Origin: Methanococcoides alaskense
GTDB lineage: Archaea > Halobacteriota > Methanosarcinia > Methanosarcinales > Methanosarcinaceae
Length of the DNA: 64,000 nucleotides
Direction: 5' to 3'
Assembly (NCBI RefSeq): GCF_027594145.1
Contig: NZ_JAQFFK010000001.1
Span: forward strand, 248,001-312,000
Under the pieces are notes generated by a model. The model searched no databases, had not been told where the DNA came from, and saw only the letters and a list, made by a program, of their open reading frames with translations. Each line of letters opens with the position of its first letter. Position 1 is the stretch's first letter. A program made the translations under genes and the position numbers. Below, piece by piece: positions 1 through 64,000 of the stretch.

Positions 1-73
1 TGATCTGTTAATTTAATAGTTCTAAAATAGAATAAAGAAAAGGAAAAATATGCTTTAAAAATAAGTTATGCAC

Positions 74-304
74 TTATCCATCATTTCCGATCGCTTCCGC
101 AGGACAGGAGTCCATGGCCTCTTCGCAATTCTTCTTTTCAGCATCATTCTCGGGCTGCTTATATACAAAAGAACTCGAACCGTTTTCATTCATCTTGAAA
201 TTATTGGGAGCTTCATCTATGCATCTCTGACAAGTGATACACTGATCATCCACGTAATAAGCTCCTTCTACATTTTCAGCCACTTTATTTTTTACATCTG
301 CCAT
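74..304 (-). CDS. [4Fe-4S] ferredoxin, single cluster
   Basis: Small acidic protein of about 76 residues. A C-x2-C-x2-C motif (CITCQRC) lies near the N-terminus and a distal CP pair (DSCPAEA) near the C-terminus, the pattern of a one-cluster bacterial/archaeal ferredoxin. A further Cys (NCEEAM) lies between and may form a disulfide, as in other monocluster ferredoxins. It should be a soluble electron carrier; the partner cannot be told from the neighbours. I chose the ATG at 304 over a TTG at 319 because a GGGGGA ribosome binding site lies upstream of it. Family call is firm; the partner is unknown. Confidence 0.9.
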   Translation of the reverse strand: MADVKNKVAENVEGAYYVDDQCITCQRCIDEAPNNFKMNENGSSSFVYKQPENDAEKKNCEEAMDSCPAEAIGNDG

Positions 305-404
305 ACATAAGTCCCCCAAACTAATATCTAGAATACTCTTTAACTTTGTAAAGCTCTGTATTTATAAATTTCTGGACAACTTATGTGCAGATATTTGTGA
401 TAAT

Positions 405-704
405 TTAGAGAACATCCTTAAGGGCATTAGCAGCTACGTAAACACTGCCGATCCCGCAGATGTACTGTGTGATCCTGATGGTCTGCATGATCTCTTCCTT
501 TGTAGCACCTGCATCCAATGCTTGCAATGCAAGAGAGCGCACTCCATTAACAGTACCTTTTGATGCATCAAGGGACAATGCCATCAGGAGCTTGTATTTG
601 TAAGGTATTCCATTTTCCGGGAATGCGTTATGAAGGGTATCATCCAAAAGTTTGACGAATTCCGGGTCGTTATCTGCTATTATCTGAAGTGGGTCTTCTG
701 GCAT
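405..704 (-). CDS. Carboxymuconolactone decarboxylase (CMD/AhpD-like) family protein
   Basis: A 99-residue all-helical protein of the CMD fold, recognised from the segment 'LDAGATKEEIMQTIRITQYICGIGSVYVAANAL', given here as its two halves around residues 66-98. AhpD-type members use a CxxC redox pair. Here only one Cys (residue about 83) remains in the usual active-site helix, so a peroxidase-reductase role is doubtful. It is a short single-domain member, transcribed away from the ferredoxin-side gap, with a GGAGATAAT ribosome binding site before its ATG. It is divergent from the SMR transporter gene at 877. The substrate is unknown. Confidence 0.75.
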   Translation of the reverse strand: MPEDPLQIIADNDPEFVKLLDDTLHNAFPENGIPYKYKLLMALSLDASKGTVNGVRSLALQALDAGATKEEIMQTIRITQYICGIGSVYVAANALKDVL

Positions 705-876
705 TTTTATTATCTCCTTATGTGTATCATTTATTGAGAGCTAACTATTTATGGTGATTCCATAGCATTCATTTATCGTTGCTCATGTAGAACATTATCT
801 CTTTTCATGGTCATTATGTTTATCTGTAAATAGCTTCCATAAATATCAGACATATCTTGTGATCCGGGGAATTAAT

Positions 877-1200
877 ATGAGCTATTCACTTCTGGCAATA
901 TCTATCTTTTTTGAGATATGCGGTACCGTTTGCATGAAAATATCCGATGGTTATTCGAACATTCCGGCATCTCTGATGATATTCGTGTTCTATGGAGTAA
1001 GTTTTAGTATTTTCCCATTTGCTTTGAAGAACATTGATGTAAGCCTTGCCTATGCCATCTGGTCAGGAGTGGGAACTGCATCCATGACCTTGATCGGGAT
1101 ATATTATTTCAAAGAGCCTGCAACAGCCATAAAGATGGTTTCCATATTCATTATCATGGTCGGTGTTCTGGGATTAAATCTCAGTGATAAGCTGGCATGA
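877..1200 (+). CDS. Small multidrug resistance (SMR/EmrE-type) transporter
   Basis: About 107 residues with four predicted membrane helices, matching the usual 105-115 residues of SMR proteins. Helix 1 carries the essential membrane-embedded Glu (SIFFEICGTVCMK), and helix 3 carries the AYAIWSGVGTA signature, both diagnostic. It functions as a proton-coupled exporter of cationic compounds, normally as a dimer. The start is the ATG at 877, preceded by GGGG, rather than the GTG at 859. A second SMR gene in this window (62810-63130) carries a nonsense codon, so this is the intact copy here. Substrate unknown. Confidence 0.88.
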   Translation: MSYSLLAISIFFEICGTVCMKISDGYSNIPASLMIFVFYGVSFSIFPFALKNIDVSLAYAIWSGVGTASMTLIGIYYFKEPATAIKMVSIFIIMVGVLGLNLSDKLA

Positions 1201-1340
1201 TACACTAGGAATCTACTTATGACTATTTTCATATATTGATCATGGCAGATGGATATAGGTCTTAAAAGCAGTTACCTGTAGCAACAGCTAAATAATTTCT
1301 ACTCCCATCTAATATATAATAAATAATTGGGGGTAATCTA

Positions 1341-1724
1341 TTGATATCTGTAATCTCGGTCCTTGCTGACCTATCACTTACTCTTCAAGTGATAGCTTTT
1401 GTAATGCTTCTGTATGCTATCAATCTTAAAAAAGTGGGTCTTGCAGAGCATGGGAGGGCGTCTTCCCTTGCGGTATATGTTATGGTACCTACGATATTGT
1501 ATATGTTCTATTCTATCAGTCTGGGCTTTAGGTTGCCCGAATATGGGATCATACTTGGTTTGCACCGGCTTCTCGGCTCAATAGTTCTGATCTTCATAAT
1601 TCTTTTTGTGACCAACAGATGGAGGTTCAAAAAGAAGGTCCATATGGATATTGTAGCGGTATGCTGGACTTTGTCCTTGCTGATGGGAATTGGTGTCTAT
1701 TTGATTTCTCATGATATCTTATGA
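1341..1724 (+). CDS. Four-helix integral membrane protein, unknown function
   Basis: A 127-residue protein with four clear hydrophobic segments (about residues 9-28, 43-62, 72-93 and 105-125). It contains 'HGRASSLAVY' and 'LHRLLGSIVLIFIIL'; His residues inside helices 2-3 resemble heme-binding or quinone-interacting small membrane proteins such as the DUF420/cytochrome b561-like group, but I cannot assign it. It starts with TTG at 1341 after a GGGGGT ribosome binding site, and no ATG fits. It is monocistronic by spacing. Gene reality is well supported by hydrophobic periodicity and start context; function is unknown. Confidence 0.6.
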   Translation: MISVISVLADLSLTLQVIAFVMLLYAINLKKVGLAEHGRASSLAVYVMVPTILYMFYSISLGFRLPEYGIILGLHRLLGSIVLIFIILFVTNRWRFKKKVHMDIVAVCWTLSLLMGIGVYLISHDIL

Positions 1725-1887
1725 TATCGCTTTTCTTTTTTGTGTTCTGCTTCTTCCCATATAACACTCTCAACTGTTCCTGATCTCCAATCCTTTTCTT
1801 ATGGCTTCATTAAAGGCTTGTGTGAATTTATACATATATTAGTGCTCTTTTGTGTTCCCATTCCTCTTTGGAAGCATTCGACGAAAC

Positions 1888-1933
1888 ACTTATAAATGAT
1901 TAATCGTTATGTATATGTGCAATCATTAATCAT
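1888..1933 (+). promoter_or_regulatory. TATA-like box and inverted repeat upstream of the small membrane protein gene
   Basis: CTTATAAATG at 1888-1897 looks like an archaeal TATA box. ATGATTAAT (1896-1904) and ATTAATCAT (1925-1933) are perfect 9-base inverted copies with a 20-base loop, ending 37 bases before the start codon. They could be an operator or a 5' UTR hairpin. The regulator is unknown. Confidence 0.4.
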
Positions 1934-1970
1934 GATAAATTGCACTGCACCAACAAGGAGGAATACATAT

Positions 1971-2138
1971 ATGGACACATATTACACAGGTTCGATGATG
2001 GAAGAAGAAGAGAAGCTTTTTGAATGGAGAACCAGCGGCTTAAACATTGATGGCAACGGATTGTTCTTTGCTACACTGGCCGGGTCCATTGCACTTATGG
2101 TCCTCATGAGGGTTTCATCTTATAGCAGCCTCTTTTGA
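1971..2138 (+). CDS. Small single-span membrane protein (55 aa)
   Basis: A 55-residue protein: an acidic N-terminal half (MMEEEEKLFEW), then one hydrophobic helix (about residues 34-48, 'LFFATLAGSIALMVLM') and a short polar tail. The ATG at 1971 has a textbook AAGGAGG ribosome binding site at 1955-1961; the longer reading from 1896 lacks one. A hairpin terminator follows at once. The strong translation signals and dedicated promoter-terminator suggest a real, perhaps abundant, small protein. I recognise no family. Confidence 0.6.
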   Translation: MDTYYTGSMMEEEEKLFEWRTSGLNIDGNGLFFATLAGSIALMVLMRVSSYSSLF

Positions 2139-2148
2139 ATGGGGGGAT

Positions 2149-2163
2149 ACCGGAATTACCGGT
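2149..2163 (+). terminator. Hairpin terminator after the 55-aa gene
   Basis: ACCGG (2149-2153) pairs with CCGGT (2159-2163) over an AATTA loop. It is followed by a T-rich stretch (2171-2205). It sits between the plus-strand small gene and the convergent msrA, so it may serve both. Confidence 0.5.
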
Positions 2164-2213
2164 AAACTCCCTTATTTATCTTGCTTTTCTTTATTTTCCT
2201 CTTATTTTTGGTA

Positions 2214-2675
2214 TCATCGTTTGAACTGAAGTTTCTGGAAATACTTCTGATGATAGTCTTCTGCAGGGTAGAATTCAGATGCTTCTACTATCTCTGTCTT
2301 AATGCCACTATCATACTTTCCTGAACGCTCCTGCTGTTCCCTGGATCGGAGTGCAGCTTCCCTTTGAGCATCGTTATGGTAAAATATGGCAGATCTGTAC
2401 TGTGAACCATGATCAGGTCCCTGACTGTCCTTTGTCGTAGAGTCGTGTGTGCTCCAGAATATCTCTAAAAGTTCCTCGTATGTGATGATAGATTCATCAA
2501 AAACGATATCTACGGATTCAGCATGCCCGGTCTGTCCCGTGGAAACATCATTATAACTTGGTTCTTTCAATGTGCCTCCGGTGTATCCCACTTTTGTTGA
2601 GGTCACACCTTCGACTTTGTTGAACGCAGCTTCAACACCCCAAAAACATCCTGCTGCAAATGTTGCTCTTTCCAT
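2214..2675 (-). CDS. msrA: Peptide methionine sulfoxide reductase MsrA
   Basis: A 153-residue protein reducing methionine-S-sulfoxide in proteins. The N-terminal GCFWG motif (residues 9-13) holds the catalytic Cys10, and 'GYTGG' and 'GHAESVDIVFD' follow as in all MsrA. No C-terminal resolving Cys pair is evident, so recycling probably uses an external thiol at Cys10 alone. Length fits the short archaeal/bacterial form. It starts 12 bases after msrB ends, so msrB-msrA form an oxidative-damage repair operon on the minus strand. Very sure. Confidence 0.96.
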   Translation of the reverse strand: MERATFAAGCFWGVEAAFNKVEGVTSTKVGYTGGTLKEPSYNDVSTGQTGHAESVDIVFDESIITYEELLEIFWSTHDSTTKDSQGPDHGSQYRSAIFYHNDAQREAALRSREQQERSGKYDSGIKTEIVEASEFYPAEDYHQKYFQKLQFKR

Positions 2676-2687
2676 TTTCGATCCCTC

Positions 2688-3122
2688 TCATTTATCGTTC
2701 TTTTCTTCCTTTTCCTTCTCTGAGCCTTCTGTAAAACCCAATGATGCCGAATTTATACAATATCTTTTTCCGGTAGGTTGAGGTCCGTCATCGAAAACGT
2801 GTCCGAGATGGCTTCCACAGTTTGAACATTGTATCTCGATCCTTTTCATAAAATAGCTATCGTCGATAACCAGCTCCACACTATCACTGGAGAGCACTTC
2901 ATAGAAACTTGGCCAACCTGAACTGGAGTCAAATTTATTCTTTGAACTGAAGATCTCCTGGCCACAAGCTGCACAGCTGTATACGCCGGGTTTATCGTTG
3001 CGTAACAGCTCGCCTGTAAATGGTATTTCGGTATTCTTTTCCCTGAGGATGGCATACTGTTCAGGTGTAAGTAATTTTTTCCATTCTTCTTCAGAACGGT
3101 TAATTTTTTGTTTCAATTCCAC
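2688..3122 (-). CDS. msrB: Peptide methionine sulfoxide reductase MsrB
   Basis: A 144-residue protein reducing methionine-R-sulfoxide. It shows '[11 protein letters not shown]' (substrate pocket), two CxxC zinc-binding pairs (SCAACG near residue 49 and CSNCGSH near 98) and the catalytic Cys in RYCINSASL near residue 121. The C-terminus carries a Lys/Glu-rich tail ([11 protein letters not shown]) not needed for catalysis. It is the first gene of the msrB-msrA operon and its promoter lies in the 170-base gap shared divergently with the Rieske gene, which may hint at co-regulation of redox functions. Confidence 0.96.
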
Positions 3123-3293
3123 AACCTCCTTACAAAAGCTCCCATATAAAAGTTATTAATACACACTTAAATAATTTCGGTTGTAACTCTTGGGTTTTAT
3201 ATTAATTTCATTTGAATGTCCTATTTCGATTGGAACCTATGTAACACTAATATTTTTATGCAAACGTGTCCAATACCATATGGAGTAGTTTAA

Positions 3294-3629
3294 ATGACCG
3301 GATATGCAAAGCTATGCAGTTCAGATGATGTGCCGGATGGGGAAATGCGCAGTTTCGATCCAGGTGACAATAAGATACTGGTAGTAAATCTTGGTGGCAA
3401 GTTCTATGCCATCGATGCTATCTGTAATCACATGGGTGGTAAACTTGTGGATGGTAAGCTTAAGGATAATATCGTGATATGTCCTCGTCACAAGTGCGAA
3501 TATGATGTGACATCGGGTAAGATCAAAAAAAAAGCGGGTTTTTTTGTGCAGGCATTTTCCGGGAAATGTAATGACCAGAAATCTTATGCTACAAAAGTTG
3601 AAGGCGGTAAGGTCTATGTGGATATCTGA
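3294..3629 (+). CDS. Rieske [2Fe-2S] ferredoxin
   Basis: A 111-residue soluble Rieske protein. The two cluster-binding boxes are CNHMGG (C-x-H, residues 42-44) and CPRHKCEYD (C-x2-H, around 62-65). It resembles the small ferredoxin components of dioxygenase-type systems rather than membrane bc1 Rieske subunits, because it lacks an N-terminal membrane anchor. An extra Cys follows the second box. Divergent from msrB across a short intergenic region. It probably acts as an electron donor in an unknown redox reaction. Confidence 0.9.
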   Translation: MTGYAKLCSSDDVPDGEMRSFDPGDNKILVVNLGGKFYAIDAICNHMGGKLVDGKLKDNIVICPRHKCEYDVTSGKIKKKAGFFVQAFSGKCNDQKSYATKVEGGKVYVDI

Positions 3630-3733
3630 ATCCGTGTCCTTTTATTGAATGTGCAACTTCTGATGACGTTTGTTACATTGTTGGATCCCGTTTACTGCAA
3701 ATATTTAAATAAAGTTCTCATAATCCTTTACAT

Positions 3734-4150
3734 ATGAGCCTTGTTCTAGCCGCGGTATTCCTTGCTTTTGTTCTATGTGTACTTAGTATCTTCTTAGCTA
3801 ATGTTGTAAAGAAACGAGTAGCTGACACAGCAAATGGTGGTATGTATCCGAAAGGCTATTGGTTTGGCATGGGTATAGCTTTTGGTCTTTTGCTTGGGAT
3901 GCCTTTAGGTATTGCTATCGGAATATATCTCGGAAATGTCGCGATAGGTATTGCTATTGGTCCTGCACTTGGGATAGGCTTTGGTACTGTGATAGGTTAC
4001 GTGCTTGAGAAAAAACATGTAAAGAACATTCGTCCACTGACAGAAGACGAAGCGAGGTTACAGAGGGTGTTCATTGTATTCACCATCAGTGTGCTTATTC
4101 TGGGTGTAACTGTGCTTTTCAGTCTTGTTTATCTTTATGGTCTGATATAA
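3734..4150 (+). CDS. Membrane protein with glycine-zipper helices, unknown function
   Basis: A 138-residue protein with three or four hydrophobic segments: residues 2-24, 43-62, 63-90 and 112-135. The central pair is extraordinarily rich in G-x3-G/A patterns ('GIAIGIYLG', 'GIAIGPALGIGFG'), suggesting tightly packed helices or oligomerisation. A basic loop (EKKHVKNIR) precedes the last helix. It lies 50 bases before the MscS gene on the same strand and may be co-transcribed with it. I recognise no family. Confidence 0.6.
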   Translation: MSLVLAAVFLAFVLCVLSIFLANVVKKRVADTANGGMYPKGYWFGMGIAFGLLLGMPLGIAIGIYLGNVAIGIAIGPALGIGFGTVIGYVLEKKHVKNIRPLTEDEARLQRVFIVFTISVLILGVTVLFSLVYLYGLI

Positions 4151-4205
4151 TTGCATATTCTTGAATGACTAAATATCTATATTAGTTCTGCATTAATAAT
4201 TGGTT

Positions 4206-5129
4206 ATGGAAGTTATGGACATTGTCCCTTCGTGGATCTCGTGGGATATTGCTACTATATTATTCGTTTTTTTAATAGTCATATTAACTTTCGTTTCAGC
4301 GAAAATGGTAGATAGGCTCTTAAAAGCATATTTTCAGTTCGCCAGTAAAAAGATGAAGATCGATGAAACGACCTATGGGCTTGTCAGGCGTATCATAGTG
4401 GGACTTGTGTATTTTTTTGGCATTATTGTTATCGTCTTCTCCATCCCCGGACTTCGTGATATTTCGATTGCTCTTTTTGCAGGTGCCGGATTTGCGGGTA
4501 TTGTCGTTGGTATGGCTGCTCAGAACACCCTTTCGAACATCATTGCAGGTATCGCGCTTGCGACTTTCAGACCTTTCCGTGTGGGTGACCTGTTAACAAT
4601 TCATGGTGAATATGGGAGGGTCACTGACATAACTCTTGGTTACACTAAGATCAGGACCTGGGATAACAGGCGTTTGAACATCCCCAATCACGTGATCAGT
4701 GATGAAGCCATCATCAACTGGTCCATCGATGATCCAACGGTCAACTGGACCGTTGATATTGGTATTAGTTATGATTCCAATATTGATCTTGCAAGAAGTA
4801 TCATGATCGAGGAGGGCCGTAAACACAAAAATGTAATGTCATATGCTGATCTCCAAAAACATAACTCTCATGAAAAAAAGGGTGATGAGATCTCTGTTCT
4901 TTTGACCGAACTGGGAGATTTTGCAGTAAATCTCAGGCTTTATGTATGGATAAAGGACCGTTCGGTGGGCTTTACTACGGGTTGTGATCTTCGGGAATCC
5001 ATCAAAAAGAGGTTTGATGCTGAAGGTATTGAAATCCCGTTCCCTTACAGGACGATCGTATATAAGAAAGATATTGAACAGTCACATGAGGAGGACCTTG
5101 AAATGTCGCGGGAAGGACCTGCGGCTTAA
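4206..5129 (+). CDS. mscS: MscS-family mechanosensitive ion channel
   Basis: A 307-residue MscS-like channel that opens under membrane tension to release osmolytes. Three N-terminal membrane helices are followed by the pore-lining third helix with the 'AGIVVGMAAQNTLSNIIAG' signature, then the beta domain (FRPFRVGDLLTIHGEYGRVTDI), a linker near 'NHVISDEAIINWS', and a C-terminal alpha/beta domain ending 'IEIPFPYRTIVYKK'. The length fits the small-conductance form. ATG at 4206 preferred to the TTG at 4200. The acidic C-terminal tail is typical. Confident. Confidence 0.93.
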   Translation: MEVMDIVPSWISWDIATILFVFLIVILTFVSAKMVDRLLKAYFQFASKKMKIDETTYGLVRRIIVGLVYFFGIIVIVFSIPGLRDISIALFAGAGFAGIVVGMAAQNTLSNIIAGIALATFRPFRVGDLLTIHGEYGRVTDITLGYTKIRTWDNRRLNIPNHVISDEAIINWSIDDPTVNWTVDIGISYDSNIDLARSIMIEEGRKHKNVMSYADLQKHNSHEKKGDEISVLLTELGDFAVNLRLYVWIKDRSVGFTTGCDLRESIKKRFDAEGIEIPFPYRTIVYKKDIEQSHEEDLEMSREGPAA

Positions 5130-5250
5130 ATCTCTGATCTTTTTTGAATAGCTGGCAGCGGATCATAATATTTTTGTAAGGCATTGGCTGATAAATATTT
5201 TATACTACAATTCTGTTCTTTAGTACAATTAGAACAGAGAATGTGCAATT

Positions 5251-5988
5251 ATGATGGGTCGATTTAAACACGATGAGTATATTTTCTACGGTGAACTGAG
5301 CAGTGATGGGAATCTTGTGACTTCCCTATCTCACGATGGCGGAACTTTTGAGATGTCCGAGCTTGCTTTGCTTCCACCTGCTAAACCTTCTAAGATAGTC
5401 TGCATTGGTCTGAACTATATTGACCATGCTATCGAACTTGGCATGGATGTTCCTACCGAGCCTGTCATATTCATGAAGCCACCTTCTTCGGTCATAGGGT
5501 CTGGCGATAAAATAGTATATCCTGCAATGAGTCAGCGTGTGGATTATGAAGCGGAGCTTGCAGTCGTTATTGGGAAGAGGTGCAGGAACATCGATCACGA
5601 GGATGCAAGTGATGTCATTGTGGGGTATACATGCTTTAATGATGTGACTGCTCGGGACCTGCAGCAGAAAGATGGGCAGTGGACACGTGCAAAGAGCTTT
5701 GATACTTTTGCTCCTCTGGGTCCGTTCATTGTTCCGGAAGAGGACTTCGATCCCAGTGATGTTTCTATTAAATGCAGGGTGAATGGCGAAGTACGACAGG
5801 ATTCCAGTACTTCGAACCTCATATTTGACATACCGCATCTGATAGAGTTTATATCGGATATAATGACATTAGAGATAGGTGACGTTATTTCTACCGGTAC
5901 TCCACCTGGTGTGGGGGAACTGCTGCGCGGGGATGTTGTTGAAGTCGAGATCGAAGGTATAGGCACTTTGGTGAATGAGGTAATATAA
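5251..5988 (+). CDS. Fumarylacetoacetate hydrolase (FAH) family protein
   Basis: A 245-residue metal-dependent FAH-superfamily enzyme. Signatures seen: 'GLNYIDHAIELG' (residues 52-63), metal-ligand 'DYEAELAVVIGK' (about 99-110), 'DVTARDLQQKDGQWTRAKSFDTF' (in two parts, 131-153) and the C-terminal 'TGTPPGVG'. Members hydrolyse or decarboxylate acylpyruvates; the archaeal substrate is unknown, and 2-keto-3-deoxy compounds are possible. The stop codon overlaps the start of the winged-helix gene (TAATG), so the two are translationally coupled. Confidence 0.88.
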   Translation: MMGRFKHDEYIFYGELSSDGNLVTSLSHDGGTFEMSELALLPPAKPSKIVCIGLNYIDHAIELGMDVPTEPVIFMKPPSSVIGSGDKIVYPAMSQRVDYEAELAVVIGKRCRNIDHEDASDVIVGYTCFNDVTARDLQQKDGQWTRAKSFDTFAPLGPFIVPEEDFDPSDVSIKCRVNGEVRQDSSTSNLIFDIPHLIEFISDIMTLEIGDVISTGTPPGVGELLRGDVVEVEIEGIGTLVNEVI

Positions 5989-6287
5989 TGCTATTTGACC
6001 AGATCAACAGAGAACTTGAGCTTACTGAACGACATTTGCTTGTTCTTAAAAAGGTCATTGAGAAGGGGCCTATCGGTATATTAAAACTTGCTGAAGAGAC
6101 AGGGATGCCTACGCATAAGGTCAGATATTCTTTGCGTGTCCTTGAACAGGAACATCTCATAAAGCCATCATCTCATGGTGCTACTGCCGGAGATCTTGCA
6201 GAAGATTTCATTGGGAAGTTCGAGGATAATATAGGTAATATACTGGAGAAGCTAACACAGATAAGGCAGATCGGGTTTAAGTTCTGA
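5988..6287 (+). CDS. Winged-helix transcriptional regulator, archaeal type
   Basis: A 99-residue protein with a winged helix-turn-helix over residues 14-62: 'ELTERHLLVLKKVIEKG', 'GILKLAEETGMPTHKVRYSL' as the recognition region, then 'LEQEHLIKPSSHGA' as the wing. The C-terminus ('IGNILEKLTQI') looks like a dimerisation helix. It overlaps the FAH gene by one base, suggesting it regulates that operon or a linked pathway. Target and ligand unknown. Confidence 0.8.
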   Translation: MLFDQINRELELTERHLLVLKKVIEKGPIGILKLAEETGMPTHKVRYSLRVLEQEHLIKPSSHGATAGDLAEDFIGKFEDNIGNILEKLTQIRQIGFKF

Positions 6288-6354
6288 TCGATCTTTGCTT
6301 TTAATTATAATTTATTATGTTCAATAATTCATTTGATCCTATGAGGGTATTTAG

Positions 6355-8064
6355 ATGACCTTAAGTGATGAAGATAAGATTACTATCGAGAAATTTGCGC
6401 TTCAAAACGCTGTTAAATATGGAAAAGCACCTCAACTTGGAGCTGTTATGGGAAAGGTCATGGGTTCATGTCCTCATCTTCGTCCTCTTTCAAAAGAGGT
6501 TGGTCCTGTTATTCAGCATGTCCTTGATGAGGTCATGAAAGAGGGGCCTGAAGAATGGCAGGCAAGACTTGAAGTGATAGCGCCTGAACTTATTGAGGAG
6601 CTGAACACGAAAAAGGAGCCTGATAAAGGGCTTAAGCCTCTGGATGTCAAGGAAGGCGAGAGCGTTGTAATGCGGTTTGCACCGAATCCGAATGGACCGC
6701 CAACTCTTGGTAGTACCCGTGGTATCGTTGTGAACTCGGAATATGTCAAGAGGTATGGTGGCAAGTTCATCATTAGATTTGATGACACAGATCCTCAGAC
6801 CAAGCGTCCTATGCTTGAAGCATATGACTGGTACCTCGAGGATTGCGAGTGGCTTGATGCAAAACCGGATGAGGTGGTCATCGCTTCTGACAATATGGAG
6901 GTCTATTATGACTATGCGAGACAGCTCCTCGAGATGGGACACGCTTATGTGTGTTTCTGTGAAGGAGGTGACTTCAAGAAGTTCAAGGATGCTAAGGAGC
7001 CATGTCCTCATAGGGACCATGCACCGGAAGTGAATCTTGAGCACTGGGACAAGATGCTTGCAGGCGAATATGAGGAGAAGGCTGCGGTCGTGAGGATAAA
7101 GACCGATATCGAACATAAAGACCCTGCAATACGTGATTTTGGTGCTTTCAGGATAGTAAAGACAGCTCATCCCCGGCCTGAAGTTGACGATAAATATGTC
7201 GTATGGCCATTGCTTGATTTCGAGGGTGCAATCGAGGACCATGTGCTTGGTATGACCCATATTATCCGTGGTAAGGACCTGATGGACAGTGAAAAACGTC
7301 AGGGCTATATCTATAATTATCTGGGCTGGGAATATCCGAAGACAACTCATTGGGGCCGTGTGAAAATGCATGAGTTCGGTAAGTTCAGCACAAGTGGTTT
7401 GCGCCAGTCCATCGAGGATGGCGAATACTCCGGTTGGGATGATCCAAGGTTGCCTACGCTTCGTGCTCTCAGAAGAAGGGGTATCAAGCCTGAAGCTATC
7501 CGTAAGTTCATGATCGATATGGGCGTTGGTGAAACTGATGTCAGTCTCAGCATGGACACTCTCTATGCGGAGAACAGGAAGATCATCGACACTATTGCTA
7601 ACAGGTACTTCTTTGTGTGGGACCCTGTGGAGCTTGATGTCGAGGATGCGGTATGTTGCACTGTGAATCCATCCCTTCATCCTTCTGAGGATAGGGGAGT
7701 GCGTTGCATTGATATCGGTTCAAAGTTGCTGGTATGCAAGAGCGATATCGAGTCTGCTGAAGTGGGCGATATGTTGCGTATGAAAGACCTGTATAATATC
7801 GAGATCACTTCTGTATCACCGTTGAAATGTAAATGTATCGGTGATTCAATGGAAGATGCAAAGAGCAACAAGATGCGTATAATCCACTGGGTGCCTGAAG
7901 ATGGTATTCCTGTGAAAGTACTTGCTCCACAAGGTGAATTTATCGGTATAGGTGAAAAGCAGATCGTGGATGAACTTGACAATGTTGTTCAGTTCGAAAG
8001 ATTTGGCTTCTGCCGTATCGATTCTGTGGATGATGGCGTTGTCGCTTATTTCACCCACAAGTAA
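6355..8064 (+). CDS. gltX: Glutamyl-tRNA synthetase (archaeal, non-discriminating type)
   Basis: A 569-residue class I synthetase charging tRNA-Glu, and in archaea normally tRNA-Gln for later amidation. The N-terminal ~95 residues are the archaeal/eukaryal appended domain. The catalytic core begins at 'RFAPNPNGPPTLGSTRG', where the usual HIGH is replaced by TLGS. 'FDDTDPQTKRP' follows, and the KMSKS-like loop reads 'GKFSTSGLR' near residue 343. The C-terminal half is the beta-barrel anticodon-binding domain of archaeal GluRS/GlnRS. The length is normal and a terminator follows. These motif variants look characteristic of this lineage rather than damage, since the rest of the core is intact. 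Confidence 0.95.
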   Translation: MTLSDEDKITIEKFALQNAVKYGKAPQLGAVMGKVMGSCPHLRPLSKEVGPVIQHVLDEVMKEGPEEWQARLEVIAPELIEELNTKKEPDKGLKPLDVKEGESVVMRFAPNPNGPPTLGSTRGIVVNSEYVKRYGGKFIIRFDDTDPQTKRPMLEAYDWYLEDCEWLDAKPDEVVIASDNMEVYYDYARQLLEMGHAYVCFCEGGDFKKFKDAKEPCPHRDHAPEVNLEHWDKMLAGEYEEKAAVVRIKTDIEHKDPAIRDFGAFRIVKTAHPRPEVDDKYVVWPLLDFEGAIEDHVLGMTHIIRGKDLMDSEKRQGYIYNYLGWEYPKTTHWGRVKMHEFGKFSTSGLRQSIEDGEYSGWDDPRLPTLRALRRRGIKPEAIRKFMIDMGVGETDVSLSMDTLYAENRKIIDTIANRYFFVWDPVELDVEDAVCCTVNPSLHPSEDRGVRCIDIGSKLLVCKSDIESAEVGDMLRMKDLYNIEITSVSPLKCKCIGDSMEDAKSNKMRIIHWVPEDGIPVKVLAPQGEFIGIGEKQIVDELDNVVQFERFGFCRIDSVDDGVVAYFTHK

Positions 8065-8081
8065 GTTCAAAGTGTATGAAC

Positions 8082-8111
8082 GAGACCGGTCTTTCCGGTC
8101 TCTTGCTTTTT
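8082..8111 (+). terminator. Intrinsic-type terminator after gltX
   Basis: GAGACCGG (8082-8089) and CCGGTCTC (8095-8102) form a perfect 8-bp stem with a TCTTT loop, followed by TTGCTTTTT. It sits 18 bases past the gltX stop codon. Confidence 0.75.
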
Positions 8112-8127
8112 AATTTTGAGTGGTAGT

Positions 8128-8460
8128 ATGGATTGGGGTAAGTGGAAAAGGTATTATGGTGTAAAGCTTAGGGTCGCTGCATTCATTTTTGGTATTATTG
8201 GCTGGTTCCTTCTTTTTGTTTCTATTTTCGGGTCACATTTTGAGCAGCAGCTCTTAGGTTTGGAAATGGTTACAGGATCAATGACTTTTACAATTGGGAT
8301 AAAGCTTGTAATATTCTCAGCTATCATTTCAATTGTGAAATTCCAGAATGTTATTATGGAAAAGCTGGAAGGGCGTCAAATGTTATTCTCTTTCCTGAAA
8401 AAAGCTTATGCTACAGCAGTTTTCGGATGCATTTTCTGGATCATCATTCTATTGATCTGA
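8128..8460 (+). CDS. Three-helix membrane protein, unknown function
   Basis: About 110 residues with hydrophobic segments at roughly residues 16-33, 48-72 and 93-109, and a basic N-terminus (MDWGKWKRYYGVKLR), implying an inside N-terminus. No recognised motif. The ATG at 8128 follows a GAGTGGT-like ribosome binding site. It lies just past the gltX terminator and is convergent with rps3ae, so it is probably monocistronic. Gene reality moderately supported; function unknown. Confidence 0.55.
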   Translation: MDWGKWKRYYGVKLRVAAFIFGIIGWFLLFVSIFGSHFEQQLLGLEMVTGSMTFTIGIKLVIFSAIISIVKFQNVIMEKLEGRQMLFSFLKKAYATAVFGCIFWIIILLI

Positions 8461-8489
8461 TGTGTCCGAATTGAAATAACTTATAAGAA

Positions 8490-8525
8490 GTCAAAAAAGG
8501 TTAAAGCGGTGACCGAAAGGCCACC
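8490..8525 (-). terminator. Terminator of rps3ae (minus strand)
   Basis: On the minus strand, 8525-8519 (GGTGGCC) pairs with 8514-8508 (GGTCACC) around a TTTC loop, one G-T pair included. A T-rich run (complement of 8490-8500) follows. Correct position and orientation to end the S3Ae transcript. Confidence 0.55.
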
Positions 8526-8541
8526 ATATATATTTTGAAGA

Positions 8542-9303
8542 TCACTCTTCAGTAGGTTTTTCAGGTGCAACTTCTTCAACAGGTGTTTCAGCTACAACTT
8601 CTTCAACAGGTGTTTCAGCTACAACTTCTTCAACAGGTGTTTCAACTACAACTTCTTCAACAGGTGCTTCAGTTACAACTGGTTCAACAGGTGTAATAGA
8701 TGCGACTGCCATGCGATGTGGAGGAACTACCTGAACTTCGGTCTTCCTGATCTCTACTCTTCTGAGTGGATAAATGGACTTTGCTTTCCTGTATATGTTT
8801 GCGGAAAGTTTACCGACAATAGCCTCTTCGACAAACTGCTCGAAGTCGAGTTCAGATGCGCGCTTTGCTGTTGTTTCGGTCATGATGTCCCTGAGTGCCT
8901 TGATCTGGCTTGTCCTTGCTCTCTTTACAGTGAAGCAGATAGGTTTAACCCTGATCTTGTAGCCATCCTTTGTCTTGACATTAAGGTTAGTGTCGATCCT
9001 GGATGTCTGGCGTTTTACAATGGAACGGAGGTAGTCGGTTGTGATCTCGTGACCGATGAACCTTGTATTTGCAACATCGCCTGTGACGTTGTCGATCTCT
9101 AACTTAAGTTTTATGTTGTGTTTTGAGAAATCGTTGGTAAGTTCGCCAACGGTGGTTTCTACAATACGACCAATAAGACTTTCCGGATCGTCAGTTGGAG
9201 TTAAACCGATGTGGTTGCTACCAATGAACTTTGGTGCTACGATGTTATACCACTGTTTTAATTTCCACTTATCTAATTTCCTTTGTACTCTCTTTTTAGC
9301 CAA
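8542..9303 (-). CDS. rps3ae: 30S ribosomal protein S3Ae (eS1)
   Basis: A 253-residue archaeal/eukaryal-type small-subunit protein. '[19 protein letters not shown]', '[12 protein letters not shown]', '[14 protein letters not shown]' and '[19 protein letters not shown]' are S3Ae hallmarks. The folded core ends near residue 205. A C-terminal extension then runs to the end, made of 9-residue repeats (consensus TPVEEVVAE), highly acidic and encoded by a 27-bp tandem repeat. The gene starts with TTG at 9303, six bases after a strong AGGAGG. In many euryarchaea this gene follows pcc1; here serS and udg intervene. Confidence 0.95.
8567..8694 (-). repeat. 27-bp tandem repeat in the 3' end of rps3ae
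   Basis: Nearly five copies of a 27-bp unit, each encoding about TPVEEVVAE. The middle copies are almost identical and the 5' and 3' copies are more diverged. Unit length is a multiple of three, so copy-number change keeps the frame. Read on the plus strand the unit contains CTTCTTCAACAGGTGTTTCA. Confidence 0.85.
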
Positions 9304-9472
9304 GTAATTCCTCCTGTGTGATTATTATTGATGTGTTCGACCAATTCCTTGATCGAACGAAGATATGATGTTCGTGATTCTGACCGGTAAAATTCCCGTT
9401 TGATAGGTTAATTAATAGCGTGCCTATACTGTAGGCGTCTATATATAAATAAATCGGTACATGAAAGGGATA

Positions 9473-10981
9473 TCACAGGAAGCGAATTCCCTTTGGTACC
9501 TCTCCTACCCTTTTTCTGAACTCCTCTGGCCAGTTTACGGGGTCTAGTCCCTTCTGTGCAAAGAACGCAGATGCCCAGCGTTCAAGTCCTACACCTGAAC
9601 AACCAGACCACAGTTCTTCACCGGTCTGGGATTTCACATTGAAACCTGATGGATACTTATTGCCATTGATACTGACGTTCTGGAACTCCAGCCATTCCCC
9701 GTCATCTCCTCTGTATGGCATTGGTGCCTCATAGTCGGTGGTACCTGCCTCACCCTGCTCAGAAAGCCCTGTAAGCCCTTCCTGTGCCATGAACCATGGG
9801 GTTACCCAGGCCTTTCTCCATTCGAGGTCAAGTATCTCATTGAATATGTGCATGTATCTCTCATGCAGCTTCTTGGCTGTCTCAATGACCTGCTCCTTGG
9901 TACCGAGCCATACTATCTCTACACGGTGGAACTCGTCCACACGTTCCATGCCGTGAATTCCGCCACTCTCATAGCGGTGTGATGTTCCGGACTTGTCAAA
10001 GACCTTTATTGGGAACTCCTCGGTAGGTATGGTCTCTCCCTGCAGATACATCCAGAAAGGTGGGCACTGTGCATAACACAGGCCACCGATGGGGTCACCG
10101 ATCTTTGATTTGATAAGCTCGGTAGGCACTTCATGTGTGACCTTGTAATGGTCGGATACCTCTTCCCAGTATGCAGGGTCCCTTGTCTTTGGGGGGCATA
10201 CATAGTATATCTCAGGGTAGACACCCTTTGCATGACCGGATTTCTGCCAGACCTCCCATGGAACAAGTTTCGGGAAGATCATTTCTCTGTATCCAAGAGG
10301 TTCAAGAAGCTCATCATAGACTATCTTCTCAAATGTCCTGAACATCTTTGTGGACTGCGGGCCGTGTATCCATTGACCACGGCTTGCACCCCGCTTGATC
10401 CATCCATGTTTCATCATTTCCTGAGTAGGGTCTCCGGCGAACGTGTGTTCCTTCTTGTCACTTTCCCAGAGGATCTGCCAGTGTTCCGCTTTGCCGCCAT
10501 AATCCTTTGCCCTGACCTTCTCTTCCATAAGGGTAAGTATCCTGTCAGGAATACGTCTCTCAAGCTCGGATTCTCCAACATCCAGCTCAAGAATAAGGCC
10601 ACCCTCGACTTTTGAGATATTGCTCACGTGAGGGATGTTCATATTGCCAATTTCCCCTTCCGATGGCATTGTTATAGTAAACTCCTTGACATCGACACCG
10701 CGAATGCCGATACGGAAATCCTTTCCAAGCTTGGCAGCAAGTGGCTTTTTCAGGCGCATTATTGCATCGTGTGCCCTGACATACCTTCCGGATTCAATGG
10801 TGAGCTCGATACTTCCGTCCACAATATCCCATTGTGTTATCTTCGCTCCCTGTCCTTCAGGTGCTCCTTTTTTAAGGATGGTATTGTTTGCCTCATCAAA
10901 ATACTGGGCAATAACTTCCTTTGCACCGGTTGGGTCGGCACTGGTTTTGAATGCTCCTTTAAGATTGAATTTAAGTTCCAT
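9473..10981 (-). CDS. serS: Seryl-tRNA synthetase, methanogenic type (SerRS2)
   Basis: A 502-residue rare-type SerRS, the length of the characterised Methanosarcina barkeri enzyme. This class has a unique N-terminal tRNA-binding domain (residues 1 to about 165) and a zinc-dependent class II core instead of the classical coiled-coil arm. Seen here: motif 2-like '[19 protein letters not shown]', the potential zinc ligands Cys in '[10 protein letters not shown]' and '[13 protein letters not shown]', and motif 3 GLERWA. I chose the ATG at 10981 ([11 protein letters not shown]), because the 15-residue longer reading to 11026 lacks support and exceeds the family length. No classical serS is visible in this window. 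Confidence 0.95.
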
Positions 10982-11154
10982 ACATTTTTCCTCTTGAAAC
11001 TGACCGTGATAAGATGGACCACTCATACTATTTCTGATAATTAGTAAATAGTGGTCTAATTAATTGGATCTGATCGCTAACGAACAGTTATGAAATAGGC
11101 TTTAGATTTAATAATTTTTCCAACAAAAGCAGGTGGATACTGGAATGAATATGA

Positions 11155-11709
11155 TCATTCATTTTCCCAGAGATGGCGATTCTCATCAAGGAATCTATGC
11201 TGGTCTTCTGTCCTTGACCTTGTATAGATCAATGCTGCCGGATGGAATATCTTCAGTACATTCTTGCCTTCAAGCATCTCAACAGCTCCCCAGTCCATCT
11301 TATGGCCACTGCAAAATGCTTTCTCTGCAGTGTTCCCAAGCAGGACTATAAGGTTCGGGTCAAGCAGTTGGATCTGTCTGGTCAGGAAAGGTTTACAGCA
11401 ATCCAGCTCCTTTTTGTTGGGATTGCGGTTATTTGGTGGCCTGCACTTGATAGTATTGATGACAGCCCAGTCAGAACTTTCAAGTCCCATATATTCAATA
11501 AGCTCATCCAGTATCTTCCCTGCACGACCACAGAAAGGCACGCCTGTTTCGTCTTCGTTCTTCCCTGGTGCTTCACCTATGAAAAGCACTTTCGGCTCAT
11601 CCGAACCTTTGCGTACGACCTTGTTAATGACCGTTTCAGAAAGAGGGCATGCTGTACAATCAAGGATGTCCTTCTCCACATCCTCTAATGTTGTCCATTC
11701 GTTTTTCAT
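11155..11709 (-). CDS. udg: Uracil-DNA glycosylase, family 4 (Fe-S type)
   Basis: A 184-residue DNA-repair glycosylase removing uracil from DNA. It shows motif 1 'FIGEAPGKNEDETG', with 'PFCGRAG' following, and motif 3 'FHPAAL' near the C-terminus. Four Cys positioned for a [4Fe-4S] cluster are visible: CTACPLSE near residue 17-20 and KCRPPNN / LDCCKPF near 83-103. The start overlaps the pcc1 stop (ATGA), so it is translationally coupled in the recJ-pcc1-udg operon. Function secure. Confidence 0.92.
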   Translation of the reverse strand: MKNEWTTLEDVEKDILDCTACPLSETVINKVVRKGSDEPKVLFIGEAPGKNEDETGVPFCGRAGKILDELIEYMGLESSDWAVINTIKCRPPNNRNPNKKELDCCKPFLTRQIQLLDPNLIVLLGNTAEKAFCSGHKMDWGAVEMLEGKNVLKIFHPAALIYTRSRTEDQHRFLDENRHLWENE

Positions 11710-11945
11710 TCTTTGTCCTCTATCTCACATATCACATCTTCAGCTATCTTTGCGTTCATCAAGAGATCATCAACAGTTGCTATCAGGGATGATATCTTCT
11801 CGGTCCTGATCGTAATAACAGCTTTTCCCTCTCCGATCTCAGTTCCCATGTTCGAGAGATTGTCCGGTTTCAATGAAAGGGCGACCTTTTCAGCGATGCT
11901 GGGTGCATCAGTACTGATAAACTCAAGAGTGGTGGATATTTTCAT
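11706..11945 (-). CDS. pcc1: KEOPS complex subunit Pcc1
   Basis: A 79-residue Pcc1-type protein, a dimerising scaffold of the KEOPS complex that makes the t6A modification on ANN-decoding tRNAs. The pattern 'LEFISTDAPSIAEKVALSLKPDN', given in parts across residues 8-30, with 'ISSLIATVDDLLMNAKIAEDV', is typical. It lies 9 bases after recJ and overlaps udg by 4 bases. The recJ-pcc1 adjacency near ribosomal genes is common in euryarchaea and supports the call. Confidence 0.85.
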   Translation of the reverse strand: MKISTTLEFISTDAPSIAEKVALSLKPDNLSNMGTEIGEGKAVITIRTEKISSLIATVDDLLMNAKIAEDVICEIEDKE

Positions 11946-11954
11946 GTTCTCACA

Positions 11955-13268
11955 TCAGGAAAGCTGTTCAGCAACGATGTCATCCACAAGAGCAATGAAC
12001 TTCTCTATCTTTTCCGGTTCTACAGAAGCTCCGGATGCGATATTGTGTCCGCCACCTTGTCCGCCAACCGCATCAGCCGCTGTTCGCATGGCATATGCAA
12101 GGTCAAGCCCTTTGCTAACAAGTTCTCTTGTCCCTCTTGATGATATCTTCACTTTACCTTCCACCTTGTTAATGGCAACAAAAGGCATATCGGGATGGAT
12201 GTATCGTATGACAGTGCTTGCTATCATCCCTGTGGACTCGAGGTCATCACCTATCAGATAATAGATACTCTTCCCCTTTTGCAATAGTCCTTCAGCTTTA
12301 ATTATATCATTGACAATTGCTTTCTGGCTCTGGATGGTCATTTCCTTTGCTTCGTCAAGGGTGGAATCGTCTCTCATGCAAAGAGAGAGTGCCAGTCCTG
12401 GAACTTTCTGTTTTCCACAAGTGTTCATTATGGCAACAAGATCATAGACGTTCTTCACAACTTCATTGTTCAGAACATAAACGTCACCCACAGCAGCATC
12501 GATAGCTTCAGGACTTGCTCTTTTTGTAAGCTTCAATACAATGGTCGATATCAGCTTTTGCAGTTTATCATTGTCCATTGATTCGATGTCGCCATGTATC
12601 TCGAGCATGTCAAGGAAACTGTCTATCTTTTCACGATCTCCTGTGATGTCAAGATAAGGCTCGGGTGTATTCTCAAGTATCTCTGCAATGTCACCACTGC
12701 CTACTTTCAATCCCTTCTTGATGGAAACGACTCCAGCTTCCACAGCCTCGTCCAGTATTATCTTGTTCGCCGTTTCAAAAAGCTGCTTATCCCCAACTGC
12801 GCCTGCAATTGCAATGCCGGCAAGGTCTACATTTTCATGATCAAGCCCCTTTGCTACTAGGTATGTAGTGGTAGCTCCGCATAGGTGGACAGCACCATCG
12901 ATGCCGAACATATGCGGATTTATCATGGCCTTGGCAGGTGAATCTCCGACCGGTTTATGGTGGTCGATGACAATTGTATCGTGCAGTACCTTTCCAATGA
13001 TATCTGGCTGACCGCTGCCCATGTCGCAGAAGATAACGATATCTCCTTCATTAGTTGTCTCATTGACCATTTCGGCAACACTGTCATCGAGCCGGCTTAC
13101 GATCGTAAGGTGATATGGTATGTTCTTCCTGAGGAGCGCCTGGCAGATGATAGCAGCAGATGATATTCCGTCCGCATCGTTATGGGAAATAACACGTGCA
13201 TGGCTGTATTCTTCTATAATATCTGCTATCTGCTCTGCAAGTTCGCTTATTTTTTGCATTTCTATCAA
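11955..13268 (-). CDS. recJ: RecJ-like DHH-family single-strand exonuclease
   Basis: A 437-residue DHH-DHHA1 phosphoesterase. Visible motifs: 'SHNDADGISSAAI' (motif I, residues 28-40), 'DMGSGQPD' (about 84), the DHH signature 'VIDHHKPVGD' (around 100), and near the C-terminus 'GGQGGGHNIASGASV' (DHHA1). Archaeal members are 5'-3' or 3'-5' exonucleases, some bound to the GINS replication complex. It starts with TTG at 13268 after GGGTGA; an ATG lies at 13259. It heads the recJ-pcc1-udg group and follows the glm genes by about 55 bases. Confidence 0.9.
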   Translation of the reverse strand: MIEMQKISELAEQIADIIEEYSHARVISHNDADGISSAAIICQALLRKNIPYHLTIVSRLDDSVAEMVNETTNEGDIVIFCDMGSGQPDIIGKVLHDTIVIDHHKPVGDSPAKAMINPHMFGIDGAVHLCGATTTYLVAKGLDHENVDLAGIAIAGAVGDKQLFETANKIILDEAVEAGVVSIKKGLKVGSGDIAEILENTPEPYLDITGDREKIDSFLDMLEIHGDIESMDNDKLQKLISTIVLKLTKRASPEAIDAAVGDVYVLNNEVVKNVYDLVAIMNTCGKQKVPGLALSLCMRDDSTLDEAKEMTIQSQKAIVNDIIKAEGLLQKGKSIYYLIGDDLESTGMIASTVIRYIHPDMPFVAINKVEGKVKISSRGTRELVSKGLDLAYAMRTAADAVGGQGGGHNIASGASVEPEKIEKFIALVDDIVAEQLS

Positions 13269-13323
13269 TCAGATCACCCGTATGTACAACCTTAAATACA
13301 TAAATAACAACACAGATCCGGCG

Positions 13324-14514
13324 TTATCGAACGACCTCTCCGGGTCTGGTATAGCTTCTACTTTCCATAACGGTTCCAACGTTGATACTGGAATTTATTC
13401 CTGTGTGAACGTCATCACCCATTATGACCCCAAGTTTCCTTCTTCCAGAATCCGTTAGTTTGCCTTTAATTTTCACCTTGATGTTCTTACCATCATGGCG
13501 TAGATTGGCAACCTTAGTTCCGGCACCGAAATTACACTTTCGGCCTATAATACTGTCTCCCAGATACGTGAGGTGTCCTATATTCGTACCATCCATTATT
13601 ATGCTGTTCTTCACTTCAACGGCATTTCCGATATGCACATCATTTCCAATGGCAGTTGAAGGGCGTATGAAACAATTAGGTCCTATGTCACAATCATCTC
13701 CGATTATCACCGGTCCGATAATGTATGCGCCATTGCGTATCAGAGTTCCTCTGCCAATACTCACATCCCCGATAAGGGTGGCATTGGGTTCAATGACTCC
13801 TTTTACGGTAGGTTCCATTCGGTTTAAAAGGACTGCGTTCGCATCCAGCATGTCCCAAGGCCTTCCGATATCTATCCACTCTTCTTCCAGTATCTCATAT
13901 CCGACATCTGCATCACTGTTGATGAGCATCTGGAGGGAATCGGTTATCTCGTATTCCTCTCTTGGTGACAATGTCGTTTGTTCGATAAGGTCGAAGATGG
14001 TTTCGCTGAAAAGATAGATTCCGGCATTTGCAAGGTCTGTTGGTGGGAACTCTGGCTTTTCTATAATATTTATGATCTTATTCCCATCAGTTTCAATAAC
14101 GCCAAAATCCGATGGATTGTCCACACGTTTTACAGTTATTACTGCATCTTCCTTCCTTTCGATCATGTGGCTGATGTGGTCGGAACTGACCAGTACATCG
14201 CCATTCAGGACTATGAACTTGTCTTTGACATGACCCTTTGCATATCCGATAGCGTTTGCAGTGCCAAGTTGCTCTTCCTGATGGACATGGTCAATTATAA
14301 CATTCCATCTATCGCCATTTCCAAAATATTGCTCGATGACTTCTTCATGATATCCTGTGATAAAAACGAATCCGTCAATTCCTGCTTCGATGGCAGAATC
14401 CACTATATGCTCTAACATGGGCTTGTTGGCGACAGGAAGCATGACCTTTGGAATGGATGATGTCAAAGGGCGCATTCGGGTGCCTTCTCCCGCCGCAAGT
14501 ATGACAGCTTTCAA
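13324..14514 (-). CDS. glmU: Sugar-1-phosphate nucleotidyltransferase with left-handed beta-helix (GlmU-type), copy 2
   Basis: A 396-residue bifunctional-type enzyme. Residues 1-230 are the nucleotidyltransferase: '[15 protein letters not shown]' binds the nucleotide and Lys24 lies in [11 protein letters not shown]; '[11 protein letters not shown]' holds the metal site. Residues about 235-390 form hexapeptide (left-handed beta-helix) repeats such as '[15 protein letters not shown]', as in acetyltransferases. It could make UDP-GlcNAc from GlcN-1-P, or dTDP/UDP-glucose; the gene block favours UDP-GlcNAc. Overlaps glmM by 4 bases. A paralogue lies at 17688-18905. Confidence 0.85.
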
Positions 14515-15812
14515 TTAAGGGCCTCCTTGATAATGTTCTCTGCCATGCTGAACAATCTATCAGCACCTTCTCTTGCTTCGGCTGTGATCCTTATCTTCGG
14601 TTCTGTCCCTGAAGGTCTCACAAGAACCCATCCGTTATCCATTTCCACGCGTATTCCATCGATGTCAGATATATTCCCGCATTTATCGAGTTTTGAATGG
14701 ACAACTTCCATAACATGCGCTTTCCTTTCGTTGTCACATTTCACTGTGCCGCGATATGTTGGATAATGGGGTAATTCTTCTTTAAGCTCTGACAATGTTC
14801 TGCTCTCTATAAGCTCCATTATCTTTGCAGAAGCGAATATCCCATCCGGACAATAGGATATCTTCGGGAAGATCCAGCTTCCGGAAGGTTCTCCTCCAAT
14901 ATCTGCGTTGCATTTTTTGATCTCTTCTGCAACGTAGACATCTCCGACCCTTGTACGAATCACAGTTGAGCTGGGCAGGGCATCGTCCACCATCATCGAG
15001 GTATCCACGGGTACGACAATTTTAGCACCTTCATCGCATTCATGTCTGGCAAAAAGTGCAAGCATCTCATCGCCGGTAATGAACTCTCCCTTCTCGTCGA
15101 TCGCCATCATCCTGTCTGCATCGCCATCCTGGGCAATGCCAATATCTGCACCGAATTCTTTTACGGCTGTTTTGAGCAGGGTAAGGTTCGCATCGTTGGG
15201 TTCGGGATTGCGTGCCGGGAAGTAACCGTCAGGTTGGGAATTAAGGGTGATGACCTCACAGCCCATTTTACGGAGCACATATGGAGTTATCGTGCTACCT
15301 GCACCGCATCCGCAGTCAATGATAACACGTTTTGATGACCTTTTGACATTCTGCAATATCATGTTGGTGTGCTGGCGGATTGCATTCGCATCTTCTGACA
15401 CATTGCCTATTTTGTCCCAACTGACAGGTTCGAAATCTTCTATTTCTATGCAGTCCTCTATCTCTTCCTGCTGGCTGGAATCAAAGGCCATTCCATCAGG
15501 GTTCCATAACTTTATTCCTACATATTCTGCGGGATTATGGGATGCAGTTATCATTACTCCACAATCATAGTCCTTTGTTGCATATGCAAGGGTTGGCGTA
15601 CTGACCATTCCGATACGTACAACATCACAGCCTGCTGAAAGAAGCCCGGAAATTATGGCATGTTCTATCATTTCTCCTGCAATGCGGGGGTCACGACCTA
15701 CAACTGCACTCCTTTTTGTTTTACCGAGTGCAAGACCTACCTTCAGGGCAAGGTCTGTTGTAACTTCCTTATTGGTAATTCCTCTTATTCCAGATGATCC
15801 GAATAATTTCAT
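14511..15812 (-). CDS. glmM: Phosphoglucosamine mutase GlmM
   Basis: A 433-residue alpha-D-phosphohexomutase converting GlcN-6-P to GlcN-1-P. The N-terminal 'FGSSGIRGI', the phosphoserine loop '[19 protein letters not shown]', the metal loop 'DGDADRM' and the C-terminal phosphate-binding '[13 protein letters not shown]' are all present in order. I chose ATG at 15812 with GGAGCT upstream, rather than the longer reading overlapping glmS. It sits between glmS and a GlmU-type gene, which supports glucosamine over mannose or glucose as substrate. Confidence 0.92.
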
Positions 15813-15831
15813 ATGATAGCTCCATTTTTCC

Positions 15832-17676
15832 TTATTCAACAGTTACGCTTTTTGCAAGGTTCTTCGGTTTGTCTATAGAGCAGTCTCTTGCAAGGGCGGT
15901 ATAATATGCAAGCAATTGCAGTACAACGGATGACAGTATTGGTGCAAGCATCTCATGTGTCGGTGGAATGCGCAGCACATGGTCAACATATTTCTCTATC
16001 TCCGTATCACCTTTTTCTGCTACGGCAATGACCATGGCTTCTCTTGCCTTTACTTCCTTTATGTTGCTCAATATCTTGTCATAGACATGCCCCTTTGTAG
16101 CAATTGCGACAACGGGGGTTCCCTTATCAAGAAGGGCCAGTGGTCCGTGCTTTAATTCTCCGCCGGCAAAGCCTTCGGCATGTATGTATGATATTTCTTT
16201 GAGCTTTAGTGCACCTTCCAGTGCAACTGGATAGTTCACATTTCTTCCAACAAAGAAATAATCCCTCTCTTCTGCGAAGATCTCAGCACATTCACGGATC
16301 TCCGCTTTGTGGTTCAATATCTTCTGTATCTTTCCCGGAATCCTTTTAAGTTCTATCAGCAGGTCCTTTGCTTCATTTGTGTTGATGGTTCCTCTGGCTC
16401 TTGCAAAGCGTATGGAAAGTAAATAAAGCACTATAAGCTGGGCTGTGAACGTCTTTGTGGCGGCAACCCCTATCTCTGGCCCTGCTCTTGTATATAGGAC
16501 GCTGTCGACAACTCTTGTTATGCTGCTACCAACAACATTGGTAATAGCAATGGAACTACAACCGTAAGCTTTGCAGCTTTTGACGGCTGCAAGGGTATCT
16601 GCTGTTTCACCGGATTGCGTTATAGCAATTGAGAGGACATTATGTCTCATTATCGGATTGCCGTATCGGAACTCTGAGGCGATGTCTACATCAGTGTGTA
16701 TTCCGGCAAGGTTCTCAAAAAAGTATTTTCCTAGAAGTCCTGCATTCCATGATGTTCCGCAGGCAATTATCTCTATCCTGTCAATATTCCTGATCTCTTC
16801 GTCGGATATGTTCAATTCTTCCAGATTGACCGAACCGTCAAGTTCGGACAGCTTTCCTGCGAACGTGTCATGCACAGAAGTCGCTTGCTCGTGTATCTCT
16901 TTAAGCATGAAGTGCTCATAGCCTGCTTTTTCTGCTGCTTCGATATCCCATTCGATGGTAGTTGTTTCCTTTTCTATCACATTTCCGTCGATGTCGTAAA
17001 ATTCAACTCCACTTGGTTGCATTTTAACGAGGTTCAGATCATCTACAAAAACGACTTTTTTTGTGTGACTTAGAAAAGCTGTAACGTCAGATGCTGCGTA
17101 GTATTCACCATCCCCTATACCTATTATCAGAGGGCTATCTTTTCTGGCTGCCAGCATGGTATCAGGTTCACTGCCACAAACGGTGGTGATGGCATATGAT
17201 CCTTCTAATTCTTTTAATGTCTGTTGAAGTGCAGTGAATAGGTCGCATGTCTTTTCGGTATTGTTTGCACTGCCATATAATTTTGAATGCATCAGATGTG
17301 CAATGACCTCTGTGTCAGTTTCAGAGAGGAATTTATATCCTTTTTTTTGTAATTGTTCTTTTATGTTCAGGTAATTCTCAATGATCCCATTATGGACTAC
17401 GGATATATCACCTGAGTTGTGTGGGTGGGAGTTGACGGTACTTGGTACTCCATGTGTGGCCCAGCGTGTGTGTCCAATGCCGATGTTTCCCTTTATGTCG
17501 TCCTTAAGTATTTTTTCAAGATCTTTTATTCTGCCTATGGTCTTGTATGTAGTTATATTTTCATTTAGTAGTGTTATGCCTGCGGAGTCATAACCTCTGT
17601 ATTCAAGTTTTTTCAATGACTCTACTAATATGGGGGCAGCATCCCGCGTTCCTACATATCCTATAATTCCGCACAT
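15832..17676 (-). CDS. glmS: Glutamine--fructose-6-phosphate aminotransferase GlmS
   Basis: A 614-residue enzyme making glucosamine-6-P. The catalytic Cys1 of the N-terminal glutamine amidohydrolase is in MCGIIGYVG, with 'GHTRWATHG' and 'VHNGIIENY' as expected. Two SIS domains follow (CGTSWNAGL near 305 and '[18 protein letters not shown]' near 460). The C-terminus '[13 protein letters not shown]' matches the conserved tail of the family. Full length. It is the entry step of the UDP-GlcNAc block, 20 bases before glmM and 12 bases after the first nucleotidyltransferase. No ribozyme-like 5' element can be placed in the short gap. Confidence 0.96.
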
Positions 17677-17687
17677 TTTAATACCTC

Positions 17688-18905
17688 TTAGACCACAATG
17701 GAATTTTCAGGCAAATTCCGGGATATTATCTTTCCTGAATCGATATTGCAGTTCGATGATATCATTGCTCCAGCTTTGACAAGCACCCGGTGGCCTATTA
17801 TGTTGTCATCACCTGTGATGGTCCCAAGTTTATCGGCAGTTTGTATCTCTTCTTCCATTTCGATCTTGAGATTCTCTTTGTCCTCTGTGATGAAGTAAGG
17901 TCCAATGAAATTGTTCATTCCTATTACGGAGTTGGCTATGTTTGAATGGTTTCCTATCCGTGTATTGTTCATAATGATGCTGTTCTGTATGTGGGTGAAT
18001 GAGCTTATGGTTACGTTGTCCCCTATTGTGGTGGATGGGAGGATCACAACGGTTGGTGCGATCTCACAATTGTCTCCGATAAGGGCAGGTCCTACGATGT
18101 AGCATCCTGATCTTATTATCGTATTGTTTCCAATACTGACGTTTCCGCGAATTATGGCACCTTCTTCAACAGTACCTTTTATTTCATGTTCTTTGTACCT
18201 GTCAAGGACCATTGAATTGTCTTTTAATATGTCCCATGAAAAGATGGCATCACGCCATAGTGAATCTGTTATCACATGTTCTACCTGGATGCCATCATCG
18301 ATCATCTGTTGCAATGTATCTGTTATTGCGTATTCTCCCATTTGGGATATGGGGGTTTGCTCGATCCTTTCAAAAATCTCCTGGTCGAACATGTATATGC
18401 CTGTGTTTACTACATGGCTGATCTCAAAGGTGGGTTTTTCAATTATCTTCTTTACTTTTTTGCCATCGCAAATGATGACGCCATATCCGCGAGTATGTTC
18501 TTTTCTCGCTGTTAATATGGTCGCATTTCCTTTGTGATTTTCCAGAAGGTCTTTGATGGTGCTTGTCTCTATTACGTTGTCGCCGTTGAGGACCAGGAAT
18601 GTTTCGTCCTCTTCTTCCATAAGTTCTGCAACCTGCTTTATAGCATGTGCTGTTCCAAGCTGTGCTTTCTGGTGGACGTATGTTATGTTTATTCCAAAAT
18701 CAATACCATCTTCAAAATAGTCCATTATACGTTCTCTTTCGTAGCCTACTACAATGATGAGGTCCTTTATCCCGTTTTTTGCGAGTGAGTCTATTACATG
18801 CTCTATTATTGGTTTATTTGCAACGGGCAGCATGACCTTTGAACGTGTCAGTGTGAGTGGCCTGCAACGTAGTCCTTCTCCGGCAGCCAAGATTACAGCT
18901 TTCAT
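17688..18905 (-). CDS. Sugar-1-phosphate nucleotidyltransferase with left-handed beta-helix (GlmU-type), copy 1
   Basis: A 405-residue paralogue of the 13324-14514 product. N-terminal '[20 protein letters not shown]' and 'FLVLNGDNVIE' mark the nucleotidyltransferase, and hexapeptide repeats (IIRGNVSIGNNTIIRSG) run from about residue 245 on. It is the first gene of the glm operon, with an AT-rich TATA-like ATATAAATTC upstream (complement near 18928-18940). With two such enzymes flanking glmS-glmM, one may make UDP-GlcNAc and the other UDP- or dTDP-glucose, or they may split uridylyl- and acetyltransfer. Sequence alone does not decide. Confidence 0.82.
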   Translation of the reverse strand: MKAVILAAGEGLRCRPLTLTRSKVMLPVANKPIIEHVIDSLAKNGIKDLIIVVGYERERIMDYFEDGIDFGINITYVHQKAQLGTAHAIKQVAELMEEEDETFLVLNGDNVIETSTIKDLLENHKGNATILTARKEHTRGYGVIICDGKKVKKIIEKPTFEISHVVNTGIYMFDQEIFERIEQTPISQMGEYAITDTLQQMIDDGIQVEHVITDSLWRDAIFSWDILKDNSMVLDRYKEHEIKGTVEEGAIIRGNVSIGNNTIIRSGCYIVGPALIGDNCEIAPTVVILPSTTIGDNVTISSFTHIQNSIIMNNTRIGNHSNIANSVIGMNNFIGPYFITEDKENLKIEMEEEIQTADKLGTITGDDNIIGHRVLVKAGAMISSNCNIDSGKIISRNLPENSIVV

Positions 18906-19173
18906 GACTTTTAGAGGTCATTCTAAGAATTTATATCTTGCCTTTTAGGGATTTATAGGAATCTTTAAGGATTCAACTGAATTCGTATGGCTGGATCTAT
19001 GTTAATGGCAAGAGTACTAAGGATCATATGAGGGTCTGTCTACAGGAATAGTGATATGAATAGGACGTTATGCTGGTATTAGTAGTTGAAAGAATGTCAA
19101 TAAATGTAAAAAAAGTAGATGGATGATCGGCATGAGCCGAACATCAATAAATTCACAAGAGTGGCCAGGCCAC

Positions 19174-19632
19174 TTATCTTGTGATCAACATTTCTGCTGT
19201 TTCTGGTTTGTACTTCCAGTCAATAGGGAGTACCTTTGCGGACTGGTAGTATTTGACGAGCCTTCTGATCTTTGATTCAGCTGACTGCAATGATCTCTTG
19301 TTGTGTACATCCTTGTTGTTAACTACAAGGTGTTTACGCAATCCGATAGCCTTTACAATAAGGTTGTAGAGGTCTTCAGGTACGTTTGGTTCCTCGCTGT
19401 TGTCTCTCAGGATTTCTGTTACCTTCTTTCCTGTTGCGAGTTTGACATCAGGTACACCATAGTTGTCTCTGAGTACCATTCCAATAACACTTGTAGATTT
19501 GCCCTGTTTCCAGAGGTCAAGTACTACCTTTGTGATCTCTTCTGTTGTTGTTGTGGACCATGCTGGTGATTCTGATCTGATCGGCCTTGTTGAACCGGAT
19601 TTTCCTTTTGTACGGGTATGCATTTTTGCCAT
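19174..19632 (-). CDS. rps15: 30S ribosomal protein S15 (uS15)
   Basis: A 152-residue archaeal/eukaryal-type S15, longer than the bacterial 89 residues owing to the N-terminal extension. 'MARMH'-like start ([19 protein letters not shown]), '[14 protein letters not shown]' and the conserved C-terminal '[22 protein letters not shown]' are typical. Strong AGGAGG six bases before the ATG. A TATA-like TATATTATTG region precedes it. In many euryarchaea it is followed by recJ-pcc1-rps3ae; here the glm block separates it from recJ. Confidence 0.95.
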
Positions 19633-19788
19633 AGCGTTCCTCCTGATGATTATAATGTTATATTCTATATATTATTGTTTTGAGTTTGTGCTCAAGTTAA
19701 AGGAACGTTGGGAACATTAACTTGAATCGGTACTGTGGCGAAGTGACCTTTATACGCTTGACATTTAATATAAAGGTTATTGTCTTGC

Positions 19789-20796
19789 TCACCATATGGA
19801 GAGGGTGATATCAACATATCCTTTATTGACCTTATTATAAATGGACTCTATCTGATCATCCCTGAGTTGTCTGGTCTTATTGATATCACTGGTATTTGCC
19901 ATTTGGTATACTGTGTTATTTATCTCCTCTGCCATGCTGCTTTTTAGGTAGTTCGCAATATTATTTTGGTTGGCTCGGACCATCTCTTGTTCTGTAATTA
20001 TTATTGTGTTGTTGTTGTTGAATTCAAAAGGGTACGCTGTATGGGGTATCATTTGTGCTGATAATAGTGCGGCAACATCGATAGTATTGTTGAAACTATC
20101 ATAATATGTGCCGAATTTAGTTGTGTTCGAGGAGTTGATATATGTCGTGAGGGTCGTGTCGTTAATTGTATCCAGCAAGTAGCTTTTTGATGGTCTGTTA
20201 TTTGTTGGCAGTGTCACCCTTGAACTTTGTTTTACTGCATCTATTGGCGGCTTGATGCCGACCGACATCGAGCTTTTGAGCGGATATCCCTCAACTGGCT
20301 CCCATGTGGTATGAAGTTGGTAGTTATATCGTCCGCCTATTCTTTTGTCAAGGTAGTTGGTGATGGCGATAGTTGTTTGTTCTTTGTGAGGGTCGACTAT
20401 TGGTTCGATCGTTTGTGTGGTACCGCTATCATTGAATGATAGGGTGAGGATCAGATCTTCCGCTATTATTTCTGCAAATGTGCGGTGATTGTGTTGTTTA
20501 TTAAATGGGTTGGCGGATGATCCATTTATCAGGGTGTCTATCAGGCTACTCGTTCCGTTGATGCCGGAATGTTCTGCCTCATAATAAAATTTGTCGATCT
20601 TGGTATTTAGGAGTGAACTTAATATGTGTGCTGTGAGATCCTGTTTTGCAGTATATTCTGCTGAATCGTACTGTCTTTCTGCCATGATGGATGGCATTAG
20701 TATTACTGTTGCAATGGATATCAGTGCAAGGAAGAATATTGCGTCCATTGTGGTCGAGAACGCATGCTGATCATGTATTATGTTCTTTTTTGGCAT
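19789..20796 (-). CDS. Pilin-like membrane-anchored protein D (335 aa)
   Basis: The last gene of four co-directional genes after hisS. The N-terminal 'HDQHAFSTTMDAIFFLALISIATVILM' (residues 8-34, quoted as one motif plus helix) has a short polar leader, a D-Q-x-A motif and one hydrophobic helix, then an approximately 290-residue exported domain rich in Asn/Thr ('TNNRPSK', 'SSNTTKFG', 'NNNNTIIIT'). This is the architecture of archaeal type IV pilin-like or pseudopilin proteins. No known domain is recognised in the exported part. Five bases separate it from the upstream gene. Function inferred from architecture only. Confidence 0.6.
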   Translation of the reverse strand: MPKKNIIHDQHAFSTTMDAIFFLALISIATVILMPSIMAERQYDSAEYTAKQDLTAHILSSLLNTKIDKFYYEAEHSGINGTSSLIDTLINGSSANPFNKQHNHRTFAEIIAEDLILTLSFNDSGTTQTIEPIVDPHKEQTTIAITNYLDKRIGGRYNYQLHTTWEPVEGYPLKSSMSVGIKPPIDAVKQSSRVTLPTNNRPSKSYLLDTINDTTLTTYINSSNTTKFGTYYDSFNNTIDVAALLSAQMIPHTAYPFEFNNNNTIIITEQEMVRANQNNIANYLKSSMAEEINNTVYQMANTSDINKTRQLRDDQIESIYNKVNKGYVDITLSIW

Positions 20797-20800
20797 GTTC

Positions 20801-21298
20801 TCACCATTGATGTCCCCATGTTCGAACAGTCACTGTTCCTGTTATGTGCTGAGCAGGAGTTGTTTCGATGATGATAGGTATTGATGCCGCAATGAGATTA
20901 CCTGTTTCTGGATATTCTTCTTTTTTTATTTCCCAGTGGTATTTTCCGTCATCTGTTCTAATATCTACTGAAAAATGGTTATTCGATGTGAACTTGCCAA
21001 AAAAGCGTTTATGCATCTCTGCATCTGTGATCGGTTCTGCAATAAGGTCTAATTCTTTGGCAGATATTATGTCAGGTCGACTTCCTCTAAGTTCATCCCA
21101 TGAGGCAACACTTTCAGCTATTCTGGATGCTTCTTCATAGTTCTCGATGGAACTGCTTTGCTCATCATATGTTAGGTAGGCTTTTGACATGACTGCGGCA
21201 AAGATCACAAATCCAATGACTACCAATGCGGTTGCAATGATATCGTTATGAGGTTCGAGTATTGCACGCTCGTCACTGATAAACAAGCACAAGTTCAA
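20801..21298 (-). CDS. Pilin-like membrane-anchored protein C (165 aa)
   Basis: N-terminal 'ISDERAILEPHNDIIATALVVIGFV' shows the D-E-x-A motif followed by a hydrophobic helix, like its three neighbours. The ~125-residue exported part ends 'ITGTVTVRTWGHQW'. The only in-frame starts are TTG codons; TTG at 21298 is preceded by AGAGG and overlaps the preceding gene by 26 bases, implying tight coupling. Likely a minor pilin or pseudopilin. No specific family recognised. Confidence 0.6.
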   Translation of the reverse strand: MNLCLFISDERAILEPHNDIIATALVVIGFVIFAAVMSKAYLTYDEQSSSIENYEEASRIAESVASWDELRGSRPDIISAKELDLIAEPITDAEMHKRFFGKFTSNNHFSVDIRTDDGKYHWEIKKEEYPETGNLIAASIPIIIETTPAQHITGTVTVRTWGHQW

Positions 21299-21869
21299 TT
21301 TTATTAACCTCTGTATTGTTTTTTAGATAAATTGGAGTTTTTTCAATATGTACTCTCTTTCCTGTATTTAATATTAATTCTTCTCTTCCTTTGATGGAGA
21401 GTATTTCCAGAACAGTTGCAGCTTTTACATCAATGGTGTGATCTTCGTTTCCGTCATTGCCATTGAAGTTGGTTGCAAGTATGTTTCTCAGGTCTTCCTC
21501 TTTCAATGGAATTGTTTTGAATGTCAGGGGTTTGACCGAGTAGAAGACAATTCCGTTGCGGTTTTTTTCCAGTCGCACATATTCGCCTGTAACTATGGCT
21601 CTGGCTATGTTCTTGTCATTGAATGTGTATGTTGCGTTCTTACGTATGCTGTTCAATGAACTGCTTCCAATGTCATCTATGGCATTTTTAAGTCCGAATG
21701 CTTCTGCATCCAGTTGGTCCTGGGCTTGTAAGTCATTGAAATCTGTTGAAAGCTGGTAGAATGCACTAAGTATCACTATGCTTGCGATCATGAGGGCTGC
21801 TTTCGATAATGTTAGGTCTATCCAGGCATTCTGATCTTTGTGGATGTGGGGGGTCTTGATGTTGGTCAT
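21273..21869 (-). CDS. Pilin-like membrane-anchored protein B (198 aa)
   Basis: N-terminal 'HKDQNAWIDLTLSKAALMIAS' carries the D-Q-x-A motif, then the hydrophobic segment 'ALMIASIVILSAFYQ', a coiled-coil-like stretch ('FNDLQAQDQLDAEAFGLKNAI') and a beta-rich C-terminal domain. It overlaps protein A's gene by 4 bases and protein C's by 26. Architecture of a pseudopilin with a long N-terminal helix. Function unknown beyond membrane anchoring. Confidence 0.6.
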   Translation of the reverse strand: MTNIKTPHIHKDQNAWIDLTLSKAALMIASIVILSAFYQLSTDFNDLQAQDQLDAEAFGLKNAIDDIGSSSLNSIRKNATYTFNDKNIARAIVTGEYVRLEKNRNGIVFYSVKPLTFKTIPLKEEDLRNILATNFNGNDGNEDHTIDVKAATVLEILSIKGREELILNTGKRVHIEKTPIYLKNNTEVNKIELVLVYQ

Positions 21870-22348
21870 GTTTCTGATATTTTGACAAATATTTTGCTGG
21901 TCCGAGTGTCTTTTTGGGTTTCAAGCTTTAGGGTGTGGGGGCCTGAATTTATGGTGTATGGTCCGTCCATGGCGAAATTTGAGAAAAGGGCTTTGGATCT
22001 GTATGTTTTATAACGGCTTCCGGTCTGGATGTAGTAATTGTTGGCGTTGGATGGCCAGAGTGTGTTGTCGGCTAATGTTCCCATGTGCATGGTCACGTCA
22101 TCCGGTATCTCTATGTCTATATATATTGTGGATCCTGCGCCACGGAAATATATCTGCTCTGAGTTAGATATGAGTTTGCCGATCTCTATGAGTGCGATAT
22201 CTTCATTCGCTTTTTCCTTCAGGTCGGCTATTGCGGTAATGGCAAGCCCCATTATCAACAGGACCAGTATGGCTGTTATCGTAAAACGAAGGGGTAGGGA
22301 ATCGTCTGCCCTCTCGTCCTTTGTGAATGTTCTTTTTTTGGGTTGCAT
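21866..22348 (-). CDS. Pilin-like membrane-anchored protein A (160 aa)
   Basis: N-terminal 'TKDERADDSLPLRFTITAIL' carries the D-E-x-A motif; a hydrophobic helix (TAILVLLIMGLAITAIA) follows, then a domain with 'GAGSTIYIDIEIPDDV', about 110 residues, predicted outside the membrane. It starts 7 bases after the hisS stop, so hisS and the four pilin-like genes form one transcription unit. A related archaeal pilin motif is D-x-A-V-S before the helix, which supports processing by an archaeal prepilin peptidase, but the cleavage site is not certain. Confidence 0.6.
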   Translation of the reverse strand: MQPKKRTFTKDERADDSLPLRFTITAILVLLIMGLAITAIADLKEKANEDIALIEIGKLISNSEQIYFRGAGSTIYIDIEIPDDVTMHMGTLADNTLWPSNANNYYIQTGSRYKTYRSKALFSNFAMDGPYTINSGPHTLKLETQKDTRTSKIFVKISET

Positions 22349-22355
22349 TATGTCT

Positions 22356-23591
22356 TTAACTGTTCTTTATTAGTTCAATGGCCTCATCCAGTGTTAGTTG
22401 TGACTGGTCCCCTATTTCCATGTTCTTCACAGTTAGTTTTCCTGACTCTATCTCTTTCTTTCCGACTATGACTGCGTAATCTGCTCCAATGTTGTTGGCA
22501 TGGGATAGTTGTGTTTTGAAGTTGCGCTGCATTATGTCCAGGTAGACAGTCAGTTCCTTCCGCATGCTTGTTGCGACCTTGATGGCATCGGTGCGTGTTT
22601 CATCGGTAGCTATTATTACTACGCTCTTCTGCTTTTCGGGCATTATTTCGCACACTTCCATTATGCGATCGAATCCAAGTCCGAATCCTGTGGATGGTAC
22701 ATCTCCGCCGCCAAATAGTGGGATCAATTGGTATGAGCCTCCACCGCATACCTGATTTTGTGCGCCAAGTCCTTCTGCATATATTTCGAAGACCATTCCG
22801 GTGTAGTAGTCAAGGCCTCTTGCTATGCCAAGGTTGATGGAATAATCGATATCGTATGCGTCGAGGAATATCAGGATCTGTTCGAATTTATCTATTTCTT
22901 CGATGTCCCCTACTATTTCCCTTGCTTTTGCTATTGCATCTGTGCCTGTGACGCAGATAAGCTCCAGTAGGTTTCTTCTAAGCTCTACCGGGATGTTTAT
23001 TTCTTCAAAGTAGTCCTCAAGTCCGGTATCATCCTTTTTGTCTACGAGGCGCATTATCTTGCTTTGTTGGTCGGGTTCGAGCTCTTTGAGCATGTGGCGG
23101 ATTATTCCCAGGTGGCCTACGTGAAGGTCTCCTTTGATGCCTGCTGCGTTGAGCATGGTTGTTGCAAGGGCAATTATCTCGGCATCTGCGTCAGGGCGGT
23201 TGCTGCCTATAACTTCTACGCCGAATTGCCAGAATTCTCGGAACCTTCCTTTTTGTGGTCTTTCGTAACGGAAACAGTTCTCGAAATAGAATAGTTTTTG
23301 TGGTCTTGGGGTTGCCTGCATTTCGTTGACGTACATTCTCATGACCGGCGCGGTAAGTTCAGGACGTAGTGCCATCTTCCTGTCACCTTTGTCACTGAAA
23401 TTATATAGTTCCCCGATAACGCCTTCACCGGATTTGAGGGTGAATAGCTCAAGATTCTCAAAGGTGGGGGTGATAACTTCTTTGTAGTCCCATTTGTTGA
23501 CCACTTGTCTCATTATGTTCTCGACATTTCTCCTGCGAGCGGTCTCTTCTGGTAGGAAGTCCCTTGTTCCCCTTGGTTTGCTAACTTTCAT
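22356..23591 (-). CDS. hisS: Histidyl-tRNA synthetase
   Basis: A 411-residue class II synthetase. It shows '[11 protein letters not shown]' at the N-terminus, motif 2 '[20 protein letters not shown]', HisA-type signatures '[13 protein letters not shown]' and '[13 protein letters not shown]', motif 3 '[10 protein letters not shown]', and a C-terminal anticodon-binding domain. Full length. The start ATG lies about 650 bases from the divergent rRNA operon. It heads an operon with four pilin-like genes, an unusual pairing. Confidence 0.95.
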
Positions 23592-24093
23592 TTTGATCGA
23601 ATCCTAATGATATGGTAATTGTGTGATGTGGGTGGTACTACTTTTTTGTTAGTGTATATGTATGTAGGACCAATGATGTTTGCGTCTATAGTAACTGAAT
23701 GATGTATTTTATATTTTCGATTATCATTTCTATATTTGAGGTCGATCGTTTAGGGGCTCCTCTATAATTATATATCTTGTGTTATGTGCAAACATGTGTG
23801 TATATATAAACCCGTGTCAAATGTTATCACACTACATATAAATACGAGAGCGTAGTGGTAGGGGTGCTCTCATTGAGCTGATTTGTGCCATTTTCGGTAC
23901 GATCAGGATGAGGGTTCAAAAACGTTTATGCTCTTCATGACTGGATTCACATTCTCAAAAAATGTGTTTATGCTTTCCGATTCGGAACGTATATATAGCA
24001 TGGAGGAGTTTAAGGAAATCCACTTAATACGTGGAATTTCAATCACCTTCAATTCGAGATCATTAGTGGAGACCGGAGCTTTTTCGGTCTGAC
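23592..24093 (+). promoter_or_regulatory. rRNA operon leader with several TATA-like boxes
   Basis: About 500 bases without a convincing gene. TATA-like boxes occur at 23801-23810 (TATATATAAA), 23835-23842 (CATATAAAT region) and 23985-23994 (CGTATATATA), all on the plus strand and upstream of the 16S processing stem. They are plausible tandem rRNA promoters. A hairpin (GACCGG ... CGGTC, about 24071-24089) lies just before the stem. The 69-codon reading at 23883-24092 has no ribosome binding site or protein-like character. Confidence 0.55.
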
Positions 24094-24129
24094 GTTGAAT
24101 TTGGCAGTTCGATTAATTCTGACTGATAG
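24094..24129 (+). ncRNA. 5' half of the 16S rRNA processing stem (bulge-helix-bulge)
   Basis: Pairs with 25762-25797. Outer helix 24094-24109 (16 bp), central 4-bp helix CGAT (24110-24113) with ATCG (25775-25778), 3-base bulges TAA (24114-24116) and ATA (25779-25781), inner helix 24117-24129 (13 bp). This is the exact bulge-helix-bulge cut by the archaeal splicing endonuclease during pre-16S maturation. Confidence 0.9.
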
Positions 24130-24256
24130 TGTAAATCTATCTATCGAGAACTAATCGAAATTGTGCATGAATAAGTAACTCTCTAATTCACTTTAGAGTG
24201 TTCTTTTCCGACAATTTTTAAGTTTAACTTCCATTTTAAGTGTGCTTTAACAACAA

Positions 24257-25732
<1,476 letters not shown>

Positions 25733-25761
25733 AAGCAAGATCCGCACAAAGCGGATCACCG

Positions 25762-25797
25762 CTATCAGTCAGAAATCGATAAACTGCCAAATTCAAC
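25762..25797 (+). ncRNA. 3' half of the 16S rRNA processing stem (bulge-helix-bulge)
   Basis: Partner of 24094-24129. See that entry for base pairing. It lies 29 bases after the 16S 3' end. Confidence 0.9.
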
Positions 25798-25910
25798 AAA
25801 CCACATTCAATGATTCACAATCATCAAGTGCACCAGGCAAGTAATGTTGCCCGGGAAGGATGGAAGTGCCTGATACCCCATATCAGGTACGATGAGATCA
25901 TGTATAAATA
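25798..25910 (+). other. 16S-23S spacer, no tRNA gene seen
   Basis: Holds two small hairpins (GGCAA ... TTGCC near 25837-25852 and a pairing between TGATAC at 25871-25876 and TATCAG-like 25881-25886) but no cloverleaf, anticodon arm or T-arm sequence. Many euryarchaea carry tRNA-Ala here. Confidence 0.5.
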
Positions 25911-25942
25911 TTACATATCAGACGCTCACTGGACAAAGTGAG
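25908..25942 (+). ncRNA. 5' half of the 23S rRNA processing stem (bulge-helix-bulge)
   Basis: Pairs with 28870-28904. Outer helix 25908-25922, central helix CGCT (25923-25926) with GGCG (28883-28886), bulges CAC (25927-25929) and ATA (28887-28889), inner helix 25930-25942 with one G-T pair. Confidence 0.88.
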
Positions 25943-25945
25943 ATG

Positions 25946-28862
<2,917 letters not shown>

Positions 28863-28869
28863 CATCCGT

Positions 28870-28904
28870 CTCGCTTTGTCCAGGCGATATCTGATATGTA
28901 ATAT
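28870..28904 (+). ncRNA. 3' half of the 23S rRNA processing stem (bulge-helix-bulge)
   Basis: Partner of 25908-25942; see that entry. Confidence 0.88.
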
Positions 28905-28936
28905 GATCTACATGATCACAATCCGTTAATTTGAAT

Positions 28937-29062
28937 GAGTATGGCGGCCATAGCGGTAGGGCCACTCCTGTTCCCATCCGAACACAGAAGATAAGTCTAC
29001 CCACGTTGTTTACTGTACTGAAGTACGAGAGTCTTCGGGAAATCTACATCGCTGCTATACTC
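28937..29062 (+). rRNA. rrf: 5S ribosomal RNA
   Basis: Terminal helix GAGTATGGCGGC (28937-28948) pairs over 12 positions with GCTGCTATACTC (29051-29062). Internal TTCCCATCCGAACACAGAAG is the conserved loop of 5S. A pyrimidine-rich run (29063-29090) follows and probably terminates the operon. No tRNA gene lies downstream. Confidence 0.95.
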
Positions 29063-29370
29063 ACTCTATCCAATTCTTTTCTTAACTGATCTTAAACTCG
29101 ATAGTTGTGACTCTATTTCTCAGCATTTACAACTAGATTGATCTCATTTCTAACGGATACAAATCGAACTTCTTTTTATTGCTCTTCTTTTTATATTACT
29201 ATCAAAAGGAATGCACTAATACAGCAAACTCTTCCTCCTCAATATCAATGATTGATCTAAACACAAGCAATCAGAAGTCCTAATTCAATAAAAAATGTAT
29301 ATCCTGATTTTCTTAAATAACAAAAACTTCATATTCTCTAAAATCAATATTAACAGTGGAGGGTAACACT

Positions 29371-29577
29371 ATGCAATGCAATGTATGCGGAGTTGAAACT
29401 GACAAAACATATTGTACAGATTGTGAACAGATAATGGAACAGATCATCAAACAGGTAGGAGAAAAGCGATGGGCAGCTATAGACGATTGCTCACATATCT
29501 ATCCAATGGTAAAAAGAGCTGTCAAAGGGGAGCTTAATATAAACGATATAATTAATGCACTGGAAGTTGAAGACTGA
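29371..29577 (+). CDS. Small zinc-ribbon-like protein (68 aa)
   Basis: A 68-residue protein opening with CNVCG (residues 3-7) and CTDC (17-20), a C-x2-C ... C-x2-C zinc ribbon, followed by helices ('EQIIKQVGEKRWAAIDDC', 'INDIINALEVED'). The ATG at 29371 has GGAGGGT upstream. Free-standing gene in the 570-base gap after 5S rRNA. No family recognised; could bind DNA or protein. Confidence 0.6.
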   Translation: MQCNVCGVETDKTYCTDCEQIMEQIIKQVGEKRWAAIDDCSHIYPMVKRAVKGELNINDIINALEVED

Positions 29578-29635
29578 CACCGTAAAAAGGTGAGATGCGA
29601 ATGTTCTATTCCTTCTCACCTTCTTTTACTGTCTC

Positions 29636-29947
29636 TTATTTTGTCAGGCAAAGCAGTATTGCCAGATTCTCTTCTGCCTGGAGGGCATGTGGTGCATTTG
29701 CCGGCATGAATATGAAAGTACCTTCTTTCATCTCTATATCCTTATCGAACAATTTGAAAATACCCTTTCCTTTTAGAACCTGAACAACTCCGTTCTTCGT
29801 AGAAGTATGTTCATCAATGTTCGTTCCTGCAGCAAGACACATCAAGGTATAGTTATAGCCTTCTGCCTTGGCAAGCACCGTACTGAAAATTCCCTCCGAA
29901 GGGAACTGCATCAATTCACTCAGGTCCTTTGTAAATCCTTTATCCAT
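29636..29947 (-). CDS. Cupin-domain protein
   Basis: A 103-residue small beta-barrel cupin: motif 1 around 'LAAGTNIDEHTSTKNGVVQVL' (quoted in part, one His), motif 2 'EGTFIFMPANAPHAL' (His near residue 91). The usual two His of motif 1 are reduced (DEHTSTKN), so metal binding may be partial. ATG at 29947 overlaps the cysK stop with GGAGTGAT as ribosome binding site, so it is coupled to cysK. Possibly a sulfur- or redox-linked accessory protein. Confidence 0.75.
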   Translation of the reverse strand: MDKGFTKDLSELMQFPSEGIFSTVLAKAEGYNYTLMCLAAGTNIDEHTSTKNGVVQVLKGKGIFKLFDKDIEMKEGTFIFMPANAPHALQAEENLAILLCLTK

Positions 29948-29952
29948 AAATA

Positions 29953-30882
29953 TCACTCCTTTTCCACAAGTGCAGTACTAAGATATCTCTCTCCTGTATC
30001 AGGAAGAACAACAACTATCATCTTTCCTTCATTCTCCTTCCGTCTTGCAACATCCAAAGCTGCAAAAAGAGCTGCACCCGATGATATGCCTGCAAGGATC
30101 CCTTCCTTTTTAGCAAGTTCCCGTGTCGTCTCAAGGGCATCTTCATTACTGACCGCTATAATTTCGTCAATGATGTTCATGTTCAACACATCCGGCACGA
30201 AACCAGCACCAATCCCCTGTATCATATGAGGTCCCGGACTGCCGCCGGAAAGTACTGCTGAATCCTTAGGTTCGACGGCCACTGCCCTAAACCCGGGCTT
30301 ACGGAACTTTAGCATCTCTGAAACACCTGTAATAGTTCCTCCGGTTCCGACACCTGCTACCAGAATATCGACCTTTCCTCCGGTATCATCCCATATCTCC
30401 CCAGCCGTAGTACAGCGATGGATCTCAGGATTTGCCGGATTCATGAACTGATGTGGAATAAAAGAATTTGAAGTCTCCTTTCCAATCTTTTCCGCTTCCT
30501 CGATAGCTCCCTTCATACCATTGGGACCAGGTGTAAGCACTATTTCGGCTCCAAGGACCTTCAATATGTTCCTTCTCTCAACACTCATGGTCTCAGGCAT
30601 TGTCAATATAAGCCTGTAACCTTTAGTAGCACAAACAAAAGCCAGACCGATGCCTGTATTTCCTGAAGTTGGCTCGATAACCATGACTCCCTTTTTGAGC
30701 ACTCCTTCCCTTTCTGCGGTCTCTATCATGTTCAAAGCGATACGGTCCTTTACCGAGCCCAGAGGATTAAAAGCCTCCACTTTCACAAGGACAGTAGCAT
30801 GGCATCCTTCAGTCATCCTGTTCAACCGTACAAGCGGTGTCTTCCCAACAGTTTTTGTTATATCTTCGTAAATCTTCTCCAT
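29953..30882 (-). CDS. cysK: O-acetylserine sulfhydrylase (cysteine synthase) CysK
   Basis: A 309-residue PLP enzyme turning O-acetylserine and sulfide into cysteine. The PLP lysine is in '[12 protein letters not shown]' (residue about 44), the phosphate loop is '[11 protein letters not shown]' (around 70), and '[11 protein letters not shown]' and '[12 protein letters not shown]' follow. Full length. The start is about 46 bases downstream of cysE on the same strand. This is the bacterial route to cysteine, patchy in methanogens, where tRNA-dependent cysteine synthesis is common. Confidence 0.95.
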
Positions 30883-30928
30883 ATCAAAACCCCCATAACA
30901 TTAAATCTTTAAAATGATCACTGTTCCT

Positions 30929-31888
30929 TTAGGAAGATGATTTCTTGAAAACAAGCTTTGGCTCTTCTATCAGTACTTTTGTGTCTGCCGGTACTGACCT
31001 TGTCAACCAGACATTACCGCCGATAATGGAACGTGCTCCTATTACGGTATCTCCGCCAAGGATCGTTGAATTGGAATAGATCACTACATCATCTTCTATC
31101 GTGGGATGTCTTTTAAGGTCACGAAGGATCTGCCCCTTTTCATCCCTCGGGAAACTCAGTGATCCGAGGGTAACCCCTTGATATATCCTTACATTATCCC
31201 CTATCAACGAAGTCTCTCCTATGACCACTCCGGTTCCATGGTCTATGAAGAAACCTTTTCCTATCTTTGCACCGGGATGGATATCGATACCAACCACGCT
31301 GTGGGCATATTCGGTCATGATGCGTGGAAGGATCTTAATACCCTGTTCATGTAACTCATGGGCTACTCTGTAAACCATAAGTGCAAAGATTCCCGGATAA
31401 CTGAAAATGATCTCATCGTAACTCTTCGCAGCCGGATCTCCATTATATGCGTTGACAATATCAGTAGCAAGAAGTGCCCTGATCTGCGGTATCTTCTTTA
31501 ACAGTATGATCGTTTCTTCCTGTCCTTTATCAATGCACTCTACACAATCCTCTTCTTTGCGACGGCACTCATGAAGAATACTGTTCGTCACCTGTTTTGA
31601 GAGTTTCTCGAAAAGCTCGGTGATCTCACTTCCAATATGATATATCAGATTGTTCTTTTCAATCGTTTGGTCACCAAAATAACCCGGGAAAAGCACATCT
31701 TTAAAAAGATCGATAATCTCAACAATGGAGTCTTTTGATGGTATGACCGCGGAATCAATATGCTCGAAGCAACCTTTATCTGAGCAGCTATTTACAATAG
31801 AATCGATGATCACCGGCAATTTTGAACGATAGTTCATTCCCATAATTGAATATTGCATCGAACATCGCTCTGTTTTTTTGTCTGACAT
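30929..31888 (-). CDS. cysE: Serine O-acetyltransferase CysE
   Basis: A 319-residue bacterial-type SAT, with an alpha-helical N-terminal domain (to about residue 160) and a left-handed beta-helix: 'GIDIHPGAKIGKGFFIDHGTGVVIGETSLIGDNVRIYQGVTLG' (cited by its two halves) carrying the catalytic Asp-His pair. Makes O-acetylserine for CysK downstream. The N-terminal region is longer than in many bacterial CysE, close to the plant/epsilon-type length. The operon cysE-cysK-cupin is probably of bacterial origin. Confidence 0.94.
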   Translation of the reverse strand: MSDKKTERCSMQYSIMGMNYRSKLPVIIDSIVNSCSDKGCFEHIDSAVIPSKDSIVEIIDLFKDVLFPGYFGDQTIEKNNLIYHIGSEITELFEKLSKQVTNSILHECRRKEEDCVECIDKGQEETIILLKKIPQIRALLATDIVNAYNGDPAAKSYDEIIFSYPGIFALMVYRVAHELHEQGIKILPRIMTEYAHSVVGIDIHPGAKIGKGFFIDHGTGVVIGETSLIGDNVRIYQGVTLGSLSFPRDEKGQILRDLKRHPTIEDDVVIYSNSTILGGDTVIGARSIIGGNVWLTRSVPADTKVLIEEPKLVFKKSSS

Positions 31889-32123
31889 ATCCTGTGTCTA
31901 CTCCTCAAATATCTCATCGGCTTAATATATTTTAAAATAAAACTTAATTTGGAATTAACCGTACTTAAATATTGAACCTTAAATATTTAAAGTTGGTAAC
32001 CATGCTCCTATAATTTAATGTGGTATACTTTGATTTAAGCATTATGACATATTTTGCCGGTTTCCAAGAATGCTCAAAAAGAATTCCAGTATCTTTTTAA
32101 GTTGAAAATCTAATCATTACAGT

Positions 32124-33365
32124 ATGAAATTGTGGGGATCGTTCTCATATTTTTTAATGATCTTACTATTTGCTTCATGTATGGGCTGCATCTCAGACGA
32201 TGTTCCATCAAACAATAATGACCGGTATACCGATCAAGTTCTTCCTGATCAAAATGTTGAAACTCATAGTGTAAGCCTCAATAAGTCGGCTGTTCTTGAC
32301 ATTGAGAACGGTTATTCTCTGAAGTTACTGGAAATAAACAAGAAGGAGAATTATGTTCGTTTCTCCTTTAGAAAAGAAGGTCAGGATTATTTAGCCTCTA
32401 AATTGATCACTGGTAACACATATAGCATAAAAGATCCAAACGGGGAGTACGCTGTCTACTCCGTGAATGTGGATAAGATCCACGATAACAGTTTTTTCAT
32501 CGACCTTACCTATGCGACAAAAGCTGCTATCGCTCGAGAGATTCAGGTTTCAGATGCTGATCTCCAGAAAGTACCTGAGCTTAGTATTGGCAATGACACT
32601 ATAACTCGATATTATGAGTGGGAATACGATGGTACGAAATTCAGTATGACGGCTGAGTATTACAAAGACAGCTATGAGGTATATTCTGAAAGAACCAGAT
32701 CCCGTGATTTTGACCAGTTTGTAACAGACACATATGATGATATGTTAATATCCCAACTTACTTCCCAGATGGAGGAAATGGCCCATGATGGTGGCGGTGA
32801 CTGTGAAGATTCTTCTATACTGCTTGCATCCTTACTCTATGATATGGGCTATGGTGTAGCACTTCCCAGACACATGGCTGTAGGTGTGAAAGGTGACGAT
32901 GACCTCTCTGGAAGCTATTACAACTATGACGGCACAAAATATTTCTATCTGGAACCCACGAATTCCGGTTGGGATGTGGGTGCTATCCCGGATGAATACA
33001 AAAATGAGAGTGTAATTATAACCCCTATCGGATCAGTTTCTCCTGAATTGCGGCTAACATTTACCGGTGCTGGTGAGAAGAATTCCTATCAGACCTCTGT
33101 AGATCTGGAGATTACGATAGAGAACGTTGGTTCAATTACTGCGGAAGATGTAGTGATACACACAACTCTTGAGAGCACGGATGAAGGAATGGTCTGGGAC
33201 CAGATCAAAAGTGATACTATGCTATCAATTGTTCCAGAAAGCAGTATCACTTACTCCGTCTTCGGATTGAAGGTGCCTGCTGGTGAAAGTTATCGTGTGG
33301 GTATTACAGCATGGGGTTCTAACGTCAATTCCGAATATATCTTTAGTGAATGGACATCCTCTTAA
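32124..33365 (+). CDS. Lipoprotein with transglutaminase-like (cysteine-His) domain
   Basis: A 413-residue exported protein. The N-terminus has a signal peptide with a lipobox-like 'SCMGC' (Cys near residue 22). A transglutaminase-like core is visible: 'GGGDCEDSSILLASLLYDMGY' (catalytic Cys near 229), 'PRHMAVGV' (His) and 'YFYLEPTNSGWDVG' (acidic third residue). The C-terminal ~110 residues ('SVDLEITIENVGSITAEDV') look like an Ig-like or CARDB fold. Probably an envelope peptidase-like protein; divergent from cysE. Substrate unknown. Confidence 0.75.
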   Translation: MKLWGSFSYFLMILLFASCMGCISDDVPSNNNDRYTDQVLPDQNVETHSVSLNKSAVLDIENGYSLKLLEINKKENYVRFSFRKEGQDYLASKLITGNTYSIKDPNGEYAVYSVNVDKIHDNSFFIDLTYATKAAIAREIQVSDADLQKVPELSIGNDTITRYYEWEYDGTKFSMTAEYYKDSYEVYSERTRSRDFDQFVTDTYDDMLISQLTSQMEEMAHDGGGDCEDSSILLASLLYDMGYGVALPRHMAVGVKGDDDLSGSYYNYDGTKYFYLEPTNSGWDVGAIPDEYKNESVIITPIGSVSPELRLTFTGAGEKNSYQTSVDLEITIENVGSITAEDVVIHTTLESTDEGMVWDQIKSDTMLSIVPESSITYSVFGLKVPAGESYRVGITAWGSNVNSEYIFSEWTSS

Positions 33366-33403
33366 AAAAAGGAGATCTCAAGTAAGGCACATATTTTTAA
33401 GCC

Positions 33404-34336
33404 TTACCAGAAAAATAGGATAATGCCTATAATTGCCAGCATGATACCATTCTGCATGATGAGGGAGACTGTCATGATCTTCAGACCCAGTTCTGGTCTA
33501 AATATTCCTGTGTAATATGGAAGCATGCTCTTTATCCTTGGAACACTTGCCAGTACTCTTCCCACCAGAAGAGCGAGAATGATATCCTTTGTGCTAAGCA
33601 TTTGAGCAGAGAGTAGATTTCCGGCGATCGTATATGCGGCTATATTACTGGCAAACCATCCTGCAATTATTGGCAGGCCTTCCGGTGGCACATAATTGAC
33701 AAGAAAAGAGCTTTTCATAATATCTGCTATCAGATCGAATATTCCTGTTTCCATTAACTGGAAAATAGCTATTGACACAACTGTTGTCGTCAAGGTCATT
33801 CTCATTACCGTTCGCTTTGACCTTCTCAGTGCGGTCAAGGATGCCTCTCTCAACGTTTTCTTTTCAATATCAGCATTAAGTGTCCCCGATGTTCTCGGTG
33901 TGAGGAGCAGTCGTGCTGCTACTAAGGCTATAAGTGTTTTCACAAAACCTATGAGAACTACAATTCCCAGATAGATCAATCCTGTTGTTCCCAGAAGTGC
34001 GACTATTATGGGAAGAAGGTCCCTTGAAAGTACGATACTTGAGGGGAACGAATTCACCATTGTTGCTATGATGGTCTCTTTTCTGTCTATGTGCTCATCA
34101 TAGTGCAACTTTGCTATCATGGAATTTCCTGCTGTGGAAGAGCCAAATGATGTGAGGAAACTAAGCCCGATTTCCTGTCTTAGGTGACCAAAGTGCATTA
34201 GGGGGGAAGCAAGAAAACCAAACTTATTGACCCATCCTATTTCGACGAGAATGGCCATGGCAAGTGTTCCTATGATTATCGGAGGAAGGACCTTCATAAG
34301 ATATTCAAAAGCGAGAAAAAGTGCATCTATCCACAT
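33404..34336 (-). CDS. Nucleoside-recognition (Gate) domain membrane protein
   Basis: A 310-residue polytopic protein with about eight hydrophobic segments. The 'LTSFGSSTAGNSMIAKL' loop and 'VNSFPSSIVLSRDLLPIIVALLG' resemble the Gate/nucleoside-recognition domain seen in SpmA/SpmB-like and ferrous-transport-like proteins. Substrate unknown. Overlaps nothing and follows an HTH gene by about 40 bases on the same strand. Confidence 0.65.
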   Translation of the reverse strand: MWIDALFLAFEYLMKVLPPIIIGTLAMAILVEIGWVNKFGFLASPLMHFGHLRQEIGLSFLTSFGSSTAGNSMIAKLHYDEHIDRKETIIATMVNSFPSSIVLSRDLLPIIVALLGTTGLIYLGIVVLIGFVKTLIALVAARLLLTPRTSGTLNADIEKKTLREASLTALRRSKRTVMRMTLTTTVVSIAIFQLMETGIFDLIADIMKSSFLVNYVPPEGLPIIAGWFASNIAAYTIAGNLLSAQMLSTKDIILALLVGRVLASVPRIKSMLPYYTGIFRPELGLKIMTVSLIMQNGIMLAIIGIILFFW

Positions 34337-34377
34337 TTGCGGAACAATTGATCATATTGGTTAAGAGCTTTACGCAT

Positions 34378-34668
34378 TCAATCCTTTTTTCTGCCTTTCT
34401 TAAGGTCCCACATCTCAGCAAAATTGTCCCGGAGATTGTCACGAAAGCTTTCCTTATAGCAGATAAGTAATTCAGCCACACGTTCAGGTTCGTTTAGAAT
34501 AAAATGACTTTCTCTTCCATTTTTTATCTTTGTTATTACTTGTCCTCTCAGCAGCTTGTTCAGATGCCATGAAGTTGTTGATGGTGCCAGTCCGATAGCA
34601 TTAGAAAGCTCTCCATTGTTCATACCTTCATTTTGGAGTAAAGCCACATGATTCATCCAGGTATGCAA
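34378..34668 (-). CDS. Winged-helix (ArsR-like) DNA-binding protein, N-terminus uncertain
   Basis: A 96-residue reading with an HTH at 'LSNAIGLAPSTTSWHLNKLLRG' (about residues 21-44, quoted in part) and wing 'KNGRESHFILNEPERV'. The only plausible start is TTG at 34668 and its ribosome binding site is poor (AAGG at three bases). In the same frame, reading back 11 codons, sits the TAG that ends the repeat protein at 34702, and the intervening sequence (KSKLSKITLRQLHTW) looks like the missing first helix. So it may be translated only by read-through or coupling, or be a decayed gene. Likely regulates the neighbouring membrane protein. Confidence 0.55.
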   Translation of the reverse strand: MHTWMNHVALLQNEGMNNGELSNAIGLAPSTTSWHLNKLLRGQVITKIKNGRESHFILNEPERVAELLICYKESFRDNLRDNFAEMWDLKKGRKKD

Positions 34669-34701
34669 TTGCCTTAGGGTTATTTTAGACAGCTTCGATT
34701 T

Positions 34702-35259
34702 CTACGATATTGGATGGGGGGTTTGGATGAACATAACTGCGAGTCCGTTTTGCCTGACAGCTGCGAGTTTCATCTCCTCGGTCGGGTCCATAATGTGCTC
34801 GAGAGTGAGCCCATCTTGTTTGACAGCTGCGAGTTTCATCTCTTCGGTAGGGGTGGTGATGTATTTGATTGCTAATCCGTCCTGTTTGACTGCCTCGAGT
34901 TGCATTTCCTCTGTTGGTTTGTCGATGTATTCAATTGATCCTCCGGATTTTCTGACAGCTTCCAGTTTCATCTCATCTGTCGGGCTGTCGGGCTGTCGGG
35001 CTGTCAGGCTGTCGATATGGCGAATGGATATGCCATTGTTCTTGACAACTTCGAGTCGGATTTCCTCGGATGGGTTGGCGATGTACTTTATTGGCCCTCC
35101 GTTTATCCTCACTGCTGTGAGTTTAACCTGTTCTGAAGGGTTCTTGATATTCTTTATATCATATGGGTCATTTGTCACAAGTTCAATTTGTTCTTCTTCC
35201 GACATGCTTGAATAATCTTTCATGGTTTCACCTATTTCTTGTCTGGATTTCTTAATCAT
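34702..35259 (-). CDS. 22-residue tandem-repeat protein (DUF4116-like)
   Basis: A 185-residue protein made of about seven 22-residue helical repeats of form PTEEMKLAAVKQDGLAIKYI, similar to the DUF4116 repeat. Repeats 1-2 are diverged, 4-6 nearly identical. Between repeats 3 and 4 lies an 8-residue insert (SLTARQPD) that corresponds to three extra copies of an 8-bp unit. The ATG at 35259 overlaps an upstream 33-codon reading by 4 bases. The stop is TAG. Function unknown; solenoid repeat proteins usually bind other proteins. Confidence 0.7.
   Translation of the reverse strand: MIKKSRQEIGETMKDYSSMSEEEQIELVTNDPYDIKNIKNPSEQVKLTAVRINGGPIKYIANPSEEIRLEVVKNNGISIRHIDSLTARQPDSPTDEMKLEAVRKSGGSIEYIDKPTEEMQLEAVKQDGLAIKYITTPTEEMKLAAVKQDGLTLEHIMDPTEEMKLAAVRQNGLAVMFIQTPHPIS
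34981..35012 (+). repeat. 8-bp tandem repeat (CGGGCTGT) inside the repeat-protein gene
   Basis: Three perfect CGGGCTGT units (34981-35004) and one variant CAGGCTGT (35005-35012). Removing three units (24 bp) restores the normal 22-residue spacing, so the array is an in-frame expansion of 8 residues. Confidence 0.8.
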
Positions 35260-35357
35260 TTTTGAGCACTAGCAATCGCCTCATGCATGAGATTGGTCAT
35301 GAAATTGAAATGAAGCATACTATGCAGGAAGGGTTTGTCATGCATCCTTGGGGTCAT
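35256..35357 (-). CDS. Possible 33-codon ORF translationally coupled to the repeat protein
   Basis: Reads MTPRMHDKPFLHSMLHFN then FMTNLMHEAIASAQK (residues 1-18 and 19-33) and its TGA overlaps the ATG of the repeat protein (ATGA). The overlap supports a coupled short gene or the 3' end of a lost gene. There is no ribosome binding site, and its start region is one of three copies of a DNA motif, so this is a weak call. Confidence 0.3.
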   Translation of the reverse strand: MTPRMHDKPFLHSMLHFNFMTNLMHEAIASAQK

Positions 35358-35383
35358 AAAAGAGGTAAAAGATTACTTTAATA

Positions 35384-35486
35384 ATGGGTATGGGAGCCAC
35401 ATTTCAGAGAATACCACCAGTTAGCGGAATTCTCATCCCCCACAAGTCCCCAAACTCGCTCTACGGCTTATAACTCCCATACCCAT
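35384..35486 (+). repeat. Inverted-repeat module A
   Basis: ATGGGTATGGGAG (35384-35396) and CTCCCATACCCAT (35474-35486) are a perfect 13-base inverted repeat around a 77-base centre. The downstream flank ATATAATATATTGATTTCTC... is shared with modules B and C. Could be a structured RNA, a small mobile element or a diverged tandem duplication. Confidence 0.65.
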
Positions 35487-35596
35487 ATAATATATTGATT
35501 TCTCAGTTAAAAGATGTTACGACAGAATGTTCTATCGATTATAAGATATTGATTTTTGTAACCATTATTCGATTAAAAAGAGAAATTATTATTCTG

Positions 35597-35691
35597 ATGG
35601 GAGTAAGGAGATGGGTGAAGAAGTGCTTGTGGTGGTACTGTGCCAAATCCGAGTACAATCGGTTGGCGGAAAATAATCTCCCTGCTCCTAT
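35597..35691 (+). repeat. Inverted-repeat module B
   Basis: ATGGGAGTAAGGAG (35597-35610) against CTCCCTGCTCCTAT (35678-35691) with three mismatches, two allowing G-U pairs. The flank ...AGTAAATTGGTTTACAGGTTAA matches modules A and C. Its left flank (AAAAAGAGAA, 35577-35586) recurs in module C. Confidence 0.5.
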
Positions 35692-35805
35692 TTAGTAAAT
35701 TGGTTTACAGGTTAAAACGCATTGCGGTAAGACATTTAAATATTTTTATTGTATATATATTTATTAGAATTATAATTTGAACAAAAAGAGAACTACATTA
35801 TTTAG

Positions 35806-35910
35806 ATGTGGAAGTCAGAAGCAGTAGGATTGAACGTTTTTCTGGGGTTTTTGTCAACTATGCAAGTCACAATTGACTGACAAAAGATATTATCGCTTCT
35901 GCTCCCACAT
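35806..35910 (+). repeat. Inverted-repeat module C
   Basis: ATGTGGAAGTCAGAAGC (35806-35822) against GCTTCTGCTCCCACAT (35895-35910) with one mismatch and one gap. Preceded by TATA-like GTATATATATTTATTA (35752-35767) and AAAAAGAGAA; followed by AGAATATTACTTTCTAAGTTAA. Third copy of the module family. Confidence 0.5.
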
Positions 35911-36156
35911 AGAATATTACTTTCTAAGTTAATACGGATTGTGGTTCAGGGGTGTGATGTAGCCTTGGGGAATGAAAAGAGGGAAGGAGGCTGCTATGAG
36001 CGGTAATGCTACGGTATTAACGAAGATGTTGTCTTCTTATGTGGCGTTACAATGATCAGTTCGATTTAGTATAGCTTTCAGAATATAAAATTGTATTTTA
36101 ACTTTATCACTTTAGTTCAGTGTAGTGAGGGTGTGATTTATAAAACCAAACGTATA

Positions 36157-36318
36157 ATGTATACAGAGGAGAGATTGTCTGTGGAAGAAATAATCGTTTC
36201 ACATAATACGGTCATGAGGATGGTTTCTAAAATGCCTTTATTTGATAGCGATAGTTTTGATGAGGTTGTCTCAAAGTTGCTTGATTTTTATGATGATGAA
36301 CAGACAAACAATGAATAA
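36157..36318 (+). CDS. Small acidic protein (53 aa), possible antitoxin-like or SIR2 partner
   Basis: Reads from ATG 36157: 'MYTEERLSVEEIIVSHNTVMR' (quoted in part) then 'SDSFDEVVSKLLDFYDDEQ'. The C-terminal 'FDEVVSKLL' pattern is like the C-terminal helix of archaeal ribbon-helix-helix antitoxins, but the beta strand is not clear. No good ribosome binding site. It lies about 85 bases before the SIR2-domain gene on the same strand, with a TATA-like TATATAGC near 36353-36360 between them, so they may be transcribed separately. Function is inferred from position only. Confidence 0.45.
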   Translation: MYTEERLSVEEIIVSHNTVMRMVSKMPLFDSDSFDEVVSKLLDFYDDEQTNNE

Positions 36319-36401
36319 GGTAATCACTATCGATATTTTAGTTGCAAATATTTATATAGCAAAAAGAAACATTATCATAAAATAATTTATGGTGTTTCTC
36401 A

Positions 36402-37967
36402 ATGGATATAAGTATTAAAGATACTCTTGTGGCTCACTTTCAACAGATTTCATCATCCCCGTTTTTGTTTGTCGGTTCTGGATTTTCTAGAAGGTATATA
36501 GGACTCGAAAAGTGGGACGAATTGTTGAAGAGTTTTTGCAAGGGCTTGAAACCGTATGAGTACTATGTTTCTAAATCTGATGGAAGTTTGGAAAGCACTG
36601 CTACATTGATATCGGAAGATTTCAATGATTTGTGGTGGGAATCACCAGAATATGAGAGGTCTAGGAAAGAAAACACCGCTGACGTCATTGGGAATGCATC
36701 TGCACTTAAGTTTTCGATTGCTAAATATGTTAAAGATCTTTCAACAAATGATATTGAAGACCCAGATCTTAAAAAAGAGATTGAGTTATTGTTAGATTCT
36801 AATATCGATGGTATCATAACCACCAATTGGGATCTGCTTTTAGAAACGTTGTTCCCAAAATACAAAGTTTACGTTGGTCAAAAGGAGCTCATTTCTTCAT
36901 CACCTTTATCAATTGCTGAAATTTACAAAATACATGGGTGCAGTTCCAATCCAAACAGCATGGTTTTAACAGCTGAAGATTATGAAGCGTTCAATGAGAG
37001 GAATACATATCTTGCTGCTAAATTGATAACGCTTTTTGTGGAACATCCCATAATATTCATCGGATATTCTTTAAACGATCCCAACGTTGTTGCTCTCTTA
37101 CATTCGGTGGTTAAATGTCTCACACAAGAAGGCATTGACAAAGTAAGAAAAAATTTAATTTTTGTTCAGCGCTTAAAAGCCGGTCGGACTGAAGGTATTT
37201 CTGATAGTATCATGACTTTCCCCGATGGGCACATTCCTATAAAATTGGTTACTACAAATAGCTTCATCCCCGTTTATGAAGCAATTGCTTCCGTGGAAAG
37301 AAAAATTCCTGCAAGTATTCTGCGGCATTGTAAGGATCAATTTTATACTCTTGTGAAAGAAAACGATCCACATGGTCATTTATCGGTCGTTGATTATGAC
37401 TTAATTGATGATGAGAATGATATTGAATTTTTTGCGGGTATTGGAGTTGTTTCAGACAAAGTTTCCACGTTGGGTTATACGTCAATTACTGCTGAAGATT
37501 TATTTTTAGATTGGATTAATGATTCAAACCTATATGATTCGACTCTGATTATTGAGAAGACTCTGCCAGAACTACGAAAAGGAAGGTCCTATTTACCAAT
37601 CTATAAGTATTTACAAGACATGGGTATATCTTCACAAGCAGATTATGAAATGTCGGGTCTTAATTTTGATACGCTTCTTGCTGAAGACCACATGAAGTAT
37701 CAATCAAATTCATTGAAAAGGTCTTATGAATTACATGCTGACGGAAAAACGTTCCATAAAATACTCGATGAGTTTACTTTCTCGAAAGCATGTGGTTATA
37801 TCCCACTATTATCACTTTCTGAAATCGATTTGCCTATTCTAGAAGACTTCATATCCATCAATCAGTATTTGTTGAATGACTCCTCATATAAAACATATTA
37901 TAGAAAGTCAATATGCTTAGCAGACTATCTGAAATATGGTTGGGATAATGTGCCGGCAGATGAGTAA
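36402..37967 (+). CDS. SIR2-domain protein, probable NAD-consuming defence effector
   Basis: A 521-residue protein with an N-terminal SIR2-type domain (about residues 1-270): nucleotide loop 'FVGSGFSRRYIG' (23-34), 'IITTNWDLLLETLF' (TTNWD, near 140), catalytic-type His in 'IYKIHGCSS' (near 175), and 'IFIGYSLNDPNV' (near 223). The C-terminal ~250 residues are not recognised. SIR2 domains of this size and type serve as NADases in several prokaryotic anti-virus systems, usually with a sensor domain or partner gene. No partner except the small upstream gene is seen. The base composition is AT-rich compared with housekeeping neighbours, and it is flanked by diverged repeats. Confidence 0.8.
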   Translation: MDISIKDTLVAHFQQISSSPFLFVGSGFSRRYIGLEKWDELLKSFCKGLKPYEYYVSKSDGSLESTATLISEDFNDLWWESPEYERSRKENTADVIGNASALKFSIAKYVKDLSTNDIEDPDLKKEIELLLDSNIDGIITTNWDLLLETLFPKYKVYVGQKELISSSPLSIAEIYKIHGCSSNPNSMVLTAEDYEAFNERNTYLAAKLITLFVEHPIIFIGYSLNDPNVVALLHSVVKCLTQEGIDKVRKNLIFVQRLKAGRTEGISDSIMTFPDGHIPIKLVTTNSFIPVYEAIASVERKIPASILRHCKDQFYTLVKENDPHGHLSVVDYDLIDDENDIEFFAGIGVVSDKVSTLGYTSITAEDLFLDWINDSNLYDSTLIIEKTLPELRKGRSYLPIYKYLQDMGISSQADYEMSGLNFDTLLAEDHMKYQSNSLKRSYELHADGKTFHKILDEFTFSKACGYIPLLSLSEIDLPILEDFISINQYLLNDSSYKTYYRKSICLADYLKYGWDNVPADE

Positions 37968-37981
37968 TTTAATACTTCTTT

Positions 37982-38456
37982 TTTTTTAATCTGGCTTCCC
38001 GTGTCTAATAAATTCGGCATACATTGTTAAATTGATCATTTCCAGTATCTATTTAATGTATCATAAATTGTCAGCGATCATTAAGATTCTCAATCTCCTC
38101 AAACACTTCCGGATATTGAGATCTCAACTCAGCATATTTCAGAAGAAGTGAAAATACATCCTTGGGGATTCAGGAGAGGGAAACGATTGTTGTGATTTGC
38201 ACAATGTTTGTTTCGATAGATGTACCATTTATTTCTTACAACAAGAAGGAAATCGAAAAGGGTACTATCTGACGTGGTATAATAACGATTCTGGTACATT
38301 TCTCGAAATGTTAGAATGATAAGAAATTTTCTATTGCATGTTCAAATGGTCGGCACTATCCCATCGAAATATTAATTATAAAAGGAAGCTTTTCATACTT
38401 CATACACCTTTAAAGAACATAAGAACATAATATTCGCCAATCAAATTGAGATCTGA
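37982..38456 (-). pseudogene. Intergenic stretch with a degenerate minus-strand gene remnant
   Basis: A 490-base stretch with no intact gene. On the minus strand, from about 38168 down to 38076, the reading DVFSLLLKYAELRSQYPEVF then EEIENLNDR and stop is protein-like but has an in-frame stop (TGA) just upstream and no start, so it looks like the 3' end of a dead gene. The plus strand of the same place carries the third copy of the CCTTGGGG motif. The rest is AT-rich, including thrC promoter sequence. Confidence 0.4.
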
Positions 38457-38461
38457 TCAAC

Positions 38462-39805
38462 ATGAAACTCTATAGTACCAATCTCAAAGCAGACGAAGTA
38501 TCCTTCGAAACTGCTCTTATTAAAGGTCTTGCTCCGGATAAAGGCCTTTACATGCCAAAAGATCTCCCCCATTTCTCAGAGGAAGAGCTTACTTCCCTTA
38601 AAGATGAGCCATATCCTGAGATAGCCTTTAAGCTGCTCAGCAGGATCCTTGAAGGTGAGATAGATGAAGCATCATTAAAAGAGATCACATATGATGCTTA
38701 CAACTACGATGTTCCTCTGGAGGAAGTGGATGAGAACACTTACATAATGAGGCTTGATCGTGGACCCACTGCTTCATTCAAGGACTTTGCAGCCCGTATG
38801 ATGGCAAGGTTGATGCAGTACTACCTCAAAAAAGAGGACAAGAAACTGACAATTCTAACGGCTACTTCTGGAGATACCGGCAGTGCTGTAGCCCATGCAT
38901 TCTACGGTCTTGACAACATAAAGGTGATCGTGCTATTCCCTGAGACCGAAGTATCAGACCGTCAGAGAAAGCAGATGACCACCCTCGATGGCAACATCTC
39001 TGCCATTGCAATGGACGGGAAGTTCGATGACTGCCAGGCATTGGTCAAACAGGCTTTTGCAGACCCTGACCTTAAGCACCTGAACCTTTCATCAGCAAAT
39101 TCGATCAATATAGGCAGACTTATCCCACAATCCATTTATTATTTCTATGCCTACCTTAAGCTTCGGGAGTTCCCGGAAGAGATCATCTATTCCATTCCTT
39201 CAGGAAATTTCGGTAACATGATGGGATGTGTGTTCGCAAAGAAAATGGGTGTGCCAATTAAGAAGATCCTTGCTTCTGTGAACGAGAACGATGAAGTGCC
39301 TGTTTTCTTCAACACAGGTGAGTACTCCAAGATCGAACCTTCCAGAAATTGTATCTCAAATGCAATGAATGTCGGTCATCCAAGCAATCTTGCCAGATTG
39401 GTGATGATATATGGTGGTGAAATGGATGAGACCGGCCACATAAATAAGATGCCAAATATGGATATTCTCAACAATGATATCTTCTCTACATCAGTTACCG
39501 ATGAGGAAACAACGGCTATTGTCAGGGAATTCTATGAGGAATATGGCATTTTCATTGAACCCCATGGAGCAGTCGGAATAAAAGGACTTCTGGATTACAG
39601 GGCAGTTTCTAATGACGATACACTGGCTGTAACGCTCGAGACAGCTCATCCGGCAAAGTTCCCTAAAGAAGTGATGTCTGCAATAGGTGTCGATCCTGAA
39701 CCACCCCAGACACTCAAGGATGTCGAGTCAAGGGAAGAGTTCGTGGAATTTTTGGAAGCTGACTATGAGCAGTTCAAGAACTACCTGAAGGAAAAGCTTG
39801 ACTAA
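38462..39805 (+). CDS. thrC: Threonine synthase
   Basis: A 447-residue PLP enzyme forming threonine from O-phosphohomoserine. 'LDRGPTASFKDFAARMM' holds the PLP Lys (near residue 109), 'LTATSGDTGSAVAHAF' is the phosphate loop, and the N-terminal 'YSTNLKADEVSFETALIKGLAPDKGLYMP' (quoted in part) is the class II (yeast/E. coli-like) opening. Full length. Monocistronic, with a terminator hairpin overlapping its stop. Confidence 0.95.
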   Translation: MKLYSTNLKADEVSFETALIKGLAPDKGLYMPKDLPHFSEEELTSLKDEPYPEIAFKLLSRILEGEIDEASLKEITYDAYNYDVPLEEVDENTYIMRLDRGPTASFKDFAARMMARLMQYYLKKEDKKLTILTATSGDTGSAVAHAFYGLDNIKVIVLFPETEVSDRQRKQMTTLDGNISAIAMDGKFDDCQALVKQAFADPDLKHLNLSSANSINIGRLIPQSIYYFYAYLKLREFPEEIIYSIPSGNFGNMMGCVFAKKMGVPIKKILASVNENDEVPVFFNTGEYSKIEPSRNCISNAMNVGHPSNLARLVMIYGGEMDETGHINKMPNMDILNNDIFSTSVTDEETTAIVREFYEEYGIFIEPHGAVGIKGLLDYRAVSNDDTLAVTLETAHPAKFPKEVMSAIGVDPEPPQTLKDVESREEFVEFLEADYEQFKNYLKEKLD

Positions 39806-39820
39806 GCTTCTCCTTTTTTC
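39790..39820 (+). terminator. Hairpin terminator at the thrC stop
   Basis: GGAAAAGCTT (39790-39799) pairs with AAGCTTCTCC (39804-39813) with a GACT loop, followed by TTTTTTC and further T runs. The stop codon TAA (39803-39805) lies within it. Confidence 0.7.
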
Positions 39821-40069
39821 TCTCCTTTTCTTTTTTTATTACTTTTAGAAACAGAACAGTTCTGGATTGGTCAGATCCCAATATTTTCTAGCACTTTTTT
39901 AAGCAAATTACCTATTCAGAGATATGCATCAACAGTTTTACAAGAATATGTTCTCTAGCTCAAATAAACGTATTCTGTGTATCGAAAACAACAAATGGAA
40001 AAATATACTCAAAAATAAATTTAAGAAAAAATAAGATGATATGAAAAGCAAAAATTGCTATTCATATAC

Positions 40070-40390
40070 TTATTTCAGGAAACCCTTTCTCTCAAGCCAC
40101 TCGACCTGTGGTCTTGTGTATTTCCATATTACTTCTGCTTTTGAATCCTGGAAGGACCATGGTGTGATGATAACAATATCGCCTTCACGTACCCACATTC
40201 GCTTTTTCTTTGAACCAGGGATACGTCCCATTCTTACGATACCGTCCATACACTGGAGGGTAACTCTTTTTCCTCCGAGGAGGGCACTTACGGTTGCAAG
40301 TATCTCATTGTTCTCTCTTCGTGGAGTCCTAACTCTTGTGACAGCTGGAGCATCTGTCTTGCTACCACGACCTCCACTAGTTTTTTTCAT
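40070..40390 (-). CDS. eif1a: Translation initiation factor aIF1A
   Basis: A 106-residue OB-fold factor of the S1 type, stimulating ribosome scanning/dissociation and start selection. '[22 protein letters not shown]' region (about residues 39-60, quoted in part), '[28 protein letters not shown]' (in two parts) are typical. The N-terminus is a basic, Gly-rich tail. Stand-alone on the minus strand. Its promoter lies in the following 320-base stretch. Confidence 0.93.
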
Positions 40391-40711
40391 ATTACTTCTA
40401 TAATTGGCCAGATTAATTCCTCTTTAGTTTAATGAAAGTTCTGAAATTGGTTGATACATTTCACTCAGATAATAGGTGCAATACCTCAAAACATTGAGGT
40501 TATCTTCACCGCCTTAAGACCATTTTCAATCTTAAAGGACCCATACAATTCATTATTGAAAATGAGATGATTTTGAATAACAAATCATAATCGTATTCTT
40601 TAATTATAAAATCCATTCAATCTATATAAAGTCAATTGAAGAAGTTAGATAATTCAACCCTCATCTAATGATATCTTGCTATTTTGTTGACATTAGGGCA
40701 CTTTTTTAGGC
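40391..40711 (-). other. 320-base intergenic region, no gene seen
   Basis: AT-rich, holding the promoter region of aif1A (a TATA-like TATAATTG near 40398-40405, minus-strand reading) and nothing that reads as a gene or structured RNA by eye. A pyrimidine-rich run (40525-40560) has no pairing partner. Confidence 0.4.
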
Positions 40712-41086
40712 TTAAACCCACCCTTCTTCCTCATATATTCTTATACCTTTGTCCATTGCCTGCCTGATATTTTCAAAAACAGCGGTATAGAACCTTTTTA
40801 TGTGAAAACAGGACTTGCCTTTAAGAAGATGTAACAGTTCTTCAGGAGCATCATCGAATCTGTCTTTATGTGTATATATGGGCAAGAAATATAATCCAAC
40901 GTGATATTTCTGTATAATGATGGAAGCAAAGAACATCTCTTTCTTCTTTGTTCTCCCAATCTGTACGGTTTTTGTTCCGTAAATATCGTATCGTCTGCTC
41001 TCATCTATTTTTACAGACAGGGGTGGCACATAAGAAGAAAGAATAACCCTAAGTTCATTGAAGATCTTCTGCTTTTCATCTTCCAT
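40712..41086 (-). CDS. DUF1801-like protein
   Basis: A 124-residue protein with 'FASIIIQKYHVGLYFLPIYTH' (about residues 51-71, quoted in part) and 'LLKGKSCFHIKRFY', the core pattern of DUF1801/YdhG-like small alpha/beta proteins found across bacteria and archaea. Function is not established. ATG at 41086 preferred to TTG 41095. It is 50 bases from the pirin gene, same strand. Confidence 0.6.
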   Translation of the reverse strand: MEDEKQKIFNELRVILSSYVPPLSVKIDESRRYDIYGTKTVQIGRTKKKEMFFASIIIQKYHVGLYFLPIYTHKDRFDDAPEELLHLLKGKSCFHIKRFYTAVFENIRQAMDKGIRIYEEEGWV

Positions 41087-41136
41087 AGTGAACAATTGAC
41101 TGTTTGCTAAATAAACATGTTCACTAACTTTCGATC

Positions 41137-42042
41137 TCAGGATCTTATGAATGTCCCTTTCCTATATTCTTCAAAAGCTATCTCTAACTCTTCCTGTGTG
41201 TTCATCACAATAGGGCCATACCATGCAATCAGCTCATTGAGTGGTTTTCCTGAAATAAGCAAGAAGCGAGCGCCTTTATCTCCAGAAGTGACTGAGATGC
41301 GGTCTCCGTCATTGAACATGATCAGATTTTCGGGACCAATGGAAGATGAATTTTCAAGGTCTGAATATTCAGCATCTTCTACTTCATAAGCATAGGTGTA
41401 TTCATTTTCATCAAAAGAACCGTTTCCCTTCATCACATATGCAAAGACGGTATATCCCATTTTAGTGGAGTGTGTGAATACTGTATTAGCTGGAATTGTC
41501 ACATCAAGATATTCAGGATCTGTCACAATGTCCTGTACAGGTCCTTTATTTCCTTCTATTTCCCCGCAAATTACCTTTACGCGAACATTATTCTCTAATA
41601 CCACTTCTGGGATCTGTTCGTTTTTTACTTCCCGATACCTTGGCTTCATCATCTTATGGGATGCCGGCAGGTTAGCCCATAACTGGAATCCCCACAGGCT
41701 GCCATCGGATTCACCTTTTGGCATTTCCTGATGAATTATCCCGCTTCCGGCAGTCATCCACTGTACATCCCCTGAATTGATCACGCCTGAATTCCCCATG
41801 CTGTCACCATGTTCTATTTTTCCTGACAACACGTAGGTGATAGTCTCTATGCCCCTGTGAGGATGCCAGGGAAATCCCATTAAAAACTCATTCGGATCGT
41901 TCGAATGGAAGTCATCAAGCAAGAGAAATGGATCAAGTTGAGGTGCCTGATCAAAGCCAAAAGCTCTTTTCAGGTGTACTCCTGCTCCTTCAATGGTCGG
42001 CCTGCTCTTTATTATTTTATTTATCGATCGTGTAGTACCCAC
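41137..42042 (-). CDS. Pirin-family protein
   Basis: A 301-residue double-cupin of the pirin family. The N-terminal cupin holds 'GFPWHPHRGIETITYVLSG' (metal His near residues 59-61) and 'GDVQWMTAGSGIIHQEMP' (His about 101). The C-terminal cupin is less conserved. Some pirins are quercetin dioxygenases and others act as redox-sensing cofactors; the role here is unknown. Divergent from the ferredoxin-nitroreductase gene at 42258. Confidence 0.9.
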   Translation of the reverse strand: MGTTRSINKIIKSRPTIEGAGVHLKRAFGFDQAPQLDPFLLLDDFHSNDPNEFLMGFPWHPHRGIETITYVLSGKIEHGDSMGNSGVINSGDVQWMTAGSGIIHQEMPKGESDGSLWGFQLWANLPASHKMMKPRYREVKNEQIPEVVLENNVRVKVICGEIEGNKGPVQDIVTDPEYLDVTIPANTVFTHSTKMGYTVFAYVMKGNGSFDENEYTYAYEVEDAEYSDLENSSSIGPENLIMFNDGDRISVTSGDKGARFLLISGKPLNELIAWYGPIVMNTQEELEIAFEEYRKGTFIRS

Positions 42043-42257
42043 ATAAATTCCCCCTAATACATTTTTGTCTGATATTATATGATGTTAATGCAGAACAGAT
42101 CGATTGTCTGAAACGACCGATCTGAATTGTGTTGATCAAAGATCTAACTAAAATTGAAATTATTCCATTTTAAATTTAGAACTCAACAGATGAAAAGTTT
42201 ATACGTTCTTAACACCAACATTAAACGAACATTAATTTTGAAATGTTAGGTGATATT

Positions 42258-43082
42258 ATGCAAGTGATCTCTGTAAACCCTGAACTGTGCACCAATTGTG
42301 ATATATGTGTAGAACTTTGTCCGATGTCGATAATCCTCCCTTCTGAGGAAGGTGGAACCCCTTACAGTCCAGAAGAAGCAGCTGCCTATTGTGCCAAATG
42401 TGGGCACTGTGAAGTATTCTGTCCAGAGGGTGCAATTTCCACTTTGTTCGACTCGACCTACTATCAGCTTCAGGATGATAGTTTTCCTTCTCTTACATCA
42501 TCAGAGATTGGCAAATATATGGTGATGCGGCGCTCTGTCAGAAGCTATAAGGATGAATCTGTCGAAAGGTCTACGATTGAAGAGATACTTGATATTGCAC
42601 GCTATGCTCCTTCCGGGATGAACAATCAGCCTGTTCATTGGACCATTGTCCACGACCCGGAGGAAGTAAAGAAGATCACTTCTCTGACCATTGACTGGAT
42701 GCGCGAGGTCGTTGCTGATGATATTGAGCATCTCCTCAAGGCATTGATGCCCACTCTGATCTCAGTTCATGAAAATGGCATTGACCCTATATGCAGGGGA
42801 GCTCCGCATCTGGTCTTTGCTCACACTGAGGCTGAGAATCCGACTGGTTATACCGATAGTATCATAGCACTTTCATGGTTCGAGCTTGCAGCACAGGCAT
42901 TCGATATCGGCACATGCTGGGCTGGTTTCCTTGCTATTGCGGCAACATCCTACAAACCACTCATGGATGAGCTTGACCTTCCGCAAGGCCATGTGGTCCA
43001 ATACAGTATGATGTTCGGTCATCCTGAGCATAAGGTCAATGGTATTCCGGGAAGGGAACCTGCGAGGGTAAATTGGAAATGA
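42258..43082 (+). CDS. Ferredoxin-nitroreductase fusion protein
   Basis: A 274-residue FMN/Fe-S fusion. Residues 1-70 hold two [4Fe-4S] motifs, CTNCDICVELCPMS and CAKCGHCEVFCPEG. Residues from about 85 form a nitroreductase domain: 'MRRSVRSYKDESVE', 'DIARYAPSGMNNQPVHW' (FMN binding) and 'GTCWAGFLA'. Such fusions reduce nitro or quinone compounds with ferredoxin electrons. Start chosen at ATG 42258 with AGGTGAT, not 42243. It is convergent with the CoM methyltransferase. Confidence 0.88.
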   Translation: MQVISVNPELCTNCDICVELCPMSIILPSEEGGTPYSPEEAAAYCAKCGHCEVFCPEGAISTLFDSTYYQLQDDSFPSLTSSEIGKYMVMRRSVRSYKDESVERSTIEEILDIARYAPSGMNNQPVHWTIVHDPEEVKKITSLTIDWMREVVADDIEHLLKALMPTLISVHENGIDPICRGAPHLVFAHTEAENPTGYTDSIIALSWFELAAQAFDIGTCWAGFLAIAATSYKPLMDELDLPQGHVVQYSMMFGHPEHKVNGIPGREPARVNWK

Positions 43083-43137
43083 GTGTAAATAATACAAAAG
43101 AGTTTATAAAAATAAGATAAATCATTGGAGAATGGAC

Positions 43138-44175
43138 TCACAGGAGCCCTTTCTCCAAATAATATTCATCCCTTGCAGCAACGAATGCTTTCAAATTATC
43201 CAGGGATGTATGCGGTGCCAGTCCGCAACCTGGTGCAAGAATATCTACTCCATCCTCTATGCACTGCTTTGCTTCTTCTTTCACCTCTTCGGGCTTCATC
43301 CCAAGAAGTGTATGCACAGGTGAAACATTCCCTATCAAACAGGCATTGTTACCGATGGCATTTTTTGCATATTGGATCTCTACCTTTTCTTCTATGCTTA
43401 TCCCATCGAAACCTGAAGTTGAAAGCTTCTCAAGGATATCGGCAGCATCCCCGCACATATGTGCTATGGTCTTTCCTTTTATCTCACGGTTAAGCCTTTT
43501 GTATTCCGGAAATATCATCGTTTCAAAGAATTCCGGTGGGATCAATTCTGGCCCTGCTTCTGAATCAGGTATACAGACGACATCAGCTCCTCGTTCCAGG
43601 AGTGCATTTGAATATTCTATGCAAATATCAGTACTGAAAGTTATCAGTTCCTTGATGGTTTCGGGGTTTGAAATGAACCACATGAGGTAGTTCCTCACAC
43701 CAACAAGCGATAAAGTAATAGCAGCTGGTCCGAGGTGACCTGCAATTATTGGTATATCCTCATCAGCTCTCTTCTTGATGATCTCCGTGGCATCCAGAAT
43801 GGTCTTGATCCTTTCAGACTCAAGGAAATTCTCAGGCACTGTCAGGTCCTTCACATCATCTACGGTCGCAAAAGGAAAATCGTTTATGGAAGGTTGTGTG
43901 TCAAATGTCCCTTCTCCCATGGTACACCCTAATGTCTGGGCAATAGCAGTTCCATCGAATGGATAACGGATACCTTCCAGGCCAGCTACCTCATGTCCTG
44001 CAATGGCGAGTGTGGCCATTTTCTCAGAATTAAAATGTGCTTCCGGCCACTGTGTACCCGATGCTTGCATTAGATCAATGGTCCCTGTCTGTGTAACTGC
44101 ACAGACGGGTACTTTGTCGACTTCTTTGCCTTCAAGCGATCTGATGAATCTTTCCTTTGGTGTAATATCTGTCAG
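43138..44175 (-). CDS. Methylcobalamin:coenzyme M methyltransferase (MtaA/MtbA family), CTG start
   Basis: About 345 residues when extended upstream of the first ATG (44070) to the CTG at 44173-44175. The extension (LTDITPKERFIRSLEGKEVD, then KVPVCAVTQTG) is exactly the family's conserved N-terminus. GGAGGGG lies 7 bases before the CTG. The zinc site H-x-C...C is seen in 'IAHMCGD' and 'APGCGLAP'. It transfers the methyl group from a corrinoid protein to coenzyme M in methanogenesis. Which corrinoid protein is its partner cannot be told: neither a methanol nor a methylamine methyltransferase lies in the window. A start at ATG 44070 would delete a conserved N-terminus. Confidence 0.85.
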   Translation of the reverse strand: MTDITPKERFIRSLEGKEVDKVPVCAVTQTGTIDLMQASGTQWPEAHFNSEKMATLAIAGHEVAGLEGIRYPFDGTAIAQTLGCTMGEGTFDTQPSINDFPFATVDDVKDLTVPENFLESERIKTILDATEIIKKRADEDIPIIAGHLGPAAITLSLVGVRNYLMWFISNPETIKELITFSTDICIEYSNALLERGADVVCIPDSEAGPELIPPEFFETMIFPEYKRLNREIKGKTIAHMCGDAADILEKLSTSGFDGISIEEKVEIQYAKNAIGNNACLIGNVSPVHTLLGMKPEEVKEEAKQCIEDGVDILAPGCGLAPHTSLDNLKAFVAARDEYYLEKGLL

Positions 44176-44349
44176 GTGAACCCCTCCTTTATTCGATCTG
44201 AGCTAACATTCCTGTGTAAATAGTTCAATATAGGCTGATATCTCTGATAATTAGTTCCATACAACCTCGGGCTCTGAACTACTTTAAATTTGTGATTCGC
44301 AAGTTCATGTAATGGCTTATGCTGAATGGGAGAATATGGATATTTCGAA
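44176..44349 (-). other. Intergenic upstream of the CoM methyltransferase
   Basis: No gene seen. It should hold the promoter of the methyltransferase on the minus strand, but I cannot fix a TATA box with confidence. Confidence 0.3.
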
Positions 44350-44384
44350 GGATAATTGATCAGTTTCTTATCGTTTTATTTTGT
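44350..44384 (-). pseudogene. Remnant of the 5' end of an HxlR gene
   Basis: GATCAGTTTCTTATCGTTTT (44359-44378) repeats GATCAGTTTCTCATCGTTTT (48770-48789) with one change; the latter is the 5' end of the HxlR gene at 48420-48791 plus strand reading. In-frame stop appears in the copy, so it is dead. It precedes a copy of the HxlR promoter. Confidence 0.55.
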
Positions 44385-44394
44385 CTCACTCATG

Positions 44395-44452
44395 TATATT
44401 TTTTGTTAGTAACTACTTAGAAAGTCTGTATGGGGTATATGTACATTGAGTG
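44395..44452 (+). promoter_or_regulatory. HxlR-type promoter/operator, decayed-locus copy
   Basis: TATTTTTTGTTAGTAACTA (44397-44415) holds the palindrome TAGT-A-ACTA (44407-44415). Aligns with 48806-48855 and 49671-49722, including a downstream TGTATGG...TATATGTA segment. Confidence 0.6.
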
Positions 44453-44487
44453 TATTTTGTTCGCAGGACAAGTACAGTACATGTTTG

Positions 44488-44650
44488 TGATTTCTTCAAC
44501 GATCTCTTTAGGATAAATAATATGATGAACACAGGTCCAACTTACTGGAACCTGTGTAATTGGGCTTGCACCGAGAGATGATGAATTTGATGACGAAAGA
44601 ATACAAACTACGAAAAACCCTGCTATAACATGGTTTGGTTGTTGAAAACT
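44488..44650 (+). pseudogene. Remnant of an iron-sulfur flavoprotein gene 3' half
   Basis: The stretch ...CCAACTTACTGGAACCTGTGTAATTGGGCTTGCACCGAGAGATG... (cited in short pieces: TACTGGAACCTG, GGGCTTGCACCG) aligns without gaps over about 160 bases with the 3' half of the flavoprotein gene at 48927-49502 (TACTGGAACATG, GGGCTTGCACCG). Stops interrupt it. It is a duplicated, decayed copy of that locus. A minus-strand 130-codon reading over it (44417-44809) is therefore spurious. Confidence 0.65.
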
Positions 44651-44807
44651 ACCTTTCTGACTCTTTAGGAATAAAAGTAGACCTTGTGCCCAAAAAAACC
44701 CAAAAACCAAATTTAGGGAATATATTGAATGAGGCAATGCCAGTATGATAAATGTTTCACTCCAGGAAGGGAGCAAATAAATCTGTAAGAAACAGGTACA
44801 CGTTAAC

Positions 44808-45617
44808 ATGACCGAACTGCAAGAAGATTATCTCGATCAAACGGCACTTATAGAAATGGCGAACCTGATAGTTTCCAGAGATGGAAAGAACATACTGGAT
44901 TCCATCGATCTTCGAATAGAGCAGGGTGAGAACGTGGCCATTGTGGGACCCAATGGGTCAGGAAAATCATCCATAATAAAAGTTATAACCGGTGATTATC
45001 GGCCCCGTGCTGAACGTGATATGAGCTTTCGCATACTTGGCAGGGAAAGATGGAACCTGCCCGAGCTCAAGAATCTGATGGGAATTGTGTCCGGAGACCT
45101 TCAGTTCAATTACGCCAGAAGTATATGTGGCTTCGACGTGGTACTCTCAGGTTTTTTCAGCAGCATAGGTATATATCCGAACCATAAAGTAAAGCCGGAA
45201 ATGATAGAGACCGTATTTGAGGTCATGAAATTCCTTGAGATATCTCCTTTATGCGACAAACTGATATCCAAAATGTCAACTGGGGAAGCCAGAAGGCTGC
45301 TAATAGCAAGAGCACTGGTTCACAATCCCAGGGTACTTGTGCTTGATGAACCTGCCAACAGTCTTGATATAAAGAGTCATCACAAGTTCCGGGAAACCAC
45401 AAGGAAGATAGCAGCTTGCGGAACAAACATTATCCTTGTTACCCACGAACTTGCAGACATCATTCCCGAGATAGGAAGAGTTGTTCTCATCAAGAATGGA
45501 AAGATATTTGCCGATGGCAATAAGGAAGACATGCTAACTGAAGAAAAACTCTCGGAACTCTTCGGCCTTCCTGTGTATGTAATGGAAAAAGATGGATACT
45601 ACAGTGCATGGTGTTGA
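44808..45617 (+). CDS. ABC transporter ATP-binding protein (solo)
   Basis: A 269-residue ATPase: Walker A 'VGPNGSGKSS' (residues 43-52), signature 'KMSTGEARR' (a variant of LSGGQ), Walker B 'VLVLDEPANS' and H-loop 'LVTHELADI'. No permease is nearby, so it is an orphan; it resembles the YlmA-like group of stand-alone ABC ATPases. Located between the decayed HxlR-flavoprotein copy and the left repeat of the nrdJ element. Confidence 0.85.
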   Translation: MTELQEDYLDQTALIEMANLIVSRDGKNILDSIDLRIEQGENVAIVGPNGSGKSSIIKVITGDYRPRAERDMSFRILGRERWNLPELKNLMGIVSGDLQFNYARSICGFDVVLSGFFSSIGIYPNHKVKPEMIETVFEVMKFLEISPLCDKLISKMSTGEARRLLIARALVHNPRVLVLDEPANSLDIKSHHKFRETTRKIAACGTNIILVTHELADIIPEIGRVVLIKNGKIFADGNKEDMLTEEKLSELFGLPVYVMEKDGYYSAWC

Positions 45618-45666
45618 AACATCATCACCATGAATAAAATGGTTTGTAGAAAACCTATTAAAACAG

Positions 45667-45780
45667 CCTATTAAAACAACTATCAACAGATTGAAACTGG
45701 CAACTCTATTCAACAAAATAGTTTGCTCTTAATATTATTGTGAGTTTCCATTTGAGTCTGAATAAAAAGGATTTCTACAA
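45667..45780 (+). repeat. Left 114-bp inverted repeat flanking nrdJ
   Basis: The 114 bases of 45667-45780 equal the reverse complement of 48281-48394 with 8 mismatches and no gap (106/114). Starts CCTATTAAAACAACTATC and ends AAAAGGATTTCTACAA. A second short CCTATTAAAAC copy lies just outside (45653-45663). Confidence 0.9.
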
Positions 45781-45845
45781 ATCTGAAGATTGATTATTAG
45801 AGTACAAATGATGAACTTGTTTGCTTAAAAGTATAAGGTGAAAAA

Positions 45846-48245
45846 ATGGGAATAACAACGCAATGCAAAACACTTAGCCCGATTGCTGAAGATATCCTCG
45901 GTAAAAGGTATTACCATGAGGGTGAGGATTGGAAAGGACTATGTGAAAGAGTCGCATCTGTAATATCAAATGGTGACAAAGAATTAGTAGATGACTTCTT
46001 TGATGTGATGTACAACCTTGATTTCTTGCCAAATTCTCCTACATTGGCAAATGCAGGTAAAGAAAGTGACAGACAACAGCTTTCTGCATGTTTCATATTA
46101 CCTGTTGAAGATGATATAGTTGAAATAATGGAGACCGTCAAAAACACTGCGATTGTTCATAAAAGCGGTGGTGGAACTGGTTTTGACTTCTCTTCAACTA
46201 GACCAAAGGGTTCCCCTGTATCATCAACAAATGGTGTTGCATCTGGTCCTCTCAGCTGGATGAAAATCATCAATGCAACTACAGAAGAAGTCAAACAGGG
46301 TGGTATGAGACGTGGCGCAAACATGGGTACTCTCCGTGTGGATCATCCAGATATTCTTGATTTCATCCTTTGTAAGAAGAATGACAAGACGATGACAAAC
46401 TTCAATTTGTCCGTTGGTGTGTCTGACGTTTTCATGGATGCTGTTGAGAAGGGCGATGATTTTGAACTGGTGAATCCTCATAATAAAGAAGTGATCCTTA
46501 CGGATGCCCGTGAGATATTTGATATCATATGCAAGAATTCTTGGGAATCCGGCGAACCCGGAATGATATTCATTGATGTGGTAAATTCCACTAATCCTGT
46601 TCCTCATCTCGGTGCGATCAAATCATCAAATCCCTGTGGTGAGTTCTATTTCATTCCATTCGGTGTATGTAATCTTGGTTCAATAAACTTGGTCAATATG
46701 CTAAAATCTGTGGAAGATGGACGCTATGTAATTGACTTTGACCGTCTCAAGAAGATCACTGAAATTGCAGTCACATTCCTGGATAAAGTCATCGATGTGA
46801 ATCATTTCCCATTACCTGAAATCCATGATATGGCACACAATACCAGACCTATTGGATTAGGTGTCATGGGACTTGCAGACATGTTGCTGTACATGAAATT
46901 ACCTTATGACAGTGATGCAGGTCGTGAAATGGTTGGAAAGGTAATGAAGTTCATTGATGATGTTGGATGGGCTACATCAAACATGCTTGGTCGTGAATTA
47001 GGTACATTCCCTGAGTTCCAGCAAGAAAACCTTCCATCACAGAAGACACCAAGAAATTGTCAGATCACAACGATCGCACCTACAGGTACACTTGCAACAT
47101 TTGCTGGTGTTTCATTTGGAATTGAACCTAACTTCAATTTCGTGTATAGAAGGAAGATCGTTGATAGTGAATTCATTCAAGTTCATCCACTCTTTGAGAA
47201 GGTGGCGAAGGAAGAAGGCTTCTATTCTGAAGAACTGATGGAAACGCTCAGGACAACTCCATCTCTGAAGGTGAGAAACCTGGCTGGAGTCCCGGAACAC
47301 GTGAAGGAATATTTCATCACAGCTTTCGATATTTCACCTGAAGACCATGTGAAGATGCAAGCTACAGTCCAGAAGTATGTTGACAACGCTGTCTCAAAGA
47401 CCATAAATCTCCCGTATGATGCTACATCTGAGCAAATAGGAGAATTGTATATGATGGCTTGGAAACTCGGCTGCAAGGGCATAACAGTCTATCGTGATGG
47501 CTCCAGGGACGACCAGGTGATCGTTGCTGTTAAAGAATCAGATGAGGTAGATATAAAGCTCCTTGAAATATGCGGTGATACAGATATTGAAGAAGCTGAT
47601 ATCGAAGAAGACATCGCTCCTACTCTGATCGACATCATGAATCCTGAGGCATTCGCTTTTGCAATGGAAAGGTTATCTCCTGAAGAGAAGAGTGAGCTTC
47701 TTCAGAGGGTGAATCTCTTCAAATTGAATTACAACACAGAAATTGACTTGCATCCAAAGGAAACTGTAAATGGCAGAAGGACAAAGTTCACAACCGGATG
47801 TGGTGAATTATATTGTAAATCGTTCCAGAATCCAATAGGCGATGGTAATGATTCAATCCTTTGGGAGCTGTTCATGACCACTGTCGGTGGTGGTTGTAAA
47901 GCTCATTCTGCTGCACTTGCGATCACTGTATCACTTGCATTGCAGGGAAGAGCAAATATCAAGAGCCTCACACATCATTGGAGTAAGATCCAGTGTGATG
48001 CATGTAAAGGCCGTGATACTGATGGTAAGTCATGTCCTTCAATCGTGGCTAATTACATCAGATCATTGACACAAGATTCGGTTGCCGGTACAATGGATAA
48101 AGTAATCGAAACACCAAGAAGTGTTCAAGAAGTCATTAACCTACAGACATCATTGAAAGGTGTTTGCCCGGAATGTGGTGAAGAGATAAGACGCATTGAT
48201 GGATGTAGAAGTTGTTCAGCATGTGGCTGGACAAGGTGTGATTAA
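45846..48245 (+). CDS. nrdJ: Adenosylcobalamin-dependent (class II) ribonucleotide reductase
   Basis: A 799-residue enzyme reducing ribonucleoside diphosphates to deoxy forms with B12 radical chemistry. Seen: 'FLPNSPTLANAG' and 'ACFILPVEDDI' (redox Cys), 'GGGTGFDFSSTRPKGSPV' (catalytic fold), 'SSNPCGEF' and 'FGVCNLGSINL' (radical and active-site Cys), and a C-terminal CxxC pair 'CPECGEEIRRIDGCRSCSACGW' (in parts; thiol shuttle). Full length. ATG at 45846 after AAGGTG. It is bracketed by 114-bp inverted repeats, so the gene looks like a mobile cargo or an acquired insertion. Confidence 0.92.
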   Translation: MGITTQCKTLSPIAEDILGKRYYHEGEDWKGLCERVASVISNGDKELVDDFFDVMYNLDFLPNSPTLANAGKESDRQQLSACFILPVEDDIVEIMETVKNTAIVHKSGGGTGFDFSSTRPKGSPVSSTNGVASGPLSWMKIINATTEEVKQGGMRRGANMGTLRVDHPDILDFILCKKNDKTMTNFNLSVGVSDVFMDAVEKGDDFELVNPHNKEVILTDAREIFDIICKNSWESGEPGMIFIDVVNSTNPVPHLGAIKSSNPCGEFYFIPFGVCNLGSINLVNMLKSVEDGRYVIDFDRLKKITEIAVTFLDKVIDVNHFPLPEIHDMAHNTRPIGLGVMGLADMLLYMKLPYDSDAGREMVGKVMKFIDDVGWATSNMLGRELGTFPEFQQENLPSQKTPRNCQITTIAPTGTLATFAGVSFGIEPNFNFVYRRKIVDSEFIQVHPLFEKVAKEEGFYSEELMETLRTTPSLKVRNLAGVPEHVKEYFITAFDISPEDHVKMQATVQKYVDNAVSKTINLPYDATSEQIGELYMMAWKLGCKGITVYRDGSRDDQVIVAVKESDEVDIKLLEICGDTDIEEADIEEDIAPTLIDIMNPEAFAFAMERLSPEEKSELLQRVNLFKLNYNTEIDLHPKETVNGRRTKFTTGCGELYCKSFQNPIGDGNDSILWELFMTTVGGGCKAHSAALAITVSLALQGRANIKSLTHHWSKIQCDACKGRDTDGKSCPSIVANYIRSLTQDSVAGTMDKVIETPRSVQEVINLQTSLKGVCPECGEEIRRIDGCRSCSACGWTRCD

Positions 48246-48280
48246 CGTCACACCATTTAATATTTGATAAAATTCAGGCT

Positions 48281-48394
48281 TTGTAAAAATCCTTTTTATT
48301 CAGACTCAAATGGAAACTCACAATAATTTTAAAAGCAACCTATTTTGTTTAATAAAGTTGCCAGTTTTAGTCTGTTGATAGTTGTTTTAATAGG
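48281..48394 (-). repeat. Right 114-bp inverted repeat flanking nrdJ
   Basis: Reverse-complement partner of 45667-45780 (8 mismatches in 114). The span between outer edges is 2,728 bases and holds nrdJ alone. Confidence 0.9.
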
Positions 48395-48419
48395 TTATCT
48401 ACATAGCAAAAGTAATGTA

Positions 48420-48791
48420 TTATTTTTCCTGTCCAAGAGTGCATTGCCTGCCCAGATACTCACTACCCCAGTCACAAAGTGCTTCTAGTATGGGAGCAAC
48501 GGTCTTACCAAATTCTGTTAATGAATATTCGACCTTTGGGGGAATTTCCGGATACATCTTCCGGTTTACCAGGCCATCTTCTTCAAGCTCCCTTAGCTGT
48601 TTTGTCAGCATTCTCGGGGAAACGCCATGGAGATTCTGCTGTAGTTTGTTATAACGTATTACCTCAACTTCTTTTAGTTGCCAGAGGATAAGAGGTTTCC
48701 ATTTTCCCCCGATAACATCAAGGGTTGCTTCCACAGGGCAGTGGTATTCTTTGTTGTTCCTGATATTGATCAGTTTCTCATCGTTTTCCAT
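48420..48791 (-). CDS. HxlR-family transcriptional regulator
   Basis: A 123-residue winged-helix protein with the HxlR signature: '[22 protein letters not shown]' (Cys at residue about 18; DNA-binding fold begins here), '[20 protein letters not shown]' (recognition helix) and '[16 protein letters not shown]' (wing). HxlR proteins often sense aldehydes or oxidants through the N-terminal Cys. Divergent from the flavoprotein gene; the intergenic palindrome TAGT-G-ACTA at 48817-48825 is the likely operator. Confidence 0.9.
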
Positions 48792-48805
48792 GATCTCGCC
48801 TTACT

Positions 48806-48856
48806 ATACTTTTTGTTAGTGACTATATGGGATGTCTGTATGGAGTATATGTATAT
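48806..48856 (+). promoter_or_regulatory. HxlR-type promoter/operator, functional copy
   Basis: ACTTTTTGTTAGTGACTAT (48808-48826) holds TAGT-G-ACTA. The TATA-like GTATATGTATATTAG lies at 48844-48858. Divergently placed for HxlR and the flavoprotein. Confidence 0.65.
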
Positions 48857-48926
48857 TAGATGTCATTTAATTGTATATAAGGCAACTCGTTGTATTTGCA
48901 TAATTCAAAATATGGAAGTTATCAAA

Positions 48927-49502
48927 ATGAAAGTCGTAGCAATTAATGGAAGTCCCAGAAAAGAAGGGAACACAGCAAAGCTCATAAAAAATGTATTTTC
49001 AAAACTTGAGGAAGAAGGAATTGAGACAGAAATTATCCAGCTTGGCGGCAACCCTGTCAGAGGTTGCATTGGCTGTATGAAGTGTTGGGAGAACAAGGAC
49101 AATCGCTGTATCATCAAGAACGACATGATCAATGATTGCATTGAAAAGATGATCGAAGCTGATGGGATCATAATTGGAACTCCTACATACTTTGCTGATG
49201 TCAATGCAGAAACTAAGGCTCTGATCGACAGAGCAGGTTTTGTATCTCTTGCAAACGATAACCTTTTCAAGCGTAAGGTTGGAGCTGCTGTTGTAGCTGT
49301 CAGGAGGGCAGGTGCAATTCATGCATTTGATTCCATAAATCACCTCTTTACAATTAACCAAATGTTGATCCCGGGTTCAAGGTACTGGAACATGGGTATC
49401 GGGCTTGCACCGGGAGATGTTGAATCTGATGAAGAAGGGATCCAGACAATGAAAATCCTCGGTGAGAATATGGCATGGTTGTTGAAGAAGATACAGGATT
49501 AA
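48927..49502 (+). CDS. Iron-sulfur flavoprotein (NADPH-dependent FMN reductase family)
   Basis: A 191-residue flavodoxin-fold protein. '[15 protein letters not shown]' binds FMN phosphate; the iron-sulfur motif C-x2-C-x2-C-x7-C is '[16 protein letters not shown]' near residues 47-62. Archaeal Isf proteins pass electrons from ferredoxin to oxygen or peroxide. The ATG at 48927 is chosen; an upstream in-frame ATG at 48912 adds five residues. Paralogue at 50774-51427; a decayed copy at 44488-44650. Confidence 0.88.
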
Positions 49503-49535
49503 AAAAGTAATACTAGTAATCAAAATTGTATTTTG

Positions 49536-49565
49536 CCACCATTTAAATGGTGGTTTTCTTTTATA
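49536..49565 (+). terminator. Terminator after the first flavoprotein
   Basis: CCACCATTTAAATGGTGG (49536-49553) is a perfect 18-base palindrome, followed by TTTTCTTTT. Confidence 0.75.
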
Positions 49566-49670
49566 TATTTTTATTAATTCTTAAAAATACAATTCAATCA
49601 CAAGACAGTGAAACTTTTTGTTGTCCCTTATGTTAATAAAAATTTACCGTTTTCCACGATCTCATAACAG

Positions 49671-49766
49671 TATACTTTTTGTTAGTGACTATGTGGAATG
49701 ATTGTATGAAGTATTTATACACATGTGCCCATTTTGTTGTAACGACAACTGTTGCTGCAACAACAA
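49671..49766 (+). promoter_or_regulatory. Promoter region of the radical SAM gene with HxlR-like and MarR-like palindromes
   Basis: Third HxlR copy, TAGT-G-ACTA at 49683-49691, within ATACTTTTTGTTAGTGACTA. TATA-like GTATTTATAC at 49711-49720. Downstream, TTGTTGT (49734-49740) and ACAACAA (49760-49766) form an outer inverted repeat, with CAAC-T-GTTG (49746-49754) inside. The TTGTTGT/ACAACAA pair recurs at the marR gene (51661-51675). Confidence 0.6.
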
Positions 49767-49851
49767 TGCTATGGAATTGGATATAATACAATTTGCTGGA
49801 AAACTTTTCCCACAAATTAGTGAAACTCATATATGAAGATACAGAGGAAAA

Positions 49852-50730
49852 ATGAAATACACAGGACCAATTTTTAGACCACCAATTGAGGCAAATACAG
49901 TCTTATTGCAAGTTACTGTTGGGTGTGCACATAATAAATGTACTTTTTGTACTATGTACAGAGGTACACAATTTTGTATTGAGCAAATTGATCAAATTGA
50001 AAATGATCTGAAAGAAGCTAAAGAAAGATATAGATCACTTAAGAGAATTTTTCTTCTGAATGGTGATGTTTTTGTTTTGAGTGCCAGAAGGCTTAAAGAA
50101 ATATCTAAAAAAATAATAGAATATTTCCCTGAGATGGAAACAATAACAATGTATGCACCAATACGAAATATCATCACAAAAACCGATGAAGAATTAAGGG
50201 AACTGCGGGATTTGAGAATTAATGATCTGTGGGTTGGTCTTGAAACTGGCAATGATGAGATATTAAAACGCTTTAATAAAGGTTCTACTCTGAAGGATTC
50301 ATATGAGCAATTAGAAAGATTGAATAATGCTGGGATTCGCCACAATGCTATCTTTATGCTCGGTACAGCAGGTAGAGGAAATGGTATTGAAGCTGCTATT
50401 GGTGCAGCGAAACTGATCAATAAAACAAAACCTCAATTTGTGGGGATCACTTCACTGGGTTTTTTTGACGGAAGTGAACTGACCAGAGAAGTAAAGGATG
50501 GCACTTTCATACCAGCAACTGAATTAGAAATTCTTGAGGAAGAGAAAAAGTTGATCGAATTAATAGAAGTGGAGAATATGCCATTTTATGGTAACCACCC
50601 TATAAATGCAACTAGTATTGCCGGGATAATTCCAAGAGACCGAGAAAAAATGATCGAGACAATAAATTATGCTGTTAAAACTGCCGGTGAAGAGTTCTTA
50701 AACAGCACAGCAGAGCGTTCAACACTATGA
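49852..50730 (+). CDS. Radical SAM protein
   Basis: A 292-residue protein with a Fe-S motif of spacing C-x4-C-x2-C ('VGCAHNKCTFCTMYR', residues 25-39 region), a variant also seen in B12-binding/radical SAM relatives ('CxxNKCxFC'). 'GLETGNDEILKRFNKG' is the SAM-binding beta strand region. Substrate unknown. Follows the promoter with two palindromes and is co-directional with the second flavoprotein 43 bases on. Confidence 0.85.
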   Translation: MKYTGPIFRPPIEANTVLLQVTVGCAHNKCTFCTMYRGTQFCIEQIDQIENDLKEAKERYRSLKRIFLLNGDVFVLSARRLKEISKKIIEYFPEMETITMYAPIRNIITKTDEELRELRDLRINDLWVGLETGNDEILKRFNKGSTLKDSYEQLERLNNAGIRHNAIFMLGTAGRGNGIEAAIGAAKLINKTKPQFVGITSLGFFDGSELTREVKDGTFIPATELEILEEEKKLIELIEVENMPFYGNHPINATSIAGIIPRDREKMIETINYAVKTAGEEFLNSTAERSTL

Positions 50731-50773
50731 CATTATAAAAAACACTCAAGATTTAAAGTATGGAGTTATCAAA

Positions 50774-51427
50774 ATGAAAGTAATCGCAATAAACGGAAGT
50801 CCAAGAAAAGAATGGAATACGGCAACTTTATTAGAAAAAGCTCTTGAGGGAGCAGCTTCAGAGGGTGCAGAAACAGAAATGATCCATCTTTATGACCTTA
50901 ACTTTAAGGGTTGTACAAGCTGTTTTGCCTGCAAATTAAAAGATGGAAAAAGTTATGGGAAATGTGCAATGAAGGACGATCTGACACCTATACTGGAAAA
51001 GTTGAAAGATGTTGATGCTGTGATACTTGGATCTTCCATCTATTTTATGAGTCAGACAGGTGAAATGAGATCGTTCATAGAACGCTTTTTCTTCCCATAT
51101 ATCGTTTATTCCCCGAACATGCCGTCACTCTATCCTAAAAAGATCCCTCTTGGCTACATATTTACAATGGGTGCTCCAGAAAGCCAATTTGAATCGTTTG
51201 GCAGTCAATTTATAGAAAAAAATGAAATGTTTGCAAAAATAGTTTTCGGATATTCTGAAACACTGTGCAGTTATGATGCATATCAGTTCAAAGATTATTC
51301 TAAGTATGTTTCATCCATGTTTGATCCTGTGGCAAAGGCTAAATGGCGAGAAGAAGTGTTCCCGCAAGACTGCGAAAAAGTATTTGAGATGGGAGTTGGG
51401 TTTGTTAAGCGACAAAAGAGTCTGTAA
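50774..51427 (+). CDS. Iron-sulfur flavoprotein, second copy
   Basis: A 217-residue flavodoxin-fold protein like that at 48927, with '[20 protein letters not shown]' at the N-terminus and Cys motif 'GCTSCFACKLKDGKSYGKC' (C-x2-C-x2-C-x10-C). Probably co-transcribed with the radical SAM gene. Ends before a terminator hairpin at 51517-51543. Confidence 0.85.
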   Translation: MKVIAINGSPRKEWNTATLLEKALEGAASEGAETEMIHLYDLNFKGCTSCFACKLKDGKSYGKCAMKDDLTPILEKLKDVDAVILGSSIYFMSQTGEMRSFIERFFFPYIVYSPNMPSLYPKKIPLGYIFTMGAPESQFESFGSQFIEKNEMFAKIVFGYSETLCSYDAYQFKDYSKYVSSMFDPVAKAKWREEVFPQDCEKVFEMGVGFVKRQKSL

Positions 51428-51516
51428 GCTCTCCCCATTTCAGATCTTGTGATCTAATTTCTTTTTATTGAAGGAAGGAAAACGTTCACTCTGAAAAGTA
51501 ATATTAGAGAAAGCTG

Positions 51517-51555
51517 GGGGTAGTTAAACAAGAACTATACCCCTTTTGTTTTCAA
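51517..51555 (+). terminator. Terminator after the second flavoprotein
   Basis: GGGGTAGTT (51517-51525) pairs with AACTATACCCC (51533-51543) with one bulge, followed by TTTTGTTTTC. Confidence 0.6.
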
Positions 51556-51637
51556 TTGCGGAATAACAATTTTCCTGCATATTCCGCCTCTATTATTACA
51601 GATTATTTTATAATTTTAGCAAAACTGCAGCAATATC

Positions 51638-51675
51638 CTTAAATATCATATTTTGAATTATTGTTGTCACAACAA
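51638..51675 (+). promoter_or_regulatory. Promoter and operator of the marR-MATE operon
   Basis: TATA-like CTTAAATATC at 51638-51647, then a perfect 15-base palindrome TTGTTGTCACAACAA at 51661-51675 close to the expected transcription start. Matches a repressor site of MarR type. Confidence 0.65.
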
Positions 51676-51711
51676 CAGTAGTCTAAACAACTAGTTCAAA
51701 AGGAGTAAAAT

Positions 51712-52215
51712 ATGGACAACATACCTATCGGAGCATTAATTTCAATGACCTATCGCAGTAATTTTGTGATGGTAAATACCAAGATGAAAGAACTCGGACT
51801 TTCTGCTGGCCAGTTCTTCGTGCTTATGGTGCTTTCACATGATCAGGGCATTACGCAGGACACACTTGCCTGGAGGCTTCTCATAGACAAAGGAAGTATT
51901 GCCCGGGCTGTCAAGATCCTTGAAGATAAAGGATTTATCAGACGTATTACCGATGAAAGTAACCGTCGAGCTGTACTTATTTATCTCACGGAAACCGGGG
52001 AGCAGCTTATCCCGGAAGTTCTCAAAATTGACCAGGAACTGGAAGAAACTACATTATCAGGATTAACTGAGGAAGAAAGGACACATGCGAAGGTACTGCT
52101 CCACAAAATGGCACAGAACAGTTATGAAGCTGCTTATGGTAAAAACGATAAGAAATGGAAGGAGTTTCCACTGAAAAGCTGTAACATGGTGCAAATACAA
52201 TTGGAAAAGGACTGA
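51712..52215 (+). CDS. MarR-family transcriptional regulator
   Basis: A 167-residue winged-helix protein: 'LGLSAGQFFVLMVLSHDQGITQDTLAWRLLIDKGSIARAVKILEDKGFI' region (residues 29-77, the HTH being TQDTLAWRLLIDKGSIAR), and wing 'RRITDESNRRAVLIYLTETGEQL'. Directly precedes the MATE exporter by 5 bases. A perfect palindrome TTGTTGTCACAACAA at 51661-51675 lies near its promoter and a similar one is upstream of the radical SAM gene at 49734-49766. Suggests a shared regulon responding to a toxic compound. Confidence 0.92.
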   Translation: MDNIPIGALISMTYRSNFVMVNTKMKELGLSAGQFFVLMVLSHDQGITQDTLAWRLLIDKGSIARAVKILEDKGFIRRITDESNRRAVLIYLTETGEQLIPEVLKIDQELEETTLSGLTEEERTHAKVLLHKMAQNSYEAAYGKNDKKWKEFPLKSCNMVQIQLEKD

Positions 52216-52220
52216 TAGAT

Positions 52221-53597
52221 ATGGATACTAAAAGCATGGATCTTGGAAATGACAAGATCTCAACAATTTTCTGGAAATATGCTATTCCCTCAATAGCTTC
52301 AATGTTAATAATGGCAGCTTATTTTGTGGCTGATGGTATCATTGTTGCCAGAGGAGTGGGCACTACTGCACTAGCAGCTGTTAATTTATCGATACCGCTC
52401 ATGATGGGAACAAATGCAATTATTCTGGCAATTTCTCTGGGTGCATCAATAATCATTTCCATCATGTTAGCCCAGAAAAAATACAAGGAAGCCAGTAATA
52501 TTTTCTCAGTTATTTTTGTCACAACCATCGTAATTGCAATCCTATTCACAGCAGTGGGATTGTATTTTGTTGAAGACATATCCTATGCAATAGGAGCCAC
52601 TGAAGAGATACATGGAATGGTACAGACATATCTGTCAGTTATCATGTATTTCATTGTCGCATTCTGTTTGCAGATCACATTGTCAAATGCTATAAGGAAT
52701 GATGGGAATCCAAATCTTGCGCTACTTAGTACTCTTGGTGGAAGTCTACTGAACATACCGCTTGATGTATTCTTTGTCTTTGTGCTTCACTGGGGACTTT
52801 TTGGAGCAGCATTAGCCACGGGAATGTCACAATTCATAGGTGCAGCAGTATTATTCACTCATTTCCTTCGAAAACAGGGACATTTACGTTTTGTATTGCC
52901 ACATTTTAGTTTGCCGATCATAAAAAGGATCGTTCACAATGCTATTCCACTGTTTATTGAAACCGTTTCAATAGCTATTTTCTTCGCTACCATGAACATT
53001 CTGGCTACTAAGTATTATGGAACTACCGGAGTATCTGCTTTTGCAATAGTCGGGGCTGTCTCAATGATATCAACAATGTTCTTTGTTGGGATCGGACAAA
53101 CAAATCAGCCTTTGATAAGTTATAACTATGGACATGGAAAACATAGTAGGATACATGATATTGTAAAGTATTCACTAAAAACAACAACTGTACTAAGTAT
53201 TGCAACAGCCGCTATCGTTGCGATATTCAGTGAACAGTTAGTTGGTGTGTATGTAAATGTATCTGCAGAACCTGAGCTTGTTTCATTGACAATCTTTGCA
53301 TTAAGACTCTATTCTATTGGCTATATATTTACAGCAATAAACATAGCATTAGTAAAATATTTCCAGTCTACTGAAGATCGTAGGTCATCTTTGGTATTAG
53401 CATCTCTGAGAGCTTTTGTTCTTCTCATTCCTGCTGCATTGATAGTTCCAAAGATATTCGGAGGAATGGGAATATGGTTAGTGATACCATCTGTGGAAAT
53501 TATGATCGCTATTCTTTCCGGGTTCATATATTGGAGATCTTTCTCTGCAAAAGATTTGATGGATCCTCAAACTCCACATTTCGATCTTGATGAATAA
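52221..53597 (+). CDS. MATE-family multidrug efflux transporter
   Basis: A 458-residue protein with about twelve membrane helices in two halves. 'KYAIPSIASMLIMAAYFVADGI' opens helix 1, and 'GMSQFIGAAVLFTHFL' and 'VGIGQTNQPLISYNYG' are in characteristic positions. Extrudes organic cations by Na+ or H+ antiport. Shares the marR promoter. Confident. Confidence 0.94.
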   Translation: MDTKSMDLGNDKISTIFWKYAIPSIASMLIMAAYFVADGIIVARGVGTTALAAVNLSIPLMMGTNAIILAISLGASIIISIMLAQKKYKEASNIFSVIFVTTIVIAILFTAVGLYFVEDISYAIGATEEIHGMVQTYLSVIMYFIVAFCLQITLSNAIRNDGNPNLALLSTLGGSLLNIPLDVFFVFVLHWGLFGAALATGMSQFIGAAVLFTHFLRKQGHLRFVLPHFSLPIIKRIVHNAIPLFIETVSIAIFFATMNILATKYYGTTGVSAFAIVGAVSMISTMFFVGIGQTNQPLISYNYGHGKHSRIHDIVKYSLKTTTVLSIATAAIVAIFSEQLVGVYVNVSAEPELVSLTIFALRLYSIGYIFTAINIALVKYFQSTEDRRSSLVLASLRAFVLLIPAALIVPKIFGGMGIWLVIPSVEIMIAILSGFIYWRSFSAKDLMDPQTPHFDLDE

Positions 53598-53697
53598 AGT
53601 AACACAAGTTCTTCGAGAAACTTTAGTAAGGAATATATTATGAAGCATTAGGGACAAGTTTTCATGAAGAACTTGTCCTATTAAATTTTAACAATAA

Positions 53698-54315
<618 letters not shown>

Positions 54316-54335
54316 ACAAGAATGGGGCGACTATA

Positions 54336-54719
54336 ATGCAAGAAAATTTAGAACAAAACAAGATAAATGCAATTGCGTTCTATAAAATGGCCTACCAAGG
54401 AAATCCCAGAAAAGCAACAGAAAAATACGTAGGAAAAGAATACATTCAGCACAATCCGTCGGTGGGAGATGGAATCGGAGAATTTATAAAATACTTTGAA
54501 AGGATGCAGGAGGAATATCCTGAGAAAAGCATCGAATTTGTGAGGGTTGTAGCAGAAGGTAATTTGGTTGCTCTGCATACACATCAGGTATGGCCAGGTA
54601 ACGAAGAATATGTTACAATGGATTTTTTTAGATTTGATGAATATGGAAAAATAGTAGAGCACTGGGACAGCATACAAAAAATTCCAGAAGGATCTGCGAA
54701 TGATAACGGCATGTACTAA
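54336..54719 (+). CDS. SnoaL-like (NTF2-fold) protein
   Basis: A 127-residue small alpha/beta barrel-like protein: 'EKYVGKEYIQHNPSVGDGIGEF' (one of two catalytic-type His, residue 40), 'EGNLVALHTHQVW', and 'MDFFRFDEYGKIVEHWDSIQ'. Members are hydrolases or isomerases of uncertain substrate. Follows the flavin/ferredoxin gene by about 20 bases, so may be in the same operon. Its TAA is in frame with the cas1 remnant that begins at once. Confidence 0.85.
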   Translation: MQENLEQNKINAIAFYKMAYQGNPRKATEKYVGKEYIQHNPSVGDGIGEFIKYFERMQEEYPEKSIEFVRVVAEGNLVALHTHQVWPGNEEYVTMDFFRFDEYGKIVEHWDSIQKIPEGSANDNGMY

Positions 54720-55043
54720 GATACTAATGATGTTAACAGGGTTGAGTATAGGAAGAAGAACACTTCTTGGGGATCTGTTTTTTTGGTTAAAGCAAGGGAA
54801 TTAAGCCATCAACTTGTAGGAAAGAGGAAAACGATCGAATTTAGTAAGCCTGCTTATGTGGTTGAAAGAGATGACTCTGATCTGTTGAGAAATAAGATTA
54901 TTGACATATCTTATGCCGAATGGAAGAAGGTGGGATTCTCAAAAGGTACGTTGCATTACATGAAGCAGAATGCCAAGAGTGACAAGCCATTTACTCTTAA
55001 TACTCATGTAATGGAGAGGTTAGAAACTTGGGGAGGATGTTAA
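54720..55043 (+). pseudogene. cas1: cas1 fragment (C-terminal third only)
   Basis: The frame is open from just after the SnoaL stop at 54719 and has no start codon for most of its length: DTNDVNRVEYRKKNTSWGSV, then FLVKARELSHQLVGKRKTIE, and so on to the stop. It matches the C-terminal third of type I/III-associated Cas1 ('ISYAEWKKVGFSKGTLHYMKQN' and 'DKPFTLNTHVMERLE', in parts). Cas1 normally has about 330 residues, so two thirds, including the catalytic Glu and His, are missing. A valine-start reading from 54783 (GTT/ATG absent) is not credible. It is a dead remnant, probably fused by deletion. Confidence 0.8.
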
Positions 55044-55044
55044 C

Positions 55045-55548
55045 ATGACTGAAACAGGCTATTATTGTCCCTCTTGCGGAAAGGGGGTTAAAACTCTAGA
55101 ATTATTTAATACAAATGCTACTGATGAGTTTATTAGTGAAACCATTTACTATTCATGTGGCCACAAACACATGAGAGATGAAATTAAAGTAAAAGCCTAT
55201 GGTTATGCTGAAATTTCTAGACAAAGGCTAAAAAGAGGAAAGACAGAACAAGGAAAAGCGAAAATAGAGATTGAGGAAAGATTGCAGCACAATGATCTCG
55301 ATAACTCAAATGAACCTGTACGGCATGTTGTATGCAAAGATCGAACAAACAGACCAACAAGCTGTTTTCAAGTTGTAAAATATTACTCAGGGACCATAAA
55401 GCATGTAGACTGCAAAACTAAAAAATGTGATAACGAATGGAGATATAATCAAGAAACATCTATCGAATGTTCATTTCATTTTGATGATTCATCCGGGTAC
55501 AAAATAACGTGCCTTAAGTGTGGAGCTAATATTGACACAAACGTCTAA
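55045..55548 (+). CDS. Cysteine-rich zinc-ribbon protein (167 aa), unknown function
   Basis: Zinc-binding patterns: 'YYCPSCGKG' (residues 7-15), 'YYSCGHKH' (36-43), and in the C-terminal half 'CKTKKCDNEW' and 'CLKCGANID'. Central Lys/Glu-rich region could be coiled coil. The ATG is one base after the cas1 remnant's stop, so it may be translated as part of the old operon. I do not recognise it; it could be a CRISPR-linked accessory or unrelated. Confidence 0.5.
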   Translation: MTETGYYCPSCGKGVKTLELFNTNATDEFISETIYYSCGHKHMRDEIKVKAYGYAEISRQRLKRGKTEQGKAKIEIEERLQHNDLDNSNEPVRHVVCKDRTNRPTSCFQVVKYYSGTIKHVDCKTKKCDNEWRYNQETSIECSFHFDDSSGYKITCLKCGANIDTNV

Positions 55549-55565
55549 TTATACATACTAAAAAG

Positions 55566-55598
55566 ATTCGAACCTCAAGCTTCCACGAAATACAAATG
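55566..55598 (+). repeat. Short repeat copy 1 near the cas1 remnant
   Basis: ATTCGAACCTCAAG then CTTCC then ACGAAATACAAAT (55567-55598). Copy 2 at 56528-56560 agrees at 26 of 32 compared bases at identical spacing, including 13 identical bases at the end. Too few copies for a CRISPR array; meaning unknown. Confidence 0.45.
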
Positions 55599-55705
55599 CT
55601 GCCTATCAGGACACATTCATCGATCAAAGCGAAAAAAGTTATAATCAAAAACAGATAAAGAATTAAACATCGGTTTTACCAGACGTTCAATTCCTCATTT
55701 TACTT

Positions 55706-56164
55706 TTAGTCTTTCCTGCGCTGGAAGAAGAATGCCAGGCTTAGAATTGCTGCTATTGGAAGTGCAATTGTTGGGAATTCTGGAATTTCAACTCCTCCTC
55801 CTTCATTAACTGTTACTGTGGTAGCATCAAAGTCTGTGTCTCCCGCATCATCGGTAACCCTGACAGCAACTACTCCTGTATGCACGTTATTCCATGTCCA
55901 CATAACGGTCTCGCCCGTGGCATCATCAAATACTCCATCGCCATCTATATCCCATTCCCATGAAACAATGAATCCATCCGGATCATAGGAACCCGATGCA
56001 TCCAAGGTTATGGATGAACCTACGACACCAACATATGGACCATTGGCATCTGGCACTGGTGGTTGGTTTATTAAAACACTGTTAGCAGTAACAATCCCTG
56101 CAGACATTGCCAGTAATATCAAGGATATTCCAAGACAAACAACCATATTCTTTTTAATTCTCAT
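55706..56164 (-). CDS. Exported PKD-domain protein with PEF-CTERM sorting signal
   Basis: A 152-residue exported protein. N-terminal signal peptide ('CLGISLILLAMSAGIVTA'), one PKD domain (residues 35-115, 'DASGSYDPDGFIVSWEWDIDGDGVFDD' in parts), then the C-terminal PEF-CTERM signal: PEF, a hydrophobic helix ('TIALPIAAILSLAFF') and RRKD. PEF-CTERM proteins are processed by an archaeosortase and anchored or released at the archaeal surface. Confidence 0.9.
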   Translation of the reverse strand: MRIKKNMVVCLGISLILLAMSAGIVTANSVLINQPPVPDANGPYVGVVGSSITLDASGSYDPDGFIVSWEWDIDGDGVFDDATGETVMWTWNNVHTGVVAVRVTDDAGDTDFDATTVTVNEGGGVEIPEFPTIALPIAAILSLAFFFQRRKD

Positions 56165-56736
56165 TTTTATTTCCCCATGAATTCATACTGAATCTGAGTT
56201 TTTTATATATGGTTTACATTTGTCTTGCAATGCACTATATTCTTTGTGAACCTGTGATTAGAACTTGGAGTACTTGAAAAGTTAACACTGTTAGCAAATA
56301 AAAATGCAATCATTTCATTCCTAGTTTAGCAATTAAATGCAACTAATTGTTTCACTCAATTGTAAAATACAACAAAATGTTCGTGTTGTTGCATTCCTCA
56401 TTATTTGAAATAAGGGTATTGGATAATATGTTAGGATAATTTTTATTGAACATTAAAAAAAGTAAATATTTTAAAAGGTTGCATTTTTGTGAGTTACCTA
56501 TATCCCCGATATATTGTGCGGGCCATTAAATTCGAACATCAAGAACTTACGAAATACAAATTTCTAATACTTATAGCTAAAAGTACCAGCTCCCCCATAT
56601 CTTGCTTTTTCAAAAATAATATATCAAATGGTTTTAAACGACCCTTAGTCCTGCACGTTCCATTTACCTCAATGACCCTGCAGAGGTCCCATAAGATGAA
56701 TTGCTAACCGAGGTGCAGATCCCTGTAAATAAAATT
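56165..56736 (+). other. 570-base intergenic region with an unassigned stretch
   Basis: AT-rich. Contains the second short repeat copy (56528-56560) and no convincing gene. A plus-strand 72-codon reading (56489-56707) has no ribosome binding site. It is bounded on the right by a strong plus-strand terminator at 56737-56760 with no obvious gene to end, which hints at an unannotated transcript. Confidence 0.4.
56528..56560 (+). repeat. Short repeat copy 2 near the cas1 remnant
   Basis: ATTCGAACATCAAG then AACTT then ACGAAATACAAAT. See copy 1 at 55566. Confidence 0.45.
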
Positions 56737-56760
56737 TGAGGGGTATTCCCCTCATTTTTT
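56737..56760 (+). terminator. Strong hairpin terminator without an assigned gene
   Basis: TGAGGGG (56737-56743) pairs with CCCCTCA (56748-56754) over TATT, followed by six T. It may end a plus-strand transcript or serve the minus-strand cupredoxin gene, whose stop lies at 56807. Confidence 0.7.
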
Positions 56761-56806
56761 GAGAAAAGTCAAGCTCTTAGTATCTATATCTTTCAAACCA
56801 GAGTGT

Positions 56807-57232
56807 TCAGGCTTCAACTATTACAGTTCCCTTCATGTATGGATGAATGGTACAGATATAATCGTAAGTTCCTGCCTCTTCAAAGGTCATACTGAATGAT
56901 TCTCCTTCGGCAAGTGTTCCTGAATCGAACATATCGTTGTTATCTGTGGCTGTATGTGGTGCTGTATCCAGATTTGTCCATGTAATTGTGTCCCCAACGG
57001 ATATGCGGATCTCCTCTGGAGCAAATTCGAAGTTTTCGATAATCACTTCTACAGTTGCTCCCATGTGCTCTTCTGTATCCATGTCCATGGTTTCATTGTC
57101 TTCTGCTTCGACAAGATCGGATACTTCATCTTCTACGATTTCTGGTTCGTCTATGATCTGTTCAGTGTTATCTGCACACCCAGCGACGAGGATCGCCGCA
57201 AGTAATACCAGCAATACAATTAGTTTGTTCAA
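56807..57232 (-). CDS. Cupredoxin (blue copper) lipoprotein
   Basis: A 141-residue exported copper protein. Signal peptide with lipobox 'LVAGCADN' (Cys near residue 19), a Glu/Asp-rich linker, then a plastocyanin-like domain with ligands in 'APHTATDN' (His), and 'CTIHPYMKG' (Cys, His, Met). It can carry electrons at the membrane. Divergent from the Rsm22-like gene across 50 bases. Confidence 0.9.
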   Translation of the reverse strand: MNKLIVLLVLLAAILVAGCADNTEQIIDEPEIVEDEVSDLVEAEDNETMDMDTEEHMGATVEVIIENFEFAPEEIRISVGDTITWTNLDTAPHTATDNNDMFDSGTLAEGESFSMTFEEAGTYDYICTIHPYMKGTVIVEA

Positions 57233-57382
57233 GATATTATTCCCCCATTTTATTCCTTAATAAAACTATCTTGGGTATCGGTGATATATATTTTGCTTCT
57301 AAAAAAGAATAGTTTCAGCATAAGATTTTTCAATTTTTCTTCAACAATGCTTTTATCATTTGGCATCGTTCCACTCCACAAG

Positions 57383-58873
57383 ATGCCTGCTAATAAAGTA
57401 CTCTCTGTCCTGAAATATGTCTCTCGTATGAAAAAGGAGTTCATGCTATCTGAGCTCAAAGATCATGTTAAAGACGAAATATCTATACAAGCCATTTATG
57501 ATGAGGTTTCATCATCTCTGTTCGACCTTAGGCTCAATGCTGTACCTATGGGGAACGATTTCAGAATAACAAGAGCTCCTGGGAAAGAAACCCTTGTGCT
57601 TAGTCCTGAAGATAAGGAATTGATGAGTTCATTTTTAAAGTTTGGTACTATTCCTAAGAAGCTCCAAAGGCTAATTGAACAGTACATTGGCGAGAAGACC
57701 TCTAAGGACTGGGATGACCCTATAGTCCTGGAGAAAATAAGATGGGCGATACAATCCCAGAAGGCCGGTTACTGGAAAGAGGGCAAGGCAAAGAAGATCA
57801 GCTATGAAAAAGGCTACAGTATCCTTGCTTATCTTGCTTATCAGTTCCCTGTATATTTCATCCAGTTCCAGCATATCCTCTACGGTATGGAGCTTGATGG
57901 CCTGCTCAAGACGAGAATGAAAATAGTTGACTTCGGTACCGGTCCGGGAACCGTTCCTGCTGCAATAGCAGACCATTACATGCGATTGGGTAATGCAGAA
58001 GTCGAGATCCACAGTGTGGAGCTCTACGATGAGAACATCGAAGCCTATAAGCACATTGTCCCTGAGTATGCAAAGGACAATCTGAATGTGAAGGTCGAGG
58101 ATACCATAAAGGCAAATATTAAAGACCTTAAAGCTGATGATCTTCCTGATAAGGTGGATATGATGGTTTTCTCGAACGTGCTCAATGAGATAAGTGAGTT
58201 ATCCCTCGATGAGAAGGCAGCTCTTCTTAAGGAATTATCTACAAAGCTCGTTGATGATGGGAACATCGTTCTGATCGAACCTGCTGACAAAGCGAATTCT
58301 ACAGAACTAAGAAGACTGATGTTTGCTCTTAAAGGATCAGGGCTTAATGTTTACAGCCCCTGCTCGTTCATTTGGTGTGCCGGATGCAAACCAGATGAAT
58401 GCTGGAGCTTTGAGCAGAAAAATGATATCAATCCACCAGTTCTGATGAAGAAGCTTGCAGATTGTGAAGAACCGTTCCGTTATTTGAACACTGATATCAA
58501 ATATTCCTATGTGATCCTGAGAAAGGACAGGCTAACACGTATCAAGTACAAGGTGCCTCTAAAAGCGAAATTCGCAAGACTTGCAACCATAGACAAATTT
58601 ACAGACAAACGCATAAATATCGTTTGTTCTCTGATGTCAGGTGATCTTGGGGACAATCAGTATAGTGTTTACAAAGTATGTGACGGCACTTCAAGAAAGC
58701 AGGTATATGTAATTTTACCATTCCATAATATGAATGTGGAAAACAATGCTATCAAAGAAGTGGAGTATGGCGGGATTTTAAAGATCTATGATGTTCTTGT
58801 TAAATACAATGAGGAAAAGGACTCGTATAATTTAATTCTTGGTAAGATGAGTGCTGTTGAAAAAGTTGAATGA
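57383..58873 (+). CDS. Rsm22/METTL17-like methyltransferase-fold protein with Fe-S-type Cys motif
   Basis: About 496 residues from ATG 57383 (MPANKVLSVLKYVSRMKKE). The Rossmann-fold SAM motif is 'IVDFGTGPGTVPAAIADHY', and the metal-binding cysteine cluster 'PCSFIWCAGCKPDECWSFEQK' near residue 330-350 is the METTL17/Rsm22 hallmark. In eukaryotes these are mitochondrial small-subunit assembly factors with an iron-sulfur cluster; the archaeal role is probably ribosome assembly. Alternative starts at 57347 and 57281 lack a ribosome binding site too. Confidence 0.82.
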   Translation: MPANKVLSVLKYVSRMKKEFMLSELKDHVKDEISIQAIYDEVSSSLFDLRLNAVPMGNDFRITRAPGKETLVLSPEDKELMSSFLKFGTIPKKLQRLIEQYIGEKTSKDWDDPIVLEKIRWAIQSQKAGYWKEGKAKKISYEKGYSILAYLAYQFPVYFIQFQHILYGMELDGLLKTRMKIVDFGTGPGTVPAAIADHYMRLGNAEVEIHSVELYDENIEAYKHIVPEYAKDNLNVKVEDTIKANIKDLKADDLPDKVDMMVFSNVLNEISELSLDEKAALLKELSTKLVDDGNIVLIEPADKANSTELRRLMFALKGSGLNVYSPCSFIWCAGCKPDECWSFEQKNDINPPVLMKKLADCEEPFRYLNTDIKYSYVILRKDRLTRIKYKVPLKAKFARLATIDKFTDKRINIVCSLMSGDLGDNQYSVYKVCDGTSRKQVYVILPFHNMNVENNAIKEVEYGGILKIYDVLVKYNEEKDSYNLILGKMSAVEKVE

Positions 58874-59060
58874 ACTTCGAGCTGAATCATTCACTTTTTA
58901 TTTTTTCTCTAATCGTGAACTGCTACATATTAACCCGGGGATGAACATATTGAGATGTTCGTCTCTAAATATTGTTTAACCTATAGTTCAAATAAATTAT
59001 ATCACATATATCCTATTTTTAGTATGATATCTATTTAAGAAACTGACTCCCTAATATTCT

Positions 59061-60221
59061 ATGGGGTTGGTTAGAATAGTTACATCTTCTTATATTGATG
59101 ATGTCAAAATTAGTGAGGAAACAGTTGCTAAATGGCAAAGAATCGTGGATCTGATGGCTCAGACCTTACACGTTCCTGCTGGTCTCATCATGAAGGCGAA
59201 GCCTAACCATCTCGAAGTGTTTGTATCGAGCAAAACAAAAGGTAATCCATACAAAGCGGGGGAGCGAGTTGATCCTGGGTGGGACCATGATCTTGATATT
59301 GAGCTAGGGCTGAAGTTTTATTTTGGTTTTCCGATCAAATGGCCAAATGGTGAAAGATTTGGTACAATTTGTGTCTTGTATAATAACGATAACTCTTTGT
59401 CCAATTCTTCTCGCGAATTAATGTTTGAGTTTAAGGAAATCATTGAAACTGATCTTTTAGTTACTTCACAGGCATATGAGAATGAACTAATTAAAAAGGC
59501 ACTCATTGAAGCAAAAATAGAGTCCGAAAATGTCAGTCAAGCAAAAAGTGATTTCCTTGCGAGCATGAGCCATGAGCTACGCACACCCCTTAATTCGATC
59601 ATAGGCTTCTCTGATGTACTGCTAACTGAACAATTCGGCTTGCTTAATGAAAAGCAATTAAAATATCTGAGCAATGTTTCTACAAGTGGAAATGAGTTAC
59701 TGGAAGCTATTAATGGTTTATTGGAACTTTTAAAAATCGAATCTGGCAAATTGCAACTTCGGATCGAGGATGTTGATGTATCAGAAACTATTCAGGATGT
59801 AAAAGTTCTGCTAGATCCTCTTGCGTCGGAAAAGGGTATTATTTTAGAATGCAATGTAGGATCTGATGTTGGAAGCATAAAAGCTGATCGGATCAAGTTC
59901 AAAGAGATCCTGTATGATCTTATGAATGATGCTATTAAATTTGCATCTGATAATGGAACGATAAGATGTTATGCTACTGTTAATGAAAGTGAATTGCATA
60001 TTACTATCCAATATACAGGTGTCGGAATACCAGAAGACGAGCTAGACAACATTTTTCAGCCTTTCCTAAAAGTTAGAAAGTTCCACGTGCAAAAATATCG
60101 GGGGACTGGATTGAGGTTGCCGATCGTTAAGAAGATAGTTGAATTGCATGGAGGCACTATCTGGGTTGAATCTGAACCTGATAAGGGAAGTACTTTTAAT
60201 TTTACTATTCCTTATACATAA
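59061..60221 (+). CDS. Histidine kinase with GAF-like sensor and degraded ATP-binding motifs
   Basis: A 386-residue cytoplasmic kinase. Residues 20-135 look like a GAF sensor ('FYFGFPIKWPNGERFGTICVLYN'); then HisKA with an intact H-box 'ASMSHELRTPLNSIIGF'. The CA domain has changes at invariant sites: N-box 'YDLMNDAIKF' (the usual NLLSNAIKF Asn is Asp), G1 'QYTGVGIPE' (the usual DTGxGI Asp is Tyr), and G2 'GTGLRLPI' (Gly to Arg). Nucleotide binding is likely weakened or lost, so it may be a pseudokinase or have unusual regulation. No response regulator adjoins it. Confidence 0.8.
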   Translation: MGLVRIVTSSYIDDVKISEETVAKWQRIVDLMAQTLHVPAGLIMKAKPNHLEVFVSSKTKGNPYKAGERVDPGWDHDLDIELGLKFYFGFPIKWPNGERFGTICVLYNNDNSLSNSSRELMFEFKEIIETDLLVTSQAYENELIKKALIEAKIESENVSQAKSDFLASMSHELRTPLNSIIGFSDVLLTEQFGLLNEKQLKYLSNVSTSGNELLEAINGLLELLKIESGKLQLRIEDVDVSETIQDVKVLLDPLASEKGIILECNVGSDVGSIKADRIKFKEILYDLMNDAIKFASDNGTIRCYATVNESELHITIQYTGVGIPEDELDNIFQPFLKVRKFHVQKYRGTGLRLPIVKKIVELHGGTIWVESEPDKGSTFNFTIPYT

Positions 60222-60459
60222 AAAACACGATCTGGCGTTTGTATAGTCCAGGGTAATATCACCTTTTTTATCTTCTTTATTATTTATGCTAGCTGAATCT
60301 ATTTTTTACCAGATAATTGCTGTTATTTTGGCTCTGTATCAAAAGTAGCTCAATAAAACTTAAATAATATTGAGTCATGTCAAGTTATATTGATTTATGT
60401 CAAGTTATGTTGATTTAGATGATATAGGTCGAACAGTTAAAACTAATGGAGGTTATTAA
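60222..60459 (+). promoter_or_regulatory. Promoter region of the first unknown tandem paralogue
   Basis: About 240 bases. Contains the shared duplication flank TATCAAAAGTAGCTC (60338-60352), then a 20-bp direct tandem repeat, ATGTCAAGTTATATTGATTT (60377-60396) and ATGTCAAGTTATGTTGATTT (60397-60416), just upstream of the GGAGG at 60448-60452. The repeat may be an operator. Confidence 0.5.
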
Positions 60460-61083
60460 ATTTCAAACAATGATATCATGGATGAGATTAGAACAGAACT
60501 TCTCTCTTCAAAAGGAATTGGTTCAGTTTTGTTCCTTGACGAAACTGACCGAAAGAAGATAATCGAATCTGAAAGAGAGGATGAACTAAATGGATCAATA
60601 GTATGCGGTAAAAAGAACAACGTTGGAATACGTCAGGTTCTTGACTGTGATGTGATGATGGGTTTTTTGACCAACAATGAGTTTCAGTGGCCCACAAATC
60701 ATATCAAAGTGATGCACGGTGACAAGCTCATCGGTGAAGATGTGTGTGATCCTCTGGATCTTCAGGAGTATCATGACGATCATAAATATTGTGTTTTGGG
60801 TAATATCGTAATACTTTATGAGGAGTTCTTAAAGGGCAAGTCTTCAACTGATCCGATATATATGGTCATTAATGCACACCCTTTCCCTTCCATTGAAGTG
60901 GTTTCCGGGATTTCCGGGGCACTGATCGCTTCACCTTCAAGAGCATCGGATGGATATATGCGATCTCTTTCTCAAGAGGACAAAATGGTGCATGTTGGTT
61001 CTTTCCTTCTTGGGTTCAACCTAAAGCCCTTGGAATATGCCAGCAATTTAGTAGCTGCTCCTCTAAAAAGCAGTGTTTATTGA
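60460..61083 (+). CDS. Unknown 207-residue protein, paralogue 1, probable ATT start
   Basis: First of two tandem paralogues (about 70% identical by eye, 61447-62070). If translated from the ATG at 60478 the Shine-Dalgarno GGAGG (60448-60452) is 25 bases away, too far. Reading on from ATT (60460-60462) gives (I)SNNDI before MDEIRTELL, with 7 bases from GGAGG, and the same 6 residues are conserved in the paralogue (ITNEDI). Features: 'LLSSKGIGSVLFLDETDRKKI', 'CGKKNNVGIRQVLDCDVMM', 'TDPIYMVINAHPFPSIEV'. No family recognised. Confidence 0.7.
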   Translation: MSNNDIMDEIRTELLSSKGIGSVLFLDETDRKKIIESEREDELNGSIVCGKKNNVGIRQVLDCDVMMGFLTNNEFQWPTNHIKVMHGDKLIGEDVCDPLDLQEYHDDHKYCVLGNIVILYEEFLKGKSSTDPIYMVINAHPFPSIEVVSGISGALIASPSRASDGYMRSLSQEDKMVHVGSFLLGFNLKPLEYASNLVAAPLKSSVY

Positions 61084-61219
61084 TCAAAAAGTGAAGGAAA
61101 TAATAGGAAATTGGGGATGCTTTCCCACCTCCTTTAACATTCTCAATATTTCTATTTACTTTGCTGACCATTCAAGTGATCGTAAAGATAATATTTTATT
61201 AATTTGGGTTATGCCGTTA

Positions 61220-61310
61220 CTAAAACTGTGGAGGTCAACAATGGTATTGTTGGTATTGAATTTTTCGATGAACCATTGTACAGTTCGGTATCAGAAAAGA
61301 TTATCTTGAT
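61220..61310 (+). pseudogene. 3' remnant of an acetyltransferase gene between the paralogues
   Basis: CTAAAACTG then TGGAGGTCAACAATGGTATTG then GAATTTTTCGATGAACC... matches 62681-62785 (the 3' end of the GNAT gene) closely. The front ~440 bases of the gene are missing. Upstream, CTGACCATTCAAGTGATCGT also matches the flank before the intact GNAT gene. Together this shows a tandem duplication followed by deletion. Confidence 0.75.
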
Positions 61311-61446
61311 CAGGCTCTGTAGAAACCTACTTTTTTGTATCAGTATCAAAAGTATTTCAATAATACTTAAGTAACATTGAATTATAACAATATACATTGA
61401 TTAATTGATCTTGATCGATCAGTTAACATTAGTGGGGGGTTATTAA

Positions 61447-62070
61447 ATTACAAACGAAGATATTATGGATGGGGTCCGAACGGAACTTCTCTCTTCAAAA
61501 GGGATCAGTTCAGTTCTGTTCCTTGACGAAACTGACCGGAAGAAGATACTCAAGCTTGAAAAAGAGGATGAACAAAAAGGACTAGTTCTGTGTGGTAAAA
61601 AGAGCAACGTTGGGATCCGTCAAGTTCTTGGCTGTGATTTGATGCTATGTTTTTTGACCAACAGTGAGTTTCAGTGGCCTAAAAATAATGTTAAATTGAT
61701 GCACGGTGGCAAACTCATCGGTAAAGATGTGCTTGATCCTGTGGAACTTCAGGGGTACCTGGACGATCCCAAATATCGCGTCTTAGGTAATATTGTAATA
61801 CTCAACAAAGAGTTTCTGAATATAAGGTCCTCAACCGATCCTATAGATATGGTCATCAATGCACATCCTTTCCTCTCCATTGAGGCGGTCTATGGCATTT
61901 CTGGGGCAATTATTGCTTCTCCTTCAGTAGCGTCGGATAAATACATACGATCTCTTTCTCAGGATGGTAATTCGGCCTACATTGGTTCTTTCCTTCTGGG
62001 GTTCAACCTGAAGTCCCTGGAATACACCAGTACTCTTGCAGCTGCCTCTCTAAAAAGCAGTGTCTATTGA
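61447..62070 (+). CDS. Unknown 207-residue protein, paralogue 2, probable ATT start
   Basis: Second tandem paralogue. ATT (61447-61449) follows GGGGGGT (61434-61440) by 6 bases and a TAA stop (61444-61446) precedes it in frame; the ATG at 61465 would have poor spacing. Conserved N-terminus (I)TNEDIMDGVRTELL. Cys residues 'VLCGKKSN' and 'LGCDLMLCF' are partly conserved with paralogue 1, so zinc or redox roles are possible but unsupported. Followed by the intact GNAT gene. Confidence 0.7.
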   Translation: MTNEDIMDGVRTELLSSKGISSVLFLDETDRKKILKLEKEDEQKGLVLCGKKSNVGIRQVLGCDLMLCFLTNSEFQWPKNNVKLMHGGKLIGKDVLDPVELQGYLDDPKYRVLGNIVILNKEFLNIRSSTDPIDMVINAHPFLSIEAVYGISGAIIASPSVASDKYIRSLSQDGNSAYIGSFLLGFNLKSLEYTSTLAAASLKSSVY

Positions 62071-62236
62071 TCGTGAAGTGGGGATAAGAACAGTAAAGTG
62101 TTTTTCTCTTCCTTCCTCTTTTGATATACCAAATATTTTTCTTTCCTTTGCTGACCATTCAACTGGTCGTAAAGATAATTTTTATCAATTTGGCTAAGAC
62201 CGTTATTGTTATTTATTTGACGGACTATGGTCGTTT

Positions 62237-62785
62237 ATGTCTTTAAAAGTGCCTGAAGTACTTGAAACCGAAAGAACGCTCATCCGTCCTTTCAAAGGAG
62301 ATGATCTTGATGGCTTCTATGTTTTCATGTCTGATGGGGAAGCTACTAAATATCTTCTTTTCACTGCTGATCAAAAGACCTTCGAAGGTACTAAAGAGCT
62401 GCTCGATAAGACTATTGTAAATTACGATAATGAAGAGCAGATATATGCTCTGGCAGTTGAGCGTAAAGCCGATGGAAATTTCATTGGTTCTGTCGGCTTT
62501 GGTCCGGATTGGAAATGTTCAGGATATCAGATGTTCTGGATGTTCCTTCCTGAGTACTGGAAAAAGGGATATGGTATTGAAGTTACCAAAAAGCTCCTTG
62601 AATATGCTTTTTCTGTACTGGGGTTAGGAATGATGACCGCTTATTCTCATCCTGACAATATAGCATCTGAAAAGCTTGCACTAAAACTGGGGATGGTGAA
62701 CAATGGTATTGTTGACATTGAATTTTTCGATGAACCTCATATGCAGTTCGTTATCAGAAAAGATGATCTAAATCAATTGCTTTAA
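62237..62785 (+). CDS. GNAT-family N-acetyltransferase (RimJ/RimL-like)
   Basis: A 182-residue acetyltransferase: 'TERTLIRPFKGDDLDGFYVFM' at the N-terminus, 'GSVGFGPDWKCSGYQMFWMF' (acetyl-CoA strand), 'YWKKGYGIEVTKKLLEYAF' (pyrophosphate-binding loop G-x-G-x2), and 'HPDNIASEKLALKLGM'. Probably modifies a small amine or an N-terminal residue. A decayed copy of its 3' end lies at 61220-61310. Confidence 0.9.
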   Translation: MSLKVPEVLETERTLIRPFKGDDLDGFYVFMSDGEATKYLLFTADQKTFEGTKELLDKTIVNYDNEEQIYALAVERKADGNFIGSVGFGPDWKCSGYQMFWMFLPEYWKKGYGIEVTKKLLEYAFSVLGLGMMTAYSHPDNIASEKLALKLGMVNNGIVDIEFFDEPHMQFVIRKDDLNQLL

Positions 62786-62809
62786 ATATATCCAATTCAA
62801 TGCTCTTTC

Positions 62810-63130
62810 ATGGAATGTATATATCTTTTAATAGCAGGGATCTTTGAGACTGGTTGGGCGATCAGCATGAAATAAAGTGAAGGATTTACGAAGATCTACC
62901 CTACTCTCTTTACTCTGGTCTTTCTTGTGATCAGCATGTCTTTTCTGGAAAAAGCACTGCGTGTTATCCCTGTGGGTGCCGGATATGCTGTTTGGACCGG
63001 AATCGGTATCCTCGGTACGACTTTGCTGGGCATCTTCCTTTTCAATGAATCCATGGATATCGTCAGGCTGGTCTGCATATCATTGATAGCCATTGGGATA
63101 ATGGGACTTAAGGTCTTGGGACCTCAATGA
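62810..63130 (+). pseudogene. SMR transporter (Gdx/SugE-type) with one nonsense codon
   Basis: From ATG 62810 the reading is MECIYLLIAGIFETGWAISMK, then TAA (62873-62875), then SEGFTKIYPTLFTLVFLVIS and so on to a normal stop. The signature AGYAVWTGIGILGTT is intact. Only one codon (position 22, usually Tyr) breaks an otherwise perfect gene, so the inactivation is recent, or the sequence has an error. The nonsense codon is TAA, so pyrrolysine cannot explain it. Related proteins export guanidinium. Divergence from the gene at 877 is large. Confidence 0.8.
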
Positions 63131-63440
63131 TAGTTTTCCTGTCAGTAATGAGTTATTGTAAATTTTTTGTTCTTATATTTCAAGCATGTTCAACTTCTCG
63201 TAAGGTATATGGCTGAAAGCTTCTATTATCTCTACTTTCCCAATATTTTCAAATGTATTAAAATATTCTGTAATGCCAGAATATAGGCATTGGATGACAA
63301 TTTTGTATTGTATTATTTGCTTAATCTCATAAAGCTTTTTAATCAATAATAGACAAATTATAACTTAAGGAGTTCGAGTGGAACTATAATAAATTCAATG
63401 AATTGACAATATACAACATTTTAAATAAAAGCGGGGGTTC
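63131..63440 (+). other. Intergenic region before the PocR-domain gene
   Basis: About 310 bases, AT-rich, with no gene seen. It should hold the promoter of the PocR-domain gene; a TATA-like TTTTAAATAAAA (63419-63430) is close to the start. GCGGGGG (63431-63437) is the ribosome binding site. Confidence 0.4.
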
Positions 63441-63445
63441 ATACT

Positions 63446-64000
63446 TTGATCAATATGTTTTCGTCAGGTCCAACTACTGAAATAAACTACAATTTCGTTG
63501 ATCTTGTTGATACTTGCAAGTTACAGTACCTTATGGAAAGTTTTTACGCTGCAACTAACATTCCCTGTGGGATCGTTGATATGGAAGGTAATATCCTGAT
63601 TGCTGTTGGATGGCAGGATATTTGTGTAAAATTCCATCGTTTAGATCCTGTTACTGAGAAACGTTGCAGGGAAAGTGATAAACATTTTATTGAATTCTTT
63701 GAGAATAGTTCTGCAAAGGACAAAGGATATATGGAATATATCTGTGGGAATGGAATGATCGATATTGGTATTCCGATTCACGTTGAGGGAAAGCATCTTG
63801 CAAATATTTTTCTTGGTCAATTCGTTTACGAAAAACCAGACCCTGATTTTTTTATAAAGCAGGCAAATGAAGTTGGTTTTGACGTGGATGAATATCTTAA
63901 AGCTCTTGATAAGGTTCCTGTCCTTAGTAAAGATAAAGTTACTCACATTATAGATTATTATATCAAGCTTGCTTCCTTTCTTACGGATATTGGTTTACAA
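63446..64000 (+). CDS. PocR-domain sensor protein (partial, runs off the window)
   Basis: The open frame continues to the window end. The N-terminal ~180 residues read as a PocR ligand-binding domain: 'ATNIPCGIVDMEGNILIAVGW', 'TEKRCRESDKHFIEFF', 'NGMIDIGIPIHVEGKHLAN' and 'FLGQFVYEKPD'. In Methanosarcinales such domains usually precede PAS and histidine kinase domains. TTG 63446 with GCGGGGG upstream, or ATG 63455, may start it. The rest of the gene is outside the window. Confidence 0.75.
   Translation, partial: MINMFSSGPTTEINYNFVDLVDTCKLQYLMESFYAATNIPCGIVDMEGNILIAVGWQDICVKFHRLDPVTEKRCRESDKHFIEFFENSSAKDKGYMEYICGNGMIDIGIPIHVEGKHLANIFLGQFVYEKPDPDFFIKQANEVGFDVDEYLKALDKVPVLSKDKVTHIIDYYIKLASFLTDIGLQ

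Follow-up and report, generated by a model that had tools for sequence, protein, structure and literature searches.

The window analysed here is a stretch of 64,000 nucleotides of the Methanococcoides alaskense genome, in which four genes lie on the minus strand at 19789-22348, between the gene for histidine--tRNA ligase (hisS) and an rpsO-like gene. We refer to the four genes as g4, g3, g2 and g1, and to the group as the cassette. The genes and the predicted parts of their products are listed below.

hisS, 22356..23591, minus strand: histidine--tRNA ligase (TIGR00442, E 7.7e-120); upstream neighbour, outside the pilus system
g4, 21866..22348, minus strand: 160 aa, ATG start; predicted minor pilin, DUF7311-like; leader MQPKKRTFTKDERA, then helix DDSLPLRFTITAILVLLIM, then an all-beta head
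g3, 21273..21869, minus strand: 198 aa, ATG start; predicted minor pilin, positional counterpart of DUF7283; leader MTNIKTPHIHKDQNA, then helix WIDLTLSKAALMIASIVI
g2, 20801..21298, minus strand: 165 aa, TTG start; predicted minor pilin, remote DUF7285; leader MNLCLFISDERA, then helix ILEPHNDIIATALVVIGFVIFAAV
g1, 19789..20796, minus strand: 335 aa, ATG start; predicted minor pilin, DUF7284; leader MPKKNIIHDQHA, helix FSTTMDAIFFLALISIATVILMP, and an alpha/beta head with a helical block ahead of its last strand
rpsO-like gene, 19174..19632, minus strand: named by eye from its N-terminus; downstream neighbour, outside the pilus system

All four open reading frames are present as given in the preliminary description of this DNA, as is their tight packing: g4 starts 7 bp downstream of hisS, g3 overlaps g4 by 4 bp, g2 overlaps g3 by 26 bp, and g1 begins 4 bp past the end of g2. 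The relatives have ATG at the place of the TTG start of g2, and g2 is 99% identical to its counterpart in the Methanococcoides MAG SMBSF15. The g1 protein has 335 aa in the sub-lineage of the window, versus about 390-430 aa in other Methanosarcinaceae, with a stretch absent from the middle of the protein. Searches of NCBIfam and PHROGs with the four proteins gave no useful matches, and a viral origin is unsupported, as the search gave no viral relatives. On the plus strand, divergent from hisS, the window also contains a complete archaeal rRNA operon (SSU, LSU and 5S) at 24257-29060, and ARAGORN detects no tRNA genes in the whole 64 kb.

Each of the four proteins has a leader of 12-15 residues that ends in D-[EQ]-x-A directly ahead of the hydrophobic helix, and the motifs first read from the translations, KDERA, KDQNA, SDERA and HDQHA, were all confirmed. 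Prepilin peptidase requires Ala or Gly before the cut site. When 100 distinct homologues of g1-g4 were aligned by the residues downstream of the motif, position -1 to the predicted cut was Ala in 68 and Gly in 32, and therefore one or the other in 100 of 100, although these homologues are mutually related and do not represent 100 independent trials. With two exceptions, position -4 holds D or N, whereas position -2 is free to vary. All 27 homologues of g3 have Ala or Gly at -1. At the level of sequence, a fixed Ala or Gly at -1 combined with a variable -2 is the pattern expected from prepilin peptidase. Haloarchaeal homologues of g2 read DRG before the cut and Q-x-EP after it (DRG/QxEP), which is near the classical class III signal of archaea. 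As a control for chance, we scanned related Methanosarcinales loci for the motif in other genes of 120 aa or more; of these 548 genes, 93 have an N-terminal hydrophobic stretch. Only two carry D[EQ]x[AG] ahead of the hydrophobic stretch and both are members of the pilus system, one a g3 homologue that the family search had missed and the other a putative major pilin. The background in unrelated genes is therefore 0 of 546, which rules out a chance origin of the motif. Together, the invariant -1 residue and the control scan bear out the earlier claim of a prepilin pattern before the helix. Some haloarchaeal homologues (DUF7283 and DUF7311) seem to have no leader, and archaea place class III signals on non-pilin proteins too (PMC2910488).

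The exported domains had been described as unrelated to known families and to each other. The first part of this statement does not hold. The g1 protein belongs to Pfam DUF7284 (PF23955; E 2.7e-12, 47.6 bits against a curated cut-off of 27), and profile-profile comparison (hhalign in local mode) matches it to haloarchaeal DUF7284 at 98.8%. By the same comparison, g2 and g4 are remotely related to haloarchaeal DUF7285 (96%) and DUF7311 (96.5%), respectively. The match of g3 to DUF7283 is weak (18%), its position in the operon being the same. As to the second part, the N-terminal halves of g3 and g4 may share a weak relationship (hhalign 48%). A PDB sequence search with g1 returned no matches, and we found nothing relevant in the literature on DUF7284, DUF7285 or a link between hisS and pilins.

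In haloarchaea, the homologues form an operon in the order DUF7310-DUF7311-PilB-TadC-DUF7283-DUF7285-DUF7284-DUF7286, in which DUF7310 is a coiled coil and PilB is a Cys-rich ATPase. All seven genes that we searched for are present in 18 of 22 haloarchaeal loci and some of the seven in the remaining four; for TadC, the profile comparison covered four loci. With PilB and TadC taken out, the haloarchaeal order is exactly that of g4-g3-g2-g1 plus DUF7286, the correspondence of g3 being one of position only. Linkage of cassette homologues to PilB and TadC is thus seen in the haloarchaeal operons, and homology to this pilus operon supports the role in a surface structure that had been proposed for the four genes. 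The arrangement in Methanosarcinaceae differs in that PilB-TadC lies outside the group, leaving the four genes alone between hisS and rpsO, while DUF7286 with a sarcinarray gene is kept at another place and the coiled coil with two pilins at yet another. An intermediate arrangement is found in the four genomes of a family (f14) that we take to be probably Methanocella-like. Here the four genes are followed by DUF7286, and in the three loci that reach far enough the coiled-coil gene lies divergently beside the cassette.

Among the methanogens there is a PilB ATPase whose N-terminal domain is Cys-rich, with TadC beside it. This PilB and the haloarchaeal PilB form one clade (support 100/100) that is separate from other pilus ATPases and from the archaellum ATPase, the haloarchaeal part having long branches, and the methanogen and haloarchaeal TadC sets match by profile at 100%, so that both proteins are orthologous in the two groups. 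In the window's genome, two pilin-like genes of the type 'DERA-x-x-LPI' (hereafter LPI) are found at G000:C1:618.4-619.4k with a coiled-coil gene beside them (whole locus G000:C1:617.9-619.4k). These putative major pilins bear Ig-like beta domains. Homologues of the LPI pilins adjoin PilB-TadC in f14 genomes, and both the coiled-coil gene and the putative major pilin of the window's genome have homologues in that family that adjoin PilB or the cassette. The DUF7286 protein is large, at about 1000-1380 aa, and a sarcinarray/MAST-domain gene comes next after it in the relative G001 and in an f14 genome (L241:6115-10856 and L111:10241-13986). The C-terminal part of DUF7286 is multicopy in some genomes (G029, G044 and G056), and in G013 (L048:1158-10474) DUF7286 and a small partner lie divergently beside hisS and the cassette.

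The preliminary description looked to a pilus ATPase and TadC elsewhere in the genome. Close relatives do have them; in the window's own assembly, which is 76.6% complete, neither the Cys-rich PilB with its TadC nor a prepilin peptidase was found. This genome has two other PilB/TadC loci (on C5) and an archaellum locus (on C3), the ATPases of which fall outside the Cys-rich clade. Prepilin peptidase is present in 13 of 13 relatives tested, and in G001 and G002 it lies 11-13 kb from the Cys-rich PilB. When the 11-kb PilB region of G002 was searched against the window's assembly, the one match was a paralogue (72% identical) of a single neighbour gene, and uppS is also absent. Because the whole G002-type 11-kb block is missing, uppS included, the result points to an assembly gap, though it does not prove one, and given the distance between peptidase and PilB in G001 and G002, one such gap could account for the missing PilB/TadC and the missing peptidase alike.

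In 59 further genomes from the order, the cassette co-occurs with the Cys-rich PilB without exception: 30 genomes have both and 29 have neither. 'Present' in this count includes decayed copies; PilB of G022 is counted from its ATPase domain alone, at a contig end, that of G009 from a 68-residue N-terminal match alone, in a broken remnant that likewise lies at the end of a contig. Among the negatives, G024 has a completeness of only 83%. Both states are found inside five genera (g2, g4, g6, g7 and g19 in our genus numbering), and the pattern therefore does not reflect one ancestral split. The other proposed parts follow nearly the same distribution. The LPI pilins and the coiled-coil gene are found in 28 of the 30 cassette genomes, the exceptions being G005 and G009, with G013 retaining short fragments only; among the 29 negatives the sole matches are a 60-residue fragment of an LPI pilin in G016 and a weak, probably chance, coiled-coil match in G028. 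DUF7286 is found in 24 of 30 cassette genomes and in none of the 29 negatives.

In several close relatives, the cassette and the motor decay together. In G005, a member of the same genus assembled as one contig, a deletion extends from within g4 into g1. PilB of this genome is disrupted by a stop and a change of frame, its TadC is spread across three frames, and the locus for the pilins and the coiled coil has been lost. In G009, g4 and g2 both contain frame changes, g3 has a TAG close to its end, PilB is broken, and the pilins and coiled coil are missing as well. A single frame change in g2 and another in PilB of G008 could also be assembly errors, and G002 has an interruption in its second LPI pilin. 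DUF7286 was not found in any of the five genomes of the sub-lineage. Together with the mid-protein shortening of g1, these lesions would suit the view that the cassette in the window's lineage is a relic heading for loss that no longer builds a pilus. However, the four open reading frames of the window are intact, with dN/dS values against G002 of 0.23 for g1, 0.03 for g2, 0.54 for g3 and 0.25 for g4, and the genome of the window also retains intact genes for the pilins and the coiled coil. We therefore consider a relic unlikely; from these sequences, the sub-lineage seems to be losing the pilus system while the four genes of the window are still intact. Two in-frame TAG codons occur in otherwise intact frames, at codon 378 of hisS in G005 (L036:9714-10946) and at codon 187 of g3 in G009 (L216:2405-2998), and possibly represent pyrrolysine read-through, sequencing error or real damage.

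Structural models are available for two of the exported domains. AlphaFold2 models, built from alignments of the named loci, give g4 a helix at residues 17-69 (53 residues) followed by a head of seven strands (mean pLDDT 85.6); g1 is given a helix at residues 10-63 (54 residues) and an alpha/beta head with a helical block placed ahead of its last strand (mean pLDDT 75). In both models, the predicted layout, a long N-terminal helix with an outer domain, is that of a pilin. Foldseek searches of the PDB with the g4 and g1 models found no significant match of any kind, so the modelled fold is backed by no solved pilin head. Pilin heads vary, and a head like that of a solved pilin is usual, not required.

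The short distance to hisS had been taken as a sign that translation machinery and a surface structure are co-expressed. The order hisS-g4-g3-g2-g1-rpsO is seen in 27 named Methanosarcinaceae loci (from Methanococcoides, Methanolobus, Methanomethylovorans and one ANME-3 genome), two contigs ending before g1, and from the spacing hisS and the cassette are likely to be co-transcribed in this family. A functional link, in which synthesis of the pilus proteins is tied to tRNA charging so that translation and surface structure are co-regulated, could draw on this identical gene order and on the 7-bp spacing. However, hisS and rpsO persist without the cassette in G014, G026, G027 and G028, where rpsO follows hisS directly, roughly 140-260 bp on, and the cassette persists away from hisS both in other families (intact, L053-L058) and, as homologues, in haloarchaea. 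Given the empty sites and the cassettes elsewhere, the adjacency is probably incidental, positional rather than functional. We rejected functional coupling to hisS on the empty-site evidence and regard it as highly improbable.

Given the conservation of the motif, the homology to the haloarchaeal operon, the co-occurrence and joint decay with the motor and the helix-head models, we consider it very probable that g4, g3, g2 and g1 encode minor pilins (pseudopilins) of a single archaeal type IV pilus system, the parts of which are dispersed over at least four loci in Methanosarcinales. In such a system, the N-terminal helix would insert each of the four proteins in the membrane and an A24-family prepilin peptidase would remove the charged leader of 12-15 residues after D-[EQ]-x-A/G. 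The freed helices would then pack in the core of a filament or in a complex at its base or tip. Assembly of the filament from the LPI major pilins would be the work of the Cys-rich PilB ATPase on its TadC platform, and the four differing heads may cap, prime or decorate the filament.

Two other readings of the four proteins have to be weighed against minor pilins. They could be ordinary membrane proteins that span the membrane once, keep their N-terminal anchors uncleaved and have nothing to do with pilus assembly, which would suit heads without solved relatives and the haloarchaeal DUF7283 and DUF7311 proteins without obvious leaders. It is hard to see why such anchors would keep Ala or Gly at -1 without exception while -2 varies, share a haloarchaeal operon with PilB-TadC and co-occur exactly with the Cys-rich PilB, and we give this reading very little credence. 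Alternatively, g1-g4 and PilB/TadC could form a membrane-bound complex resembling a pseudopilus, for secretion or, in the manner of a bindosome, to hold binding proteins at the surface, with no extended pilus. The same machinery would be needed, the large DUF7286 and, in methanogens, the sarcinarray/MAST surface protein travel with the system, and the bindosome protein BasE is among the weak family matches of the Cys-rich PilB. However, the BasE match is far under its cut-off, and the two putative major pilins with Ig-like domains, which travel with the cassette and resemble those beside PilB in f14, suit a filament. A complex without a filament is therefore doubtful, if less so than ordinary membrane anchors. 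Within the minor-pilin reading, we put forward tentatively, as a possibility well below even chances, that the four minor pilins, DUF7286 and the sarcinarray/MAST protein constitute a specialised device of a little-studied pilus, at its tip or for contact with cells. If so, this device would belong to a pilus gained or lost as a whole in methanogens, in haloarchaea and in at least one archaeon of the ANME-3 group.

Pilus systems of this kind are already known. Clade 4F of the archaeal type IV pili has an ATPase with a Cys-rich N-terminal domain, a halobacterial coiled-coil component, PilA-family major pilins that are mostly stand-alone and tandem, a Methanocella locus and an S-layer-like protein (Makarova, Koonin and Albers 2016, PMC4858521). 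The system described here is alike in each of these features and, matched by descriptions alone, fits clade 4F; g1-g4 may already be listed in the supplementary tables of that study. The PilA/PilB3-C3 adhesion pili and the archaella of Haloferax volcanii are also similar, with class III signals, a PilB/TadC-type motor, a shared prepilin peptidase and pilins encoded apart from the motor. In contrast, the other-type ATPases of the window's genome (C5 and C3) lie outside the Cys-rich PilB clade. As far as we have searched, the hisS-linked arrangement without a motor and the assignment of these genes are new.

With this assignment, four unannotated genes and the Pfam families DUF7283, DUF7284, DUF7285, DUF7286, DUF7310 and DUF7311 can be named as candidate parts of a single archaeal pilus system. 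It also suggests that minor pilins can sit hidden in a cluster of unrelated genes, remote from the motor. The result is a concrete list of parts that is testable in culturable Methanococcoides, Methanolobus or haloarchaea, and the cassette is also carried by one ANME-3 genome.
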